Below are positions 1-64,000 of a stretch of 64,000 nucleotides of DNA, in pieces. Position numbers and translations under genes: made by a program. Source of the DNA: Methanomassiliicoccales archaeon PtaU1.Bin124 (GTDB taxonomy: Archaea > Thermoplasmatota > Thermoplasmata > Methanomassiliicoccales > UBA472); contig MVRC01000015.1 in assembly GCA_002067865.1 (NCBI GenBank), positions 124,001 to 188,000 of the forward strand. Reading direction: 5' to 3'. The first letter of the stretch is position 1. Every line of letters starts with the position of its first letter. Under the pieces are notes generated by a model. The model ran no database searches. It was not told the DNA's origin and worked only from the letters and a program-made list of their open reading frames with translations.

Positions 1-1
1 C

Positions 2-736
2 GAGGACGAGAGGATGATGACGAAGGCACCGGAGCATTCACTTTCAGACCATGCCACCAACCGCCCTCCGAAGAGCGAGGTCCGGGCCATCGAACGCCTG
101 GCAGCGCCCCAGTCGAAGGCCAAGGTCAACATCTGCCACATATCCAGCGCCGAAGGGCTGGAAGCGGTCCGAAAGACAGGTTTCACCAAGGAGGCCACCA
201 TGCACCATATATTGCTGGACGCGTCCTCCGACCTGAAGGGCATGGGGAAGGTGAACCCTCCCCTACGTTCGAGGGAGGACCGCGAAGCAGTCTATTATGC
301 GTTCATGCAGGGTAAGATCGACATGCTGGCCTCCGACCATGCGCCACACACCATGGACGAGAAGGGCCAGGAGTTCTCCGCGACCCCGTCCGGAGTGCCG
401 GGCGTGGAAACCTCCGTACCCATGCTGTTGGCCCTGGTCAAGAAGGGAAAGCTGGACATGTCCGTGCTGGTCAGGTGCTGCTCTCAGAACGCGGCCGACC
501 TGTTCGGGCTGAAGAAGGGACGCATCGCCGTCGGATATGACGCCGACCTCATGATGATCGACCCTGCCGATATGACCAAGATCAACGTCGACGAGCTGCA
601 CAGCAAGTGCGGCTGGATCCCCTATGAAGGTCAGGACGCCCTATTCCCCGCCGCCGTCTTCCTGCGGGGCGAGGAGTTAATAAGGGATGCTCACATGGTA
701 GGAGAACGCCAAGGACGTGACGTGATTGTCCATTAA
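2..736 (+). CDS. pyrC: Dihydroorotase, C-terminal part (5' end outside window)
   Basis: Dihydroorotase cyclises carbamoyl aspartate to dihydroorotate in pyrimidine synthesis. The reading frame is open from base 2, so the N-terminal part, including the first metal-binding His-x-His, lies upstream. Visible motifs are NICHISS (metal histidine), the ASDHAPH aspartate/histidine motif and the C-terminal amidohydrolase edge KGRIAVGYDADLMMIDP. The end overlaps the next gene by 11 bp. Family assignment is firm. A non-catalytic paralogue cannot be excluded without the missing part. Confidence 0.9.
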   Translation, partial: EDERMMTKAPEHSLSDHATNRPPKSEVRAIERLAAPQSKAKVNICHISSAEGLEAVRKTGFTKEATMHHILLDASSDLKGMGKVNPPLRSREDREAVYYAFMQGKIDMLASDHAPHTMDEKGQEFSATPSGVPGVETSVPMLLALVKKGKLDMSVLVRCCSQNAADLFGLKKGRIAVGYDADLMMIDPADMTKINVDELHSKCGWIPYEGQDALFPAAVFLRGEELIRDAHMVGERQGRDVIVH

Positions 737-1856
737 CAACTCATACCAGGTCGACCTCAGCGAGCTTGAGGGAAGGAAGCTGACCTGCATCGAGGGATGC
801 GGGCTGTGCTGCCTCTGCCAGCCGGAATTGCTGGAGCAGGAGGTCCCCTATTTCCGCAAGAACTATCCCAACCGGATCGTGGCGAAGAGGCAGCCACACA
901 AGCATTTCGCCCTGTCCATGAAGAAGAAGGTCGGTTCCTGCTCGTTCCTCAACGACCGCCGCTGTGACGTCTACAGCGTCAGGCCTCACTTCTGCCGCCA
1001 GTTCCCGTTCCACATCCACGTCGGCACGAGGGTGCAGGTGGAGCTGGACCTCTCCTGCCGCGGCGTATGGCTGGACAAGGGCGAGGACTGTGTCACTCTC
1101 GGCACACAGCTGGTGGCCGAGAACGACCGCGCGATCAAGCAGGTCTTCGCCCAGTCAGGCGACGTCTACCGCCAATACTACCGCAACTGCATGGACATGG
1201 AGTGCGACTGCCGCCCCCAGGAACTGAGGGACGAGATGGCCCCCCGCCTGGGCATGTTCAACGACCTCAACTTCATCGCCGCGCTGCTGGAGGCATCCGC
1301 CGAGGAGGAGGAGCTGGACCTGCAGACCCTGAAGGTCCCGGAGATGGACGCTCGCAAGCTCAAGGAGCTGGAGGATGCCGCCATCGAGGCCGCCAGGGAC
1401 TCATTGGGCACCGCCGACCCGTTCGACGCGCCTATCTACTGCGCCGAGGACAACGCATGGAACATATTCCGCTTCGAGGACGAGAGCATCGAAAGGTACG
1501 TGCTCACCGACGAAGGCGATCTGGACCACATCAGCAGCATCGAGCCTGAGGCCATCAAGCTGCAGGCGCCGGTCGACTCTGGGAAGAACATCATGGAGTC
1601 ATACATGGCCCTGCTAAACCGGAGGGACAGCCTGCTCGGCAACGCCTTCCACCTCATGGACGAGTATGCCTACGAGGACTACATGTCGAACATCTACTAC
1701 GGGGTCATGGCCACCTCCGCCCTGGACGTGCTGTGGCGGGCATCGCTGCTCTCGAACGTTTACGGCAACAGGCTGGATGGCAAAGGCATAAGAGAGGGGA
1801 TAATCTATTATGACATGGACCGGCTGGATGCCCCTACCATCGGCTCGTTCATCTGA
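726..1856 (+). CDS. YkgJ-family Fe-S cluster (zinc/iron-chelating) protein
   Basis: A 376-residue soluble protein. The N-terminal 100 residues hold a cysteine cluster typical of the YkgJ/CxxCxxCC family: C21, C25, C28, C29, C31 (CIEGCGLCCLC), then C72, C80 and C90. The rest is acidic and helical without a recognised domain, so it is much longer than the minimal family. The start is TTG at 726, just after an in-frame stop, with a GGA-rich ribosome site; it overlaps pyrC by 11 bp, suggesting translational coupling. Substrate and role are unknown; a redox or metal-binding role is inferred only from the cysteines. Confidence 0.75.
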   Translation: MSINNSYQVDLSELEGRKLTCIEGCGLCCLCQPELLEQEVPYFRKNYPNRIVAKRQPHKHFALSMKKKVGSCSFLNDRRCDVYSVRPHFCRQFPFHIHVGTRVQVELDLSCRGVWLDKGEDCVTLGTQLVAENDRAIKQVFAQSGDVYRQYYRNCMDMECDCRPQELRDEMAPRLGMFNDLNFIAALLEASAEEEELDLQTLKVPEMDARKLKELEDAAIEAARDSLGTADPFDAPIYCAEDNAWNIFRFEDESIERYVLTDEGDLDHISSIEPEAIKLQAPVDSGKNIMESYMALLNRRDSLLGNAFHLMDEYAYEDYMSNIYYGVMATSALDVLWRASLLSNVYGNRLDGKGIREGIIYYDMDRLDAPTIGSFI

Positions 1857-1890
1857 GCCTGGCTATATACAGGAACGATGCCGAAAGATA

Positions 1891-1900
1891 ATAAACTTAA
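1891..1900 (+). promoter_or_regulatory. Possible TATA box of the LSm-L37e-purF cluster
   Basis: AT-rich stretch ATAAACTTAA about 39-48 nt upstream of the TTG start of the LSm gene, preceded by a purine-rich BRE-like segment. Position suits an archaeal promoter with a short leader. Confidence 0.4.
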
Positions 1901-1938
1901 AATAGTGAAGGTCTCATCGGGAAGGTTGGTGACTGAGC

Positions 1939-2154
1939 TTGCAGAAACCGTTGAACGTCCTCAATGCGGCGATCAATAAGCAGGTCATGGTGGAGCTCAA
2001 AGGAAACCGCGAGTACCGTGGCGTACTTGATGGTTACGATCCGCACATGAACCTCGTGTTGAAGAACGCCGAAGAGCTGATCGGCGGAAACGTAGTTCGC
2101 AAGCTGAACATCACGATCGTACGTGGTGACAACGTCATATTCATTTCACCCTAA
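1939..2154 (+). CDS. Sm-like archaeal protein (LSm)
   Basis: 71-residue LSm protein, full length for the archaeal Sm1 family, expected to form a heptameric RNA-binding ring. Sm1 motif: [26 protein letters not shown]; Sm2 motif: [15 protein letters not shown]. The start is TTG at 1939, where the protein begins MQKPLNVL. It is followed after 14 nt by ribosomal protein L37e, a gene order common in Euryarchaeota. Confidence 0.96.
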
Positions 2155-2168
2155 GGAGTGTTATTTCG

Positions 2169-2336
2169 ATGACGAAGGGAACGGCTTCACATGGTAAGAT
2201 GGGCGACAAGAAGACTCACGTCCCGTGCCGCAGGTGCGGAAGGCGGGCGTACAACATCCGCAGCTCCGTCTGTGCCTCTTGTGGATATGGCAAGACCGCC
2301 AGGATCCGCAGCTACAATTGGGCCAAGACGCATTAA
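2169..2336 (+). CDS. rpl37e: 50S ribosomal protein L37e
   Basis: 55-residue basic zinc-ribbon protein of the large ribosomal subunit. It starts MTKGTASHGKMGDKKTH and carries two CxxC pairs (CRRC and CASC) that hold one zinc, followed by the family ending KTARIRSYNWAKTH. Length matches the family. Its ATG lies 14 nt behind the LSm gene, and its stop is 16 nt before the purF start, so the three are probably co-transcribed. Confidence 0.96.
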   Translation: MTKGTASHGKMGDKKTHVPCRRCGRRAYNIRSSVCASCGYGKTARIRSYNWAKTH

Positions 2337-2352
2337 TGCCGAGGTCCAAATA

Positions 2353-3762
2353 ATGCAGGACAAGCCGGAACACCATTGCGGGGTTGTCGGTTTTGCGTTA
2401 TCCTGCGATGCTGTGCCCCATCTGAAGAAAGGGCTACGTGTTATCCAGCATCGCGGGCAGGAGGCTGCAGGCATTGCGGTCTCGGCCGGCAAGTCCATCA
2501 AGTACCTACGTGGCATGGGCCTTGTACATGAGGTCCTGGCAGGAAGGAACTTCGATGCCCTGGTAGGCAACCACGGCATCGGCCATGTCCGTTACAGCAC
2601 CACCGGTTCCAGCTGCGCGGAGAACTGCCAGCCCATCACCGTCACCACGATGGCCGGGGACGTCGCCCTGGCGCACAACGGCGATATCGTCAACGCTCCC
2701 AAGCTGAGGCAGAAGCTCCAGTCCGAGGGATGGGCCTTCCTCACCACCACCGATTCTGAGATCATCATCCGCATGATGGCCACCGAGCTCTCCATGAGCC
2801 CTGATCCGATCCGCGCCATCAAGAACGTCATGAAGGTCATCGACGGTTCCTACGCCATGACCATACTGGTCGGCGACAGGGTTTTCGGCGTGCGCGACCC
2901 CCTTGGGTTCCGCCCCCTGTGCATCGGCCGCTTCCCTGAAGGGTATGCTCTTGCCTCTGAGTCGGCTGTGTTCGATGTCATGGGCGGGGATTTCGTCCGC
3001 GACGTCGCTCCCGGCGAGATCGTCGAGCTGAACCATACCGGTTTCATTTCCACCCGCACGTTCGCCCCCACCCACCGGGCGCACTGCATGTTCGAATGGG
3101 TCTACTTCGCCCGGCCGGACTCGGTCATAGACGGCAAGGAGGTCTACCAGGTGCGCAAGAACCTGGGCCATATATTGGCCGAGGAGCAACCCGTGGACGC
3201 CGATGTCGTCGTCGCCGTCCCGGACTCAGGCCGTGCCCACGCGCTCGGTTTCAGCGAATCCACCGGCATTCCCTACGAGGAAGGGTTCATGAAGAACCGC
3301 TACGTGGAGAGGACGTTCATCATGCCGGAGCAGTCGCTGCGTGACGAGGGTGTGCTTCTCAAGCTCAATCCGATCCGCTCCACCATGAAGGGGAAGAGGG
3401 TCGTCATCGTGGACGATTCGATCGTCCGCGGCACCACCATGCGCAAGATAGTGCAGATGACGAGGCGCGCCGGGGCCAAAGAGGTCCATGTGCGTATCGG
3501 CTGCCCGCCGATCATAGCCCCCTGCTACTACGGCATCGACATGAAGACCAGGGAGCAGTTCGCCGCCATCAATCGCACCTCCGAGGACATCGCCAGGCTC
3601 ATCACCGCCGACAGCGTCGGTTACACTTCGCTGAAAGGGCTGGTCAAGGCGCTGGAGCTCGACGAGAACGACCTCTGCCTGGCCTGCCTGTCGGGAGAGT
3701 ATCCGACCAACATCCCGGGCGAGAAGATGCGGTTCCAGAAGCGCCTGGAAGACGTGGCCTGA
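2353..3762 (+). CDS. purF: Amidophosphoribosyltransferase (glutamine PRPP amidotransferase)
   Basis: First step of purine synthesis: PRPP + glutamine to phosphoribosylamine. The ATG at 2353 gives MQDKPEHH followed by CGVVGFAL, so Cys9 becomes the N-terminal nucleophile after removal of an eight-residue propeptide; the frame is open further upstream but that part lies over L37e. Glutaminase domain about residues 9-240, PRPP-binding site VVIVDDSIVRGTT. Cysteine-rich segment LCLACLSGEYP near the C-terminus suggests the Bacillus-type Fe4S4 form. 469 residues is the normal length. Confidence 0.96.
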   Translation: MQDKPEHHCGVVGFALSCDAVPHLKKGLRVIQHRGQEAAGIAVSAGKSIKYLRGMGLVHEVLAGRNFDALVGNHGIGHVRYSTTGSSCAENCQPITVTTMAGDVALAHNGDIVNAPKLRQKLQSEGWAFLTTTDSEIIIRMMATELSMSPDPIRAIKNVMKVIDGSYAMTILVGDRVFGVRDPLGFRPLCIGRFPEGYALASESAVFDVMGGDFVRDVAPGEIVELNHTGFISTRTFAPTHRAHCMFEWVYFARPDSVIDGKEVYQVRKNLGHILAEEQPVDADVVVAVPDSGRAHALGFSESTGIPYEEGFMKNRYVERTFIMPEQSLRDEGVLLKLNPIRSTMKGKRVVIVDDSIVRGTTMRKIVQMTRRAGAKEVHVRIGCPPIIAPCYYGIDMKTREQFAAINRTSEDIARLITADSVGYTSLKGLVKALELDENDLCLACLSGEYPTNIPGEKMRFQKRLEDVA

Positions 3763-4475
3763 TCACTTCTTCCGTTTTCCGTTGGGACAGGAGTAGACGC
3801 ACAGTCCGCACACCCCGTCCCTGCCCTTCGCTTCCAGTTCATTGGAATAGCTCTCGCATTCCTCGCGTCGTACCTGGCCTCTCGAGGTTCGGACTCGATG
3901 AAGTTTCGTCCAGTGAATGCCGAGACCGGACAGGCCTTGACGCACTCCCTGCAGTCGCCGCAGCGCTGGTCCATTGGTTTGCCAAGTGGCTTCAGCGGCG
4001 CATCTGTCAGCACCGATATCCAACGAACCCTGGGACCGTGGTCCGGCGTCACCAGCAAGCAGCTCTTGCCGATCCATCCGAGGCCGGCCAGATGCGCCAC
4101 CATCTTGTGCGAGATGGGGCCACAGAGCTTCTCATCGCTGACACGTCTCGATGCCGGGATGGGCATGGCTCGGTATCCCGCACGCTGCAGTTCGCTGCCG
4201 ACCATGGAGGCCATCTGGTCCAAGCGGGCGTTCACTGCTTCGTATCCATGGGTGCGGTATAATGTCGCGGCCCATCTCTCATCCCTCTGCGGTACCAGGT
4301 CGACGATATCATCCACCAGCGCCACTCCGATCGAGATGCCGTAAGGATAGGAATCAGCTTCGATGCCGGACTGCCAATGGATCAGGTCCCTGGCCGGTGT
4401 GAGGTCGGCAAAACCCAGATAGTCACAGTTGCCCTCCGTCACCTTCCTGATCTTTTCCTCGATGGTCATGCGCAT
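3763..4475 (-). pseudogene. QueG-like 4Fe-4S double-cluster protein, frameshifted
   Basis: N-terminal about 200 residues (from ATG at 4475) resemble epoxyqueuosine reductase-like iron-sulfur proteins: GLGWIGKSCLLVTPDHGPRVR, then the first ferredoxin cluster CGDCRECVKACP. The frame then runs out of the family sequence near 3860-3875. The expected second cluster, GVCGLCVYSCPNGKRKK, is found in another frame ending at 3763. One missing base around 3870 would restore it. The restored stop lies exactly next to the purF stop, whereas the unshifted frame would run into purF. Either a recent inactivation or a sequencing/assembly error; programmed frameshifting is possible but unsupported. Confidence 0.7.
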
Positions 4476-4520
4476 GGCAGTGGCTCTGGCGGATTTATCC
4501 TTTGCTACCTTCTGGGAAAC

Positions 4521-4530
4521 CTTTAATTAG
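4521..4530 (+). promoter_or_regulatory. TATA box of tRNA-Ala
   Basis: CTTTAATTAG, 25-34 nt upstream of the tRNA 5' end, the expected archaeal TATA position. The identical decamer occurs before tRNA-Glu at 41777. Confidence 0.75.
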
Positions 4531-4554
4531 CCTAATCATATTGCCACTGCCACT

Positions 4555-4627
4555 GGGCAGGTAGATCAGCTGGAAGATCGCTACCTTGGCATGGTAGAGG
4601 CCGGGGGTTCAAATCCCCCCCTGTCCA
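4555..4627 (+). tRNA. tRNA-Ala (anticodon GGC)
   Basis: Complete cloverleaf: acceptor GGGCAGG/CCTGTCC, D stem GATC/GATC, anticodon stem CTACC/GGTAG with loop TTGGCAT, T stem GGGGG/CCCCC with loop TTCAAAT, discriminator A. The acceptor contains the G3-U70 wobble pair, the alanine identity element, which confirms the assignment. No intron; full CCA not encoded. Confidence 0.95.
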
Positions 4628-4886
4628 CTTTTCACTCTGGCTAACACATGATTTTCATTTTATTTTTAACCATCTAAATAATATTAACTGACACATGAGC
4701 GTATTAGTCTGGTTCATAAGATTTATTAAAAAGGTCAAGGAGAAATAATCCTTTTTATGAAGGAATTAATCTGAGATCAGACACATCTTATTCCAAGGGC
4801 AGCACGACACCAGCTTAAATATCGTTGAGTTCAACTTTCTTCAACATCCAGCACTCCAGATGTTCGGTACCCCCTCGCGATCAATC

Positions 4887-6059
4887 TCAGTGATCACCGG
4901 CATTCTCCTCGTCTTCATCATCGATCAATGATTGCATCAATTCACGAGTATTTGTAAAAGGAATTTTAAACCTAAATCGCAGGCCCTTCGTTTTTCCCCG
5001 AGATTCCAGAACACCGAGTTCAACAAGGTGTTTAAGTCGATCACGGACGGGCTGCTCCCCCAAGGTATCAACCCACGTGACAGCTTCTTTGATACTAAAC
5101 CAGGTGCCAATTTTCTTTGCCATCTGAATTATTCTCTTTGAACTTTCATCTAAAGACGAACTCAGGAGATTTTTTCCAGATAGCGATGAAATGGCAACTT
5201 CATAACTGTTCAAGACCGCAATAGAAAACATTTCTGTAAGTGGCAAATAATCGCCTGTTTCATCTGTATATGCCAGAATATTGTAATACAGAGGCGCATT
5301 TTTCAGAAGTTCGAAATCAATCTTACAAAGATTTGATTTCTTCAATCCATGATTTATCAAATATAAGTGAAATAATGTTCTGCCCAATCTCCCATTTCCA
5401 TCCTCAAATGGATGTATGCTTTCAAATTCATGGAAAAAAACGGAGGCTGCGACGATGGGGTCATAAGCCGGTCCCTTCTCCATTATCCAATTCAATAGGC
5501 TACCCATCTCTTCTTCAACATGCTGGGATGGGCATGTTCTGAAAACGGTTTCCCCTTTTTCTTGAATATCATTCTCAGTTTTTTTATACTCACCGATATT
5601 CACATTTGTTTTTGTATTTTGCAATAACAATTCATGCATGAAACAAATGAATTCTTTATCCCACTTTTGGTTCACGATCTCTTTATTTAAAAAGAGCAAT
5701 AAGTGATTGACAATTTCTTGAATTGGGCCAGCCTGGGTTTCGACATTCCCATCTACCAATGTCTTTCTCGTAACGCGCCTTACTTCATCTTGAGTTAGCG
5801 GATTCCCCTCGATTTTTGTAGACCAGTGAATATTGGTTGAATATGCATCCAGAACCAATTCCGCATAATCTTTTTCCATCAATACAAATCGATCTAATTC
5901 AAAATCCAGTTCACGAATTCTCAAGATCCTGTTGTTTAAATCCGGAGAAACCATAATTTCAGGGCCAAATGGAACTTTTCTTTTATGTCTGACCGGTGTA
6001 TACTTCGGGACGAATCTTTCCAATTTATCGTAACCATTTGTCATATTCAGGTATAACAA
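4887..6059 (-). CDS. Fic-domain protein (AMPylase-like)
   Basis: 390 residues. The Fic motif HPFEDGNGRLGR is complete at residues 216-227, with the catalytic histidine. An inhibitory-helix motif STKIEGN (residues 80-86) precedes the Fic core, marking the class II (N-terminal inhibitor) Fic group. The C-terminal part (from about residue 300) looks like a winged-helix domain. Such proteins transfer AMP or another nucleotide part to hydroxyl groups of target proteins. The gene and its flanks are distinctly AT-rich compared with neighbours, suggesting recent transfer. Target unknown; no antitoxin gene is adjacent, consistent with built-in inhibition. Confidence 0.9.
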   Translation of the reverse strand: MLYLNMTNGYDKLERFVPKYTPVRHKRKVPFGPEIMVSPDLNNRILRIRELDFELDRFVLMEKDYAELVLDAYSTNIHWSTKIEGNPLTQDEVRRVTRKTLVDGNVETQAGPIQEIVNHLLLFLNKEIVNQKWDKEFICFMHELLLQNTKTNVNIGEYKKTENDIQEKGETVFRTCPSQHVEEEMGSLLNWIMEKGPAYDPIVAASVFFHEFESIHPFEDGNGRLGRTLFHLYLINHGLKKSNLCKIDFELLKNAPLYYNILAYTDETGDYLPLTEMFSIAVLNSYEVAISSLSGKNLLSSSLDESSKRIIQMAKKIGTWFSIKEAVTWVDTLGEQPVRDRLKHLVELGVLESRGKTKGLRFRFKIPFTNTRELMQSLIDDEDEENAGDH

Positions 6060-6267
6060 TAATTTAATGATATATAATAGTTATTTTTATAATCATAAAT
6101 TAATGCAATAATAAAATATCACAATTCAGAACAAAATTATCAGCTCCATCCCCGATCCATTGCCTGTTCCCAGATAACCACTATTGATAGTACATCATCG
6201 CGAAATATTCCGATGGTTTTTTATCACTGGCTCGGTGTGATGATGCCATTTACTTGGGGATTATGGA

Positions 6268-6498
6268 ATGATCTTGTTCACAACGAGGACCTGTCCTAAA
6301 TGCGAGGTCGTCAAGAAGCACATCTCAGATTGGTCTAATGTTACCGTGATGGACATCGGCACACCTGATGGCATGGCAGAGTACATCATGAACGACATCA
6401 GATCGAGAGAGGTGCCTGTCCTGGTCGATGCAGATATCGTTCAGATCGGGGCTCAACCAATAATCGAATACCTCAAGAAAAAGGGCATTGCTAAGTAG
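6268..6498 (+). CDS. Glutaredoxin/thioredoxin-fold small redox protein
   Basis: 76 residues beginning MILFTTRTCPKCEVVKK. The CPKC redox motif lies after the first strand, and the cis-proline segment EVPVLVD follows at the expected distance. Length fits NrdH/glutaredoxin-like proteins of anaerobic archaea. Likely a thiol-disulfide reductant; partner unknown. Single gene, ending with TAG. Confidence 0.8.
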   Translation: MILFTTRTCPKCEVVKKHISDWSNVTVMDIGTPDGMAEYIMNDIRSREVPVLVDADIVQIGAQPIIEYLKKKGIAK

Positions 6499-6512
6499 GT
6501 TCCATCGTTCGT

Positions 6513-7463
6513 CTACGCGGCATCATGATGCGGTTCTGTCGAAGGGGTGTCCCTTTCTTTATTGAACAGAAATCTGCCCGCGAAGATGAGCCATGATATC
6601 TCGACGACAATAGTGATAGCAGCAGGTACCGCTGCCGCTGGGCCGATCAATACCAAGGCCAATGCCGCCGCCATTCCTGTGTTCTTGTATGTGATGAACA
6701 GGGATCCGGGGACGATCTTGCTTCTCTCAACTCCTCCCTTATTGAGCACATAATGATGCAACAGGCCCAGCCCGAAAAGACGGACCACTGAGAAAAAGAT
6801 CAATGCGATTATGATCGTTCCAGAAGAGAAGAACACATCCCTTCCTTGACCGGCCACGGCGATCACCAGGACGGAGAACGCGATGTTGATGAACACGACC
6901 CTCACCGTCTTTGGGATGTCCAATTTTCTCACGAACGGTGATAAACATAATGGAATTATTATTAAAATACCAACATAATATAATAGGGTTATCTGGCTGA
7001 CAGCCTCTCCCATGAATATCAGCGTGATCAATGGCGTAACAATAAGGGCCAGAAGGTAGATCAGGATCGAAGACACTGCGGAAGACTCGACATCTCCCCC
7101 CCAGAGATAAGTAAACGAGATCACCGAGACCGCAGATGGCACGGCAGCTTCCAGGATCCAGCCCGATCTCAGGTCTCCTGTGAACATGAACGCGATGCAG
7201 AGTGTGACACCGGTGGATGCGACGAAGGATAAGAAGAAAGCGTTCAGGGCATCCTTCTTGTAAGGGCCGAACCTGATCTTCTTCAGGTCGAGCGTGGACA
7301 ATGCCAGCGTCATCATGATGATGAGGCATACCATCGATATCGTACCGCTCTTCACCGTGAAATCTGACGGGAATCCGCCGATACCGAGCGATATGATCAG
7401 GCCGATCAGCATCATCAACGAGGTGTTGCTTATGATCGAAATGACCCTTTTTGAGACATTCAT
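6513..7463 (-). CDS. Bile acid:sodium symporter (BASS/SBF) family-like membrane protein
   Basis: 316 residues with about 9-10 hydrophobic segments and little soluble sequence. The pattern AAVPSAVSVISFTYLWGGDVESSAVSSILIYLLALIVTPLITLIF resembles the conserved half of SBF/arsenite-permease-like carriers, and NTGMAAALALVLIGPAAAVP the second half. Suggested role: sodium-coupled uptake or export of an organic anion. It lies 11 bp from the end of cysK on the same strand, so co-transcription downstream of cysK is likely. Substrate not predictable. Confidence 0.6.
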   Translation of the reverse strand: MNVSKRVISIISNTSLMMLIGLIISLGIGGFPSDFTVKSGTISMVCLIIMMTLALSTLDLKKIRFGPYKKDALNAFFLSFVASTGVTLCIAFMFTGDLRSGWILEAAVPSAVSVISFTYLWGGDVESSAVSSILIYLLALIVTPLITLIFMGEAVSQITLLYYVGILIIIPLCLSPFVRKLDIPKTVRVVFINIAFSVLVIAVAGQGRDVFFSSGTIIIALIFFSVVRLFGLGLLHHYVLNKGGVERSKIVPGSLFITYKNTGMAAALALVLIGPAAAVPAAITIVVEISWLIFAGRFLFNKERDTPSTEPHHDAA

Positions 7464-7474
7464 ATCAAGTTCAT

Positions 7475-8389
7475 CTATTGCGGGAACAGATTGGTGCTCA
7501 GGTACTTCTCGCCGCGGTCCGGGAATATCGTCACAATGACGCCAGAATCGATCTGCTTGGCCACTTCTATGGCCGCATACATCGCCGCCCCGCTGCTCAT
7601 CCCTACGAAGATCCCTTCCTGCTTGACGATCTGCCTGGCCATTTCATAAGCGACCTCGGTCTCGACCATGATGGTCTTGTCCAGCTGGGTCGGGTCGTAG
7701 ATGGCGGGGACGATGGCCTCCTCCATGTTCTTCAGGCCCTGGATGTAATGACCCTTGACCGGGTGGGCGCTGACGATCTTGATGTCGGGGTTGTGCTCCT
7801 TGAGGGCCTTTCCCACGCCCATCAGTGTGCCGGACGTTCCCAGCGCGGATACGAAATAATCGACGTTTCCGCCGGTCTGCCTCCAGATCTCGTCACCGGT
7901 GGTTTGGTAATGGGCGATCTTGTTGTACTGGTTGGAGAACTGGTCGGGCATGAAGTACTTCTCCGGGTCGGCCTTGACGAGCTCCCTGGCCATCCTGATC
8001 GCCCCGTCCGTCCCGTACTTTCCTTCGCTCAACGTGACCTTGCCGCCGAAGGCCTTGATCATCTGGCGCCTCTCCACCGAGACGCTCTCGCTCATGACGA
8101 TCTCGACCTCATAACCCTTGACTGCCCCGATCATGGCTAGCGCCACGCCGGTGTTGCCGGAGGTGGGCTCGATGATGGTCTTTCCTTTCCTGAGCTTGCC
8201 CTCTCCTTCAGCCTGCTCGATCATGCTCAGCGCGATCCTGTCCTTGATGCTCCCAGTGGGATTGAACCCTTCCACCTTAGCGTAGATGGTGGCCTTCTTG
8301 TTCGGATTGAGCTGGTTGATCCTGACCAATGGGGTGTTGCCGATCGAATCTAGGATGTTCGCTTTAAAATCGGCTGAAGGCTTTTTCAT
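7475..8389 (-). CDS. cysK: Cysteine synthase (O-acetylserine sulfhydrylase-type, PLP)
   Basis: 304-residue fold-type II PLP enzyme. PLP lysine K49 in NPTGSIKDR, PTSGNTG substrate loop, and ALGTSGT phosphate-binding loop. Makes cysteine from O-acetylserine or O-phosphoserine plus sulfide. Length is that of CysK/CysM. The following BASS-like gene may be co-transcribed. O-phosphoserine or cystathionine specificity cannot be separated from sequence alone. Confidence 0.92.
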   Translation of the reverse strand: MKKPSADFKANILDSIGNTPLVRINQLNPNKKATIYAKVEGFNPTGSIKDRIALSMIEQAEGEGKLRKGKTIIEPTSGNTGVALAMIGAVKGYEVEIVMSESVSVERRQMIKAFGGKVTLSEGKYGTDGAIRMARELVKADPEKYFMPDQFSNQYNKIAHYQTTGDEIWRQTGGNVDYFVSALGTSGTLMGVGKALKEHNPDIKIVSAHPVKGHYIQGLKNMEEAIVPAIYDPTQLDKTIMVETEVAYEMARQIVKQEGIFVGMSSGAAMYAAIEVAKQIDSGVIVTIFPDRGEKYLSTNLFPQ

Positions 8390-8485
8390 TAGATGACCCC
8401 TGGTGAAAAGGTGGAGCCTTTATAATAACTATATCGGAAGACCAGTAACCAATGAAGACGCCCTTTCCGTCGTTATGCCAGCAGA

Positions 8486-10468
8486 TCATCCGGTCCTGTA
8501 AGGCAAGGCGAAGTAGAACGTCGAGCCCTTCCCCAGCTCTGATTCGAACCAGATGCGACCTCCATGCTGGTCCACTATCTTCTTGGCTATAGCGAGTCCG
8601 ATCCCCGTCCCATCATATTCTTCCTTCGTATGCAGCCTCTGGAACATCTGGAACAACTTGCCCTTGTACCTCGGGTCAATGCCGATGCCGTTGTCCTGGA
8701 CCGCAAAGATCCATTCGTCGCCATCGTTCGTCGCCTTGACCGAGACCTTTGGGCCCTCGGTCTTCTTGAACTTGATCGCGTTGCTCAGGAGGTTCTCCAT
8801 CAGAATGACCATCTGACCCGGATTGCCCGTGATGATGGGAAGCATGTCGTAAGTGATCTCGGCGTCGTTGTCCGTTATCGAAGTGCCGAGATCCTTCAAA
8901 GACGTTGCCAGGACCATGTTCATGTCGACCGGTTCGAACGCCTTGCCTCTGGTGTCGATGCGCGAATAGGCCAGAAGGTCGTTTATCAATCGGCGCATGC
9001 GATCGGCGCCGTCCACGACGAAGTCCATATACTCCTTGGCCTGGTCATCCAGTACCTTTCCGATGTACCTGTGCTGCAGGAGATCGATGTACGACGAGAC
9101 CATGCGGAGAGGTTCCTGCAGGTCATGGCTGGCCACATAGGCGAACTGCTGCAGATCGGCATTGGAACGTTTCAGCTCCTCGGTCCTTTCGGCCACTCTC
9201 GCCTCGAGCAGTTCGTTCGCATCTTGCAGCTCCCCCTCCATCTTCTTTCTGGCCGTTATGTCCCGGAACAGCTCTCCGAACGTGTTCTTGGCATAAGGGA
9301 ACATGAAGACGTCGTACCAGCGTTTCGTGGAAGGGTCGAATATTTCAAAATGTATCGAATGGCCAGATTTCAATACCTGATCTCTTACGTCAAGCCAGGA
9401 TTGCTCCAGTTCTGGATGGAGTTCCCTGGTTCTGTGGCCGATGATGTCCGAAGCCTTCTGGCCCGTCTGTGATTCGAACGCCTTGTTCACCTTGAGCGTG
9501 ACGCTATCGATAGGTTTGCCCGAACCGTCATAGATAAGTTCGGTCAGTGCGAATCCGTCCTGACTGTTATCGAACACTGCTCGGTACAGCTCCTCGTTCT
9601 GACGAAGCACCTCCCCCTCTTTCTTCCGGGCGGTTATGTCGTCGAAAAGAGTGTAGACCTGGTAAGGTGCCGTTTCACCGGACCTGAAGAGCGGCACTGC
9701 AGTGATATTGATCCAGCGGTAATCGGAGGTGCGAGGGTTCCAGACCCCCATGACCACATCCCGAACCTCCTTGCCCGTCCTCAACGCGACCATGGCAGGA
9801 TGTTCCTCTCCCTTGAACTTGGACCCATCCTCTCGGATGCAGAAGTGTTCCTGGCCTACGGAAGTGCTTCCTATGAAATCCTCCGAGTCCTTCCCCAGGA
9901 TGTTATCGGCGGTCCTGTTCATGCTGACGATCTGACCATCCGCATTTTGGAACACCACGCCCTGCAGCATGGTGTCATGGAGAAGCCGGAACTTCTCCTG
10001 GGAATGAGCAAGGACGTCCTCTGCCTTCTTTCGCTCGGTCGTTTCCAACAGAGTGAAGACCAGACCGACCACATCTCCGCTGCTTCCTAGTGCTGGCTCA
10101 AGGGTCCAGTCCCAATAAGTGGTACCTCTTTCAGGTTGGTCCGGGAAAACGAACGGTCTGTCCTTGAACCTCGCGGTGTCCCCGGTGTCACGAACCTGTC
10201 TGAAGACCTTTTCCACCTCCTCATCCGGGTACAGGGCAAAATGGTTCAGACCGATCATTTGCCTGGGCGTATAACCGCAGGTCCTGGCATAGGTCTCATT
10301 CACTCTGATGAAATTGAAGTTCCTGTCGAGGTAGACGATGTGGATGCCCTCTGCCTTATCGATGACCATCTGCAGGAGGTCGGCACCACCGAAGAACTCT
10401 GCCGGGCCGTTGTTGCTGTCAGCTAAGGACTGGCGCTTCCTTCCGCTGTTCTTGACAACGTGCTCCAT
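8486..10468 (-). CDS. Multi-PAS sensor histidine kinase (soluble)
   Basis: 660 residues, no membrane segment. Three PAS domains, about residues 30-150, 155-285 and 290-410, each ending in the ITARKK/TTERKK linker, then a short coiled coil and HisKA with phospho-acceptor H448 (ASHDLQEPLRM). The HATPase domain follows, with NLLSNAIKFKK (N box), DNGIGI (G1), and DGTGIGLAIAKKI (G2). An intracellular redox or ligand sensor is likely. No response regulator is adjacent, common in archaeal PAS kinases. Confidence 0.92.
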   Translation of the reverse strand: MEHVVKNSGRKRQSLADSNNGPAEFFGGADLLQMVIDKAEGIHIVYLDRNFNFIRVNETYARTCGYTPRQMIGLNHFALYPDEEVEKVFRQVRDTGDTARFKDRPFVFPDQPERGTTYWDWTLEPALGSSGDVVGLVFTLLETTERKKAEDVLAHSQEKFRLLHDTMLQGVVFQNADGQIVSMNRTADNILGKDSEDFIGSTSVGQEHFCIREDGSKFKGEEHPAMVALRTGKEVRDVVMGVWNPRTSDYRWINITAVPLFRSGETAPYQVYTLFDDITARKKEGEVLRQNEELYRAVFDNSQDGFALTELIYDGSGKPIDSVTLKVNKAFESQTGQKASDIIGHRTRELHPELEQSWLDVRDQVLKSGHSIHFEIFDPSTKRWYDVFMFPYAKNTFGELFRDITARKKMEGELQDANELLEARVAERTEELKRSNADLQQFAYVASHDLQEPLRMVSSYIDLLQHRYIGKVLDDQAKEYMDFVVDGADRMRRLINDLLAYSRIDTRGKAFEPVDMNMVLATSLKDLGTSITDNDAEITYDMLPIITGNPGQMVILMENLLSNAIKFKKTEGPKVSVKATNDGDEWIFAVQDNGIGIDPRYKGKLFQMFQRLHTKEEYDGTGIGLAIAKKIVDQHGGRIWFESELGKGSTFYFALPYRTG

Positions 10469-10574
10469 GAAATTCCTCTAATGGGGTAGAACTGCTTCCT
10501 GCCGCTTTAGAAATTCGTTAACATTATTAACAGACCATATCACGCATTTATTGATTTGCCCACCCACAAACAGA

Positions 10575-10985
10575 TCACAATTTTTCCAGATCGACCTCGA
10601 TGAAGAGGGCTCTGGCCTCGGCCAAGATATCTCCCTTCTGGCGTTCGATAAGAATCGCGGCGGCCTCGATCTTGCGTCCCTTTCTCTCAACGATCTCCGC
10701 TTCTGCCAATAACAGATCACCGTTCCGAGCAGGTCTTTTGTACTCTACAGCGATCTTGGCCAGGACGGCAACCACCCCGACCATGGACACCGCATGGTAC
10801 ATAACCTCATCGAACAGTACGCAGGTCACCCCTCCATGAAGGATCCCCGGGTAACCAGTGTGTTCCGGCCTGACGACATATTCTATCCGTGCCTTTTCAC
10901 CCACAGATGTTTTCACCAAGTGCATTCCTGATGGATTATCAGCCCCGCAACCAAAGCATCGGCTAAGATCGATCTTCTTTTCCAT
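10575..10985 (-). CDS. PaaI/HotDog-fold thioesterase family protein
   Basis: 136 residues with the HotDog thioesterase pattern: N-terminal CFGCGADNPSGMHL, then YPGILHGGVTCVLFDEVM (the HGG segment with catalytic acidic residue), and VEYKRPARNGD in the second half. Likely hydrolyses an acyl-CoA or acyl-aryl thioester. The start at 10985 is 96 nt downstream of the gdhA terminator region, so it is probably expressed alone. Confidence 0.85.
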   Translation of the reverse strand: MEKKIDLSRCFGCGADNPSGMHLVKTSVGEKARIEYVVRPEHTGYPGILHGGVTCVLFDEVMYHAVSMVGVVAVLAKIAVEYKRPARNGDLLLAEAEIVERKGRKIEAAAILIERQKGDILAEARALFIEVDLEKL

Positions 10986-11036
10986 GGGATCGAACGATGA
11001 AAAGTGTGAGCGAACGTAAAGGAATCGGCGGTATAG

Positions 11037-11070
11037 AAAAACAAGATGCCCGCCCGGATGTTGGGCGGGC
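11037..11070 (-). terminator. Terminator behind gdhA
   Basis: On the minus strand GCCCGCCC and GGGCGGGC form a perfect 8-bp stem with a 7-nt loop (11048-11070), followed by a T-rich run (11042-11037). It lies 11 nt behind the gdhA stop. Confidence 0.75.
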
Positions 11071-11081
11071 TGGGAATCGGT

Positions 11082-12845
<1,764 letters not shown>

Positions 12846-14486
12846 ATGGTCGCCGATGGGCCGGTCTCTCTCGATGGCGCGACTCTTGAACGATTCACTT
12901 CTTCGTACGAGCAGCACCGAAAGAGGCACGAGGTTCTGTTATCGGACATCGTGGCATATGCCAAGAAATCCCCGTTATATGCAAATATTTCCGTATCTGG
13001 ATCATCCTTGGACGATCTCGCTTCAATACCTCTTACCTTCTACGAGGACATTGCAAAGTGCATAGAATCCGAGGGTCTGGAAAAGGTCCTCTTGGGAAAG
13101 GTCGAGCAATCGTTCAGGACGTCTGGTTCGACCGGGAGCCCCAAGTCATTCTTTTACGGTATTAACGACATCGAGCGTATCTCATCGGAATACATGACCG
13201 CCGCCAATCTCGTCGGTATAACCTCGAAACACAGATTATGGAATCTGGGAGGTCCTCTGCCAGATGTATCTGGTTACATCATGAACACCATGGGAAAGGA
13301 CATGGGCATGGAAGACCTCATTCCCACCCTTCTGCATGATGACAAGGACCTGGTCAAAGCGCTGCGCAGGATATCAAAGGAGGAGAAGGTCGATGTCATG
13401 GTATCGACCGCCCTCGTCTTCTACCTCATCGGGAGAATGAGCCGGGAACCGGATTATCTCAGGAATATGGTGGAGGACAAGGCCAGGAGGTCCTTCGGTC
13501 TTCCTGGGCCGTTGGCCAAATTGGCCGCGATGTTCTATCTCAGGGGCGTCGACATGCACGCCCTCAGGAAGATAACGGGCGAGCTCAAAATGGGCATTTC
13601 CTTCGCCGAACCGTTGAGCCCATATCTGGAGGACCTGAAGCGCTCATACCCCAAGCTCCAGATATATGACGTCTATGGGAGCACAGAGAATCCCATCATG
13701 GCGGCGCAGCTGGACCCTACCGTGAACGGGCTTTGCATGATCATCAGCTCAATCATCCCGGAGATAGCACCGATCGAGGATGTGCGCAAGGCGAAGTCCG
13801 ACCCGACCTACCGAGTGAGGTCCACCCCATGGTATCAATGGAGCTCAGGGATGGTAGGGGAGTTAATCATCACCAGGCCGGGTCAATGCCTTCCTTTACT
13901 GAGGTATCCCACCGGGGATGTCATCGAGGTGCTGGAACCTGCTCATAGCATCAACGCCATGCTCGACGGCAAGGAGTTCTCGTTCTCCCTTCCCTTGATC
14001 CGTATCATGGGGCGTTCGGTCGATGCCCTTGATTTCGAAGCACAGGATGAATGCGGCAATTTCTTCGGGGTCAAGGTATACACCAGGCAGATCAACGAAG
14101 CTCTGCATCGTTCTGGAAATGTGCGCTGGTGGGAGATATTCAAGATAAAAGGGGCACCTGCCAGATTGATCATACTGGTCATACCGGAATCGGACCCTTC
14201 GGACCGTTCAAGGTTCAAGCATGAGATCTTCCAACGCCTCACTCATGAGGACCCGGACATACCTCAGTCGTTCCTGATCGCCAACGACCTGGGCATGTTG
14301 GACGTCATCGTACTACCATCGGACGCATTTCAGTCCGTCCAGGCTGAGATCGATCGGCGCGTAAAGGAAGGTAGGTCGTACGGCCAGCTGAAGCCGAAGC
14401 GCATCCACGTCATGTCCAACGAAGAGGAGTATGAAAAGGCCATGACCGACCGATATTCCCACTGGCTTCCAGACAAGGCCAAGTGA
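12846..14486 (+). CDS. Adenylate-forming ligase, phenylacetate-CoA ligase/F390 synthetase-like
   Basis: 546 residues from ATG 12846 (a GTG at 12828 would add six). The phosphate-loop SGSTGSPK and the YGSTENP adenine motif identify the AMP-forming acyl-ligase superfamily (PaaK/COG1541-like group). A later RYPTGD segment matches the conserved D of the family. It should activate a carboxylate as acyl-AMP, then pass it to CoA or another acceptor. It converges on a condensation-domain gene only 12 bp away, suggesting a joint pathway. Substrate unknown. It is longer than usual PaaK (about 430), with extra sequence at both ends. Confidence 0.75.
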   Translation: MVADGPVSLDGATLERFTSSYEQHRKRHEVLLSDIVAYAKKSPLYANISVSGSSLDDLASIPLTFYEDIAKCIESEGLEKVLLGKVEQSFRTSGSTGSPKSFFYGINDIERISSEYMTAANLVGITSKHRLWNLGGPLPDVSGYIMNTMGKDMGMEDLIPTLLHDDKDLVKALRRISKEEKVDVMVSTALVFYLIGRMSREPDYLRNMVEDKARRSFGLPGPLAKLAAMFYLRGVDMHALRKITGELKMGISFAEPLSPYLEDLKRSYPKLQIYDVYGSTENPIMAAQLDPTVNGLCMIISSIIPEIAPIEDVRKAKSDPTYRVRSTPWYQWSSGMVGELIITRPGQCLPLLRYPTGDVIEVLEPAHSINAMLDGKEFSFSLPLIRIMGRSVDALDFEAQDECGNFFGVKVYTRQINEALHRSGNVRWWEIFKIKGAPARLIILVIPESDPSDRSRFKHEIFQRLTHEDPDIPQSFLIANDLGMLDVIVLPSDAFQSVQAEIDRRVKEGRSYGQLKPKRIHVMSNEEEYEKAMTDRYSHWLPDKAK

Positions 14487-14498
14487 TTTGGACCATTT

Positions 14499-15797
14499 TT
14501 AAAATGGAAGCTCTCGCACTATCGTGTCCATCAGCTTCTCCATCACATGGCGGTCGACGGACGAGCTACAGCAATTGATGTTCAACGTCATCCTCTCACC
14601 GAACGAGCTCACTCCAAGACCGATATTGGGCGGGTACAATGTTGGTCCGATGAACTGGACGTCTCGCACTGGAACCGTTCCGAAGTCGACCATCTCCGGG
14701 GCTATGGTCCCCAGGTTGGAGATGACCGGATGTGCGATCTGGAAATCCGCCATGCCTTCCAGTTTCTCGAGGACGAACTTGCCAGGGACGAGGGCTAGCT
14801 CCAGGAGCAGCATTTCCCCCAGCTCTATCCGGCTTTCTTTCTGCCTAGTGATGTCATCATGCACCCTCTGCAGCGTCCCCTCGAATGGCTCATCATCCTT
14901 TCTGTCGATGGACAGGAAATAGACCGCAGAGAGATTGCACGCCGCACCTTCCGAATCGCGTGGAAGATAACGGCGCAGGTTCGTCGGTACCTCCACCCTC
15001 AGCTTCTTTCCCCTAGGGGGGTCGCAGATCTCGAAAAGGGCCCGGCAGTATGAGGCTAGAAGAACATCGTTAACCGTGACCTCATGTCCCTTGGCATATG
15101 AACGGATCGCGGCCAGGTCACACGGTTCCAGCCGTCTGATGATGAACTCCTGTTCGTTATGGTCCTTGTTCGACCCCTCCAGTCCCCACTCGGCCCCGGG
15201 CAGACGCAGTCCCATCAATCCCTTGATCGAGGGCAAGAACCCGGCCGTTCTTAGGACGTCCCTTGGTCCAGGCCTCATGACGTTTGCAGAAGTGGGGATT
15301 GGAACGGCCTCATTCATCAACTGACGATAGGTCCTCGCCAGTTCCGTGAGATATCTGATCGCTCCCCCACCATCGATCGCCAGATGGTCCATCCGTATGC
15401 AGACGATATCGTTCGTCGAACGGAAAAGTCCGACCCGGACCTGTGGTGCGCCTGAAGGATCGACCGGTCGCACCATGAACTCGTGCAATCGCTCGTCGGA
15501 GTGATCGGAAGCCACGAAATAGGGTGACCAATCCTTTTCATCGACCTTCTGCCAGTATGGTCGGCGATGATGGTCCACGAAACGAAAACCGAGCATGGGG
15601 TTCGCTCTTATCGTGAGGTGGACGGCGCGTCCCAGGCGGTCCTGGTCGACCTTACCCTCAAAGAACACCAAGACCCTCCCTTGTCCGTCCATCGTATCGT
15701 TTATGCTCATCACCTGCTCGACCGTCGATGCAGGGATGCGATCAGGAAGAACACCTTGTCCAGCATGCTTATTGAAAACGCTCAGCGGCAGGCCCAC
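14499..15797 (-). CDS. Condensation-domain acyltransferase-like protein
   Basis: 432 residues with the chloramphenicol-acetyltransferase/condensation fold signature HxxxDG at H138-L-A-I-D-G143, and a second-half NIGLGVSSFGERMTLNINC segment like the DFGWG region of the family. Related to free-standing NRPS condensation domains and wax-ester/diacylglycerol acyltransferases. Expected to join an activated acyl group to an amine or alcohol. It faces the adenylating enzyme gene tail-to-tail. No peptidyl or acyl carrier gene is visible nearby. Product unknown. Confidence 0.75.
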   Translation of the reverse strand: MGLPLSVFNKHAGQGVLPDRIPASTVEQVMSINDTMDGQGRVLVFFEGKVDQDRLGRAVHLTIRANPMLGFRFVDHHRRPYWQKVDEKDWSPYFVASDHSDERLHEFMVRPVDPSGAPQVRVGLFRSTNDIVCIRMDHLAIDGGGAIRYLTELARTYRQLMNEAVPIPTSANVMRPGPRDVLRTAGFLPSIKGLMGLRLPGAEWGLEGSNKDHNEQEFIIRRLEPCDLAAIRSYAKGHEVTVNDVLLASYCRALFEICDPPRGKKLRVEVPTNLRRYLPRDSEGAACNLSAVYFLSIDRKDDEPFEGTLQRVHDDITRQKESRIELGEMLLLELALVPGKFVLEKLEGMADFQIAHPVISNLGTIAPEMVDFGTVPVRDVQFIGPTLYPPNIGLGVSSFGERMTLNINCCSSSVDRHVMEKLMDTIVRELPF

Positions 15798-15895
15798 CTA
15801 TGTCCTCCTCATCGCCATCTGCGCATAAAAGCGATGCGAGCTCCGTAGCAAGGGTTTAAACCCCATCCGCTCTCATATTTTCCAGCCGTGGTACC

Positions 15896-16663
15896 ATGAA
15901 GTCCATCTGGTCAGGTTCCCTTTCGTTCGGTATGGTGAACATCCCGATCAAGCTCTATTCCACGGTCGAGCACTCTGCGGCTCCGGGGTTCAAGCTGCTT
16001 CACGCGGAGGACCAGAGCCCGGTCGAATATCGCCGTTATTGCAAGAAACAGGACAAGGAGGTCCCGTGGTCTGAGATCGTGAAAGGGCTCGAGGTCGAGC
16101 CAGGTTCCTTCTTCCTTTTCACCAAGGAAGAGCTGGCCAAGCTCAAGCCGGAAAAGAGCGACCAAATCGAGATCATCGAGTTCATCCCTCCGGACCAGGT
16201 CGACCGTGTCTATCTGGACGCCCATTATTTCATCGGGCCTGAGAAGAAGAAGGAACGCGCCTTCTTCATCTTCGCTCAGGCGCTGGCGAAATCGAAGAAG
16301 GAAGCGGTGGGCCGATTCGTCATGAGGGAGAAGGAATACACCTGCGTGATCTCCCCCTATGAGACTGGCCTGTTGTTGAGCACCCTGAACTATTCCTATG
16401 AGCTGAGGAGCATCAAGGGCGTGGAGAACGTCGAGGAGAAGGTAGAGATCAAACCTCAGGAGATGGAACTGGCCGTTGCGCTGGTAGATAAGTTGAGCGT
16501 GGCCCACTTCGACATCTCGCGCTTCAAGGACGAGTTCGCCGAACACCTCAAGGAGGCGATCGCCAAGCGGGACCGGAAGGAACTGGTCACGATAGAGAAG
16601 GAGAAGAAGGAGACGCCGGAAGAGAATCTCATGGAGGTATTGAAGCAGAGCTTGGAGGCTTGA
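15896..16663 (+). CDS. ku: Bacterial-type Ku protein (NHEJ DNA-end binding)
   Basis: 255 residues, the size of bacterial homodimeric Ku. It begins MKSIWSGSLSFGMVNIPIKLYS, the strongest family signature, followed by HAEDQSPVEYRRYCKKQDKEVPWSEIVKG and the central AHYFIGPEKKKERAF segment. Binds DNA double-strand ends and recruits the ligase. The stop at 16663 is one base before the ligase TTG start, so the two are translated from one mRNA. Confidence 0.95.
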   Translation: MKSIWSGSLSFGMVNIPIKLYSTVEHSAAPGFKLLHAEDQSPVEYRRYCKKQDKEVPWSEIVKGLEVEPGSFFLFTKEELAKLKPEKSDQIEIIEFIPPDQVDRVYLDAHYFIGPEKKKERAFFIFAQALAKSKKEAVGRFVMREKEYTCVISPYETGLLLSTLNYSYELRSIKGVENVEEKVEIKPQEMELAVALVDKLSVAHFDISRFKDEFAEHLKEAIAKRDRKELVTIEKEKKETPEENLMEVLKQSLEA

Positions 16664-16664
16664 A

Positions 16665-17591
16665 TTGTACGAACCTATGCTGGCCTTCCTAGGAGGAAGA
16701 CCGGACCTGGACCGCAGTGGCTACGCCTTCGAGCCCAAGCTCGATGGGACCCGGGCCGTCTGTTATGTCAATGGGGGTATGAAGTTCATAAACAGGCGCG
16801 GCCATGAGATATCGGAAAGGTATCCAGATTTCCTATTCAGGGACCATGTGAAGGCCTCAAGCTGCGTACTGGACGGTGAGGTGGTGGTCTACGATAAGGA
16901 AGGCAACCCGTCTTTCTCGCTATTGCAGAAGAGGGAGCAGTCAAAGACCGGAAGCGCCCACTTCCTCAGCCGCCAGCATCCGGCCACGTTCGTCGTCTTC
17001 GATATCCTGGAAAAGGATGGAAAGGACCTTACATCGTTGAAGTACACCGAGCGCCGCCGCATCCTGCAGGAGACGGTCACGGACGGAAAAGGCATCCAGG
17101 TGATCGTCTCCACGACCGACGCCCATAAGCTTTGGTCGATCGTGGCACAGCGCAAATTGGAAGGGGTCATGGCCAAGCGCATCGATTCTCACTACGAGCC
17201 GGGCAAGCGCTCCGAATCATGGATCAAGATCAAGGCCTTGAAAACACTGGATTGCGTTCTCATCGGCTTCACATCGGAAAAGAGGTCCATATCGGCATTG
17301 GCCCTTGGCCTCTATTTCGGCCCGGAGCTGAGATATATGGGAAGGGTGGGGACCGGTTTCACGGAGAGATATCTGGAGAACCTCCGCAAGGTTCTGGACA
17401 CGATGGTGATAGAGGACCCCCCGGTGAAGAGCTTCCCCGACCATCCCATCACCACATGGGTGCGGCCCGAGCTGGTGGCGGAGGTGGAGTATCTGATGCT
17501 CACCGGGGACGGTCATCTGCGCGCTCCGTCCTTCCGCCGTTTGCGCTCCGACAAGGATCCGAAGGAATGCACCTCCGAGACCCTGGGATGA
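16665..17591 (+). CDS. ATP-dependent DNA ligase, LigD-ligase-domain type
   Basis: 308 residues with the two-domain minimal ligase core: adenylation lysine K25 in EPKLDGTRAV, motif DGEVVVYDKEGNPSF, GVMAKRIDSHY (motif IV), SWIKIKALKTLDCVLIGF (motif V), then the OB domain. This matches the ligase part of bacterial LigD without the polymerase and phosphoesterase parts. TTG start one base behind Ku. Seals ends held by Ku. No primase-polymerase or nuclease domain is encoded in the window. Confidence 0.92.
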   Translation: MYEPMLAFLGGRPDLDRSGYAFEPKLDGTRAVCYVNGGMKFINRRGHEISERYPDFLFRDHVKASSCVLDGEVVVYDKEGNPSFSLLQKREQSKTGSAHFLSRQHPATFVVFDILEKDGKDLTSLKYTERRRILQETVTDGKGIQVIVSTTDAHKLWSIVAQRKLEGVMAKRIDSHYEPGKRSESWIKIKALKTLDCVLIGFTSEKRSISALALGLYFGPELRYMGRVGTGFTERYLENLRKVLDTMVIEDPPVKSFPDHPITTWVRPELVAEVEYLMLTGDGHLRAPSFRRLRSDKDPKECTSETLG

Positions 17592-17614
17592 GGCGGCTGG
17601 TCACATCCCATCGA

Positions 17615-18616
17615 TCAGGCTTTGATCGTTATCTTCTCCTTCTTGGCGAACACTTCCTGCAGCCGTTCCATGCCTTCGAAGACGCCTCTCTCCATATCGC
17701 TCACGACCATCCCCTTCATGTCGTCATGCGTTTCGAACTTGGCGGCGGTCCTGATGAGAGACCTCCCCTCCAGGTTATCGATGGTCATCTCCTCCGCCAT
17801 GACGTGGCCAGGCATTCCCTCATATTCCATGGTCTGGACGATCCTGTGGGGCGGCTCTACGGCGATGAACTTACCATGGAACCCATACACATTGCCCTTC
17901 GCGTCCTGCTGTACGAATCTCCACTCGCCGCCCTGCCTTGCGTCGAGCTTTACGATCGATGTCATGAGCTCACGAGGCCCCCACCAGTTCGGGATCATCT
18001 CTGGATCGACATAAGCGATGAAGACGTCCTCCGGATAGGCGTTGATGATGTTCCTGGTCTTGATCTCCCTCTCGTTCGTGACCATGAACGTCATCTCATC
18101 ATGCAGCCCCTTGGGCTTCCCCCTCTTGGCCAAAAGGAAATCCTCCAGTTTGTCCAATGAACCGTTCCATCCTGCCGCCGTCTGTTCGACGACATCTCCC
18201 GGTGGTAATCCTGTGTGGTGTAGGTGAAGCCGGGTTCGCCCCCCCACTTCTTTGAATGTGACGGTCAATAACAATTCTTCAGGCCAGTTTCCCGGCATTC
18301 CATAGTACACCGCCGGAACGATGTTCCCTTTATCGTCAGAGAACGAATCGGTGGCCACGATCCTTTCCCGGTCCGCGATCTCCTTGTACACCCCGGTGGA
18401 CCAGTAGTCCTTCCCCTGCGGGTCTCTCATGCAGAACAAGTAATGACCGCCGACCCTCAGGTCCACCTTGGCGGACGGCGCAGTAAAATATTCTGGCCCC
18501 CACCATTCCATGATCTGTTCAGGCTCCGTCCAAGCATCCCACACATCGTTCTTCGATGCATCGATCCATCTCACTATCGACAGCTGCTGACCAACTTCCT
18601 CCGCCACCTGGTTCAT
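17615..18616 (-). CDS. Tandem AHSA1/SRPBCC-domain protein
   Basis: Two START-like (SRPBCC, Aha1-C/YndB type) domains in a row, about residues 5-155 and 165-330. The repeated signatures are VWDAWTEPEQIMEWWGPE and VFIAYVDPEMIPNWWGPRE. The ATG at 18616 follows AAGGAGGGAAGG, a good ribosome site; the upstream ORF extension of 18 residues is rejected. Such proteins bind hydrophobic ligands or act as stress-linked chaperone partners. Function unknown; about 333 residues, twice the usual single-domain length. Confidence 0.85.
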   Translation of the reverse strand: MNQVAEEVGQQLSIVRWIDASKNDVWDAWTEPEQIMEWWGPEYFTAPSAKVDLRVGGHYLFCMRDPQGKDYWSTGVYKEIADRERIVATDSFSDDKGNIVPAVYYGMPGNWPEELLLTVTFKEVGGRTRLHLHHTGLPPGDVVEQTAAGWNGSLDKLEDFLLAKRGKPKGLHDEMTFMVTNEREIKTRNIINAYPEDVFIAYVDPEMIPNWWGPRELMTSIVKLDARQGGEWRFVQQDAKGNVYGFHGKFIAVEPPHRIVQTMEYEGMPGHVMAEEMTIDNLEGRSLIRTAAKFETHDDMKGMVVSDMERGVFEGMERLQEVFAKKEKITIKA

Positions 18617-18790
18617 TACCTTCCCTCCTTCCTTCCCCCGGCTCAACCTGCCAGTGATGCCATCGGACACCTCCGATGGTCCACACTGAACCCTCTTTGT
18701 TACAATGTTGGGAAGCCGTCCTAAAAAAACATTCTGGTTGCCTCAGAGGTGCTGGACAATGGAGTCCTAGCTGCTAAATGATTTATTCTA

Positions 18791-19492
18791 ATGACCCCAT
18801 CACGTCCCGTGTACGGCCAGGAGACCATCCCTCAACTTCCCGAGGATTACGACGTGAGGATACGGGCCGTAATTCCATTCTACCAAGAGATGCACCAAGA
18901 AACGGTCAACCTGGTGCGAATGTATAATGGTCAACCTACGAAATGGCTCGATACTGGCTGCGGCACCGGCTCCTTGGTGGCCAAGGCATCACTGATATTC
19001 CCCGAGACCGAGTTCATCCTGGCAGATCCCTCGGAAGGCATGCTCGCACTGGCCCAGAAGAAACTGCAGAGGAGGCAGAACGTGCGTTTTCTCTCCCCGG
19101 CGACCACCCAATCGCTGGAAGGGATCGAAGATGCCAGCTTGGACGTGGTAACGGCCATCCAGTGCCACCATTATCAAGGGGCGGAGATGAGGATCGAGGC
19201 AGTTGCTCGCTGCTTCGAACTGCTGAAGGAAGGAGGGATCTTTGTGGTCTCTGAGAACATCCGGCCGTTCACCGAGGTCGGGATTGAGGTCGGGAAGAGG
19301 TACCTGGCGCAATTCCAACGGGGGTATGGCAGGAAGGAGGAGGAGATAGCATCGTATCTATCCCGCTTTGACAGAGAATATTTCCCGATAACCGTCCAGG
19401 AGCATCTGGACCTCCTCCGGGCCCAGGGATTCCGTAGGGTGGAGATGCTCTGGTACTCCTATATGCAGGCTGCGTTCTATGCCATAAAATGA
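18791..19492 (+). CDS. Class I SAM-dependent methyltransferase
   Basis: 233 residues with motif I WLDTGCGTGSLVAKA, acidic post-I residue ILADPSEGML, and the motif IV-like VVTAIQCHHYQ. Fold: Rossmann methyltransferase of the 'methyltransferase type 11/12' kind. The substrate is not predictable. A T-rich stretch lies 14 nt behind the stop. Confidence 0.9.
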   Translation: MTPSRPVYGQETIPQLPEDYDVRIRAVIPFYQEMHQETVNLVRMYNGQPTKWLDTGCGTGSLVAKASLIFPETEFILADPSEGMLALAQKKLQRRQNVRFLSPATTQSLEGIEDASLDVVTAIQCHHYQGAEMRIEAVARCFELLKEGGIFVVSENIRPFTEVGIEVGKRYLAQFQRGYGRKEEEIASYLSRFDREYFPITVQEHLDLLRAQGFRRVEMLWYSYMQAAFYAIK

Positions 19493-19584
19493 ACGACTGG
19501 CATCTCTTTTTTCTTTGGGAACCACAGCAGGCCGTCCCTCCCTGAATTATAAATAATCAGATTCTGTCATGGGAATCGTCATAA

Positions 19585-21681
19585 ATGGCACCTCTACCGT
19601 TATCGCCATCGTTCCCAGCTGACATCCTGGTATTGATGGTCCTGATGATCATCTCCGGGATCATCCTGCTGGCGATAGCCTTCTACGCCCTGCGTTACAA
19701 ACAGAACCCTGTCACCAGGCCGTTCGTCATCTTGCTCGTCCTTTGTGCGGCCTGGGCTTTCCTGGAATCGGCCATATTCTTCTTCTCGGACCCGGACAGC
19801 ATCATCTCGATGGACGCGTTGGAATACTCGTGCTTCTTCTTCATTCCGCCAGCCTTGCTGGTCACCATCATGGTCTATCTGGGCATGACCTGGATCACTC
19901 GGCCGAAATATGTCGCCCTGTTATTGGCGGTCCCCATCATCAGTACGAGCCTGCTCCTGTCGAACGACTACCACCACCTGTTCTTCACGGAATATGGGCT
20001 CCGGGAGGCGCTGAACGGGTTGTTCTTCGCCAATGTCACCATCGGCCCCTATTTCTATGTGCATTTCGTCTTCTCCAATTCCCTCATCGGCATCTCGTTC
20101 TTACTTCTGGGGATGCACGCGTGGTCCAACCCCGGCATCTTCCGGAAAAGGGACCTGCTCATAATAGCTGGCTTGGCGCCTCCCTTTGTCGGGGAGATCC
20201 TTACCACCTTCGGCTCCGCTCCCACCCCAGGGGTCAGTTGGGCGCCGGTCCTGTTCATGTACATGGGAGTTGTGCTGCTGTACGCTATCTATCGCTACCA
20301 GATATTCGACATCGTGCCCATGGCCCGGGGATTGGTCTGGGACAGCACGCCGGACCCTTTCTTCGTCACCGACATCCATGGAACGGTGGTCGACATGAAC
20401 TTCGCGGCCGCCTCATCGTTCAGACTGGACCCGAGCGCCGTCATCGGTCATCCGGTCGAGAATCTGGCCGCATCAATTCCCGTCATCGGCCATGCATTGA
20501 CATACGGTTCCTCGCTGAACACGGTGGTCCTCGATGAGAGCGGAGGCAAGAAGACCTATTACGAGGCGGGAACTCTTCCGATCGGCAATGACAAGGGGAA
20601 ACAGGCTGGGATGCTGGTCTTCTTCAGGGACATCACCTCCCACAAATTGCTGGAGCAGGCGATGGAGCAGAGCGAGGCGCGATATCGCAAATTGCTGGAC
20701 AGTGCCCCCTTTCCTATAGTGATCGTCAGGAGGTCGGACGGCAGCATCATGCTGTTGAACGATGCCATGGAATCGCTGCTCAAAGGTGAAAGGAGCGAGG
20801 TCATATCCCATCCCGCATCCCAGTTCTTCCTTGACCCCTCTGACATCACGAAGATGACCGATATGCTGAGCACCGGGACCAAGCTGACCGATTTCGAATC
20901 GGCCATGATGAACGTCAAGGGCGAAACTTTCTGGGCGTACGTATCGGCGATGCCGGTCACCCTGGACGATGAACCGATGCTCATCGTGGCCGTACATGAC
21001 ATCAGCGATAGGAAGATGGCGGAGGAGCTTCGCACCGCCCAGCAGAAGCTGAACCTGCTCTATGGGATCACCCGCCACGACCTGCTCAACAAGTTCATGG
21101 TGTTCGGCGGATACCTTGAGCTTCTGAGAAGGACCGAGGACAGAAAGGCCAGGGATGAGATAATCGGCAAACTGGAGAAGAACGCGCGGGATGCCCAGGA
21201 GCTGATGCGTTTCACTCACGATTATGAAAGGATAGGGATATCGGCACCGACCTGGCAGTCCGTTCAGGCTGTGTTCCAACGGGCCGTGGGGCAGCTCGAT
21301 CTGACAGGCATCGAGGTCAAGACCGATGTTGGCTCGGTCGAGATACTGGCAGACGCTCTATTGGAGAAGGTCTTCTACAATCTTCTGGAAAATTCCATCC
21401 GTCACGGTGAGACGGTGACATGCATCTCTCTGCGCAAGGAGGAGGATGCTGGAAAGGGCCTCCGAATCATCTATGAGGATAATGGCTCCGGTATCACCGC
21501 TGAAGATAAGGCCAGACTGTTCCACCAGGGTGTGGGCAAGAACACCGGCCAGGGCATGTTCCTTTCGAAGGAGATTTTGCAGATCACCATGATCACGATA
21601 ATGGAAGATGGAGTGCCTGGCAAGGGCGTCCGATTCAAACTGTCTGTCCCTTCCATCTATCACAGATCGCCTGCAGCATAA
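19585..21681 (+). CDS. 7TM-PAS sensor histidine kinase
   Basis: 698 residues. N-terminal seven-helix histidine-kinase sensor region (about residues 10-245), then two PAS domains (about 250-355 and 365-475). The phospho-acceptor H498 (YGITRHDLLNKF) is the methanogen-type histidine box. The HATPase core has VFYNLLENSIRHGE and DNGSGI, with a short G2 box GQGMFLSKEI. Expected to sense a membrane or small-molecule signal. No adjacent response regulator. Confidence 0.9.
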   Translation: MAPLPLSPSFPADILVLMVLMIISGIILLAIAFYALRYKQNPVTRPFVILLVLCAAWAFLESAIFFFSDPDSIISMDALEYSCFFFIPPALLVTIMVYLGMTWITRPKYVALLLAVPIISTSLLLSNDYHHLFFTEYGLREALNGLFFANVTIGPYFYVHFVFSNSLIGISFLLLGMHAWSNPGIFRKRDLLIIAGLAPPFVGEILTTFGSAPTPGVSWAPVLFMYMGVVLLYAIYRYQIFDIVPMARGLVWDSTPDPFFVTDIHGTVVDMNFAAASSFRLDPSAVIGHPVENLAASIPVIGHALTYGSSLNTVVLDESGGKKTYYEAGTLPIGNDKGKQAGMLVFFRDITSHKLLEQAMEQSEARYRKLLDSAPFPIVIVRRSDGSIMLLNDAMESLLKGERSEVISHPASQFFLDPSDITKMTDMLSTGTKLTDFESAMMNVKGETFWAYVSAMPVTLDDEPMLIVAVHDISDRKMAEELRTAQQKLNLLYGITRHDLLNKFMVFGGYLELLRRTEDRKARDEIIGKLEKNARDAQELMRFTHDYERIGISAPTWQSVQAVFQRAVGQLDLTGIEVKTDVGSVEILADALLEKVFYNLLENSIRHGETVTCISLRKEEDAGKGLRIIYEDNGSGITAEDKARLFHQGVGKNTGQGMFLSKEILQITMITIMEDGVPGKGVRFKLSVPSIYHRSPAA

Positions 21682-21764
21682 GGAATTATCACAGATCGGA
21701 ATGGGAAGCGTTCATTAAAATGAGCCTTCAACACTTCTCGTGGTGCATCGGGGGAGAGGATCGA

Positions 21765-22475
21765 ATGGACCGTTCGACCGATTCGGAAAAGATTGTGGCG
21801 TTCCTGCTCTATCCTGGAGTGACAATGCTCGATCTGGTCGGCCCATTGCAGGTCATATCGAAGATGCAGCCGCCCTTCAGGGCCGTGGTGGTGGCCGAGG
21901 ACCTTGGCCCGATGAAAGCGGACGCTTCTCTCACCCTATCGGCGGAGATGACGTTCGAACAGGTGCCCGAACCGTTCGCCTTGGTCGTGCCGGGAGGAAT
22001 GGGGGCGACGAAGGCGATGGCCAACGAACGCTTGCTAGACTACATCAAAGGGCGATCTGGCAGTGTCAACGCCATGGCCGCGGTATGCACGGGTTCATTG
22101 ATCCTGGCGGCTGCAGGCCTGCTGCAGGGCCGGAAGGCCTCTACCCACTGGAGCTACGCCAAGGTGCTGAATGCCATGGGAGCGGAATACCAGGAGCAGC
22201 GCTGGGTCAGGGACGGCAAGTTCTTCACTTCGGCCGGGGTCTCGGCGGGTATAGACATGGCCTTCGCTTTGGTGGCAGAATGGGGCGGAATGGCACAGTC
22301 AAAGTCCATCCAGCTCGGTCTGGAATATGACCCCCGGCCACCATTCGGTCCGATCGATTGGAACGGGGTGGACCGGGATTCCCGCCTGCCTAAGATATTG
22401 GTGCGGCTCAGGGAGGACCTGGCAGACAAGCCTGCGCTTCTGGAAAGGATCGAGTCGGGTCTGAGGCCCGGATAA
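21765..22475 (+). CDS. DJ-1/PfpI superfamily glutamine-amidotransferase-like protein
   Basis: 236 residues from ATG 21765, preceded by GGGGGAGAGG, a better start than the ATG at 21720. Nucleophile elbow AAVCTGSLILAAAGLL with C108, VVPGG loop, HWSY segment and SAGVSAGIDMAF as in the isonitrile-hydratase/AraC-amidotransferase-like subgroup. Probable small hydrolase or glyoxalase III-like protein; substrate unknown. Confidence 0.85.
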   Translation: MDRSTDSEKIVAFLLYPGVTMLDLVGPLQVISKMQPPFRAVVVAEDLGPMKADASLTLSAEMTFEQVPEPFALVVPGGMGATKAMANERLLDYIKGRSGSVNAMAAVCTGSLILAAAGLLQGRKASTHWSYAKVLNAMGAEYQEQRWVRDGKFFTSAGVSAGIDMAFALVAEWGGMAQSKSIQLGLEYDPRPPFGPIDWNGVDRDSRLPKILVRLREDLADKPALLERIESGLRPG

Positions 22476-22500
22476 AAAAGACAAAGGCGTTCGGGCCTTT
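22476..22500 (-). terminator. Terminator behind the VOC gene
   Basis: On the minus strand AAAGGC...GCCTTT forms a 6-bp hairpin followed by GTC and six Ts. It lies directly behind the stop of the VOC-family gene and before the facing PfpI-like gene. Confidence 0.6.
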
Positions 22501-22524
22501 CAGATCCCGTTCGCCATCTTTAGT

Positions 22525-22935
22525 TCATTTGTTCATTCTCTCTCTGGCCATTCTCATGGATTCCTCGGACGGCTCGAAGATGCCCATCATGACCCCTTCC
22601 GTGTCGAGGAAGTAGGCCACTGAACCCATCGTACCTACCTGCATCTTCGGCTGGATGATCTTCCCGCCGTTCGCCTCGATATCCTTCGATGCCTTCTCGA
22701 TGTTCTCCACGCCGATGGTGTTTACCATCTGGGGTATGTTCGGCTGCATGGGCATGATGGCCCCATTGATCCCTATGTCCTCATCGTCGCCCGTGGTCGC
22801 CAACCAATATTCCACGTCCCCGCTTCCCCACTTCTGGAACCTCCATCCGAAGACCTTTTCGTAGAACCTCATCGCCCTCTTGGTATCCTTTGCCCCTAGC
22901 TCGAAATGCGTGATCCTTGACGTTTTGACCACCAA
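22525..22935 (-). CDS. VOC (glyoxalase/bleomycin resistance) family protein
   Basis: 136 residues. One beta-alpha-beta-beta-beta repeat pair typical of vicinal-oxygen-chelate proteins: ITHFELGAKDTKRAMRFYEKVFGW and the second module ENIEKASKDIEANGGKIIQPKMQVG...YFLDTEGVMMGIFEP. Metal ligands H10 and E119 are plausible. Enzyme activity is unknown. Confidence 0.85.
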   Translation of the reverse strand: MVVKTSRITHFELGAKDTKRAMRFYEKVFGWRFQKWGSGDVEYWLATTGDDEDIGINGAIMPMQPNIPQMVNTIGVENIEKASKDIEANGGKIIQPKMQVGTMGSVAYFLDTEGVMMGIFEPSEESMRMARERMNK

Positions 22936-23009
22936 GGTCTGAAAACTTCATCCTCTTCCTAATAAAGGAATGCCGAGTATAGTTGAAAAATAGGGAAAAA
23001 GAAAGTGTT

Positions 23010-24035
23010 TTACTGGTCCAGGAACTTGGTCCAGGCGTACTTTTTGCGTCCCTTCCAGTCGGCATTGTGATAGGCATAGCTGAAGATCAGCGGCACCACC
23101 GTGGTCGCCTCAGCATAGACCATCTGCTCATGCGTGGTCTGCACCTTGCCCCAGGAGCTGGCCTCCTTCAAGGTCGAGGAGGAGCAGGCGCCGTCGCGCA
23201 CATCGGCCACGGTGATCTGGACCGCGTACTGGTGCATCGGCACCTCCTTTCCTAGGCACTCTGCGCAGACGACCGTGTCCTGGGCGAAGTTCTTCGGGAC
23301 ACCGCCTCCGACCATGAAGAGCCCGGAGGTCTTCGCCTCCATCTTGATCTTCGTCAATTCGTAGAAGTCCTTCACCGAATCGATCGACACGTGGGCCTTG
23401 GGGTTCTGGTGCTGGTGCATGACCAGTCCGAACCCTGCGCTGGAATCGGAGAAGGCCGGGCAGAACACGGGCACATCTTGCTTGAACGCCAGCTCGACCA
23501 GGGAGTCCTTCTTCTTGGAGGACTTGGTCAGGTACCTTCCCATCTCGCGGATGAACTCGCGGGAGGAGTATGGCCTGGGCTCCAGTTTGTCCGCGATCTT
23601 CATGATGGTGGCATCGCACTTCTGCAGCTGCTCCTCGTCGATGAAGGTGTCGTAGATGCGGTCCACGTAGTTGTCCCGCAGCATATGATCATCGATGAAT
23701 GGGGTTCCCTGGTAATGCTTGAATCCCAATCCCTCGAAGAAGTCCATGTCGACTATCGAGGCGCCCGTGGCCACCACCGCATCGATCATGTTGTACCGGA
23801 TCATGTCAGCATAGACCTGCATGCAGCCGCCGGCACTGGTGCTGCCCGCCAACGTCAATATGGTGGTGCAATCCCGGTTCTCCAGCATTAGCTTGAAAAT
23901 GTCAGCGGCCCTGGCGGTATCACGGGAGGTGAATGACATCTCCCGCATGCTGTCAATGATGGGCGTGGCATCGTACTTGGTCGCGTCAACGTGCTTGACG
24001 GCCTTTCTCAGCAGGTCCTTCTTCATGTCTTTCAC
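23010..24035 (-). CDS. dys: Deoxyhypusine synthase
   Basis: 341 residues. Transfers the aminobutyl group of spermidine to a lysine of aIF5A. The active-site lysine K297 is in EASSWGKVQ, with the NAD-binding TLAGSTSAGG and VATGASIVDMDFFEGLGF segments and the GGGVPKNF loop present. The start could also be the ATG three codons later. aIF5A is not in the window. Confidence 0.93.
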   Translation of the reverse strand: MKDMKKDLLRKAVKHVDATKYDATPIIDSMREMSFTSRDTARAADIFKLMLENRDCTTILTLAGSTSAGGCMQVYADMIRYNMIDAVVATGASIVDMDFFEGLGFKHYQGTPFIDDHMLRDNYVDRIYDTFIDEEQLQKCDATIMKIADKLEPRPYSSREFIREMGRYLTKSSKKKDSLVELAFKQDVPVFCPAFSDSSAGFGLVMHQHQNPKAHVSIDSVKDFYELTKIKMEAKTSGLFMVGGGVPKNFAQDTVVCAECLGKEVPMHQYAVQITVADVRDGACSSSTLKEASSWGKVQTTHEQMVYAEATTVVPLIFSYAYHNADWKGRKKYAWTKFLDQ

Positions 24036-24183
24036 TCGTTTTCTATGCTAGCCGCGACTCGCCCTCGATGCATCCAGGTTGGCGATTCCACGGTGTTCAA
24101 ATGACATAATGATTCTGTTCTTAAAAGTATACCTCGGACCTGGAAAAATGGGGTTGCCCGCTATCTGTAGTCGATGAGCTGGC

Positions 24184-24846
24184 TCAGCCCCCGAACAGTA
24201 GCACGACCGTTAGGATGGTCAGTCCGATGAGGAACATGGTGATGCTCGAGCGGATGCGGGACGTGCGCATCCTGCCGGCCCAGATATACCCCAGCACGGT
24301 CATCATCACCAGACCGACCACGTTGCCGGCGAGCACGGCGGTGCGAACATCTTCGATGAACAGGTGAGGCATCAGCACCGGAACGGCAGCTACCAGGGAG
24401 AGCACGAAGCAGCTTACGGCACCGATATAGTCGCTCTTGCCGATACGTTGCAAATGCGGTTCCGTCATCATCAATTTTGAATGGACCGCATTGGCCCATC
24501 TGTCCCTGTCGTCGTCCTCCATGGTGTGGAAGACCGTGCCAGAGAGATCGTCCACGATGGCCAGCTTGGCCGTCTCGTCGTCCATGGCCCGGACGCTCTT
24601 GGCCAGATTATAGGCCCGACGATTCTCCACAGAGATGGTGAGGAGGTAGATCATGGCGTCCGCCACCCCCCAAGCGGTGTTGGCCCCCATGGCAGCGATG
24701 ATCAAGACCGCATCCGCATCCGGCCCCTGCTGTATGGCCAGCCACAAGGTGTTAGTGACCGCCAGTGCCGTGATGGTGCCATAGACCAGCTCGGCCAGGG
24801 ATGCGCTGGGGGAGATGCTTTTCAACAAGTTCGGTTCTCGCTGCAC
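24184..24846 (-). CDS. VIT1/CCC1-like membrane protein
   Basis: 220 residues. Two hydrophobic N-terminal helices with SASLAELVYGTITALAVTN and NTAWGVADAMIYLL, an acidic cytosolic middle part (about 85-130), and three C-terminal helices ending in a hydrophobic tail. The layout resembles vacuolar-iron-transporter-family proteins, in which the middle part binds iron. The acidic MEDDDRD stretch supports metal binding. Family call is tentative. Confidence 0.5.
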   Translation of the reverse strand: MQREPNLLKSISPSASLAELVYGTITALAVTNTLWLAIQQGPDADAVLIIAAMGANTAWGVADAMIYLLTISVENRRAYNLAKSVRAMDDETAKLAIVDDLSGTVFHTMEDDDRDRWANAVHSKLMMTEPHLQRIGKSDYIGAVSCFVLSLVAAVPVLMPHLFIEDVRTAVLAGNVVGLVMMTVLGYIWAGRMRTSRIRSSITMFLIGLTILTVVLLFGG

Positions 24847-24922
24847 GGCGGTGAATCGCCCCTTAGGTTCTCAAGCATTGTGGCATCACCTACAATAAAA
24901 ATTTAGCCCAAGTAATCAGTTA

Positions 24923-25516
24923 ATGAAGAACGTGAATGGAAGGGAGAAGGCCGGGCTGATCCTGTTACTGGCAGGGATCCAGTTCGCATTGCTGTTGATA
25001 ATCGCCGAGACCCAGTACCCTGGATACAACGCTGGGACGAACGTGATCTCCGACCTGGGGGTATGGGGTCAACCTTCCGCGATCATATTCAATCCCAGTG
25101 TCTTCCTCTTCGGCCTCATGGCCGTGATCGCCGCATATCTGTTGCGTAACGAGCCAGGCATGTGCAGGGTCCCCCTGTTCACGGCCATATCGGGGATTGG
25201 TGCCATGGGTGTGGGCATATTCCCCGAGACAATCCACTGGCCTCACGTGATCAGCGCAGGGATAGCGTTCGGGGTGGGTGGAATTGCATGCGTCCACTGT
25301 TATCGCATCGCCAAGCCGCCGCTGAGGTTCGTCTTCTTCGGTCTCGGTGCCCTATCGCTCATCTCCCTGGTCCTGACAGGAGCCCATATCGACCTGGGTC
25401 TGGGAGAGGGAGGCATCGAACGGCTCGTGGCATACCCGATCGTCATCTGGGTCATCATGCTGGGCGTACTTCTCCTGGAAAGGGAGGATACGCCCGCGGG
25501 GACCTGTAGCGTCTAG
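24923..25516 (+). CDS. DUF998-type six-helix membrane protein
   Basis: 197 residues with about six transmembrane helices and the NVISDLGVWGQPSA signature between helices 1 and 2, typical of DUF998. Also PETIHWPHVISAG before helix 4. No known reaction. It may be an independent unit; the next gene runs the other way. Confidence 0.75.
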   Translation: MKNVNGREKAGLILLLAGIQFALLLIIAETQYPGYNAGTNVISDLGVWGQPSAIIFNPSVFLFGLMAVIAAYLLRNEPGMCRVPLFTAISGIGAMGVGIFPETIHWPHVISAGIAFGVGGIACVHCYRIAKPPLRFVFFGLGALSLISLVLTGAHIDLGLGEGGIERLVAYPIVIWVIMLGVLLLEREDTPAGTCSV

Positions 25517-25517
25517 T

Positions 25518-25838
25518 TCAGATGTCAACGTATATGCCGGTCGAGTCCGAGGAGACTGGGAAGGCCCGCATGTTCTGGGCCTTTCCTATCAACGGCAACT
25601 TCACCTGCCCGACCACCTCGCCAGTGCGGATGTCATATTCCGCGCCATGCTTCGGGCACCTGATCACAAAACCATCAAGGCGGCCATGCCAGAGCTCTCC
25701 TCCCCGATGGGAGCACACACCCTCTATGGCATAGAGCCTCCCAGCCACCTTTGCCAGCAATATCTTCTCCCCCTTCGCCTCGACGACCGTCGTGGTCCCA
25801 TCGAGGATGTCGTCCTTCTCCGCCACCTTGACCTTCAT
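25518..25838 (-). CDS. Rieske [2Fe-2S] ferredoxin-like protein
   Basis: 106 residues. Rieske cluster ligands: C42-x-H44 (CSHRG) and C61-xx-H64 (CPKHG). Size and the surrounding GRLDGFVIRCPKHGAEYDIRTGEV fit the small NirD/ferredoxin-type Rieske proteins. Likely an electron-transfer protein. Divergent from the amidohydrolase gene, with 85 nt between the two starts. Confidence 0.93.
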   Translation of the reverse strand: MKVKVAEKDDILDGTTTVVEAKGEKILLAKVAGRLYAIEGVCSHRGGELWHGRLDGFVIRCPKHGAEYDIRTGEVVGQVKLPLIGKAQNMRAFPVSSDSTGIYVDI

Positions 25839-25923
25839 GAGCTACCGATGTTGCCTCCCGGACTATTTATGCCTATCATGGAAGGGATTATACCACCACC
25901 TCAGCTATGTACCGACAGTTCCC

Positions 25924-26811
25924 ATGATCATCGATGCCCACGTTCACATTTGGCAGAGGCCAATGCTTCCCGACTCCATCTTGCGATCCTATCTGGAACC
26001 GCTCCTGGCCTTGGGAGACATCATCGACCTGAACCTCGACAAGGAAATGGACTGGCCCATGTCCCAGGCCGGGCCGGAGGACCTGGTGGAACAGATGGCC
26101 ACTGCCGGGATCGATAGGTCGGTGCTGCTGCCCTTGGATTGGGGCATGGTGGAGGAACCGAAGATAGGGGTAGAGGCGTACAACGACTGGGTGTTCGAGT
26201 CATCATCGGTGTATCCAGACAAGCTCATTCCATTCATCGGGGTCGACCCGCAGCGTAAGGACGCCTGTCGTTTGCTGGTCAAGTACATCAAGAAATTCGA
26301 TGCCAGGGGAGTCAAGGTCTACCCCGCCACCGGCTGGTATCCAGAAGAGGAAAGACTAAGGCCGTTCTGGGACCTGGTGGACGACCATGGTCTTATCGTC
26401 GTGACCCATGCAGGGGCCAGCTGGGGCCCCTTGGATGAAAAGTACAATCATCCGCTCATGTTCCAGAAGGTGCTGGAGGACCATCCCAGGATGAGACTTG
26501 TGGTGGCCCACCTGGGCGGAATGTTCCGGGACGAGATGTACCATTTGCTGGAAGCCTGCCCCAATGCCTATGCCGATTGCTCCGCATTACAGGGCTGGCT
26601 GCCCAGCAACCCCGAGGTCGCACTGGAGCGCCTGAGGGAGGCAGGGAAGAGGATCCCTGACCGGGTTCTGTTCGGTTCGGATTGGCCGATCTTCGATCTG
26701 GCCTATTGCCATGCCTATTGGCGCGGCTTCGTGTCGGATGAGCCCTGGGCCTCCGATGAGGTCAAGGCCAAGCTCCTGGGCGAGAACTTTCTCCGACTCA
26801 TGTCCGAATGA
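25924..26811 (+). CDS. Amidohydrolase-2 family metal-dependent hydrolase
   Basis: 295 residues from ATG 25924; the upstream extension overlaps the Rieske gene. Metal-binding pattern MIIDAHVHIWQ (HxH), VVTHAGASWG, VVAHLGGMF and FGSDWPIFD (aspartate) matches the TIM-barrel amidohydrolase-2 group, which includes decarboxylases and lactonases. Substrate unknown. The stop directly abuts the stop of the convergent nitroreductase gene. Confidence 0.88.
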   Translation: MIIDAHVHIWQRPMLPDSILRSYLEPLLALGDIIDLNLDKEMDWPMSQAGPEDLVEQMATAGIDRSVLLPLDWGMVEEPKIGVEAYNDWVFESSSVYPDKLIPFIGVDPQRKDACRLLVKYIKKFDARGVKVYPATGWYPEEERLRPFWDLVDDHGLIVVTHAGASWGPLDEKYNHPLMFQKVLEDHPRMRLVVAHLGGMFRDEMYHLLEACPNAYADCSALQGWLPSNPEVALERLREAGKRIPDRVLFGSDWPIFDLAYCHAYWRGFVSDEPWASDEVKAKLLGENFLRLMSE

Positions 26812-27378
26812 TCAAGCGAATGGCGTACCCCAAACCCCCTCAAAAAAGTTCTCTCCCACTGGCTTCCTGGCAGGCCTTTCTTTCTGCTGAGCCAGCTGCT
26901 TCTCCGAGAGCATGGACGTGTCCGTTCCTGGATAGCCACAGTTCACCAACGTGATGACCACATATTCGTTGGGTATGTTCAGCGCCTTCTTGACCGCTAA
27001 GGGATCATAACCGGCGATCGGGTGGGCGATGAGGCCCAGTTCGGTCGCCCGCAACATCAGCAGCCCCACCGACATGCCGCACCCGAAGAGGAAGTAATCT
27101 CGATTGTCGGTGAGGCGGCAATCATCATCCGGCTTTCCGCAGATGGCCATGATCAAGGGCGCTTTCTTCGCCCAGACGTTTCCTTTGTTCAGCGCTGCCT
27201 TCAGGTTCTCGAGATGAGGTTCGTTCCTCACCAGTACAACCCGCCATGGTTGGTAGTTGTTGCATGAGGGAGACAGGCGCATCGCCTCCACCAGTTCCGT
27301 CACGACCTCATTCGGTATCGCTCTAGTATCCAGCGCTCGCAATGCCCTTCTCGTTTGGATGGCATCCTTCACATCCAT
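26812..27378 (-). CDS. Nitroreductase-family FMN protein
   Basis: 188 residues. The FMN-binding N-terminus is RRALRALDTRAIPNEVV...MRLSPSCNNYQPWRVVLV, and the C-terminal half has GLIAHPIAGYDP and EYVVITLVNCGYPG. Probably a NAD(P)H-dependent reductase; substrate not predictable. Normal length. Confidence 0.9.
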   Translation of the reverse strand: MDVKDAIQTRRALRALDTRAIPNEVVTELVEAMRLSPSCNNYQPWRVVLVRNEPHLENLKAALNKGNVWAKKAPLIMAICGKPDDDCRLTDNRDYFLFGCGMSVGLLMLRATELGLIAHPIAGYDPLAVKKALNIPNEYVVITLVNCGYPGTDTSMLSEKQLAQQKERPARKPVGENFFEGVWGTPFA

Positions 27379-27508
27379 TCCATCATCACGATGTGGTATG
27401 TGGAACGAACCCCTCTTTAATCATTGCGCTCAGCTCGTATCTTCTATCCTGTGCGATCGTGTTCGACCGGGGAAAGAATAATTACCTCTTCCCGGCCTAC
27501 CATAGGCC

Positions 27509-28066
27509 ATGGACCTGGGGGATCTAGCTTCCACCTCTGTGGTGGAGATCGTGCTCTTGATAGGTGGATTGCTGGCGGTGGCGAGCGCCGTCGTCGGCCA
27601 TAAGAAAGAGAGATTGATGGACGATTTCCTGGTCGTTCTTGGATTCATCGCGGGGGCGGTCATAATCGTGGTAGGCCTGATCTCGCTCACGAGTTCAGGA
27701 AAACTGCCCATTTCGACCGTAATCATACTCTTCGCACTCGGCCTGGGTCTGTTCCTCCACTTAATAAAAAAGATCAAGATCGCAGCATTGATCGCGTTGA
27801 TCATCGGCATCGCCGTCGGATATCTCCTGTACCAGGCATCAAAGGCATACAACTTGACTGGCTATCTGACCCCGACAGTGATAGTCATCATCGCGTTCGT
27901 CATCATGATCATCATCTATGTGATGCTGAAGTTCTTCGAGGACCTGATATCTATCGCCGGGGGGATATTGTCGTTCCGCCCAGTCATGTTCATCGTGGGG
28001 CTGCTGGCGATCCTGGAGGCCGTCCTGCTGATGGCCGGCTCCTCCCTGAGCGACCTGTTAAAATGA
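27509..28066 (+). CDS. Multi-helix membrane protein of unknown function
   Basis: 185 residues, about six to seven predicted transmembrane helices with short loops, rich in Ile/Val and without charged motifs. No family recognised. Low soluble content suggests a small membrane-integral protein. No operon partner; a tRNA gene follows 55 nt later. Confidence 0.75.
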   Translation: MDLGDLASTSVVEIVLLIGGLLAVASAVVGHKKERLMDDFLVVLGFIAGAVIIVVGLISLTSSGKLPISTVIILFALGLGLFLHLIKKIKIAALIALIIGIAVGYLLYQASKAYNLTGYLTPTVIVIIAFVIMIIIYVMLKFFEDLISIAGGILSFRPVMFIVGLLAILEAVLLMAGSSLSDLLK

Positions 28067-28087
28067 CATGTCTGGGATGTCCGCAAA

Positions 28088-28097
28088 CATTTAAAGC
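28088..28097 (+). promoter_or_regulatory. TATA box of tRNA-Arg
   Basis: CATTTAAAGC, 25-34 nt before the tRNA 5' end. Confidence 0.7.
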
Positions 28098-28160
28098 GCA
28101 GTGCCTATATCGAGCCCTAGCGGGCCCGTGGCTTAGCCTGGATATAGCACTGGCCTTCTA

Positions 28161-28186
28161 AGCCGCGCATTTCGTGCGGCGAAGCA
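28161..28186 (+). other. tRNA-Arg intron 1 (anticodon loop, position 37/38)
   Basis: 26 nt, canonical position; GCCGCGC/GTGCGGC hairpin with a 5-nt loop, consistent with a bulge-helix-bulge substrate. Confidence 0.85.
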
Positions 28187-28208
28187 AGCCAGTGGTCTCG
28201 GGTTCGAA

Positions 28209-28231
28209 ACTCCGCCTCGGCGGGGCGAAAT
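28209..28231 (+). other. tRNA-Arg intron 2 (T loop)
   Basis: 23 extra nucleotides inside the T loop between the conserved TTCGAA and T60. Removal gives a perfect T arm. Inner hairpin CTCCGC-CTCG-GCGGGG. Introns at this place are rare outside certain Crenarchaeota. Confidence 0.8.
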
Positions 28232-28301
28232 TCCCGACGGGCCCGCCACATGCAAACGTTAATAAACGCCCATTCAATCAGGGCAAAAAACTGGTGACAG
28301 G

Positions 28302-28409
28302 ATGAAGCGGAGTTCACGCGCCTGGAAGAAAAGAGGCAAGCAGCGCTGGAAATGGCGCAAGAAGAAGATGCGACGCCGTAAGCGGGCACAGAAGATGCGC
28401 AAGCGTTAA
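28302..28409 (+). CDS. rpl41e: 50S ribosomal protein L41e
   Basis: 35-residue protein, almost only Lys, Arg and Trp: it starts MKRSSRAWKKRGKQ and contains KWRKKKMRRRKRAQKMRKR, which lines up with the eukaryotic 25-residue L41e core. Single-helix ribosomal protein. Lies between tRNA-Arg and tRNA-Trp; the tRNA-Trp 5' end is 12 nt behind its stop, so they may share a transcript. Confidence 0.88.
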   Translation: MKRSSRAWKKRGKQRWKWRKKKMRRRKRAQKMRKR

Positions 28410-28421
28410 CGCTGATCAACT

Positions 28422-28593
28422 GGGGGTATGGGGTAATTCGGCATCCTCGCGGGCTCCAGTTAATTGGGTGTGATTGCTAACGGGTTTTCTGATCCGGTGA
28501 TGAGTAACTGGAGCGATGACCCATTAGTTCGCGCAGGGTAGCTCCCTGCGTGGAAGAAACCCGCTGATCTGGGTTCAAATCCCAGTGCCCCCA
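28422..28593 (+). tRNA. tRNA-Trp (anticodon CCA) with a 99-nt intron
   Basis: Acceptor GGGGGTA/TGCCCCC, D stem GGG/CCT, anticodon stem GCGGG/CCCGC, loop CTCCAG-A with anticodon CCA at 28456-28458, T stem CTGGG/CCCAG with loop TTCAAAT, discriminator A. The intron 28460-28558 is at position 37/38, as in other euryarchaeal tRNA-Trp genes. It carries box C/D guide elements (separate entry). Confidence 0.93.
28460..28558 (+). ncRNA. tRNA-Trp intron, box C/D methylation guide RNA
   Basis: Box D' CTGA at 28489-28492 and box C' GTGATGA at 28497-28503. The guide CGGGTTTT just before D' pairs with the 3' exon so that its fifth base upstream of the box faces position 39. CTGGAGC (28508-28514) is complementary to the anticodon loop GCTCCAG; counted from a variant box D ATGA at 28516, the fifth base faces C34. 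Methylation of 34 and 39 is the known job of this intron in Haloferax and Pyrococcus. Boxes C and D are weaker than C' and D'. Confidence 0.8.
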
Positions 28594-28606
28594 CTTTCCT
28601 ATTCAG

Positions 28607-28642
28607 CTTGAGGTGATTCCCTCAAGTTTTTTCTTATTTTTT
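28607..28642 (+). terminator. Hairpin plus T-run terminator behind tRNA-Trp
   Basis: CTTGAGG/CCTCAAG forms a 7-bp stem with a 6-nt loop, followed by two T6 runs. Confidence 0.75.
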
Positions 28643-28681
28643 CAAACTATGGGCACAGCCACAGTTCTTAACAAAATCAGT

Positions 28682-30073
28682 TCACAGTTCAATATCTGGC
28701 TCGACGTGCACATTCACATAATTGATCTCTTCATGCATGGCCATCAGCCTGTTCTCCAGGTTCGTGGCCACCTCATGTGCCTGCTTGACGTTCAACCGGT
28801 GGTCCAGCGTGCAGCACAGGCTCAGTCCTACCTGGCCATGCGTCTTCCTGATGATGATCTCATGCAATGACAAGATATTCGGGTCCGCTTTGGCCGTTTC
28901 TTCGATCGAACGCCGCAGATACAGCATATCCTCCTGCGACACTGTCGTGCTGAAGCCGTTGTCCGCCGGCTCTAGATGCGAGGAGACATAGGAGACGCAT
29001 CTGTTCATTTCCTTGATGCGCTCCTCCAGCATCGAGGCGACCTCATGCGCCTCCTTGATGTTCAACGAGCCATCCATCTCCAGGTGCATATCGACATGGA
29101 GCTCCTCATCCACTTTACTGACCCGGATGTTGTGAACGGTATGGATCGCCGGGAACCCGACAGCCTCTTCCCTGATCATCTGTACGAGGTCGTCTGTGTT
29201 GGGACAGAGGGGCTCGGCATGGATCACCACATCCACGTTCGGGACCATATCCTCGATCTTCTTGGTGACGTCGGCAGTGACCCTGTTCGCCTTTTCCAGC
29301 GGCAGGGCCTTGTCAATAAAGACCATCACGTCCATGAAGACCTTGTGTCCGCTGTCCCTCACGCGGACCCTTCCCACTCCCATCACTCCTGGCACAGAGG
29401 CGATCGTCTCGGTTATGCCGTTTGGGATGTCCTGTGGTGCGGCGTCGAGCAACGTGTTCATGGAGCGCTTTAGAATGCCCCAGCCGATGTAGGCCGTGAT
29501 GACGGCAACTCCCAGCGCGGCGATGCTGTCGAACGACTTGAATCCGGCCATCGTGATGAACAGGCCGATCAGCACAACTCCCGATGACAGCAGGTCCGTC
29601 GAGAAATGGATGGCATCGGCCTCCAGTGCCTGGGACTTGTACTTCTTGGCCGCCCTCATCAATGCGCGCGATCGAGTATAATCGACCACGATGGACATGA
29701 CCACCACCAGGATCGCGATGTAGTTGATGTCGACGATGGCATCGACGAAGAACAGGCGGTGGAGCGCTTCATAGGTGATCCAGAAGCAGGTCAGGAACAA
29801 TAGCATCGTCTCCGCCAGACTGGACATGCTCTCGATCTTGGCATGTCCGTAATGATGGTCGAGGTCTGGAGGCCTGTCCGCCATTCTAACCGCGAACAAG
29901 GTCATGACGGCTGCAAGAAGGTCGATACTGGAATGCAGCGCCTCGGATAGTATGCCCAAGCTGTTGGTCCAAATTCCGACGATGAACTTGGTCAGCACCA
30001 AGATGATAGCGGCGATCACCGATCCGAGAGCGACCTTCTCCTTCGGAGTAATTATACCAACTCTTAGGCCCAT
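28682..30073 (-). CDS. Cation diffusion facilitator (CDF) transporter with repeated C-terminal domains
   Basis: 463 residues. N-terminal six-helix CDF region (about 1-210) with metal-site ligands HSSIDLLAAV and HFSTDLLSSG (HxxxD pattern), and DHHYGHAKIES after helix 2. The ordinary CDF C-terminal ferredoxin-like domain covers about 215-290. Two further copies follow (about 295-370 and 385-463), shown by the repeats SLNIKEAHEVASMLEERI and RLNVKQAHEVATNLENRL. Most CDF proteins stop at about 300 residues. Likely exports Zn, Mn, Fe or Co. Confidence 0.92.
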   Translation of the reverse strand: MGLRVGIITPKEKVALGSVIAAIILVLTKFIVGIWTNSLGILSEALHSSIDLLAAVMTLFAVRMADRPPDLDHHYGHAKIESMSSLAETMLLFLTCFWITYEALHRLFFVDAIVDINYIAILVVVMSIVVDYTRSRALMRAAKKYKSQALEADAIHFSTDLLSSGVVLIGLFITMAGFKSFDSIAALGVAVITAYIGWGILKRSMNTLLDAAPQDIPNGITETIASVPGVMGVGRVRVRDSGHKVFMDVMVFIDKALPLEKANRVTADVTKKIEDMVPNVDVVIHAEPLCPNTDDLVQMIREEAVGFPAIHTVHNIRVSKVDEELHVDMHLEMDGSLNIKEAHEVASMLEERIKEMNRCVSYVSSHLEPADNGFSTTVSQEDMLYLRRSIEETAKADPNILSLHEIIIRKTHGQVGLSLCCTLDHRLNVKQAHEVATNLENRLMAMHEEINYVNVHVEPDIEL

Positions 30074-30274
30074 TTAATCCGGTGTGGGGTTTTTATAGAT
30101 TTCGTTATATTAAATTTCGGATTGCCTAACATTCCAGTAGTATGATAATAATGGAAATTTGTGCTTATCTGGCTAGCGCTAACTCGGAGATGTGTTAAAG
30201 ACATTGGAACGACTCATTTTTAACATTTTATAAGGACATTCTACCCGACCCTGAGCGATTTCTTAGGGCCCATC

Positions 30275-30910
30275 TCAAGAGCCGTGCACGACATAACTGG
30301 TCGTCATGTGGCACCAGTCACCAGCATGATTGAGATCATATGCCCAGCTACCTGAATCACCATCTCTTATCATACCAGTATGTGTAACGGAGGCCTGATC
30401 GCTGACATAATAAAGCGTCGTCGAGCCATAGAAGATCTCCACCCGATAATGGAAGAGCACATCATTGCCAGACAGATCAAATGAGTCCGTTATGGCTTCT
30501 ATCTGGGTATAGGCCGTGCCATTGAAAAGAGATTCCACAAGATAATATCTCACGATATCGTAGGTGCCGTCCCCATTCTGGTCAATGCTGAGCTTCACCT
30601 CTGGGTTGTAGTAATTGGCATTTGCGATGCCATTGATGTCGATCGTGACCGAATACTGAGAAAAGATGTTCCCTCCTCCGCCGGTCGGTTGATTGCCGAT
30701 CGCTGCCACTACTATCACCACCATCGCAGCGGCCAGGAGGACCACCAGAGCGATGACCAACGTCCTATTGGAATCGTCTCGGGTATATGGGGGAGGAACT
30801 TTCCTCTGGTATGGTGGGATCGGGTCAGGCTGACCTTCCACCTTACCACCGCAGTGGACGCAATATTTGCTCGAGGGAGAATTATCCTTCCCGCAATTCC
30901 TGCATCTCAA
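30275..30910 (-). CDS. Zinc-ribbon membrane protein with extracellular domain
   Basis: 211 residues. N-terminal CxxC pairs (C3/C6, C17/C20: CRNCGKDN...YCVHCGGKV), Pro-rich linker, one transmembrane helix (about 50-70), then a Gly-rich hinge and a beta-rich extracellular part with several polar repeats. Same building plan as the protein at 62304-63278 but in a different order. No enzyme motif. Function unknown. Confidence 0.7.
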   Translation of the reverse strand: MRCRNCGKDNSPSSKYCVHCGGKVEGQPDPIPPYQRKVPPPYTRDDSNRTLVIALVVLLAAAMVVIVVAAIGNQPTGGGGNIFSQYSVTIDINGIANANYYNPEVKLSIDQNGDGTYDIVRYYLVESLFNGTAYTQIEAITDSFDLSGNDVLFHYRVEIFYGSTTLYYVSDQASVTHTGMIRDGDSGSWAYDLNHAGDWCHMTTSYVVHGS

Positions 30911-31339
30911 ACCTATCTCTCCGTTCTTCCCTGCCCATTGCAGAATTGTATCAGGATTTGAACATTATGCCGGTGATGATTCTTCACTAACGAAGTCTGA
31001 ACAAAGAATGAGTGACCCTTCGATGGTGAAATGAGTGGCTATGCTCTGGGGGAGAGAGACCCATCGAAGGTAAGGAATTTCATGGGAAAGCTAATGGAAG
31101 ATCGCTGCGGACCTTTACATCATCTCCTTTTCCGTGCATCCTTCTGATCTCTGTTCACCGATCAACTCGTTACTGGCTGTGACCATGGTCGCAGCCTGTT
31201 CGTCTTTTCGGTTCATACATCAGACCTCCAAGGGGGTAAGTCGAGCCTACCATATATCCGCCCTCGGAAGGCATCGTATGGACGAATCATTCATAGGTCA
31301 GATAAGCCCTGTATGGCTGGCCTCTGCCCGGGAGTCATC
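30911..31339. other. Intergenic region with an inverted repeat
   Basis: About 430 nt between the zinc-ribbon gene (minus) and the membrane-protein gene (plus), with no convincing ORF. It holds a perfect 10-bp inverted repeat, CCTTCGATGG (31017-31026) and CCATCGAAGG (31061-31070), with a 34-nt loop containing a small CTCT/AGAG hairpin. Unassigned. Confidence 0.5.
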
Positions 31340-31963
31340 ATGCTGCCGCCGCCACGCTGGTTCATACCCTTGGACACGACAGTGCAACTGTTCACAGGCA
31401 TAGTGGCCTTGGCGGTGGCGCTGTATGCATTGAGAGGCTATCGCTGGGTCAAGGAGCCCAGTCTTAACAATATCTTCATGGCGTTCCTGTTGCTGGCGGT
31501 CGCCTTCCTGGTTGATGCTCTGACCATGTCCACAGCATATCTGGAAGGCATACCGTTCGATCAGACATTCGATCACGGGACGTTCATCCAGTTGGGCTTT
31601 GCCGTCTACTACGGCTTCAGCATCGTGGCCTACGGTCTTCTCCTTTATACATATTGCAGGAGGTACAGCGTGATGGCTGCCGCTCCCATGGCCCCGTTCG
31701 TGATGTTCAACTCGCCCCCCTTGGAGATCATCATCATCGGCCTGCTGGCCGCGATCGTGATCGCCCAGGTGCTGCGGGAAAGGACACCGGGACGGGGGGT
31801 CCAAGGCCTGGTCTCGCTCAGCTTCCTGCTCGTATTGGTATCCCACGTCCTCATCCTGTTCGAATCGGCGGACTATCTGCTCTACTTCTCCGCCAAAGGG
31901 ATGCAGATGGTCGGCTTCGCCCTGATGGGGTTCGTCCTCTACCGTCTAGGGAGGATGGCATGA
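31340..31963 (+). CDS. Multi-helix membrane protein, coupled to a winged-helix gene
   Basis: 207 residues from ATG 31340, preceded by GGGAG (the ATG at 31313 is less likely). Six to seven predicted helices, no charged motif. The stop overlaps the ATG of the next gene (ATGA), so both are translated as a pair. A membrane sensor for that regulator is a reasonable inference. No family recognised. Confidence 0.65.
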   Translation: MLPPPRWFIPLDTTVQLFTGIVALAVALYALRGYRWVKEPSLNNIFMAFLLLAVAFLVDALTMSTAYLEGIPFDQTFDHGTFIQLGFAVYYGFSIVAYGLLLYTYCRRYSVMAAAPMAPFVMFNSPPLEIIIIGLLAAIVIAQVLRERTPGRGVQGLVSLSFLLVLVSHVLILFESADYLLYFSAKGMQMVGFALMGFVLYRLGRMA

Positions 31964-32253
31964 AGGTGCCCCAGGAGAAGCAGAAGTACCGCTCCAAGGG
32001 GCGCATATTCGCCGACATACTCAAGGCAGTCCAGGACGAAGGCAAGGCGAGGACGACGCACATCCTTTACAAGTCTAACCTTTCTCATGACCGACTGAGC
32101 AAGTATCTCATTAACTTGGAGGAGAGCGGCCTATTGGTGAGGACCGAGGATGGCGAGAAGGTGCTGTACGAGATCACCGATAAAGGCCAGCGGTTCATTG
32201 CCGAGTTCAAACGGATGGAAGCGTTCGCGGACGCCTTTGGACTAGACATTTGA
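31960..32253 (+). CDS. Winged-helix DNA-binding protein (COG3432-like)
   Basis: 97 residues: RSKGRIFADILKAVQDEGKARTTHILYKSNLSHDRLSKYLINLEESGLL is a winged-helix with recognition helix at about residues 38-55, and VLYEITDKGQRFIAEFKRMEAF a C-terminal coiled-coil helix. Dimeric transcription regulator similar to the SSo10a/ArnR-type family. ATGA overlap with the membrane-protein gene. Not shown as a separate long ORF because the frame is open further upstream over the preceding gene. Confidence 0.85.
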   Translation: MKVPQEKQKYRSKGRIFADILKAVQDEGKARTTHILYKSNLSHDRLSKYLINLEESGLLVRTEDGEKVLYEITDKGQRFIAEFKRMEAFADAFGLDI

Positions 32254-32331
32254 ATCGTCCGGTCCCGATCCGTCGTTCAATATACGCGAATGTAAACGAC
32301 AACCTTTTTACCCCGGAGCACTTATTGAAAT

Positions 32332-32374
32332 AAATGGGGGCCCCCGTGGACCTTCTCCAACTTCCCCACCATTT
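32332..32374. repeat. GC-rich inverted repeat in a convergent intergenic region
   Basis: AAATGG...CCATTT with an inner GGG/CCC extension and an embedded GGGGGCCCCC palindrome, between the winged-helix gene and the facing secreted-protein gene. Possibly a bidirectional terminator; no clear T run. Confidence 0.3.
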
Positions 32375-32452
32375 ATGATTTGCGGGGGCTCTCACTTCTT
32401 CTAATAAAGATAAAAAATGGATAGTAAGGGGTTTATCGCGCTCTCAGCGGCA

Positions 32453-33139
32453 TCAGATGGCCGCCCACGAAAATCCGGTCGGGGCCGGGAAGAACGATTC
32501 CAGCCAGGCGAACGAAGCCTCATCGGGCTGCGGGACCGCAGTGGCCAACCATTCTGGGGACAGGGACCACATCAGGATGTGGCTGGACCTGATACGGATC
32601 TTTCCCTCGGTGTTCAGGTTGAAGGTGAAATCTCCGCAAGGTCCTGCAATGTCGGCATGACCGTTCGTGCAGAACAGGATATTGACGTTCATGTTCGTGC
32701 AGCTGGTCGTGCCTATGGTGCGGACGGACAGGTGCGCGCAGTTCATGTCGAACAGGACGCTAAACTCACCGACGACGATCAGGATGGTGCCAGTCCAAGA
32801 ACCCTGGAACAGGATGTCCTTCAGCCCATAGCGTTCTGTCATGGTCAGGCTGATGTAGGCCATTCCGTTCACCGCTATATGCACGGAACCGCCTTCGAGG
32901 TAGACCGTCGCCAGTTCTTCCAACAGGCACTCAGGTATCTCGATCTCGCAGTTCTGCAGGATGACGAACAACGGCTCCAGGTCCTCAAGGGGTATGTCCC
33001 CCTCCCATACCACGGGCACCGTCTCCTGGTATTTCATGCTCGAAGTGCTAGCCGCCGAGGCGTTCGCCGTCAATCCGAATGATAGGAGCAACAGGGCGGC
33101 CACCGCTATTGCCGGATATTTCAACAATTTTGTGTGCAT
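32453..33139 (-). CDS. Secreted protein, paralogue A of a tandem pair
   Basis: 228 residues with a clear signal peptide: MHTKLLKY, hydrophobic helix, and AxA-type cleavage site near residue 30. The mature part is beta-rich with several cysteines (C64, C71, C133, C147, C156, C167 approximately). Strong N-terminal and core similarity to the next gene (same signal peptide, MTERYGLKDI versus KGEMTDI). No transmembrane anchor at the C-terminus and no known domain. Probably exported. Confidence 0.75.
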   Translation of the reverse strand: MHTKLLKYPAIAVAALLLLSFGLTANASAASTSSMKYQETVPVVWEGDIPLEDLEPLFVILQNCEIEIPECLLEELATVYLEGGSVHIAVNGMAYISLTMTERYGLKDILFQGSWTGTILIVVGEFSVLFDMNCAHLSVRTIGTTSCTNMNVNILFCTNGHADIAGPCGDFTFNLNTEGKIRIRSSHILMWSLSPEWLATAVPQPDEASFAWLESFFPAPTGFSWAAI

Positions 33140-33296
33140 CTTTCCCCCTCAGTTTTGATAATAATAATGATGCTACCACATGGAAGGAAATAAAACCTTC
33201 TGGAAGTTTACATTCTGGAGAATTTCAGAAGTGAAAATCCAATAGTCAGAAAATAAAAAATTACGAATTGAAATGGTTTGGGTCCGTCAATTCAGC

Positions 33297-33905
33297 TCAG
33301 ACCAAGGCAAGCTCGTAGACCCACTCGGGGACCGAGAGCTTCAGGTTCTTCAACTCGCCATCCTGGACCAGCACCTTGATGTGGAAGTCCAGGTCAAGGG
33401 TGACCTCTTCCTCGTATCCGCAGATGATCGCGACTGCGTTAGTGTGGAAGTTGGCGTTGATATCCATATCCTCGGCGGTGGTCGCCTTCAGGTGCATCGA
33501 GAGCTGCGCGTTCTTGAAGTCAAGGGTGGCGCAGAACATGACATCATCACCCTGCATCGCCTCGATGCATATGTGGCCGTGCCAGAACGCCTGGAGGTCG
33601 ATGTCGGTCATTTCACCCTTCTGGGTGATCTTCAGGTTGACATGCGCCAACCCGTCGAAGTAGATGTTCACGGAGGTGATGCCGGAATCGACTATCTGTT
33701 GCGCTATGCACTCCGGGATCATTCCCGCCTCATACAGAGCTAGGAACTCTTCTGGCCCCAGAGTGACCTCCCCCTGGACGCGGAACGTGTCCACGTATTT
33801 GACCTTCTCCTGGCTGACGGCGTTCGCAGAGCCTGCCACGCCAAAAGATATCAGCAACAGAGCGGCCAAGGCCATCGCTGAATATTTAACCAATTTCGTC
33901 TGCAT
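33297..33905 (-). CDS. Secreted protein, paralogue B of a tandem pair
   Basis: 202 residues. Signal peptide MQTKLVKYSAMALAALLLISFG followed by an alanine-rich cleavage region. The mature part has a repeated alternating beta pattern, for example HVNLKITQKGEMTDIDLQAF and MHLKATTAEDMDINANFH. Four to five cysteines remain. It precedes paralogue A by 157 nt on the same strand, so this pair arose by local duplication. Function unknown. Confidence 0.75.
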   Translation of the reverse strand: MQTKLVKYSAMALAALLLISFGVAGSANAVSQEKVKYVDTFRVQGEVTLGPEEFLALYEAGMIPECIAQQIVDSGITSVNIYFDGLAHVNLKITQKGEMTDIDLQAFWHGHICIEAMQGDDVMFCATLDFKNAQLSMHLKATTAEDMDINANFHTNAVAIICGYEEEVTLDLDFHIKVLVQDGELKNLKLSVPEWVYELALV

Positions 33906-34059
33906 TGTTGAGTCCTCCCCTGGCCCTTTCGGACCGGTGAATTACTATTGGTCTGCAATAGATATAACTTTTTACCCATTTTTTTTGAAAATAAATGTTT
34001 ATTATCCATATTGAAAATTTATGGATATTTTTTACGTAGAAATCTACCGTAGAAACATA

Positions 34060-35019
34060 CTATAGTAGTAATCTACGTATTACATTCTGCGTTTCTTCCG
34101 GCGAGGATATCGTGTTCACGAGATGCACACGGGTCTGCTGCAGCAGCTGCAGGAAGAACTGAGACCGTATCCTCATCTTCCTCTCATCCCTCACCATCTG
34201 ATGGGGGTTGCAGAAATCCCGCTCGATCAGGTACTCCAATCCTTCTTCCGCGTCGAGCGGCCTCACGATGACGTCGTCGTCCTTGTCCCGCTTGAGGAAG
34301 ATGACATCCTGCAGGCCCGTCATCGGTACGACCGATCCCTGTCCGGTCACCCACCTGACGTTCACGATCGCCCTGCCCTTGTTGTCCACCACTGCGTTGC
34401 TTAGAAGGTTGGAATATTCTGGCCAGATGGTCCCAATATCTGCGTCCACGTAGCAGTTCTTCTCCGATCCGTATGCGTCGGGGCGTCCCGTCATCCTCAC
34501 ATAGAACCAGTCATCGGTGATCAGCCTCGCCCCGGGAAGACGCAGCAGGCCCCAGGCGTGAGTGGTCTTGCCTGTCTTCGATGGGGCTATCATAGCCACG
34601 CCCCTCCCGTTGATGTCCAGTGCGGCACCGTGCACCGAATGGATATGATGCTCGTCCTCTAGGAGGTCTCCTGCCACCGCCAGTGCCACGCTCTTGACCC
34701 ATCCATAGTAATCGAAGTTATACAGGAAGGCCGTCTTGGCCACTGGCTCATAGAGCACCTTGCATTCGTTCGATCCATCCTTAAGGAGGATGAGCCGGCC
34801 ATGCGAGCGTACGCTGTCGGACATGGCATAGAAGTTATCCTCCCACCTCTCCTTCATATCCCTGTCGGTGGTGTAGAGCTTGATCGCGCTTCCGTAGATG
34901 TCGGCCTTGGCCATATGGAACGGCTCGTTCAAGTGCTGGGCGTACAGATCGTCCTTGCGCTCTGGCGATATCAGCTCCACCGAATAGCTCATGCGCGCTG
35001 GATGCCCGCAGGAGCACAT
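34060..35019 (-). CDS. HPr-kinase-like P-loop protein behind cimA
   Basis: 319 residues. The core HSVHGAALDINGRGVAMIAPSKTGKTTHAWGLL, then ARLITDDWFYVR, is the HprK/PEPCK-type Walker A with following DD metal motif; Walker A is APSKTGKTTH. An N-terminal part of about 130 residues precedes it. HPr is absent from archaea, so it probably phosphorylates another protein or a small molecule. Its ATG is joined directly to the cimA stop (TAG-ATG), in the same reading frame, pointing to coupled translation. An ATG nine codons later is an alternative start. Confidence 0.75.
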   Translation of the reverse strand: MCSCGHPARMSYSVELISPERKDDLYAQHLNEPFHMAKADIYGSAIKLYTTDRDMKERWEDNFYAMSDSVRSHGRLILLKDGSNECKVLYEPVAKTAFLYNFDYYGWVKSVALAVAGDLLEDEHHIHSVHGAALDINGRGVAMIAPSKTGKTTHAWGLLRLPGARLITDDWFYVRMTGRPDAYGSEKNCYVDADIGTIWPEYSNLLSNAVVDNKGRAIVNVRWVTGQGSVVPMTGLQDVIFLKRDKDDDVIVRPLDAEEGLEYLIERDFCNPHQMVRDERKMRIRSQFFLQLLQQTRVHLVNTISSPEETQNVIRRLLL

Positions 35020-36600
35020 CTAACTTTCCTTGCGCCTCTTCAAGCTGGCCCCGTTGATGCCCGATTTCATCAGCTTGTATTCGATGCTGTCCATCAGTGC
35101 CATCAGGGATGCCTCGATGATGTTCCCCGATACACCTATCGTCGTCCAGGAGCTTCGGCCGTCGGTGCTGCGGATGAGCACGCGGACCTTGGCCGCGGTA
35201 GCATCCTTGCCATCGATGACACGCACCTTATAATCGATGAGGCGGACCTCGGAGAGCACAGGGTAGAACTTGGTGAGGGCCTTTCTCAGCGCCCTGTCCA
35301 GCGCATTGACCGGTCCGTTCCCGTCCGCGGCCGTATGCTCGACGTTCCCGTTATGGTCCACGACCCGGATGCTGGCCTCGGATATGGTGGTCGGACCGCC
35401 GACATCCATGAACAAACGGAACCCGCTCAACTGGAAAGGCTGCTCCTGCAGCCCCTTCAGCTTCCTGATCAGCAGTTCTAGACTGGCCTCCGCCGCCTCG
35501 AATTGGAATCCTTCCGATTCCATCTGCTTGAGCTTCTCCAGGATCTCCTTCCCGCTGTCCTTTTCGGTATCGATCCCTAGCTCCTTGGATTTGGCCAGCA
35601 GGCTCGCCGTTCCGGCCAGTTCGGATATGAGGATTCGTCGCTGGTTGCCGACCAGTTCAGGCACCATATGCTCGTAGGTGCGGGTATCCTTCAGCACCGC
35701 CGATACATGCATCCCGCCCTTGTGCGCGAATGCCGATCGGCCCACAAAGGGCGACCTGGGGTCTGGCTCGATGTTCGCTATCTCCCCGACAAAGCGTGAC
35801 AGAGGTGTGAGCTGGGTCAGATCAGGTATGGAGGTCCTCGCTCCCATCTTCAGAACGAGCGTAGGTATGATGGAACAGAGATTAGCATTGCCGCAGCGCT
35901 CCCCCAGCCCGTTTATCGTGCCCTGCACCATCTCCGCTCCCGCCTCCAGCGCCGCCAGGGAGTTGGCCACGGCCAGTTCCGAGTCGTTATGGGCATGGAT
36001 GCCCAGAGGTAGGTCGAACCTCTTGGCGACCTGCCTGACCGCCTTCTGGACATCGGATGGATATGTGCCTCCGTTTGTATCGCAGAGCACCAGGTACTCC
36101 GCTCCAGCTTCGGCCGCTGCCTCCAGGACCTTCATGGAGAATTTGGGGTTACTCTTCCAGCCATCAAAGTAATGCTCCGCGTCGAAGATGACCTTCTTCC
36201 GCTTGGAGCGCAGGAACGATACGCTGTCCGAGACGATCTCCACCCCTTCTTCCACAGAACATTGCAGTGCCTTCTCCAGCTGCATGTCCCAGGACTTGCC
36301 GAATATCGCCACCCATTCGGTCCCGGCATCGGCCAGCGATCGCATTCCCTTGTCCTCCGCGGCCTTGATGTTGGCCTTGCGGGTGGAACCGAAAGCGACC
36401 AGCTTGGCATGCTTCAGCTTCCTCCTCTTGGCCGCCTGGAAGAACTGTTCGTCCTTGGGGTTGGAACCAGGATAGCCTCCCTCGATGAAGTCTATGCCAA
36501 AATCGTCGAGGCGCTGCATGACCTCGAGCTTGTCCTCGGTGGAGAACGAGACGCCCTCGGATTGAGCCCCGTCCCTCAATGTGGTGTCAAAAATGCTCAC
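35020..36600 (-). CDS. cimA: (R)-citramalate synthase
   Basis: 526 residues. HMGL-like TIM barrel with FDTTLRDGAQSEGVSFS at the start, FIEGGYPGSNPKD (typical of the CimA branch), GIHAHNDSELAVANS and GTINGLGERCGNAN. The C-terminal LeuA-dimer/allosteric domain is present (about 400-515), implying feedback control by isoleucine or leucine. Condenses pyruvate and acetyl-CoA to citramalate for the threonine-independent isoleucine route. 88 nt separate it from hom on the same strand. Confidence 0.93.
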   Translation of the reverse strand: MSIFDTTLRDGAQSEGVSFSTEDKLEVMQRLDDFGIDFIEGGYPGSNPKDEQFFQAAKRRKLKHAKLVAFGSTRKANIKAAEDKGMRSLADAGTEWVAIFGKSWDMQLEKALQCSVEEGVEIVSDSVSFLRSKRKKVIFDAEHYFDGWKSNPKFSMKVLEAAAEAGAEYLVLCDTNGGTYPSDVQKAVRQVAKRFDLPLGIHAHNDSELAVANSLAALEAGAEMVQGTINGLGERCGNANLCSIIPTLVLKMGARTSIPDLTQLTPLSRFVGEIANIEPDPRSPFVGRSAFAHKGGMHVSAVLKDTRTYEHMVPELVGNQRRILISELAGTASLLAKSKELGIDTEKDSGKEILEKLKQMESEGFQFEAAEASLELLIRKLKGLQEQPFQLSGFRLFMDVGGPTTISEASIRVVDHNGNVEHTAADGNGPVNALDRALRKALTKFYPVLSEVRLIDYKVRVIDGKDATAAKVRVLIRSTDGRSSWTTIGVSGNIIEASLMALMDSIEYKLMKSGINGASLKRRKES

Positions 36601-36688
36601 TGTTCGGTCAAATAAATAAATCCCTTCTTGAGCTGGTGACCATGCTAATACCTACCGTGTTAGGCGCTGTCTATGAAACCTGAGATAT

Positions 36689-37714
36689 TTAATGCCTGTG
36701 GGCGGAGCCCTTCCTGGCCCTCATCAACGCCCACAGGTCGCTCATCACCGCGCTGGCGGTCTCGTACCGTCCGGCACCTCTGCCGGCCACGGTGATCTCC
36801 CCGGCCAGGTCTGTCTGGATGTGGAAGGTGTTGAGCGTGCCGCTGATGCTGAGCGGATGCCCCCTAGGAATGAGGCGAGGTGCGACCTCCACCCCTTTCT
36901 CGGTTATCTCCCCGATCAGTCGGACGACCTTCTTCTCCTGCGCGGCGAGGTTGACGGCGTCCAGGTTGATGCCCCGGATGCCTGTGCGCTCCACGTCATG
37001 GACCGTCACGTCCTTGTTCATGATGGCGTTGGCCAGGATGGCCACTTTGCAGGCCGAGTCGATGCCGTCGATGTCGTACGAAGGGTCGGTCTCGGCGAAC
37101 CCCATCTGCTGGGCCTCACGGAGGGCTGGCTCCCATGGCAGTCCTTCCGACTCCATGCGGCTGAGGATGAAATTGCAGGTGCCGTTCATGATGCCCCTGA
37201 TGGAGGAGATCCGCTCGCACTTGAGCAGTTCGCTGGCCAAGTTGATGACCGGCGTGGCCCCTCCCACGGACGCTTCGAAGCGCATCATGCAGCGGTTCTT
37301 CTGGGCCAGGCGGGATAGTTCACGGAACTTGAGGGCCAGCGGGCCCTTGTTCGATGTAACGATATCCTTTCCTGCGCTCAAGGCCGCACGGAAATGGTCC
37401 AGGCCCGGCCTGGCATCGACTATGTTCGTGGGTGTCATCTCCACCAGCACGTCATACTCGATCTCCGGCAGCATGTCCTTGATATCCTCTTTGCGCCGCT
37501 GCCCGATGACCCCTTTGTTGGTCTTCGCCTTGACCAGGTCGATAGGGTCCAGACCCTTCTTGTCGATGACATAGGTCTTGGAGTCGAAGGCGGCAACGAC
37601 GCGGAGATCGTCCCCGAACCCCTCCTGAAATAGGTTGTTCTTCAGATAGATGGACTCGGCCACACCCTGACCGACCGTCCCGAAACCGACTAGGACGACA
37701 TCCATTCTAATCAC
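36689..37714 (-). CDS. hom: Homoserine dehydrogenase
   Basis: 341 residues, the compact form without an ACT tail. NAD(P) site VGFGTVGQGVAESI, and catalytic segment GIMNGTCNFILSRM followed by EAQQMGFAETDPSYDIDGIDSACKVAILAN, characteristic of the family. Makes homoserine for threonine and methionine. The first 8 bp overlap the end of the ACT-domain gene, so the regulator-like domain is encoded separately upstream. Confidence 0.95.
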   Translation of the reverse strand: MIRMDVVLVGFGTVGQGVAESIYLKNNLFQEGFGDDLRVVAAFDSKTYVIDKKGLDPIDLVKAKTNKGVIGQRRKEDIKDMLPEIEYDVLVEMTPTNIVDARPGLDHFRAALSAGKDIVTSNKGPLALKFRELSRLAQKNRCMMRFEASVGGATPVINLASELLKCERISSIRGIMNGTCNFILSRMESEGLPWEPALREAQQMGFAETDPSYDIDGIDSACKVAILANAIMNKDVTVHDVERTGIRGINLDAVNLAAQEKKVVRLIGEITEKGVEVAPRLIPRGHPLSISGTLNTFHIQTDLAGEITVAGRGAGRYETASAVMSDLWALMRARKGSAHRH

Positions 37715-38201
37715 CGAACCCCCTTACGATCAGGAACCCGGCCTTCTTGGAGCGCTCCCTCATGAAGCGGTTGGCGAGCTTGATGGTCTCTTTCTTGCGG
37801 ACCTTGCCGGAGATGAGGGCGGCCCTCTCGTTCGACGATGAGATGGAATATCTGACATCGATGGACTCGACGTCGCCCAGCGCTTGGATGCCATCGGTGA
37901 TCCGCTTCATCTCGGCGGGGGAAACGTCACCTACGATGACATATTCCAGAGTGAACGTCTCGAAAAGCTGGTCGATCTTCAAAATGTCCACTCCCTTCTC
38001 CCGCCATTCGGAGAATATCTTGTCCAGCGTCTTCTCGTTGCTCACCTCGAAGGTGAGGTTGACGCCTATCCTGCCAGCGCTCACCTGGTCGTGGCTGTGC
38101 ACCACGCCCACGATGTTACCGTCGTTCTTCGACACTGGTTCCAACGCTCCGATGAGCTGACCCGGCACATCCTTGAGGCGCAGGTCCACGTTCACTCGCA
38201 C
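37707..38201 (-). CDS. ACT-domain amino-acid-binding regulator
   Basis: 164 residues from a GTG at 38201, behind GAGGGAAAAAA. A longer frame would reach into tRNA-Ser and is rejected. The N-terminal ACT domain (VNVDLRLKDVPGQLIGALEPVSKNDGNIVGVVHSHDQ) and a second beta-alpha-beta module (TLEYVIVGDVSPAEMKRITDGIQ) match the COG2150 type seen beside hom in archaea. It probably binds threonine or a related amino acid and controls the overlapping hom product. Confidence 0.85.
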   Translation of the reverse strand: MRVNVDLRLKDVPGQLIGALEPVSKNDGNIVGVVHSHDQVSAGRIGVNLTFEVSNEKTLDKIFSEWREKGVDILKIDQLFETFTLEYVIVGDVSPAEMKRITDGIQALGDVESIDVRYSISSSNERAALISGKVRKKETIKLANRFMRERSKKAGFLIVRGFGD

Positions 38202-38262
38202 TTTTTTCCCTCGGCTGCGGCAACGCGTTCCTAGGTAATCAAGCTCACGAAGGTAGAAGAAG

Positions 38263-38361
38263 CGCCGAGGGGGAGATTTGAACTCCCGAGTCCTTGCGGA
38301 CACAAGCTTGCTGGCGGATAAATTTCCAGGCTTGCGCCTTACCGGTCTGGGCCACCTCGGC
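38263..38361 (-). tRNA. tRNA-Ser (anticodon GGA) with a short intron
   Basis: Acceptor GCCGAGG/CCTCGGC with discriminator G, anticodon stem CAAGC/GCTTG, loop CTGGAA-A with anticodon GGA, long variable arm around GTCCGCAAGGAC (class II tRNA), T stem GGGAG/CTCCC. A 15-nt intron (ATTTATCCGCCAGCA) lies after position 37. It is close to the start of the ACT gene, which follows on the same strand. Confidence 0.93.
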
Positions 38362-38388
38362 TAGTGAGAGGCGCTATTGAATTCTTCC

Positions 38389-38398
38389 ATTTAACTTT
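38389..38398 (-). promoter_or_regulatory. TATA box of tRNA-Ser
   Basis: AAAGTTAAAT on the minus strand, 28-37 nt before the tRNA 5' end. Confidence 0.65.
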
Positions 38399-38442
38399 AA
38401 CGGTTTCCTGGCTGGCATTAGGAACTGAAGGATGGCCAGCTC

Positions 38443-39231
38443 TCATTGCTCCAATAGCGCATCTGACCCGTCCCTGACCGTAGGGCGGTTCCTTCTGGCC
38501 AAGTGCAGGGCATGACTGTCCGTTTCGATCACCTGCACGTCCTCATCGAAGTACTTGCACTTGCACAGGCGGTCCCCGCGAGGACCATATGCTTCCGACC
38601 CGCCAAAGAAAACCATGTTCAGCTGCGCGCCAACCTGGTTGACATAGATAGAATAGATCGTATTGTCAATGGCCCGAGCCGGCACCAGCCTTTCGAAGAA
38701 CTCTCTCGAGGTGTACGGCGATGCCGAGATTGTTAGGAGCGCCTCGGCCCCTGCCAGCGCATATGTCCTGGCGATCTCGCCATGGAACAGGTCGTAACAG
38801 ATATCGACGCCGAAACGGGTCTTGCCCAGTTGGAACATCTTTGGCTCGGTCCCTTTACCGAAATAGAGGCCTTCCTCGAACGGGCCGAAGGTGGCCGGGT
38901 AGAGCTTATCATACACCTGCACACCCTCATCTGGAGAGACCATGACGGCACTGTTGCGTAGAACACCAGGCAGTTCATCGTCCTTCCTGGCCATGCCGAA
39001 CAAGATGCCACACCCGTGCTCCTCGGCGACCTTCTCGACCTCTTCCACGGACCCATCCTCGATCCGTTCGGCCAGATTGAACACCCTGTCCCTGACCATA
39101 TAACCGGTGAGGTACAGCTCGCAGAAGACGAACAGGTCCGCTTCGGTGGAAGAGACGACCTGATGCATTCTATCCAGGTTCTTCTCCCTGTTCCCCAAAG
39201 CACATCGGACCTGGGCGAGCGCGATCTTCAT
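38443..39231 (-). CDS. Carbon-nitrogen hydrolase (nitrilase family)
   Basis: 262 residues with the complete Glu-Lys-Cys triad: E38 (FCELYLTGY), K109 (YDKLYPATFGPFEE) and C145 (VDICYDLF). Such enzymes hydrolyse amides or act as the glutaminase part of NAD synthetase. The divergent neighbour, 71 nt away, is NAD synthase of the ammonia type, so this protein may supply ammonia for it. This is inference. Confidence 0.9.
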   Translation of the reverse strand: MKIALAQVRCALGNREKNLDRMHQVVSSTEADLFVFCELYLTGYMVRDRVFNLAERIEDGSVEEVEKVAEEHGCGILFGMARKDDELPGVLRNSAVMVSPDEGVQVYDKLYPATFGPFEEGLYFGKGTEPKMFQLGKTRFGVDICYDLFHGEIARTYALAGAEALLTISASPYTSREFFERLVPARAIDNTIYSIYVNQVGAQLNMVFFGGSEAYGPRGDRLCKCKYFDEDVQVIETDSHALHLARRNRPTVRDGSDALLEQ

Positions 39232-39302
39232 GGGCCGCCACTAGGCCGGCCGGGCTAGTTCAATCTTTCGACGGCGGAAGGGATTAAACTCTTGGCGTCA
39301 TT

Positions 39303-40112
39303 ATGGAGGGTATGCGCCCCCAGTTGAAGCCTGATGCCGAACTTGTTCTGATCGAGTTCATTCGACAGAAGGTGGAGGAGAGCCATGGCAATGGCGTCGT
39401 GGTCGGCCTCAGCGGTGGGGTGGACTCCGCCCTGGTCACCAAGCTGTGCGTCATGGCCGTTGGGGCGGACAAGGTGTCCAACCTCTTCCTGCCATCCAGC
39501 ACGACCCCTCAGGTCGACAGAGATCATGTGAAGGAACTGGCAAAGCAGTTAGGGACGAAGTTGACGGAGATCGACATCACCCCTTTGGTCGAAGCGTATG
39601 AAAAGACACTCCCTGCCATGGCACGGAAGGAGCTGAAAGGAAATGTCATGGCCAGGGTGCGCATGACGGTGCTCTACCACTATGCCAAGATGAACTTCCA
39701 TCTGGTCATGGGGACCGGCAACAAGAGCGAGCTGCTGATGGGCTATTTCACCAAGTACGGGGACGGAGGCTGTGATTACCTGCCGATCGGCGACCTCTAT
39801 AAGACAGAGGTCTGGGAACTGGCCCGAAAGCTGCAGTTGCCTGATTTCGTGGTCGATAAGATACCTTCCGCAGGGCTGTGGGCCGGCCAGACGGACGAGG
39901 CCGAGATGGGGATTACATATAACGAGCTCGATCAGGTCCTGCTCGGCATGGAGCAATCCCTTTCACCCGAGGAGATCGTGAAAAGGACCGGTGTGAAGTT
40001 GTCGTTGGTGCAGATGGTCATGGTGAAGCATCTCACCTCGGTGCATAAGCGCAAGATGCCGCTCATCCCCAAGATCGGTCTCAGGACGATCGGTCTGGAT
40101 TGGCGGGAGTAA
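39303..40112 (+). CDS. nadE: NAD(+) synthase (ammonia-type)
   Basis: 269 residues. PP-loop SGGVDSAL (residues 37-44), GTGNKSELLMGYFTKYGDGGCDYLPIGDLYKT and PSAGLWAGQTDEAEMGITY are the NadE signature. No glutaminase part, so it uses ammonia or a separate amidase. Amidates deamido-NAD. An ATG three codons in (39312) is an alternative start. Its end overlaps the facing PH-domain gene by 32 bp. Confidence 0.95.
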   Translation: MEGMRPQLKPDAELVLIEFIRQKVEESHGNGVVVGLSGGVDSALVTKLCVMAVGADKVSNLFLPSSTTPQVDRDHVKELAKQLGTKLTEIDITPLVEAYEKTLPAMARKELKGNVMARVRMTVLYHYAKMNFHLVMGTGNKSELLMGYFTKYGDGGCDYLPIGDLYKTEVWELARKLQLPDFVVDKIPSAGLWAGQTDEAEMGITYNELDQVLLGMEQSLSPEEIVKRTGVKLSLVQMVMVKHLTSVHKRKMPLIPKIGLRTIGLDWRE

Positions 40113-40599
40113 TTCTGGACGTCAGGGCATTGAACATCCTTTCGGTCTCGATGCAGTCGAAGACGACCTTGTCCGCCGTCCGCCCGAAGGCCATCATGAA
40201 CCTCTGCGGTCCTTTCAATGTGACCATTATCAGGTCCGTCTGCCTGGTGGTCACGTAGATCGTCCTTCTCCCGATGGCCAGGTATGCCCCCGTCTTTCTA
40301 GGGCCATCATCCAGACGTTCCACGGACGAGATCGATGCCAGTGGTATCTTCGTCCTGAAGAATAGCCCCTGTGCCAAGGCCAGGTCCTTTTCGTCGATCA
40401 TGTGGAAGGTCATCATGGGGGCGAGACCATACAAGAAGACGATCGCGAAGCACAACAATCCGACCATGACCAAGGTCATGGCATCAGCGTCCATCAACAT
40501 GAAGAATGACATGATGATGGCGGACATTACGATGAGGAGGGAGATGGTCAGCACAAAACTGCCGCGTCGATATGCAAACCGCTCCTTCATCACGACCAC
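40081..40599 (-). CDS. Membrane protein with bacterial-type PH domain
   Basis: 172 residues: two N-terminal transmembrane helices (about 15-60), then a domain of alternating strands (FFRTKIPLASISSVERLD...GAYLAIGRRTIYVTTRQ) like bPH/YdbS-type domains. Ends Pro/Asn-rich. Function unknown. Confidence 0.65.
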   Translation of the reverse strand: MVVMKERFAYRRGSFVLTISLLIVMSAIIMSFFMLMDADAMTLVMVGLLCFAIVFLYGLAPMMTFHMIDEKDLALAQGLFFRTKIPLASISSVERLDDGPRKTGAYLAIGRRTIYVTTRQTDLIMVTLKGPQRFMMAFGRTADKVVFDCIETERMFNALTSRITPANPDRSS

Positions 40600-40655
40600 C
40601 AGAACGAGGTGAAGCTAGAAAATGATTGGGAAAAGGTTTCACGCGAGCGAGCTGG

Positions 40656-40928
40656 TCACTTCTTCTCATCTTCCTTTATCGGCTTGACGTCCTCGATCTT
40701 GTAGTTAGCGCTCTGTTCGCTGTCCGGACCATGCTTCAGGAAGTACATGGGAACGATGGCCAGCACACCAACGATCACCAGCGCGGCGATGATGAATATG
40801 GCCGCGACTATCAACGCCAGAATAAGCCAGGCGAAGAACGGGAGGTTGAGTATGAACAGCAGGACCAACGCGATCACACCGATACCGACCAAGATCAGTC
40901 CGAAAGTATCCTTTCCTCTTGATGCCAT
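40656..40928 (-). CDS. Small membrane protein with charged tail
   Basis: 90 residues from ATG 40928, two long hydrophobic helices then a charged tail ending IKEDEKK. The three codons upstream could also be used. It is transcribed with the AIM24 protein gene; the starts and ends are 10 nt apart. Function unknown. Confidence 0.6.
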   Translation of the reverse strand: MASRGKDTFGLILVGIGVIALVLLFILNLPFFAWLILALIVAAIFIIAALVIVGVLAIVPMYFLKHGPDSEQSANYKIEDVKPIKEDEKK

Positions 40929-40937
40929 TATTATCAC

Positions 40938-41624
40938 CTAACCCGATCCCGAACGAGGCAAGAATGGTACAAGCGAGCTTGCCAGCTTGCTCAGGGTCAT
41001 CGACTGCAATATGACCTTCCCCGGTCCGCGCAGGGTCGTTACGAACAGTCCTTCTCCGCCGAACAAGGCCGTCTTGATGCCCCCTATGCTCTGGATATCA
41101 TAAGTGACACTGCTCTCCCAGCCGACGACATGGGCCGTGGATACCTTCAGCATCTGATTTGGCTGGAGATTATACTCGATGAAATCCCCGCAGCCGTTGA
41201 TGAAGACCGTGCCCTCACCGGTGACGGATTGGATGATCAGGCCTTCCCCGCCGAACAAAGCAGCGCCAAGTTTTTTCTGGAATGCGATATCCAGATCAAC
41301 AGAGGCTTCAGCCACAAGGAATGCAGATTTCTGCAGCAGCCAATTCTTACCGCCGCGCAGGTCGATCGCCTGGACCTTACCTGGCACCTGACCGGCGAAT
41401 CCGATCAGACCTGGTCCGCCATCGGCATGGAAGTTGGTCACGAAGAACGATTCTCCCGATACCGCTCTTTTCAGACCCTTCAAAATGCCACCGCTGGCCT
41501 TAGCCTCCATGCGGACATTCCCGCTCATGTAGACCATGCTTCCGGCCTCAGAATACATCATCTCGCCGGGATTGAACTCGACGTTCACGAACTGCAGGTT
41601 GTCACCCGTGATGTTATACTTCAA
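40938..41624 (-). CDS. AIM24/TIGR00266-family protein
   Basis: 228 residues with the glycine-rich double-psi-like repeats of the family: FNPGEMMYSEAGSMVYMSGNVRMEAKA, GGEGLIIQSVTGEGTVFING and GGEGLFVTTLRGPGKVILQSM. Homologues are soluble, related to a yeast mitochondrial factor, with no known reaction. Confidence 0.88.
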   Translation of the reverse strand: MKYNITGDNLQFVNVEFNPGEMMYSEAGSMVYMSGNVRMEAKASGGILKGLKRAVSGESFFVTNFHADGGPGLIGFAGQVPGKVQAIDLRGGKNWLLQKSAFLVAEASVDLDIAFQKKLGAALFGGEGLIIQSVTGEGTVFINGCGDFIEYNLQPNQMLKVSTAHVVGWESSVTYDIQSIGGIKTALFGGEGLFVTTLRGPGKVILQSMTLSKLASSLVPFLPRSGSG

Positions 41625-41776
41625 AGGTCTATCCCCCGGAATTCACATTCATTCTCGGTATAATCGTTTTTCTGGACCATTCTCGCATTGTGAATCTCAC
41701 GCCTCTTGAGGAAAGAACTTATCGCAATGGAGGTGCACCATTCTAATGGACCTAATGTCATAGACCGTCCCAAAAT

Positions 41777-41786
41777 CTTTAATTAG
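41777..41786 (+). promoter_or_regulatory. TATA box of tRNA-Glu
   Basis: CTTTAATTAG, 27-36 nt before the tRNA 5' end, identical to the tRNA-Ala element. Confidence 0.75.
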
Positions 41787-41812
41787 AACCACCATGTTGA
41801 GGGCAACACAAC

Positions 41813-41888
41813 GGTCCCGTAGTGTAGTGGCCAATCATGAAGCCCTCTCGAGGCTTCGACTCGGGTTCAAATCCCGACGGGACCACCA
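41813..41888 (+). tRNA. tRNA-Glu (anticodon CTC)
   Basis: Acceptor GGTCCCG/CGGGACC, anticodon stem AAGCC/GGCTT with loop CTCTCGA (anticodon CTC), T stem TCGGG/CCCGA, discriminator A and encoded CCA (41886-41888). No intron. Confidence 0.95.
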
Positions 41889-42164
41889 CTTTCTCCTTCT
41901 TATCACTTCTAACTAAGATTAATGATTTCGCTGATATTCATCCATGGTCAATCAACTTAGGTTAAGAATGAACTACCAAATATTATTGGTTCCAGGTAAT
42001 CGAAGCAATAACATCTTTCTTTATTTTAAACCACGAGGGTATATCTAAGGGAACATTCTGAACGGGGCTATAATGGCTCCACCTTTCGACCTTTTTTTTC
42101 AACTGGCATCATCAACATCGATGGTCTGTGCAATCATCAAAAAAAGAAAGAAAAAAAGGTTTCT

Positions 42165-42998
42165 TCAGACCTTGGACATCTTCTTGGTCATGGTGTACGT
42201 CACCGGTATCAACATCAACGCCAGGGCGATCGCAAATGCCCACGACACATTGGCCACGATGTTGGTGACACCAGGGAACGTTGCGAAAATCGCTCCTGCG
42301 CCGATGATCAAGAAGATGGCATAGAGGACGAATTTCGCATATCCTGCCACATCTTTGAACTCGGCGTGGTCCTCGGAGATCGATCTGACCAATACATCGG
42401 TCAAGGATATACCCGCCCCGATTATTACGAAGCCGAGGATGAGCGGATAGACCGTAGATCCCGAGAGCAGCATCGTGTCGAAGGCCAAGAGCAGAATGAA
42501 TGCGATCAGGCCGATGAAGAGCAGGTTCTTCAGCATATCGGCGATCTCGACCTTGGCCTCAGGGAACATGGGGCGGATTATCTTCCCGATGAACGAGGCC
42601 AGGATGTCAACGAACACCACCCCAAGGATCAGGATGATAATGCCACCCAGTAATCTCGGCAGGTAGTCCGCCACTGAGGTAAGGTATCCTCCTACCGTTC
42701 CCCCGATGTTAAGGACCTGGATGGCCAATATCACCGAGATGATGATGATCAGGGCCTTGACGATCCCTCCGATAAGATCGGAAAGATCTAAACCGGACGC
42801 TCTAAATGCCTTTCCGGTCGAGCTCTGGTCAAAGGTCTTTTCGACCCCTACCTTTTCCACGATCTTGTTCACTGCCTTTCCCACGAACGATCCCACTATG
42901 TAGCCGATGATCAGGATGATGATCGCGGCTATTATTCCTGGGATCGCGTCTGCAATCTGTTGCAGGATGTCGTCTAGCATTGCATTGAAGTCAACCAT
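42165..42998 (-). CDS. Mechanosensitive-channel-like TM-helix repeat protein
   Basis: 277 residues, about six transmembrane helices. Two helix repeats: AAIIILIIGYIVGSFVGKAVNKIVEKVG and GIIILILGVVFVDILASFIGKIIRPMF, typical of the 'conserved TM helix' (CmpX/MscS-type) proteins that lack the MscS pore domain. Pro/Gly-containing helix-hinge. Probably osmotic or envelope related. Confidence 0.7.
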   Translation of the reverse strand: MVDFNAMLDDILQQIADAIPGIIAAIIILIIGYIVGSFVGKAVNKIVEKVGVEKTFDQSSTGKAFRASGLDLSDLIGGIVKALIIIISVILAIQVLNIGGTVGGYLTSVADYLPRLLGGIIILILGVVFVDILASFIGKIIRPMFPEAKVEIADMLKNLLFIGLIAFILLLAFDTMLLSGSTVYPLILGFVIIGAGISLTDVLVRSISEDHAEFKDVAGYAKFVLYAIFLIIGAGAIFATFPGVTNIVANVSWAFAIALALMLIPVTYTMTKKMSKV

Positions 42999-43169
42999 AT
43001 GCCTCCCCTCAGGAATAATAGCCGCATCTATAGCATATCATTTATGTTTAGAAAAAAATCAAATATTGAAGATTACAAATGAATATAGAAGACCAAAAAT
43101 AATTTAACATATTATAAAAAATATATCTCATCATATTGGGGATCGAGTAGGATCGGAGAGCACGGTCGC

Positions 43170-43919
43170 TCATCTGCGCAGCCTTGAATCGATCCTGCTG
43201 GCAAGATCTGGGTGGTCCTCGACCTTTCTACCTTTCCTATCATAGACCGCCCCTCCCTTCACGACCAGCTCACCGTCCACCAGGGACTTGATTGATTCCA
43301 TGAGCAGGTGCGCCTCCCGCTTCAGTTCCTCGGCCCTTACCGCCTTGACCAGTTCATCCCGGTCCTTGATCCTTGACCGTAGTCCTGCCAACGGGAAAGA
43401 ATCATAGGCCAGCGTTTCACCACGGTCGAGCTCTGCCGTGCATAGATGGACCGTCGAACCATAGCTTGGGTCGTTGTTTTCCACTACCTGGCCCACGATC
43501 TCCTCCCACGTGCCTTTGTAAGTATCGGGGAGGGCGGGATGCAGATTGATCAAGGTGTGATGGCGGCAGGTCTCCGGATCGATGATTAGCATATACCCTG
43601 CCAGGACGCCAAAGTCCATGTGATATTGGGATATGCGTTCCCTCAGCCCCTCCCCATACGCTTCCCTCCAGGTGGCCATGTCCTTCTCTTTGAGATCTGG
43701 TCTGAAGGTGTCAGAGGGGAATATGATGACCGGGATGCCCTCGTCCTTGGCGATATCGATCATGCGCTGGCGGTACTGATTGCCCTTCACGTCTCGGTTG
43801 ATGAAGATGAACGAAAGCTTAGCGTCGATCTCACCGCTCTTGATGCTGGCCATCATGGTCGAGAATAGATTGAAGGACCCAGGGCCTCTTGCTGTGGTGA
43901 ACCATCCTATCATCTTCAT
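43170..43919 (-). CDS. Formyltransferase-domain protein (PurN-like)
   Basis: 249 residues. The core has TLINLHPALPDTYKGTWEEIVGQVVENNDPSYGSTVHLCTAELDRGETL, which holds the HxP and late Asp typical of 10-formyl-THF-dependent glycinamide ribonucleotide transformylases. The N-terminal half is Rossmann-like but diverged, so PurN activity itself is uncertain. Single gene, AT-rich flanks. Confidence 0.75.
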   Translation of the reverse strand: MKMIGWFTTARGPGSFNLFSTMMASIKSGEIDAKLSFIFINRDVKGNQYRQRMIDIAKDEGIPVIIFPSDTFRPDLKEKDMATWREAYGEGLRERISQYHMDFGVLAGYMLIIDPETCRHHTLINLHPALPDTYKGTWEEIVGQVVENNDPSYGSTVHLCTAELDRGETLAYDSFPLAGLRSRIKDRDELVKAVRAEELKREAHLLMESIKSLVDGELVVKGGAVYDRKGRKVEDHPDLASRIDSRLRR

Positions 43920-44026
43920 GTCCTACGCCTGGACCCTTATCGGCTCTCCCCATAAATATCTTGATTGCAGAAATTGAAAATAAAAATACAAAATATATTA
44001 TAAAAGTGTTTAAAATAATATTGTTT

Positions 44027-44422
44027 TCAAAGATCCACCTTGACGAACGCCCTGCCATTCTTTATGAGATAATCTTTGATGGCCTCATGCAGTCCATCTG
44101 CAGCGAGGTTGGAACAATGCATCTTCTGTGGCGGCAATCCGTCCAGTGCGTCGGCCACATCCTTTCTGGAAATCCTCATTCCCTCTTCCAATGTCTTGCC
44201 CTTTGCCAGTTCTGTTATCATGCTCGAAGTCGCCAATGCCGCAGCACAACCGAACGTCTTGAACTTGACATCGACCAGTATGTCATCTTTGACCTTGATG
44301 TAAATGAACATCATATCCCCGCAAACGGGGTTCCCAACCTTTCCGATACCGTCTGCATCAGGGATCTCGCCCATGTTCCGGGGGTTGGCGAAATGGTCCA
44401 TCACTCGTTCGCTGTATGGCAT
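44027..44422 (-). CDS. nifU: Fe-S scaffold protein NifU/IscU-type
   Basis: 131 residues. Three scaffold cysteines: C34 (NPVCGD), C59 (TFGCAAA) and C103 (KMHCS), with the aspartate D36. Accepts sulfur from NifS and transfers Fe-S clusters to targets. The 22-bp overlap with nifS marks a single operon. Confidence 0.95.
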   Translation of the reverse strand: MPYSERVMDHFANPRNMGEIPDADGIGKVGNPVCGDMMFIYIKVKDDILVDVKFKTFGCAAALATSSMITELAKGKTLEEGMRISRKDVADALDGLPPQKMHCSNLAADGLHEAIKDYLIKNGRAFVKVDL

Positions 44423-45624
44423 TCCTCTTCCTCCTCGTTTCCCGTGATCTCATAATCGTCCCAGGATTTGATCGGGGACATCTCTCTCAGCTTACCGACC
44501 ACAGCGGGCAGTACCTGCAAAAAGCGGTCAGCCTCCTCCTGGGTGTTCAATCTGCTCAAGGTTATCCGAAGGGACCCATGCGTCCTCTCCTTCCGAATGC
44601 CAAGGGCAGTAAGAACATGGGATGGTTCCAAGCTCTTCGATGAACAAGCGGAGCCGGTGGAGGTGGCGAATCCTGCCATGTCCAGGTGCATCACCAGCGA
44701 TTCTCCCTCAATGAAGTCATAGCGCACATGGACGTTGTTGCACAGGCGCTTCTCCCTATGGCCGTTCAAGAACGAATCTGGGATATCCAGTGCACCGTTC
44801 ATGAGCTTATCCCGGATGGACCTCATCCGAGCCGTGTCGTTTTCCATTCGCGAAATCGCCAGCTCTATCGCCTTGCCCAGACCGACAATTCCTGGTATAT
44901 TCTCGGTCGATGGCCTCAGGCCACGTTCATGACCTCCCCCATATGTCAATGGCCTTAGCTGGACCCCTTTCTTCACATACAATGCCCCAACCCCCTTAGG
45001 TCCATGGAACTTATGAGCCGCCAGGGATAGCATGTCCACCCCATCTCGAACGACATCGATGGGCATCTTTCCTACTGACTGGACCGCGTCCGTATGGAAC
45101 AACGCCCCCTTTTCATGCGCTACCGCGGCCAGTTCGCGGATCGGCTGAATCGTCCCTATCTCATTATTGGCCATCATGATGCTAACAAGAATGGTCTCAT
45201 CGGTCATCGCATTCCGTAATGAGTCAGGTGATACGATCCCCTCGGGACCTACTGGAAGGTATGTGACACTGAACCCCTCCTTCTCAAGGAACTCGCAGGT
45301 GTGCAATATCGCGTGATGTTCGATGGCGCTGGTGATGATATGTCCACCTTTTTTGCGATTGGCAAAGGCAAAACCTTGCAAGGCAAGATTGTCCGATTCT
45401 GTTCCGCCGGACGTGAACAAGATTTCCTTAGGCGATGATCCCAATGCCTTGGCTACATTCTCCCTGGAATGCTCCATTGCCTCATAGGCGTCCATGCCGT
45501 AACGGTGAAGGCTGGATGCATTACCATATCTTTGCAGAAAATATGGGGTCATCTCCGTCATCACATCTGGGTCGACCGCAGTCGTGGCGCTGTTGTCAAA
45601 ATACACCACTTGTTCGGGCTTCAT
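44401..45624 (-). CDS. nifS: Cysteine desulfurase NifS/IscS-type
   Basis: 407 residues. PLP lysine in SLAAHKFHGPKG, early VYFDNSATTAVDP, and catalytic cysteine loop STGSACSSKSLEPSH. The C-terminal tail is acidic (EEEEC). Donates sulfur from cysteine to NifU. The gene is preceded by about 300 nt with a candidate structured RNA. Length normal. Confidence 0.95.
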   Translation of the reverse strand: MKPEQVVYFDNSATTAVDPDVMTEMTPYFLQRYGNASSLHRYGMDAYEAMEHSRENVAKALGSSPKEILFTSGGTESDNLALQGFAFANRKKGGHIITSAIEHHAILHTCEFLEKEGFSVTYLPVGPEGIVSPDSLRNAMTDETILVSIMMANNEIGTIQPIRELAAVAHEKGALFHTDAVQSVGKMPIDVVRDGVDMLSLAAHKFHGPKGVGALYVKKGVQLRPLTYGGGHERGLRPSTENIPGIVGLGKAIELAISRMENDTARMRSIRDKLMNGALDIPDSFLNGHREKRLCNNVHVRYDFIEGESLVMHLDMAGFATSTGSACSSKSLEPSHVLTALGIRKERTHGSLRITLSRLNTQEEADRFLQVLPAVVGKLREMSPIKSWDDYEITGNEEEEECHTANE

Positions 45625-45926
45625 GTTAACAATAGTGAAGATGTAACCATATTATTTGAATATTTTTAACTAAAGCCTTAAGAGTAGACGCAAAAAAGAT
45701 GCAACTTTTTTGAGGGGATGGCTGGTCTGGGAGGATCGATCCGAGCAACCTAGGAGATCGTCGTGGGGAATAATCAACGATCCAAAGACCAGCCATGGTT
45801 CATCTTGAATCTATGCCGTTTTACTTTTCTAGCTGAACCATGGTAACAATAGTTAAGATATATACTCTTTTGACTCTTTGATTCCGAATAGAATAACTAT
45901 TGTTAAAGAGCTAATAATTTTTAAAC
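45625..45926. other. Intergenic region between nifS and the FilR1-type regulator
   Basis: 302 nt without an ORF. It contains the structured RNA candidate at 45692-45796. The stretch 45835-45926 is AT-rich with CTTTTGACTCTTTGA repeats of short words, with no clear promoter. Confidence 0.5.
45692..45796 (-). ncRNA. Candidate structured RNA upstream of nifS
   Basis: ATGGCTGGTCT (45718-45728) and AGACCAGCCAT (45786-45796) are a perfect 11-bp inverted repeat, with a second inner pair GGATCG/CGATCC (45733-45738 with 45778-45783). On the minus strand the helix is followed by CCCCTC and a run ending in six Ts (45697-45692), so it could be a leader/attenuator of nifS-nifU or a separate small RNA. No known RNA family was recognised. 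Confidence 0.5.
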
Positions 45927-46670
45927 TCATTTTAACCGAGACTCTTGCCAGTGATAAGCAAAAAGGTCCCTGCACCATGATATGGAAGACAAATCCGTTC
46001 CCAGAAGTATATGGTCGGGGTCGGCCCCGCCTCTCTTCTTTTTCAATGCTAAAAGACAAAAATTATGGGAAACATGGAGCAGCATCCTTCCATGGTCTGT
46101 CCATCGAACCTCGATCGGGGCATTTTTGGCACCCAGATGAGGGGCCAGGAGGTCGACGGCAACCCCATTCTGCATCAGGCACCGCACCTTTACCCCTAAC
46201 GAAGCCAAATGGACCATCATTGACACAAGCTCAGGGGTCAGCGATTCAGTGATTATTGAGAATTCACCGGCAATGTTCGTCCATTGCCGCTTGACGTCTT
46301 CCACGGCCTCGGTCCTGACAGAAATGATGCTTGCATCAGATAGTCGGTCGATGCTTCTGAGGAGATGGACAGGGATGGTGCTGAGGTCGTGGGCTCTCAG
46401 GTATTCACTATGGGAGGCGACATATCTGAACGGCGCCAGATTTTCCCAGACCAAGGCCCCGAACGCAGAATCTCGATATCCACCGCTTGGCGTTCGTTCC
46501 ACCATTCCGGCCTCGATAAGAAGGTTGAGTCCGGAGGTGACATCAGTGGACGAAACGAATAATTCATCCGAGATCTCTTGAATCCCCAGATCCCGATGCC
46601 TGAGGATACCCAACAGGTGCAGCCTGGTCTCTGAACCTATCTGGGCCAGTAAATGCTGCAGGTCGATCAT
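45927..46670 (-). CDS. Winged-helix regulator with FilR1-type C-terminal domain
   Basis: 247 residues from ATG 46670. N-terminal winged helix (about 1-75: IDLQHLLAQIGSETRLHLLGILRHRDLGIQEISDELFVSSTDVTSGLNLLIEAGMV). The C-terminal part ends GTDLSSISWCRDLFAYHWQESRLK, as in the DUF1724/FilR1 methanogen regulators, whose middle part may bind a ligand. Divergent from proA with about 105 nt between starts, so it may control proA-proB or itself. Confidence 0.8.
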   Translation of the reverse strand: MIDLQHLLAQIGSETRLHLLGILRHRDLGIQEISDELFVSSTDVTSGLNLLIEAGMVERTPSGGYRDSAFGALVWENLAPFRYVASHSEYLRAHDLSTIPVHLLRSIDRLSDASIISVRTEAVEDVKRQWTNIAGEFSIITESLTPELVSMMVHLASLGVKVRCLMQNGVAVDLLAPHLGAKNAPIEVRWTDHGRMLLHVSHNFCLLALKKKRGGADPDHILLGTDLSSISWCRDLFAYHWQESRLK

Positions 46671-46775
46671 GCTTCCTCGCCGAGTATCACAGCCCCTCCT
46701 TTCGGTAATAATACCTTCGACCTGCATCTCAGCGGCGAAAAAATTATGATGGCATTTGCCATGGGAGAGGGCATT

Positions 46776-48065
46776 ATGGAAATGATCAGAGAAGCGGCCA
46801 TAAGAGGAAGGGAGGCGTTCCTGAAGATGCAGAACCTCACCAACGAGGTGAGGGACAGGGCCTTGCTGGAGATCGGCAAGGAACTGGCATCGAGGGAGCT
46901 GAGCATAGTCTCCGCCAACCACAAGGATATGGACCAGGCGGCAAGGAGCGGCCTGGCAAAGCCGCTGCTCAAACGCTTGAAGTACGATTCCGAGAAGGTG
47001 AAGGAATCGATCACAATGCTCCATTCCCTTAAGGACCAGGAGGCGGTCCTGGGGAGGGTGCTCAGCCGCACCGAACTGGATGACAGCCTGGTACTGGAGA
47101 AGATCACCTGCCCCATAGGGGTCATAGGGGTCGTGTTCGAATCCAGACCGGAGGCGCTGGTGCAGATCTCCGCATTGTGCCTAAAATCCGGGAATGCGGT
47201 CCTTCTGAAGGGAGGGGTTGAAGCCAAGAACACCAACGAAGCTCTGGCCGATGCCATAACCACAGCCCTGGCAAGGATAGATGCCAGATTCGCCGATTCC
47301 GTTCAGCTGTTGTCCACCAGGGAGGAGTTCCAGAAACTGCTGGAACAGGATGATCTGGTGGACCTAATAATCCCCCGGGGAAGCAATGAGCTGGTCCGCT
47401 CCATCCAGGCGAAGACAAAGATACCCGTGATGGGACATGCGGCCGGCATTTGCCACACATATGTCGACGACAATGCCGACCTGGACCTGGCGGTGAAGGT
47501 ATGCTATGATGCGAAGGTCCAATATCCTGCGGTCTGCAATGCCATGGAGACCCTCCTGGTCCATCAGAACGTGGCCGAGTCCTTCCTGCCCAAGATGGCC
47601 AAGATGTACGAGGGCGCGAAGGTGGAGCTGAGAGGAGACTCCGCCACACGAAGGATCATAACCGTCAATGCCGCCACCGAGGAGGACTGGTCTGCGGAAT
47701 ACAACGACCTGGTGCTCTCCATAAAGATCGTCTCTGGACTGGACGAGGCCATCGGGCACATCAACAGATACGGTTCGCATCACACGGATGCGATAATCAC
47801 CAATGATGAGGCCAAGGCGGCGAAGTTCCAGAAGGAGGTCGATTCCTCCTCGGTCATGTGGAACTGCTCGACCCGTTTCGCTGACGGATACCGTTATGGG
47901 CTAGGGGCGGAGGTCGGGATCAGCACGAACAAGACCCATGCTCGCGGACCGGTCGGCCTGGAGGGACTGGTCATCTACAAGTATCACCTCAAAGGAAATG
48001 GGCATGTGGTCGCCGATTATGTCGGTCCCAATGCCAAGAAGTTCACGCACCGGAGGCTGGCATGA
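46776..48065 (+). CDS. proA: Gamma-glutamyl phosphate reductase
   Basis: 429 residues from ATG 46776, placed 8 nt behind GGAG and in line with E. coli ProA; ATGs at 46746, 46749 and 46761 are alternatives and a further frame start at 46653 overlaps the regulator. Aldehyde-dehydrogenase fold: VLLKGGVEAKNTNEAL, catalytic cysteine in KVQYPAVCNAMETLLVH, and DSSSVMWNCSTRFADGYRYGLGAEVGIST. Second step of proline synthesis. ATGA overlap with proB. Confidence 0.92.
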   Translation: MEMIREAAIRGREAFLKMQNLTNEVRDRALLEIGKELASRELSIVSANHKDMDQAARSGLAKPLLKRLKYDSEKVKESITMLHSLKDQEAVLGRVLSRTELDDSLVLEKITCPIGVIGVVFESRPEALVQISALCLKSGNAVLLKGGVEAKNTNEALADAITTALARIDARFADSVQLLSTREEFQKLLEQDDLVDLIIPRGSNELVRSIQAKTKIPVMGHAAGICHTYVDDNADLDLAVKVCYDAKVQYPAVCNAMETLLVHQNVAESFLPKMAKMYEGAKVELRGDSATRRIITVNAATEEDWSAEYNDLVLSIKIVSGLDEAIGHINRYGSHHTDAIITNDEAKAAKFQKEVDSSSVMWNCSTRFADGYRYGLGAEVGISTNKTHARGPVGLEGLVIYKYHLKGNGHVVADYVGPNAKKFTHRRLA

Positions 48066-49156
48066 GAGACCTGCGCCCCCGGAGGATCGTGGTGAAGGTC
48101 GGCACCAATACCCTGGTCCGATCGGACGGCCGCCTTGATATGGATTACATCGAGGACCTGGCCAGGCAGATCATGGTCCTCGATTCGAAAGGCATCGAGA
48201 CCATCCTCGTCACTTCCGGCGCCATCGGTTCCGGCTCGTCCGAGCTGGGCCTGGACGGGGTCCAGAAGTCCATCGCCATGAAGCAGGCCTGCGCCGCAGT
48301 GGGCCAGGCCATCCTCATGATGGCATACCGCGACACCTTCAAGCGACATGGCCGTTCCGTCGGCCAGGTCCTTTTAACATATGGCGCTTTCAGCGACCGC
48401 ATCCGCTATCTCAACCTGAAGAAGGCGGTGGACGAGATGTTCGCCCTGAAGGTCATCCCGATCGTCAATGAGAACGACGTCATCGCCACCGACGAGATAG
48501 CCGAGATCTTCGGCGACAATGACAAGCTGTCGGCGCTGGTGGCCAGCAAGATGGATGCTGACCTGCTCATCCTTCTAACCGATGTGGACGGCCTCTATGA
48601 CAGAAATCCTGTGGCCGACAAGGACGCCCGCCTCATTCCCACCGTGGATGAGATCACCAAAGAGATCGAGCATATCGCGGGAGGCCGGAAGAACGAACGG
48701 TCCACCGGCGGAATGAAGACGAAGATCAACGCCGCCAAGGTCTCCATGGAGTCTGGCTGCAACATGGTGATCGCCAACGGTCAGGTCAAGGACGTCATAC
48801 TGCGAGTTGTTGAGGGGGAGGAGCTGGGAACGCTCTTCACCGCCAGAAAGGTCTACTCCAACAAGCAGCGCTGGATACTTTTCGCCTCGCCGAAGGGCAA
48901 GATGACCATAGATCAAGGTGCGGAGAAGGCCGTGCGGGATGGGCGGTCTTTGCTGGCATGCGGCGTCACTGCCGTCGAAGGCAACTTCCGACCAGGCGAT
49001 GTGGTGCGGATCAACACCTTCGCCAAAGGCATAGCTAGGCACACCTCTGCGGAACTGGCCGACCTGATCAAGGCCAGATGTGAAGATAAGAAGAAGGGTT
49101 TGAAAGGAACGAACCCGGTGGCGATAGAGAACATCGACACCGTGTTCTTGGAGTGA
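48062..49156 (+). CDS. proB: Glutamate 5-kinase with PUA domain
   Basis: 364 residues. Amino-acid-kinase domain: VVKVGTNTLVRSDG, SGAIGSG, PIVNENDVIATDEIAEIFGDNDKLSALVA and ERSTGGMKTKINAAK. The C-terminal PUA domain (about 275-355) is present. Phosphorylates glutamate, the first proline step, normally inhibited by proline. Starts within the proA stop (ATGA). Confidence 0.95.
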   Translation: MRDLRPRRIVVKVGTNTLVRSDGRLDMDYIEDLARQIMVLDSKGIETILVTSGAIGSGSSELGLDGVQKSIAMKQACAAVGQAILMMAYRDTFKRHGRSVGQVLLTYGAFSDRIRYLNLKKAVDEMFALKVIPIVNENDVIATDEIAEIFGDNDKLSALVASKMDADLLILLTDVDGLYDRNPVADKDARLIPTVDEITKEIEHIAGGRKNERSTGGMKTKINAAKVSMESGCNMVIANGQVKDVILRVVEGEELGTLFTARKVYSNKQRWILFASPKGKMTIDQGAEKAVRDGRSLLACGVTAVEGNFRPGDVVRINTFAKGIARHTSAELADLIKARCEDKKKGLKGTNPVAIENIDTVFLE

Positions 49157-49158
49157 TC

Positions 49159-49710
49159 TCACTTCGCGAGAAGGTCCTTGGACCAGGCGTCGATGGCATT
49201 CCAATCGCGGTAATCCCTGGTCTTGGTCCAATCGATCTCATCCGCCTTCTCGGGGCTTCCAGCCTCTTCGTTCCTCTTGACGTAGATGCTCTTCATTATC
49301 TTCTTCACGACGAAACCATACTTATTGAAGTCGACCACTCCCGCGAAGGTCGCGGATGAGGCCACCTTCAGGCCAGGCATCCCCGCCTGGACATCAGCGA
49401 TGTACCTTTTCACGGCATCCTTGTTCGCCTTGGGGTCCGCGGCGTCCATGCAGCACGCGAAGAGCGCCACCTTGCCCTTGGAAAGCTCTGGGGAACCATC
49501 CTGCAGGAACTTCAGAACGGGCTTCATCCACTTACCGGCATAGATGCCTGAACCTACCACTGCCAGATCGTAACCCCCCGCCGTCACCTTTTCCTCGGTG
49601 ACGTTCTTGAGGTCCACGGTCATTCCGCCCTCCCTCAGGTTCTTGGCGATCCTCTCGGCGATCTCCTTGGTCGAGCCATACTTCGACCCATATGCAACCA
49701 ACGCGCGCAT
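49159..49710 (-). CDS. Flavodoxin-domain protein
   Basis: 183 residues from ATG 49710 (MRALVAYGSKYGSTKEIAERIA), with 13 upstream codons possible. The SKYGSTKE loop is the flavodoxin phosphate-binding T/S-x-T motif; later GSGIYAGKWMKPV and ALFACCMDA match the 'flavodoxin domain' group similar to protoporphyrinogen oxidase HemG. Likely a flavin redox protein. Confidence 0.8.
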   Translation of the reverse strand: MRALVAYGSKYGSTKEIAERIAKNLREGGMTVDLKNVTEEKVTAGGYDLAVVGSGIYAGKWMKPVLKFLQDGSPELSKGKVALFACCMDAADPKANKDAVKRYIADVQAGMPGLKVASSATFAGVVDFNKYGFVVKKIMKSIYVKRNEEAGSPEKADEIDWTKTRDYRDWNAIDAWSKDLLAK

Positions 49711-49835
49711 CTCGATACTCTCCATTTCGGCGGGAATCCTTCCCGTCATATTGACATAAGGTGGTCACGAATATTGTATCGATTGGGCACATGTGGCCAG
49801 ATGACCTAGACTAGGTCGCCTTCAAAGCTTGCCGT

Positions 49836-50231
49836 TCAGCACACCTTATTGACGTTGCCCAGCGTGTCGAACACGTACCCGTGCAGCTCGACGTCCCTCT
49901 CCGCCTTCTTCTTGACCTCGTTCAAGATGCCCTGATACACCGCTGCCGCCATGTCGCGCGAGTACTTCGACACAGGGAATATCAGGATCAACGAGCCAGT
50001 GGATCTGGCCACCTCGATGTAGTCGTCAAAATAGTGCACCTGGCCTGCGGTTGACTCGGTCTCGATGAACTCCAGCCTGAGCAGTTCGCCGTCCTTAATC
50101 ACCTGCAACGCACCGCGCAGTCCCGAGTCGTCCAGAACAAGATTGGTCTCCACCCCGGGCGTGGCCTTGAGGATCTGCTCGGACCTTCTTTTCGCCGCCA
50201 TTTCGATGATGACTTTGGACTCCTCGCGCAT
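49836..50231 (-). CDS. Uncharacterised small protein
   Basis: 131 residues, soluble, alternating helices and strands (LRGALQVIKDGELLRLEFIETESTAGQVHYFDDYIEVARSTGSLILIFPVSKYS). Two cysteines only at the C-terminus (NKVC). No family recognised. Not clearly co-transcribed with its neighbours. Confidence 0.6.
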   Translation of the reverse strand: MREESKVIIEMAAKRRSEQILKATPGVETNLVLDDSGLRGALQVIKDGELLRLEFIETESTAGQVHYFDDYIEVARSTGSLILIFPVSKYSRDMAAAVYQGILNEVKKKAERDVELHGYVFDTLGNVNKVC

Positions 50232-50311
50232 GGGGGATTATTGGTATTGTTACCGCATCATTCTTTCCATCCGATAATATTATTTCTTACTGGATAAATG
50301 TAGTTCGCGTC

Positions 50312-50974
50312 ATGCAAGAGAAGATAGTGCTGATCACTGACCCCCCAGAGGACCATCCGGAGGTCATCGACGAAGGGATAGCGCTGATGGTGGACCTGGA
50401 CCGTTACGTCCTGATGGAGTCCAACCTCTGCGCCACCACCTGGTCGAAGCGGCCGCTCACGTTAGTGGAACTTGTCTATAACACGTTCAAGCCGCTCTTC
50501 TGCATCAGCAATGCAGACATCCTACCATCGGTCAAGTTCAAGCAATGGATCGATTGGTTCACCTGGAACGGCTCGGAGATAAAGGAACTGACGGGGTCCA
50601 GACCATGGCCTCCCATCTGCGTTTCGGAACGGTCCGACGGTTGCCTCCTCGTGATCGCCTCCACCAAGGCCACGAACGCTCTGCTGGGCGTGAGCCTGAA
50701 GATATGGTATGACCGGCATTTGAAGGCCATAAACGACATGGGGGAGAGGAAGGGCATAACACTGGACACGATCGACCTGCCCGATGGTTCGCCCCTACAC
50801 GATATCCCTTCCGATCTGGCCAAGAAGATCGAGGTCATCGTTCTTCCACAGCCCGGGAGGAATCCCATGACCGCCTCGCTCTATGATGAAAAGGGGGAGC
50901 TGTTCGTGCTCCGCTGCGATTACATACGCAGGGCCCATCAGGCGCTAGGGTGCGAAAGGCATGCGATTTGGTGA
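50312..50974 (+). CDS. Uncharacterised protein
   Basis: 220 residues with a mixed alpha/beta pattern, no signal peptide, no membrane segment. A mildly conserved LCATTWSKRPLTLVELVYNTFKPLF stretch and IEVIVLPQPGRNPMTASLYD. No domain recognised. It ends 70 nt before the ABC transporter genes on the same strand, so it may be transcribed with them. Confidence 0.6.
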   Translation: MQEKIVLITDPPEDHPEVIDEGIALMVDLDRYVLMESNLCATTWSKRPLTLVELVYNTFKPLFCISNADILPSVKFKQWIDWFTWNGSEIKELTGSRPWPPICVSERSDGCLLVIASTKATNALLGVSLKIWYDRHLKAINDMGERKGITLDTIDLPDGSPLHDIPSDLAKKIEVIVLPQPGRNPMTASLYDEKGELFVLRCDYIRRAHQALGCERHAIW

Positions 50975-51044
50975 ACTTGGACCATCATCCGGCGGGACAA
51001 TGCTTTTCTAGATACAGTTTTTACAACCCTTCCGGGGGAGCCGA

Positions 51045-52028
51045 ATGGTATCCGACGACATTGTCATCGAGGTCAAGGACCTGGTCCGCATCTACAAGAC
51101 CGGGGAAGGCCTGCTGCGCCGCAAAAAGAAAGAGACACTGGCAGTGGATAACATTTCCTTCCAGGTGAATAAGGGAGAGCTGTTCGGCATGCTTGGGCCC
51201 AACGGGGCCGGCAAGACCACCACCATCAAGATGATGACAACGCTGCTCCTGCCCACGTCTGGCACGGTCTCGGTCATGGGTTATGACGTGGCCAAGGACC
51301 CTTATGAAGTCCGAAAGCATATCGGTCTCGTGCTGGGCGGGGAGAAGGGCCTGTATTATCGCATCACTGCTAGGCAGAACCTGCGTTATTTCGCTGACCT
51401 TTATGGGGTGCCATTGTCCGAGAGGGACAAGAGGGTCGACGAACTGTTGAAGAGGGTGGATCTGATGGACAGGGCCGACGAGAGGGTGGAGGACTACTCC
51501 CGCGGCATGAAGCAGAGGCTCCATCTGGCCAAGGGGCTGATCAACGACCCTGAGGTCATATTCATGGATGAGCCGACCATCGGTCTCGATCCGCAGGCGG
51601 CCAGGGACGCCAGGAAGATGATCAAGGAGCTGGTCGATGGAGGAAAGACCCTCCTCCTCACCACCCATTACATGTACGAGGCGGACGAGCTGTGTGACCG
51701 AATCGCCGTCGTCAACAAGGGCAAGGTCGTCGCTCTGGACACTCCCCGTGGCCTGAAATCGCTCATGAAGGACATGAGCATCATCGAGGTGGAGGGCTTC
51801 GGCATCGCCGATAAGGAGATCGAGGTCATCCGCTCATTGCCAGGCGTAAGGACCGTCAGCGCCACCCTGGGCGAGGAGAAGCAGGTGCTAAGGGTACAGG
51901 TGGCCGACGCGGCGGAGATGCTGAACCCGGTCACTCACGTGCTGGAAGGAAGGAAGATCATCGGGGTCAGGGTGAAGGAGCCGACCCTGGAGGACGCATA
52001 CCTCTGGCTGGTGGAAGGAAATGCCTAA
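51045..52028 (+). CDS. ABC-2 type transporter ATP-binding protein
   Basis: 327 residues. Walker A GPNGAGKTT, Q loop, signature YSRGMKQRLHLAKGL and Walker B VIFMDEPTIGLDPQ. The C-terminal part (DKEIEVIRSLPGVRTVSATLGEE) is the regulatory domain of daunorubicin/multidrug-type transporters. GGGGGAG ribosome site. Overlaps the permease by 8 bp. Confidence 0.95.
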   Translation: MVSDDIVIEVKDLVRIYKTGEGLLRRKKKETLAVDNISFQVNKGELFGMLGPNGAGKTTTIKMMTTLLLPTSGTVSVMGYDVAKDPYEVRKHIGLVLGGEKGLYYRITARQNLRYFADLYGVPLSERDKRVDELLKRVDLMDRADERVEDYSRGMKQRLHLAKGLINDPEVIFMDEPTIGLDPQAARDARKMIKELVDGGKTLLLTTHYMYEADELCDRIAVVNKGKVVALDTPRGLKSLMKDMSIIEVEGFGIADKEIEVIRSLPGVRTVSATLGEEKQVLRVQVADAAEMLNPVTHVLEGRKIIGVRVKEPTLEDAYLWLVEGNA

Positions 52029-52806
52029 GCTCAGAGCCATCGCAGCATCGTTCAGGCACCAGTACCTGCACTTCCTGGCAGACCCTCAATGGCTGATCCC
52101 CAACGTCATCCTTCCGTTCATGATCACCATGGTGGTGCTCATCATGTTCCAGGGCCAGCAGGGCAACTTCGCTCTGTATGCGGTCCTGGGAGGGGGCATG
52201 ATGGGCATGTGGGGCAACACGCTCTACGCCTCGGGCTGGTCCATCCAGTTCGACCGCTGGAACGGAACGCTGGAAGAGGTTCTTGCCACGCCGTCCGGAC
52301 TGATATGGATCATCGCAGGAAGGTCCATCTGGAACGCCCTGGTGGGAATATTCAACGGGCTGTTCATCCTGGTCATCGCCATTGTATTCTTCAATGCCGA
52401 TCTGTCCATGTACGACCCGGTATTGTTCCTGCTGGCCTTCCTGGCCACATTGCTTTCCCTATCCGCGCTCGGGCTGCTGTTCAGCTCGGCCTTCGTCCTG
52501 ACCCGGCAGGCGGGCGTGCTGACGAACGGGCTGGAATATCCTATCTATGTTGGAACTGGATGCATGTTCCCCATCGCCCTCTTGCCATGGTGGACGAACG
52601 TCCTATCATACTCGCTTGGACCTACATGGGGCATCGAGTCCATCCGATACGCGGCCATCGGCGGATATGAGGGCTTCGCCACCGGATACTGGGGCAGCAT
52701 GGCGATCATGGCCATCATCTCGTTGACATACGTGGCCATCGCCATCTATCTGTTCCGCGTAGTGGAGATGAAGGCCAGGGTCAACGCATCGTTCGTGAGG
52801 TACTGA
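52021..52806 (+). CDS. ABC-2 type transporter permease
   Basis: 261 residues, six transmembrane helices, with GLFILVIAIVF and the ABC-2 loop YPIYVGTGCMFPIALLPWWTNVLSY typical of the family. Forms the exporter with the preceding ATPase and next permease. Confidence 0.9.
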   Translation: MPKLRAIAASFRHQYLHFLADPQWLIPNVILPFMITMVVLIMFQGQQGNFALYAVLGGGMMGMWGNTLYASGWSIQFDRWNGTLEEVLATPSGLIWIIAGRSIWNALVGIFNGLFILVIAIVFFNADLSMYDPVLFLLAFLATLLSLSALGLLFSSAFVLTRQAGVLTNGLEYPIYVGTGCMFPIALLPWWTNVLSYSLGPTWGIESIRYAAIGGYEGFATGYWGSMAIMAIISLTYVAIAIYLFRVVEMKARVNASFVRY

Positions 52807-52807
52807 C

Positions 52808-53614
52808 ATGTTCCAGACCGTGACACAAGCGGGAAGGGTGTTCTGGAGCAGCGCGGTGCTGGCGAAGAGAGCGCTGTTCGCCTGGCTGAACCCGGGGCTG
52901 TGGATCATGCAGCTCTTCTTCATGTCGGTGTTCCAGATCGCCTTCTTCGTCTACGTGGTACGTTATGTGCAGGGCTCCGAGGCCACCGTGGCATATGTGG
53001 CGATCGGCAATGCCATCTCGTCCATAGCCTACGTGACCGTCTTCTCCGTGTGCAACATCACCGGCGAGGAGAAGCAGCAGGGCACGCTGCAGCCAGTACT
53101 GGTCACCCCTGCCAATAGGTTGGCCATGTTCACTGGCCGGGCGATGTTCCAGGTGGTAAACGGAATTGCTACCGTCTTCATCGCATTGGGCTATGCGGCA
53201 TTCCTCTTCGGGGTGAACTTCGGCAACACCGACTGGATCGCTCTGACCGTGGTCATCACTCTGACAGCTTTCACCATGACCCTGTTCGGCCTGATGCTGA
53301 GCTCGGTGGGACTGTACCTGCGCACATCAATGGTCCTGGCCAACATCTTCCTGTTCCTGGGCCTGCTGGTCAGCGGTGTGAACTTCCCGGTCACGCAGTT
53401 GCCCGGGTGGCTTCAGCCGATCGGTTATGCGATGCCGTTGACATATGCCACGGACGCGGCAAGAATGGCAGTGGATGGGGCTGGCCTGAGCGAGATGGGA
53501 GGCCTGCTGTTCAACAATGCGATACTCGGTCTGGCATGGTTGCTGGTAGGTTACATCATATTCAGGGTGTTCGAGAACCTTTCCAGGCGCTTGGGGACGA
53601 TGGAGAAATATTGA
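52808..53614 (+). CDS. ABC-2 type transporter permease
   Basis: 268 residues, six transmembrane helices; contains NFPVTQLPGWLQPIGYAMPLTYATDAARMAV, the ABC-2 re-entrant/exit signature (LPxxlqplsyamPlTYa). One base behind the first permease. Together they form an exporter of unknown cargo. Confidence 0.92.
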   Translation: MFQTVTQAGRVFWSSAVLAKRALFAWLNPGLWIMQLFFMSVFQIAFFVYVVRYVQGSEATVAYVAIGNAISSIAYVTVFSVCNITGEEKQQGTLQPVLVTPANRLAMFTGRAMFQVVNGIATVFIALGYAAFLFGVNFGNTDWIALTVVITLTAFTMTLFGLMLSSVGLYLRTSMVLANIFLFLGLLVSGVNFPVTQLPGWLQPIGYAMPLTYATDAARMAVDGAGLSEMGGLLFNNAILGLAWLLVGYIIFRVFENLSRRLGTMEKY

Positions 53615-53646
53615 GGTTTGGGTAAGGCGTTTGGACCAGGAACGGC

Positions 53647-54183
53647 TCACTTGTAACCGAACTGGTTGCGGAACAGCTGCAAACTGTAGTTGATGGTCTC
53701 GATGGCCTTCTCCCGGTCATCCCAGCCCAGCACTTCAGTGTGCTTCCCTTCTTCCAGGCGCTTGTAAGTGCGGAAGAACTCGGCGATCTCGTCGAGGAAG
53801 TGGTGAGGGAGGTCATCCAGATCATGGATCTCCTTGTTGCGCGGGTCTCCGGTGGCGACGCACAGCACCTTGTCGTCCACGCCCTTCTCGTCCTTCATGC
53901 GCAAAACGCCGACCGGCCTGGCCTCAACGACACAACCAGGGAACGTCGGTTCAGACAGGAGCACCATAGCGTCGACCGGGTCACCGTCGTCGAAATATGT
54001 GCGCGGCACCAGGCCATAGGCGATCGGATAAACGACACTGGAGTGCAGAACGCGGTCCAGATAGACGAAGTCGTATTCCTTCGAAACCTCATACTTGTTC
54101 TTGCTGTCCTTGGGGGTCTCGATGATGACATTGATGATCTCCGGCGGGTTCCTGCCGGATGGGACCTTCTTCCATAATGACAT
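53647..54183 (-). CDS. ppa: Inorganic pyrophosphatase (family I)
   Basis: 178 residues, soluble hexameric type. Motifs DGDPVDAMVLL (metal-binding aspartates), YGLVPRTYFDDGD, and a C-terminal WDDREKAIETINYS. Removes pyrophosphate from biosynthetic reactions such as aminoacylation. No partner gene; its end faces the ABC transporter's end. Confidence 0.95.
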   Translation of the reverse strand: MSLWKKVPSGRNPPEIINVIIETPKDSKNKYEVSKEYDFVYLDRVLHSSVVYPIAYGLVPRTYFDDGDPVDAMVLLSEPTFPGCVVEARPVGVLRMKDEKGVDDKVLCVATGDPRNKEIHDLDDLPHHFLDEIAEFFRTYKRLEEGKHTEVLGWDDREKAIETINYSLQLFRNQFGYK

Positions 54184-54316
54184 GGATATTCTCCCTGAAA
54201 TCTCATCCCTAGTCCCTACTTATTCTTTTTGTATTGACTACCAAGAACGAGGTCATATGCGAATCGATGATTCCTTCTGGTAATCAAAAGGATGGGATTT
54301 TTAGTTTTATCACTCC

Positions 54317-55639
54317 ATGAATATTTATTATATCACACAGTATATCACGGTAATAGGGTGGGATGCATTGTTACCGGAATTGGAGATAGGGCCGATATTG
54401 CTGATGTTGTTCTTCCTGGTCCTCATCGCTAAGGTCGCTGGGCTCCTTTGTGAATGGGCAACGATGGCCATGAAGGGCAGGTTGATCATCCCTTCGGTCA
54501 TCGGTGAGATACTGGCCGGTATGGCGATCGCTAACATCACCGGGCTATTCGATTTCCTCAAGATAGCCGAAAATTCCGACATCTTCATCACACTGGCCCA
54601 GCTGGGCGTCATCCTGCTGTTGTTCGCAGTGGGACTCGAGACCCCATATAGCGAGCTCCGCAAGGTCGGCAGGACCGCGTTCTTCGTGGCGCTATTAGGT
54701 GTCCTTGTCCCATTTATGGCAGGTCTTACACTGTTCCTTGCTCTGAACTACAGTACCACCGAGGCCATGTTCGTCGGTGCTGCCCTCGTCGCCACCTCGG
54801 TAGGTATAACGGCCAGGGTCATCAAGGACATGAAGTTGACCAATGCCAAGGAGTCACGCATCATCATCGGAGCGGCCGTCATCGATGATGTGTTGGGCCT
54901 CATCGTCCTCTCCATCGTCGTGGGCATTTCCAACGGGGGAAGCGGAGGTTTGGTCCAGACCCTCATCGTCTCCATCGAAGCCGTGATATTTGTTCTGGCC
55001 ATAATGTTCATCAGCAGTCTCATCCCTCGGTTCAGGGCAAAGCGTCAAAATGAGCCGAAGAACGATGTGTGCCGCCCGGAGACCCCCGAGAGCAGGACGC
55101 TTTCCGAAAGCGCTCTCTCCATCGCATTGATCCTTTGCCTCGGGCTCTCCTTCGCATCCTCATATCTCAATCTGGCCGCGATCGTGGGTGCTTTCCTCGC
55201 AGGAATGCTATTCGCGGAGTATAGGGACAAATGGTTCTGCAAGGACAAGGTGGACGCCATTAACGAGTTCTTGGTGCCGTTCTTCTTCTTGTACGTAGGC
55301 ATGCAGGTCGATCTAGGGGCCTTCGGACCGGTCTTCGCATTGGCGTTGGTCCTCACCGGTGTCGCCATCGCGACGAAGTTCGTAGGTTGCGGCGTAGGTG
55401 CCTACAAAATGGGGAAGGACTCGGCGATGATAATCGGTTCCGGAATGTTCCCGAGAGGGGAGGTCGCCATGATCGTGGCCGCCCTTGGTCTTCAGGAAGG
55501 GGTAGTCAGCAATTCCGTCTTTGCCATGGTGGTGTTCATGGCGCTGGTAACGACCCTGGTCTCGCCGCCGGTCATGTCACATTTCTTTAGCAAGAAATAT
55601 GGAAAGACGAACAAGTTCGCCAAGGCCGAAGAAGAGTGA
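54317..55639 (+). CDS. Na+/H+ (CPA2) antiporter
   Basis: 440 residues, about 12 helices, with the GEILAGMAIAN and LLLFAVGLETP elements, plus the DD-type ion site region AAVIDDVLGLIVLSIVVG and GMFPRGEVAMIVAALGL typical of KefB/NhaP-type carriers. No TrkA-N regulatory domain at the C-terminus, which is short and charged. Ends 46 nt from the facing Sec61beta. Confidence 0.9.
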   Translation: MNIYYITQYITVIGWDALLPELEIGPILLMLFFLVLIAKVAGLLCEWATMAMKGRLIIPSVIGEILAGMAIANITGLFDFLKIAENSDIFITLAQLGVILLLFAVGLETPYSELRKVGRTAFFVALLGVLVPFMAGLTLFLALNYSTTEAMFVGAALVATSVGITARVIKDMKLTNAKESRIIIGAAVIDDVLGLIVLSIVVGISNGGSGGLVQTLIVSIEAVIFVLAIMFISSLIPRFRAKRQNEPKNDVCRPETPESRTLSESALSIALILCLGLSFASSYLNLAAIVGAFLAGMLFAEYRDKWFCKDKVDAINEFLVPFFFLYVGMQVDLGAFGPVFALALVLTGVAIATKFVGCGVGAYKMGKDSAMIIGSGMFPRGEVAMIVAALGLQEGVVSNSVFAMVVFMALVTTLVSPPVMSHFFSKKYGKTNKFAKAEEE

Positions 55640-55685
55640 TTGAAATATCAAACGATTTCGCCCTGATAGAAAACGTGAAGGGCGA

Positions 55686-55850
55686 TTATACCGGCCAGAT
55701 GTAGCCCGCGATGGTGACGACGATGATGGTCCCGATTGCCACTCCCATCACCAGGTACGGGCTCAGCTTGATCGACTTCTCATCTTCGCTGTCGAAGTAA
55801 CGGATGAGACCTGCCGAGGACTGGAAACCGGACTTGTCCTTGTCTCCCAT
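55686..55850 (-). CDS. Sec61beta (SecG) translocon subunit
   Basis: 54 residues: FQSSAGLIRYFDSEDEKSIKLSPY followed by one transmembrane helix (about 33-52) and a terminal WPV, the standard archaeal Sec61beta form. Part of the SecYE-beta channel. Starts at ATG 55850. Confidence 0.93.
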   Translation of the reverse strand: MGDKDKSGFQSSAGLIRYFDSEDEKSIKLSPYLVMGVAIGTIIVVTIAGYIWPV

Positions 55851-55913
55851 TTGTATCGGATGCGCATCCGGTGCCGGGTTATTTAACTTTTTGGCGGTCC
55901 GTATCGGCCGGGG

Positions 55914-57059
55914 TCATCCGAAACGGTTCTTGATATTGTCCATCATCTTGATGCCCGTCAGTTCCACGGACGACGCCCCGTTCCTGATGAAATACTGCTC
56001 CTTGTTGTCCATCTTCAGGAACACCGCCTTTCTGGAACGGTGGCAGATGACCTGCAACACATCCTTTCCATCCAGCGCGATGATCCTCGGCTCGATAAGT
56101 GGTAGATGCTCGGTGCCAACGTTCTGCTTGAAAAGATTGGAGAAATGGAGGAAGAACTTGTCCTTGTTATCGAAGCTCTGCAGGTCGATGCCGATGGGTG
56201 CTCCAGAATCATCCACGCCTACATAGAGCGTTCCCCCCTGCGAGTTCATGAACGCCACTATGGTCTTCAGCACCGCGTGCTCCATCCTCGCGTCCTTCTC
56301 CCCGGTCTTCAGGTTCGTCCGCAGACTGGACTTGAACTCCTGGTCCTCCTTCTCCCCCTCCTTCAGTCTCCTCATGATCTCCAATGGGTCAGATTCAGGG
56401 ACGAAGATGCTCTGATGCGTCTCGACCAGGCCATACAGGAAATCGCTCATGAACTTGGGCTTGTGGTATCTTATGGACGTATAGGTCAGCGAGGAGAACA
56501 CCAAGCTGCCGACGGTCCCCCCAGTCAGGTCCATCATCGTTTCCGGCAGACCGATCTGCAGGTCCGCGCCGATCAGCCAATCGAGCCCGAACTCCATGAT
56601 CTCCCACAAGGTCGTGATGCACACACCGGTGGCAAGGACCAACGCCGCGATGGCCAGCGGACTTGACTCCAGCAATCCCCTCTGGCCGCTGACGGCCCTT
56701 TGCACCAAAAGGTACCCAAATATGCCGTAGATGAGGCCGGTCGCGACCTCGCTCACCGGGCTCCAGAGCCATCCGTTACCCGTCTTGGAAAGAACGAGGG
56801 TGATGAAAAGGTTCAGGATGATCAGGCAGACCATTGCCACGTGGTAGAGCGTCGGCTCCTTCCATCCGCTCCGACCTCTGTTGAGCAAAGGGAGCATCAG
56901 CCAAAGAACGACCAGGGCCGCCAGTCCGAACGACATCGGTGCAGAGCTAAGCAGGGCGATGACCGCGCACGCTATCGATACCAGAATCAATACGACATTT
57001 GCAGCCAGCAAGCGAGTGGGGGTCAGCGATGCACCACCTGGTCCCTTTCGAGCATGCAT
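55914..57059 (-). CDS. Membrane domain (YjdF/DUF2238-like) fused to AlbA_2 domain
   Basis: 381 residues from ATG 57059 (an upstream start at 57122 is possible). Five to six helices, about 10-190, ending with WEIMEFGLDWLIGADLQIGLPETMMDLTGGTVGSLV, resembling YjdF-type proteins. The C-terminal half (about 240-381) is an AlbA_2/Schlafen-type domain: EFKSSLRTN...VLKTIVAFMNSQGGTLYVGVDDSGAPIGID. AlbA_2 proteins bind nucleic acid. The combination is unusual; the head is likely cytosolic. Confidence 0.75.
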   Translation of the reverse strand: MHARKGPGGASLTPTRLLAANVVLILVSIACAVIALLSSAPMSFGLAALVVLWLMLPLLNRGRSGWKEPTLYHVAMVCLIILNLFITLVLSKTGNGWLWSPVSEVATGLIYGIFGYLLVQRAVSGQRGLLESSPLAIAALVLATGVCITTLWEIMEFGLDWLIGADLQIGLPETMMDLTGGTVGSLVFSSLTYTSIRYHKPKFMSDFLYGLVETHQSIFVPESDPLEIMRRLKEGEKEDQEFKSSLRTNLKTGEKDARMEHAVLKTIVAFMNSQGGTLYVGVDDSGAPIGIDLQSFDNKDKFFLHFSNLFKQNVGTEHLPLIEPRIIALDGKDVLQVICHRSRKAVFLKMDNKEQYFIRNGASSVELTGIKMMDNIKNRFG

Positions 57060-57123
57060 TACGCTGGCATAATCCCTTCCTTTCGAACGTCTCGAACGTG
57101 AACAAAGTGCGTCTTCAGACAAT

Positions 57124-57131
57124 GCTTATAT
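57124..57131 (+). promoter_or_regulatory. TATA box of lysyl-tRNA synthetase
   Basis: CTTATATC 31-38 nt before the ATG, so the transcript should be nearly leaderless. Confidence 0.5.
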
Positions 57132-57161
57132 CGTCTCGCAATATTCCCAGTTCCGATTCGT

Positions 57162-58703
57162 ATGCATTGGGCAGACGTCATCGCAAACGAGGTAATCAAG
57201 AAGGGCGGAAAGCACCTGATCTCCACTGGAATCAGCCCGTCCGGATTCATTCACGTAGGCAGCCTTCGCGAGGCCATCACAGCCAACGCGGTCTTTAAGG
57301 CCATGAAGGACAAGGGTGCAGACGTGGAACTGATCTACCTGGTCGACGACTACGACCCGCTGCGCAAGCGCTACCCCTTCCTGCCGGAGTGCTATGAGAA
57401 GGAGGTCGGCCGACCGCTGTGCCAGATCCCCTGCCCTGGGGACCACTGCCACGAATCATATGGACATCATTTCATCCAGCCGTTCCTCGACGCCATCGGC
57501 GAGATGGGCATCAAGCCGCATGTGTACTTCACCCATGAGCTCTACGAGCAGGGAAGGTTCGCCGAGCTGACCGATCTGGTCATCAGGGAGAAGGACAAGG
57601 TGGCGCAGATATTGAAGGAGGTCACCGGCAGGGACGTGCCTCCTAACTTCTGGCCAGTAAGTCCGCAGTGCCCCGAGTGCGGCCATTTCACCGACAAGGT
57701 GACCGGTTACGAATATCCCTATGTTCACTTCAAGTGCGGCTGCGGGCACGAAGGCAAGGCCGACATCCGCAAGGGCGAGGCAAAGCTCCCCTGGCGCATC
57801 GAATGGGCGGCCAAGTGGAAGATACTGGGCGTCACCTGCGAGCCCTTCGGCAAGGACCACGCCGCCGCCGGCGGTTCCTATGAAACGGGCGAGCGCTTCA
57901 GCCGCGACCTGTTCGGCATCGAGCCGCCATTCCCCATTCCATACGAGTTCATCCAGTTCAAGGGCAAGGGGCAGATGCACAAGTCCACAGGGATCGTGGT
58001 CACTGGGACCGATGCCCTCATGATCACTCCAGCTCCAGTGCTGAGCTTCAGCGTCCTGCGCTACAATCCGGAACGGCACATCGATTACGACCCTGGCCTA
58101 GGAATACTTGATGTGGTCGACGAGTACGATCAAGTGGAGGCGATGTACTTCAACGGTGGAGCGGAGGACAAGGACAAGGACTTCCTACGCGCCTACGAGA
58201 TCGCCCAGCCAAAATGCGTGCGCACAAAGCTGCCGCTGCATGTCCCATACCGCCACCTCGTCTCATTAGTCCAGATCTCAGATGGTTTCGAGGGGATCGT
58301 TGACATCCTGAAGCGGACGGAGAATGTGGCAGAACTTCTGCCGGAGGACCGCGAGGTTCTCCAGGAGAGGGTCAACTGCGTGAAGCATTGGCTGGCAAAT
58401 TTCGCCCCAGAAGATGTCAAGTTCTCTGTTGCGGCCGAACTCCCCCAGATGACGTTATCGGACCAGGACAAGGTCTTGTTACGGGCATTCCACGATGCCC
58501 TGGCAAAGGTGGAGTGGAAGGGAGACAACATCCACAACGCCGTCTACGAATGCGCCAAGGGCGCCGGCGTGCAGACCAAGGTGGCCTTCCAGCTGCTCTA
58601 CGGCATCTTCATCAATAAGAAGCAGGGGCCCAGGCTGGGGTACTTCCTCTCCACCCTGGACCGCAATTTCGTCCTGGACCGGATCGCCGCCGCGATGAAC
58701 TGA
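57162..58703 (+). CDS. lysS: Lysyl-tRNA synthetase, class I
   Basis: 513 residues of class I LysRS type: HIGH-like SPSGFIHVGSLRE, KMSKS-like GQMHKSTG, and CPECGHF...FKCGCGHEG as a zinc site. Charges lysine to tRNA-Lys. The class I type is common in Euryarchaeota. No aminoacylation partner in the window; a TATA box precedes it. Confidence 0.96.
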   Translation: MHWADVIANEVIKKGGKHLISTGISPSGFIHVGSLREAITANAVFKAMKDKGADVELIYLVDDYDPLRKRYPFLPECYEKEVGRPLCQIPCPGDHCHESYGHHFIQPFLDAIGEMGIKPHVYFTHELYEQGRFAELTDLVIREKDKVAQILKEVTGRDVPPNFWPVSPQCPECGHFTDKVTGYEYPYVHFKCGCGHEGKADIRKGEAKLPWRIEWAAKWKILGVTCEPFGKDHAAAGGSYETGERFSRDLFGIEPPFPIPYEFIQFKGKGQMHKSTGIVVTGTDALMITPAPVLSFSVLRYNPERHIDYDPGLGILDVVDEYDQVEAMYFNGGAEDKDKDFLRAYEIAQPKCVRTKLPLHVPYRHLVSLVQISDGFEGIVDILKRTENVAELLPEDREVLQERVNCVKHWLANFAPEDVKFSVAAELPQMTLSDQDKVLLRAFHDALAKVEWKGDNIHNAVYECAKGAGVQTKVAFQLLYGIFINKKQGPRLGYFLSTLDRNFVLDRIAAAMN

Positions 58704-58706
58704 GGT

Positions 58707-59069
58707 TCACTTCCCCTTCGGGCGGATGGTGAACAGCAGTATCGCGAACGCCATCCAGACGATGAAGACGACGACCAGCCAGACGAAGTTGCCCGGATAG
58801 TAGTGGTCCACCAGCACGAGGATCGCGAACACCAGCATCAGGTTGCCCCAGAAGAGGTGATAATTTCCATCGGACTTCCTGAGGCGCGAGCCTTCGCCCA
58901 GTCTCTTGCTCAAGCCCAGTGCGGTCACATAACCTCCCACGATCAACAGCGCCACCATCACAGCTAGCAGATTGTCCTTCGTCTGCACGCTGATGACGAT
59001 CGCGATGGCGATCGCCAGCAGGACGACGACCGCCGTCACGCTGGTTAAGCTGATCCTTGACCTGCTCAT
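58707..59069 (-). CDS. Small membrane protein, four helices
   Basis: 120 residues with four hydrophobic segments (about 10-30, 35-55, 70-90, 95-115) and positively charged loops. No family recognised; ends RPKGK. Confidence 0.65.
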   Translation of the reverse strand: MSRSRISLTSVTAVVVLLAIAIAIVISVQTKDNLLAVMVALLIVGGYVTALGLSKRLGEGSRLRKSDGNYHLFWGNLMLVFAILVLVDHYYPGNFVWLVVVFIVWMAFAILLFTIRPKGK

Positions 59070-59107
59070 GGGGTTCGCATTCTTTGCTCTGATAATAAAA
59101 CTGAGCC

Positions 59108-60214
59108 TTACCTTTTCATGATGCCCAGCGGTGCCAACTTCTCCGGCAGGTACTTGTCCGTGACATAGTCGAGACCATACTTCGCCAGCGCCTGCTGTTC
59201 GGCCTTCTTGTTGAGCTTGAGCATGGTCTCGATCTCATTGCGCCAGTTCTCATCGGCGAAGCGGGGGTCCTTCAGCTCTGCGTGCAGCGCTTGGATGTCC
59301 CTGTCGGTGAGCTTGTCCGTAGGCAGGTTGTAATTGGTTATGTCGGTGGCGGTGATGCCGATATATTCGGCCGAAGGCGTGGCCAGGTACTCCGAGATAT
59401 GCGCGGTCTTGATGGCCCCGTACGCCACGGAGGCGAAGATGCGGAACGACCATGGGTCGCCATCGGTGAAAACCACCACTGGCAGCTTCATCTCCTCGTT
59501 GAGGCGCTTGATGAAACGGCGAGTGCTGCGTGCCGGCTGTCCTTTCAGATGGACCAGTATGGCATTGTAGTCCTCGGCGAAGCCGTTCTCCACCAGACGG
59601 TCGAACATACCGCCGGTCTCGATGGCGATGACAAACTGTGCTCCGGACTCGATCAATTTGACCTTATCGCTCTCCACATTGTATGGTATGCCATATCCGG
59701 AATCGCCTACGTCGTCCAGGCAGTTGATGCGCTTGATCCTGCCCTTGCGGTCGAACTCTTCGATGGTGATGTTGCCGATGACGCTGGCACCGTTCTCCTC
59801 CGGGCGCAGCTTGAAGTCCTCGCGCATGCAGCTGGTGGCGATCTCCAGGTCCTCGGCCAGATAGTTTGATTCATCCTGGGAGTGGAACTTGGCCTTGTCC
59901 CAGCCTTCCGAGATGTAATACATCTCTCTCAGCGTGGAGGACTTGTTGGTATCGATCATGTCCTCGATGAGCTCCAGCACGTACATCGTCCTGAGCAGCA
60001 TCATGGCGCCATTGGTCTTCTTGGCCGTGCGGGCGCCGGTGGCCTTGCCGTACTTCCAAACATTGTGCTTCGGGTCGAACCGGATGTTGCCCTTGGTACG
60101 CAACGGCAGGGTCATCTTCGGGATCTTGCCATCGTCGATCTGGTTATAGATGGACTCGGCGATCTTGTGCAGTTCATCGACGGCCTTCTTCTGTCCGCTG
60201 TTCGCCTCAGTCAT
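59108..60214 (-). CDS. top6A: DNA topoisomerase VI subunit A
   Basis: 368 residues of the Spo11/Top6A family. Catalytic tyrosine region [12 protein letters not shown] (Y99/Y100), and a Toprim domain with [16 protein letters not shown] and [14 protein letters not shown] (metal-binding acidic residues). Cuts DNA double strands in the topoisomerase VI complex. Begins within the last 8 bp of top6B. Confidence 0.96.
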
Positions 60215-62219
60215 CGTTGATCGCCTCCTTCTGCTCGTCGTAATCGACCTCGTCCTCCTCCTCTTCCGCGACCGCCGGTGCGGTCTCGGTGATCTCCAAG
60301 CGCTTCACGTCCCAATCGCCTGGGAGGGGGTCGGCTCCGATGACCAGCACCGGGTCGATGCCGCTGACGTAGATCTCGTTCTCGTCGTAAGCCTCCTGGT
60401 CCAGCCCCTTGAGGGTGAAATTGATGTCGACCTTCTGGGTGGAGGGGATGGAACGAAGCTCCCAGGTCATCTTGCCATCGTCCTTGACCTCCGCCGGGAA
60501 TATCTGGAGGCCTGTGTAATCGAAGCCCTCCTTGGGGACGACCATATGAAGGTTCAGCTTTTGGCTGCGGGGTGTGTAGTTGTAAAGCGTGACGCGTACC
60601 TTGTGCCGACCCTTCTCATAAACGACCGCATCATCGATCCAGACCACGTTCATGATCTTGGTGATCGTGCCGGACAGCTGCGGAACCGGCTTCCCGACGA
60701 TCTTGGCGCTCTTGCTCGCGATGAGCGGAAGGATGACCTGGACGATGTCGAACTTGGCCTTCGTCTTGGATTTGGTCTCCTTCTTGTTGAGGTGGGTCTT
60801 CAGGCTGCGCCCACAGATCTTCAGGGCTAGCTCGACCTCGGCCTGAAGTTCCGGGATGGTGGCCACGGCCTCCTTGGCCTCAGACGTGAACGGCACCTTG
60901 GTTGAAGCGATGTGGACCAGGATGATCGCCGGTCCGTACGGTATCCCTTCGCCTCCCCTCTGCTCCAGCCCATATCGTCTCCAGTCGGTCGATTCGATGG
61001 CCTTGGTGATGGCGCACGCCCCCTGCTGGTAAAGGAGAGGGACGCGGTTGGCGAAGCGAAGTATCTGAACTGGCTGGTCCTTAGGCAGGTCACCGCCGTA
61101 GACGATGCCGACCTCGACCGTGAAAGGGTTGCCCGCGTATACCTTGGGGTCCCTCGTCACCGGGTGGGCATAGAACTCTGGCTTGATATCGGTCAGTACG
61201 TTCTTCAGACCCTTGCGGATGAGATTGCCTCCTATGGGCGACAGGCAGTCGGTCTGCGGGGCCATGATCTTGACCTCGCCCAACGCTGCAATGATCTTCT
61301 TGAAATCCTCCAGGCTGAGCCCGTTGGGGTTCTCCTTCCGGTCCTGCAGCTTGATGTTGGAACGGCCCGGGTCCAGTCCGGCCTTCTTACATATCTCGTC
61401 GGCCAGACGGTCGCTGATCCGGCTGAAATCGTTCACCAGGAACTTCGATAGGGATTTCTGCTTGGTCTCATTGGCCATGTTGATCAGGCGGCCCAGCTCC
61501 AGTCCCTCAGGGTGGGGCTTGATCTCCTTCGTGGCGGGCGGCAGGTCATCGCTGGCCCTTTCGTAGACGATCTTCCTGTTCTCCGGGTCGATGAAGATCA
61601 TCCTGGCATGGGGGTTGACGATGGCAGTCTGCTTCATGTACTCCATGACCGACTGCTTGCCGGACAGGTAGCGGCCGTTCATGTAGAACGCCACGCTGGT
61701 GCCGTGCGGTTTCCCGTCCCAGATGACCGGTTCCTCCCGCAGCACCTCTGGCATGTTCTTCTTGGTGTTGATGATCAGGTCCAGTTCCCAGGCCACGTCC
61801 TCGTTCGCCACCTTCGAGCGCACGGTTGTGGCCTTGCCAGTAGTGATCTGGCCGAACATGACCGTGGCCGAGATGCCGATCCCTTGCTGTCCACGGGACT
61901 GGCGTACCGCGTGGAACCTTGACCCGTAAAGGAGGCGGCCGAACACGTTCGGAATGGCCTTCTTGATGATGCCAGGGCCGTTATCTTCCACCGTCACCTT
62001 GTACTCGTCCTTGTCGATCCTCTCGATGCGGACCATGACCTCTGGCAATATTCCTGCTTCCTCGCAAGCGTCCAGGGAGTTGTCCACTGCCTCCTTCACG
62101 CCCATGATCAGCGACTTCACCTGGGAATCGAACCCCAGGATCTGCCTGTTGCGCTCAAAGAACTCCGAGACCGATATCTCCTTCTGCTTCTTTGCCAGCT
62201 CCTCAGCTATTGAGCTCAT
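60207..62219 (-). CDS. top6B: DNA topoisomerase VI subunit B
   Basis: 670 residues. GHKL ATPase region: ESLDAC-like [17 protein letters not shown] and [17 protein letters not shown], followed by helix-2-turn-helix and transducer domains. The C-terminal 130 residues (after about 530) contain an Ig-like part and an acidic tail ([19 protein letters not shown]), longer than the Sulfolobus subunit but like Methanosarcina. Confidence 0.96.
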
Positions 62220-62303
62220 GGCTACAACTCCTCAAACAAGAATGAAATGAATGCATCCCAGGGGGCTGATATCCCCTGGGATGTAGAAAAAGATGTCGAC
62301 CAG

Positions 62304-63278
62304 TTACTTCTGGTCTTTGTTTTCCAGGATCTTGCCGCAGTTCCAGCACTTCTTGTCCGTATCGAAGATGGCAGCGCCGCACTTCGGACATTTCTTAACG
62401 TCCTCGGTGGCCGGCTTCGCGGTCTCCTTCGCATCATCGAACCTCTCGCCGCACTGGGGGCACTTCTCCGCATCGGCCGGCACGTCAGAACCGCATTCCG
62501 AGCAGACGAACTTCTCCTCACCAGCTGCTGCGGAGCGCTTCGCCTGGGCCTCGTTGAACTGCTCCTGCATGCGCTGCTTGCTCCTGTCCATCCACCAGGT
62601 CAGGACCAGCAACATAAAGAACAGCAGGCCGATCTGCAGGTAGGCCAAGAAAACACAGAGCTGCAAATAGATGCCATAGATTTCACCATTACTGGCGGTA
62701 ATTGGACCCGTTCCAATCGGAGTGGAGATTGTCTCCGAACCATCCCAAACCGAGAAATAATAAGCATATATGCCAGAAGTTCCCAGGACAGCCGAAGCCG
62801 TATAGGTCAAGTTATTAGTAGTGTTCATAGACACTCTTTTAATGCTATTCGTATCCTGGGTATCATAATAGGACAGTGTGACATTTTTATAAATGGAACC
62901 CTCAGATAGACTCACCTCATATTGGTACGTGCTGTCTGGCACTCCATGAATGGGAGCCACTGTTCCATTCGATAGATATTTGCTAGCCGTAACTTTTTCT
63001 CCGGTGAATGTGTTAATATTGTTAGCAAACATGGCCCCCCAGGCAAGACCAAGAACTAATAATAGCACCAAGCCGAAAACGGCAAGTTTCTTTTTGCTTT
63101 TCAGCCCAAAATATGTTGGCACCCCATACATGATCAATGCGATGGCCATGTAAACGAAGCAAATGTTAACAAACAGCAGCAATAGCAATGACAACAAAGC
63201 TGTGATTGCCAAGCCGATGTACAGCCCATTTTTGGACTTCCTGAGATTGTCCAAACCGCCCAATCCGCCGGATGACAT
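62304..63278 (-). CDS. Membrane protein with C-terminal double zinc ribbon
   Basis: 324 residues from ATG 63278 (MSSGGLGGLDNL); upstream eight codons possible. Two to three N-terminal helices, an Asn/Thr-rich extracytoplasmic part (about 95-205), another helix pair, then a cytosolic tail with two zinc ribbons (CSECG...CPQCG and CPKCG...CWNCG). Similar building blocks to the protein at 30275. Function unknown. Confidence 0.7.
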   Translation of the reverse strand: MSSGGLGGLDNLRKSKNGLYIGLAITALLSLLLLLFVNICFVYMAIALIMYGVPTYFGLKSKKKLAVFGLVLLLVLGLAWGAMFANNINTFTGEKVTASKYLSNGTVAPIHGVPDSTYQYEVSLSEGSIYKNVTLSYYDTQDTNSIKRVSMNTTNNLTYTASAVLGTSGIYAYYFSVWDGSETISTPIGTGPITASNGEIYGIYLQLCVFLAYLQIGLLFFMLLVLTWWMDRSKQRMQEQFNEAQAKRSAAAGEEKFVCSECGSDVPADAEKCPQCGERFDDAKETAKPATEDVKKCPKCGAAIFDTDKKCWNCGKILENKDQK

Positions 63279-63342
63279 CATCACGGCAAATAACGAACGC
63301 ACTTTAATACTCTCGCATGGAATAAAAATTTAATACGGCAAA

Positions 63343-63352
63343 TAATATATAA
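63343..63352 (+). promoter_or_regulatory. TATA box of carbamate kinase
   Basis: AATATATAAT, about 31-40 nt before the ATG at 63383. Confidence 0.5.
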
Positions 63353-63382
63353 TCCAGGTACTAGGTTACTATCAGCGATAGT

Positions 63383-64000
63383 ATGTCGAACGCGGTCGTT
63401 GCCCTGGGCGGAAATGCGATACTTCAAGCTGGGGAGAAGGCCACTTTTTCCATCCAGATGGGACACCTGGAGAATACGGCGAAAACTCTTGTTTCCCTGT
63501 TGGATGATTTCAACGCCCTCATCGTTACCCATGGCAACGGGCCGCAGGTGGGTGACATCCTCCTGCAGAACGAGATCGCCAAGGAGGAGATCCCGCCGAT
63601 GCCCCTCGATGCATGCGTGGCCGAATCGCAAGGACTGATCGGGTTCATGCTCCAGACCGCCATCATGAACGAGCTTCGGCGGAGCAGAAAAAAGGCCGAT
63701 ATGATGTGCTGCCTCACCCTGGTCGAGATCGATGCCAACCCGGTCCCACCAAGCAAACCGATCGGCCCTTACTACGACAAGGAAATGGCGGAGATGTTGA
63801 GGGAGCAGAAGGGATGGGAGATGCGCCTCGACCCGGGCCGAGGCGGATATCGCCGACTGGTCCCGTCCCCACGTCCTCGATCGATCATCGGGCTGGCCGC
63901 TCTGCAGACATTGATGGCAGAGCATCGCAGCAGCCCTCTCATCCTTATTGTGGGAGGGGGCGGAGGAGTACCGGTGGTGCGGGATGGTGATACCTATCTG
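63383..64000 (+). CDS. arcC: Carbamate kinase, N-terminal part (3' end outside window)
   Basis: 206 codons are visible and the frame is still open at the end. Motifs VALGGNAIL at the start, THGNGPQVGDILLQNE, CVAESQGLIGFMLQ and LILIVGGGGGVPVV are those of carbamate kinase. Makes ATP from carbamoyl phosphate and ADP, or forms carbamoyl phosphate. The start ATG is at 63383, preceded by a TATA-like stretch. Confidence 0.93.
   Translation, partial: MSNAVVALGGNAILQAGEKATFSIQMGHLENTAKTLVSLLDDFNALIVTHGNGPQVGDILLQNEIAKEEIPPMPLDACVAESQGLIGFMLQTAIMNELRRSRKKADMMCCLTLVEIDANPVPPSKPIGPYYDKEMAEMLREQKGWEMRLDPGRGGYRRLVPSPRPRSIIGLAALQTLMAEHRSSPLILIVGGGGGVPVVRDGDTYL

Follow-up and report, generated by a model that had tools for sequence, protein, structure and literature searches.

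A tRNA-Arg(UCU) gene with a predicted T-loop intron beside the anticodon-loop intron in Methanomassiliicoccales

The tRNA-Arg(UCU) gene of Methanomassiliicoccales archaeon PtaU1.Bin124, located in a 64,000-nucleotide stretch of contig MVRC01000015.1 (the window), is interrupted twice, by a canonical intron in the anticodon loop and by a second one in the T loop. With a probability of about 95%, it is a functional gene, the only one found for this isoacceptor, whose introns would both be cut out by a single splicing endonuclease, EndA, and whose exons would be joined by the RtcB ligase. Intron boundaries, the geometry of the bulge–helix–bulge (BHB) motifs, covariation, intron-free relatives, uniqueness of the gene, and the encoded enzymes are all observed.

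Structure of the tRNA-Arg(UCU) gene

The acceptor stem is formed by GGGCCCG (28122–28128) and CGGGCCC (28238–28244), followed by the discriminator G28245 and an encoded CCA (28246–28248), and the anticodon TCT (28157–28159) is carried by a stem of CTGGC and GCCAG (Table 1). The T stem, TCGGG paired with CCCGA, encloses 30 nucleotides, i.e., a 7-nt loop and exactly 23 extra nucleotides, which sit between T-loop positions 59 and 60 as judged from the sequence and the orthologues; after their removal the loop reads TTCGAAT. The preliminary description of the locus as a tRNA-Arg(UCU) gene with an anticodon-loop and a T-loop intron was correct to the base, and its claim that excision of the 23 bases restores a 5-bp T stem with a 7-nt loop is borne out by the sequence and by ARAGORN after the deletion.

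Table 1. Features of the tRNA-Arg(UCU) locus and its neighbourhood (coordinates of the window)
Feature	Position	Strand	Basis
BRE/TATA-like promoter element AAACATTTAAA, 27–37 nt upstream of the tRNA	28085..28095	+	similar element upstream of orthologues
pre-tRNA-Arg(UCU) gene, encoded CCA, two introns	28122..28248	+	direct sequence reading, ARAGORN after insert removal
Exon 1: acceptor 5' strand, D arm, anticodon stem 5' strand, TCT, A37	28122..28160	+	sequence, BHB geometry
Intron 1, 26 nt, canonical position 37/38	28161..28186	+	sequence; ARAGORN on the gene without intron 2
Exon 2: A38, anticodon stem 3' strand, variable loop, T stem 5' strand, T-loop TTCGAA	28187..28208	+	sequence
Intron 2, 23 nt, T-loop position 59/60	28209..28231	+	sequence, orthologues, shuffling, minimum-energy fold
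Exon 3: T60, T stem 3' strand, acceptor 3' strand, G73, CCA	28232..28248	+	sequence
Intron 1 BHB: intron helix GCCGCGC/GTGCGGC; central helix CTTC/GAAG; bulges CAA, TAA	28162–28168/28174–28180; 28155–28158/28181–28184; 28159–28161, 28185–28187		register read from sequence
T-arm BHB	28198..28237	+	minimum-energy fold, shuffling and register analysis
T-arm BHB elements: T stem; central helix TTCG/CGAA; bulges AAA, ATT; intron 2 helix CTCCGC/GCGGGG	28198–28202/28233–28237; 28203–28206/28226–28229; 28207–28209, 28230–28232; 28210–28215/28220–28225		as above
Ribosomal protein eL41 small ORF	28302..28409	+	syntenic in relatives
tRNA-Trp(CCA), 99-nt canonical-position intron with box C/D-like elements	28422..28594	+	syntenic in relatives

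ARAGORN calls no tRNA at the unspliced locus, and the Rfam tRNA model reaches only 20.7 bits there against a threshold of 29, with the 3' end misplaced. With only the 23 nucleotides deleted, ARAGORN does report a tRNA-Arg(tct), to which it assigns an intron of 26 nt. Removal at the bulges thus gives a standard tRNA, as judged from this call and from the intron-free relatives with the loop TTCGAAT.

A second, intact tRNA-Arg(UCU) gene, which according to the preliminary description would speak against this reading, was found nowhere in the 2.2-Mb genome (99.8% complete), where the mature sequence has its closest match in the interrupted gene itself; the other Arg tRNAs found have the anticodons CCT, CCG, TCG, and GCG. 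Of the 17 matches that a loose pattern for T-loop BHBs gave in the genome, the window gene alone could be recognised as a tRNA with an interruption; two or more of the rest coincide with ordinary tRNA genes and do not represent such introns. tRNA-Leu(GAG) and tRNA-Leu(TAG), absent from the Rfam list and considered as further disrupted genes, were rejected, as both were found intact by BLAST. tRNA-Cys(GCA) was not located in this genome.

Bulge–helix–bulge motifs

At each intron there is a canonical BHB, with a central helix of 4 bp between 3-nt bulges, so that the earlier proposal of one BHB hairpin per intron holds for each of them by sequence, and for the T arm also by the minimum-energy fold. 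This fold reproduces the T-arm motif exactly, and the two 3-nt bulges, the 4-bp central helix, and the flanking helices are seen both in it and in a register analysis of 68 sequences. In the unconstrained fold of the anticodon arm, the intron helix and the stem are present and the central helix is only partly paired. The pre-tRNA as a whole folds 3.9 standard deviations better than its shuffles, and when the 23-nt insert was shuffled, a canonical BHB with an intron helix of at least 6 bp arose in 12 of 200,000 trials. Intron 1 belongs to the canonical 37/38 tRNA introns; intron 2 shares their BHB anatomy, but in its central helix the T-loop TTCG takes the place of anticodon nucleotides.

The transcript of 28122–28248 would thus carry two introns, and pairing of the conserved T-loop TTCG with the intronic CGAA would create the second canonical BHB. 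The two-lobed α'-type EndA, acting as a homodimer, would cut each intron at its BHB, and RtcB would join the exons into a standard tRNA with the T loop TTCGAAT. Cleavage, ligation, and the enzyme responsible are predicted here from the genome sequence, the cut at 59/60 because of the BHB geometry and the existence of intron-free relatives.

Splicing endonuclease and ligase

The genome encodes both a splicing endonuclease and the RtcB ligase. EndA, a protein of 350 amino acids with two lobes, is its single PF01974 protein; it is similar to the structures of the A. fulgidus α'2 and the M. kandleri endonucleases, and its catalytic Tyr, His, and Lys lie in the C-terminal lobe. One chain with two PF01974 lobes and C-terminal catalytic residues identifies it as an α'2-type enzyme, presumably a homodimer. 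The type of endonuclease, left between heterodimeric and α2 in the preliminary description, is therefore that of a single-chain, two-lobed enzyme, not of a heteromer. The extra loop of chain 3p1y, which we take to be the crenarchaea-specific loop (CSL), has no counterpart insertion in this EndA or in the 24 other Thermoplasmatota enzymes aligned with it, and the catalytic lobe accordingly lacks the loop of a broad-specificity EndA with CSL. PF01974 matches were present in all 112 genomes of the class searched, as single open frames of mostly about 290–420 amino acids, and matches of the same single-frame kind in 21 of 24 genomes of a second, phylum-wide set.

Removal of the T-loop intron by a different nuclease, or by a heteromeric enzyme with a second EndA subunit that escaped recognition, is very unlikely. 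Such an activity would be favoured by the usual association of broad specificity with heteromeric or ε2 enzymes (PMC6379350); against it stand a genome with a single PF01974 protein, the canonical BHB, which requires no relaxed specificity, and the matches of the 112 class genomes, which point to single-chain enzymes.

Conservation in Methanomassiliicoccales

Of the 61 orthologues read, 47 have the T-loop intron, in all six families of the order (f1–f6), with inserts of 19–31 nt at the same position; the named records carrying it include Methanomassiliicoccales archaeon RumEn M2, Methanomethylophilus sp. 1R26, and Methanoplasma MAGs. It is cleanly absent from the other 14, which belong to f1 (genus g7), f5, and f6 and have the loop exactly TTCGAAT. 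If the families are monophyletic, the intron would have been lost independently three times or more, or else gained several times at an identical site. The anticodon intron is missing from f4 and from all f6 genes read, most of which retain the T-loop intron. In a set of unique Arg and Lys sequences, 68 in all and chosen because their central helix is paired, pairing amounts to 90–94% at the first five pairs of the intron helix, with CG, GC, TA, AT, and TG pairs, and compensatory changes in this helix are found among the orthologues.

The gene order tRNA-Arg, eL41, tRNA-Trp is also conserved among relatives. Rfam sR3 has a weak match at 28466–28521, inside the long tRNA-Trp(CCA) intron. Elsewhere in the window, 38263–38361 on the minus strand was interpreted as tRNA-Ser(GGA), interrupted at the canonical position by an intron of ca. 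15 nt; ARAGORN mislabels this gene as tRNA-Ala.

The insert might instead persist after maturation and enlarge the T loop or form an extra arm. This is compatible with evidence drawn from sequence, yet it is less probable still than removal by another enzyme: the T loop of a tRNA has to dock with the D loop, the 14 relatives free of the insert show exactly TTCGAAT, and canonical splice bulges lie at both of its ends. Least likely of all is a decaying pseudogene or an assembly error with a chance hairpin in the T arm, which would agree with the silence of ARAGORN and Rfam at the locus but not with the sole isoacceptor found, the intactness of every tRNA stem, the insert kept across the order with compensatory changes, or the conserved promoter and synteny.

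T-loop and D-loop introns in Thermoplasmatota

The same T-loop intron with a canonical BHB occurs in another family of the class (f24, genus g76). In family f11, all 17 genes parsed (L156–L172) have a T-loop insert, in which TTCA faces GGAA or a similar sequence, although these genes were fetched because their matches ended at the T loop and are not a random sample. Their central helix has a recurrent A–G mismatch at the intron-proximal pair, a mismatch linked to A57 of the T loop.

A survey of genomes at least 90% complete found the 59/60 BHB pattern in 153 of 284 Thermoplasmatota genomes, compared with 6 for a reversed-pattern control; it is nearly missing from families f20–f23, f38, and f39. 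At the 30 pattern loci validated, deletion of the insert revealed a tRNA, of many isotypes, in 24 cases, against 2 of 30 in the unspliced form. In genomes of families f31 and f32 (G291–G302), the T-loop intron pattern occurs as many as seven times per genome, with similar sequences (AATGCATG.CTTG...), a similarity that suggests spread of the intron between tRNA genes.

tRNA-Lys(UUU) carries both D-loop and T-loop introns in seven genomes (G015, G135, G142, G001, G012, G126, G268; loci L247, L249–L251, L253, L255, L256). In G015 and G001 the T loop of tRNA-Lys(CUU) is interrupted as well, so both tRNA-Lys genes of G015 are disrupted by noncanonical introns. The tRNA-Lys(UUU) of PtaU1.Bin124 (L265) keeps the D-loop intron and lacks the T-loop one. 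In predicted folds, several T arms of the tRNA-Lys(UUU) genes with both introns look relaxed and not strictly BHB. D-loop inserts folding as BHB-like hairpins are seen in the tRNA-Lys(UUU) and the tRNA-Thr(CGU) (L102, named Cys by ARAGORN) of PtaU1.Bin124, and also in the Thr(CGU), Ala(CGC), and Leu(CAA) genes of G142 (L219, L240, L241).

Relation to known introns and meaning

The T-loop intron is a fresh instance of an already known intron type, since 59/60 is a listed noncanonical site, noncanonical introns being richest in Crenarchaeota and Nanoarchaeota (Yoshihisa 2014, PMC4090602). The known 59/60 introns, mainly crenarchaeal, share its position, the BHB splice sites, and possible co-occurrence with a 37/38 intron; here, unlike there, the host belongs to Thermoplasmatota, the intron is conserved order-wide, and the endonuclease is of the α' type without the crenarchaeal loop. 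Euryarchaeal tRNAs have been described as having one intron in the canonical position, linked to α4 and α2 enzymes (PMC4090602), and multi-intron genes are listed among Euryarchaeota only for Methanopyrus and Methanothermobacter (PMC4033280); Chan et al. mention three thermophilic methanogens (PMC3218864). Methanopyrus kandleri and Methanothermobacter thermautotrophicus likewise have tRNA genes with more than one intron (PMC4033280), but these cases were reported as isolated, not as a phylum-wide pattern, and the M. kandleri enzyme, unlike the one here, is (αβ)2. The remark in the preliminary description that a T-loop intron would be unusual in a euryarchaeon thus holds when set against the older literature on Euryarchaeota, but within this group the intron is a conserved feature of the order, and the phylum has T-loop introns in many of its genomes.

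No report of noncanonical introns in Methanomassiliicoccales was found in the literature searched. The tRNAscan-SE 2.0 catalogue comprises 673 noncanonical introns from 217 archaeal genomes (PMC8450103), and some of the introns reported here may already be among its entries. tRNAs with such introns can escape gene finders. Borrel et al. found M. luminyensis to be without any tRNA-Lys, attributed to a 17-kb gap (PMC4153887); if G015 is that species, noncanonical introns are a possible explanation.

The T-loop intron contradicts the published rule that euryarchaea with α4 or α2 enzymes have introns in the canonical position only. The older review has these euryarchaeal enzymes acting at that position alone (PMC4090602), which speaks against the proposed splicing at 59/60, although the T-arm motif here is itself strict. 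α'2 enzymes have been described as confined to the canonical BHB motif (PMC12397907); the T-arm BHB of the window obeys this motif rule, and therefore only the position rule is broken, whereas the tRNA-Lys(UUU) and f11 variants appear, in their predicted folds, to bend the motif rule as well. According to the prevailing view, introns outside 37/38 go together with heteromeric splicing endonucleases. It is rather likely, if well short of assured, that Thermoplasmatota make broad use of introns in the T loop (59/60) and the D loop, part of them with relaxed BHBs (the tRNA-Lys(UUU) T arm and the f11 A–G mismatch), all processed by a single-chain α'-type endonuclease without CSL. If this is true, heteromeric EndA is not required for noncanonical positions and perhaps not for relaxed BHBs. 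The order, and by the survey much of the phylum, has introns in the T loop and the D loop alongside a one-chain enzyme, which makes the rule directly testable.
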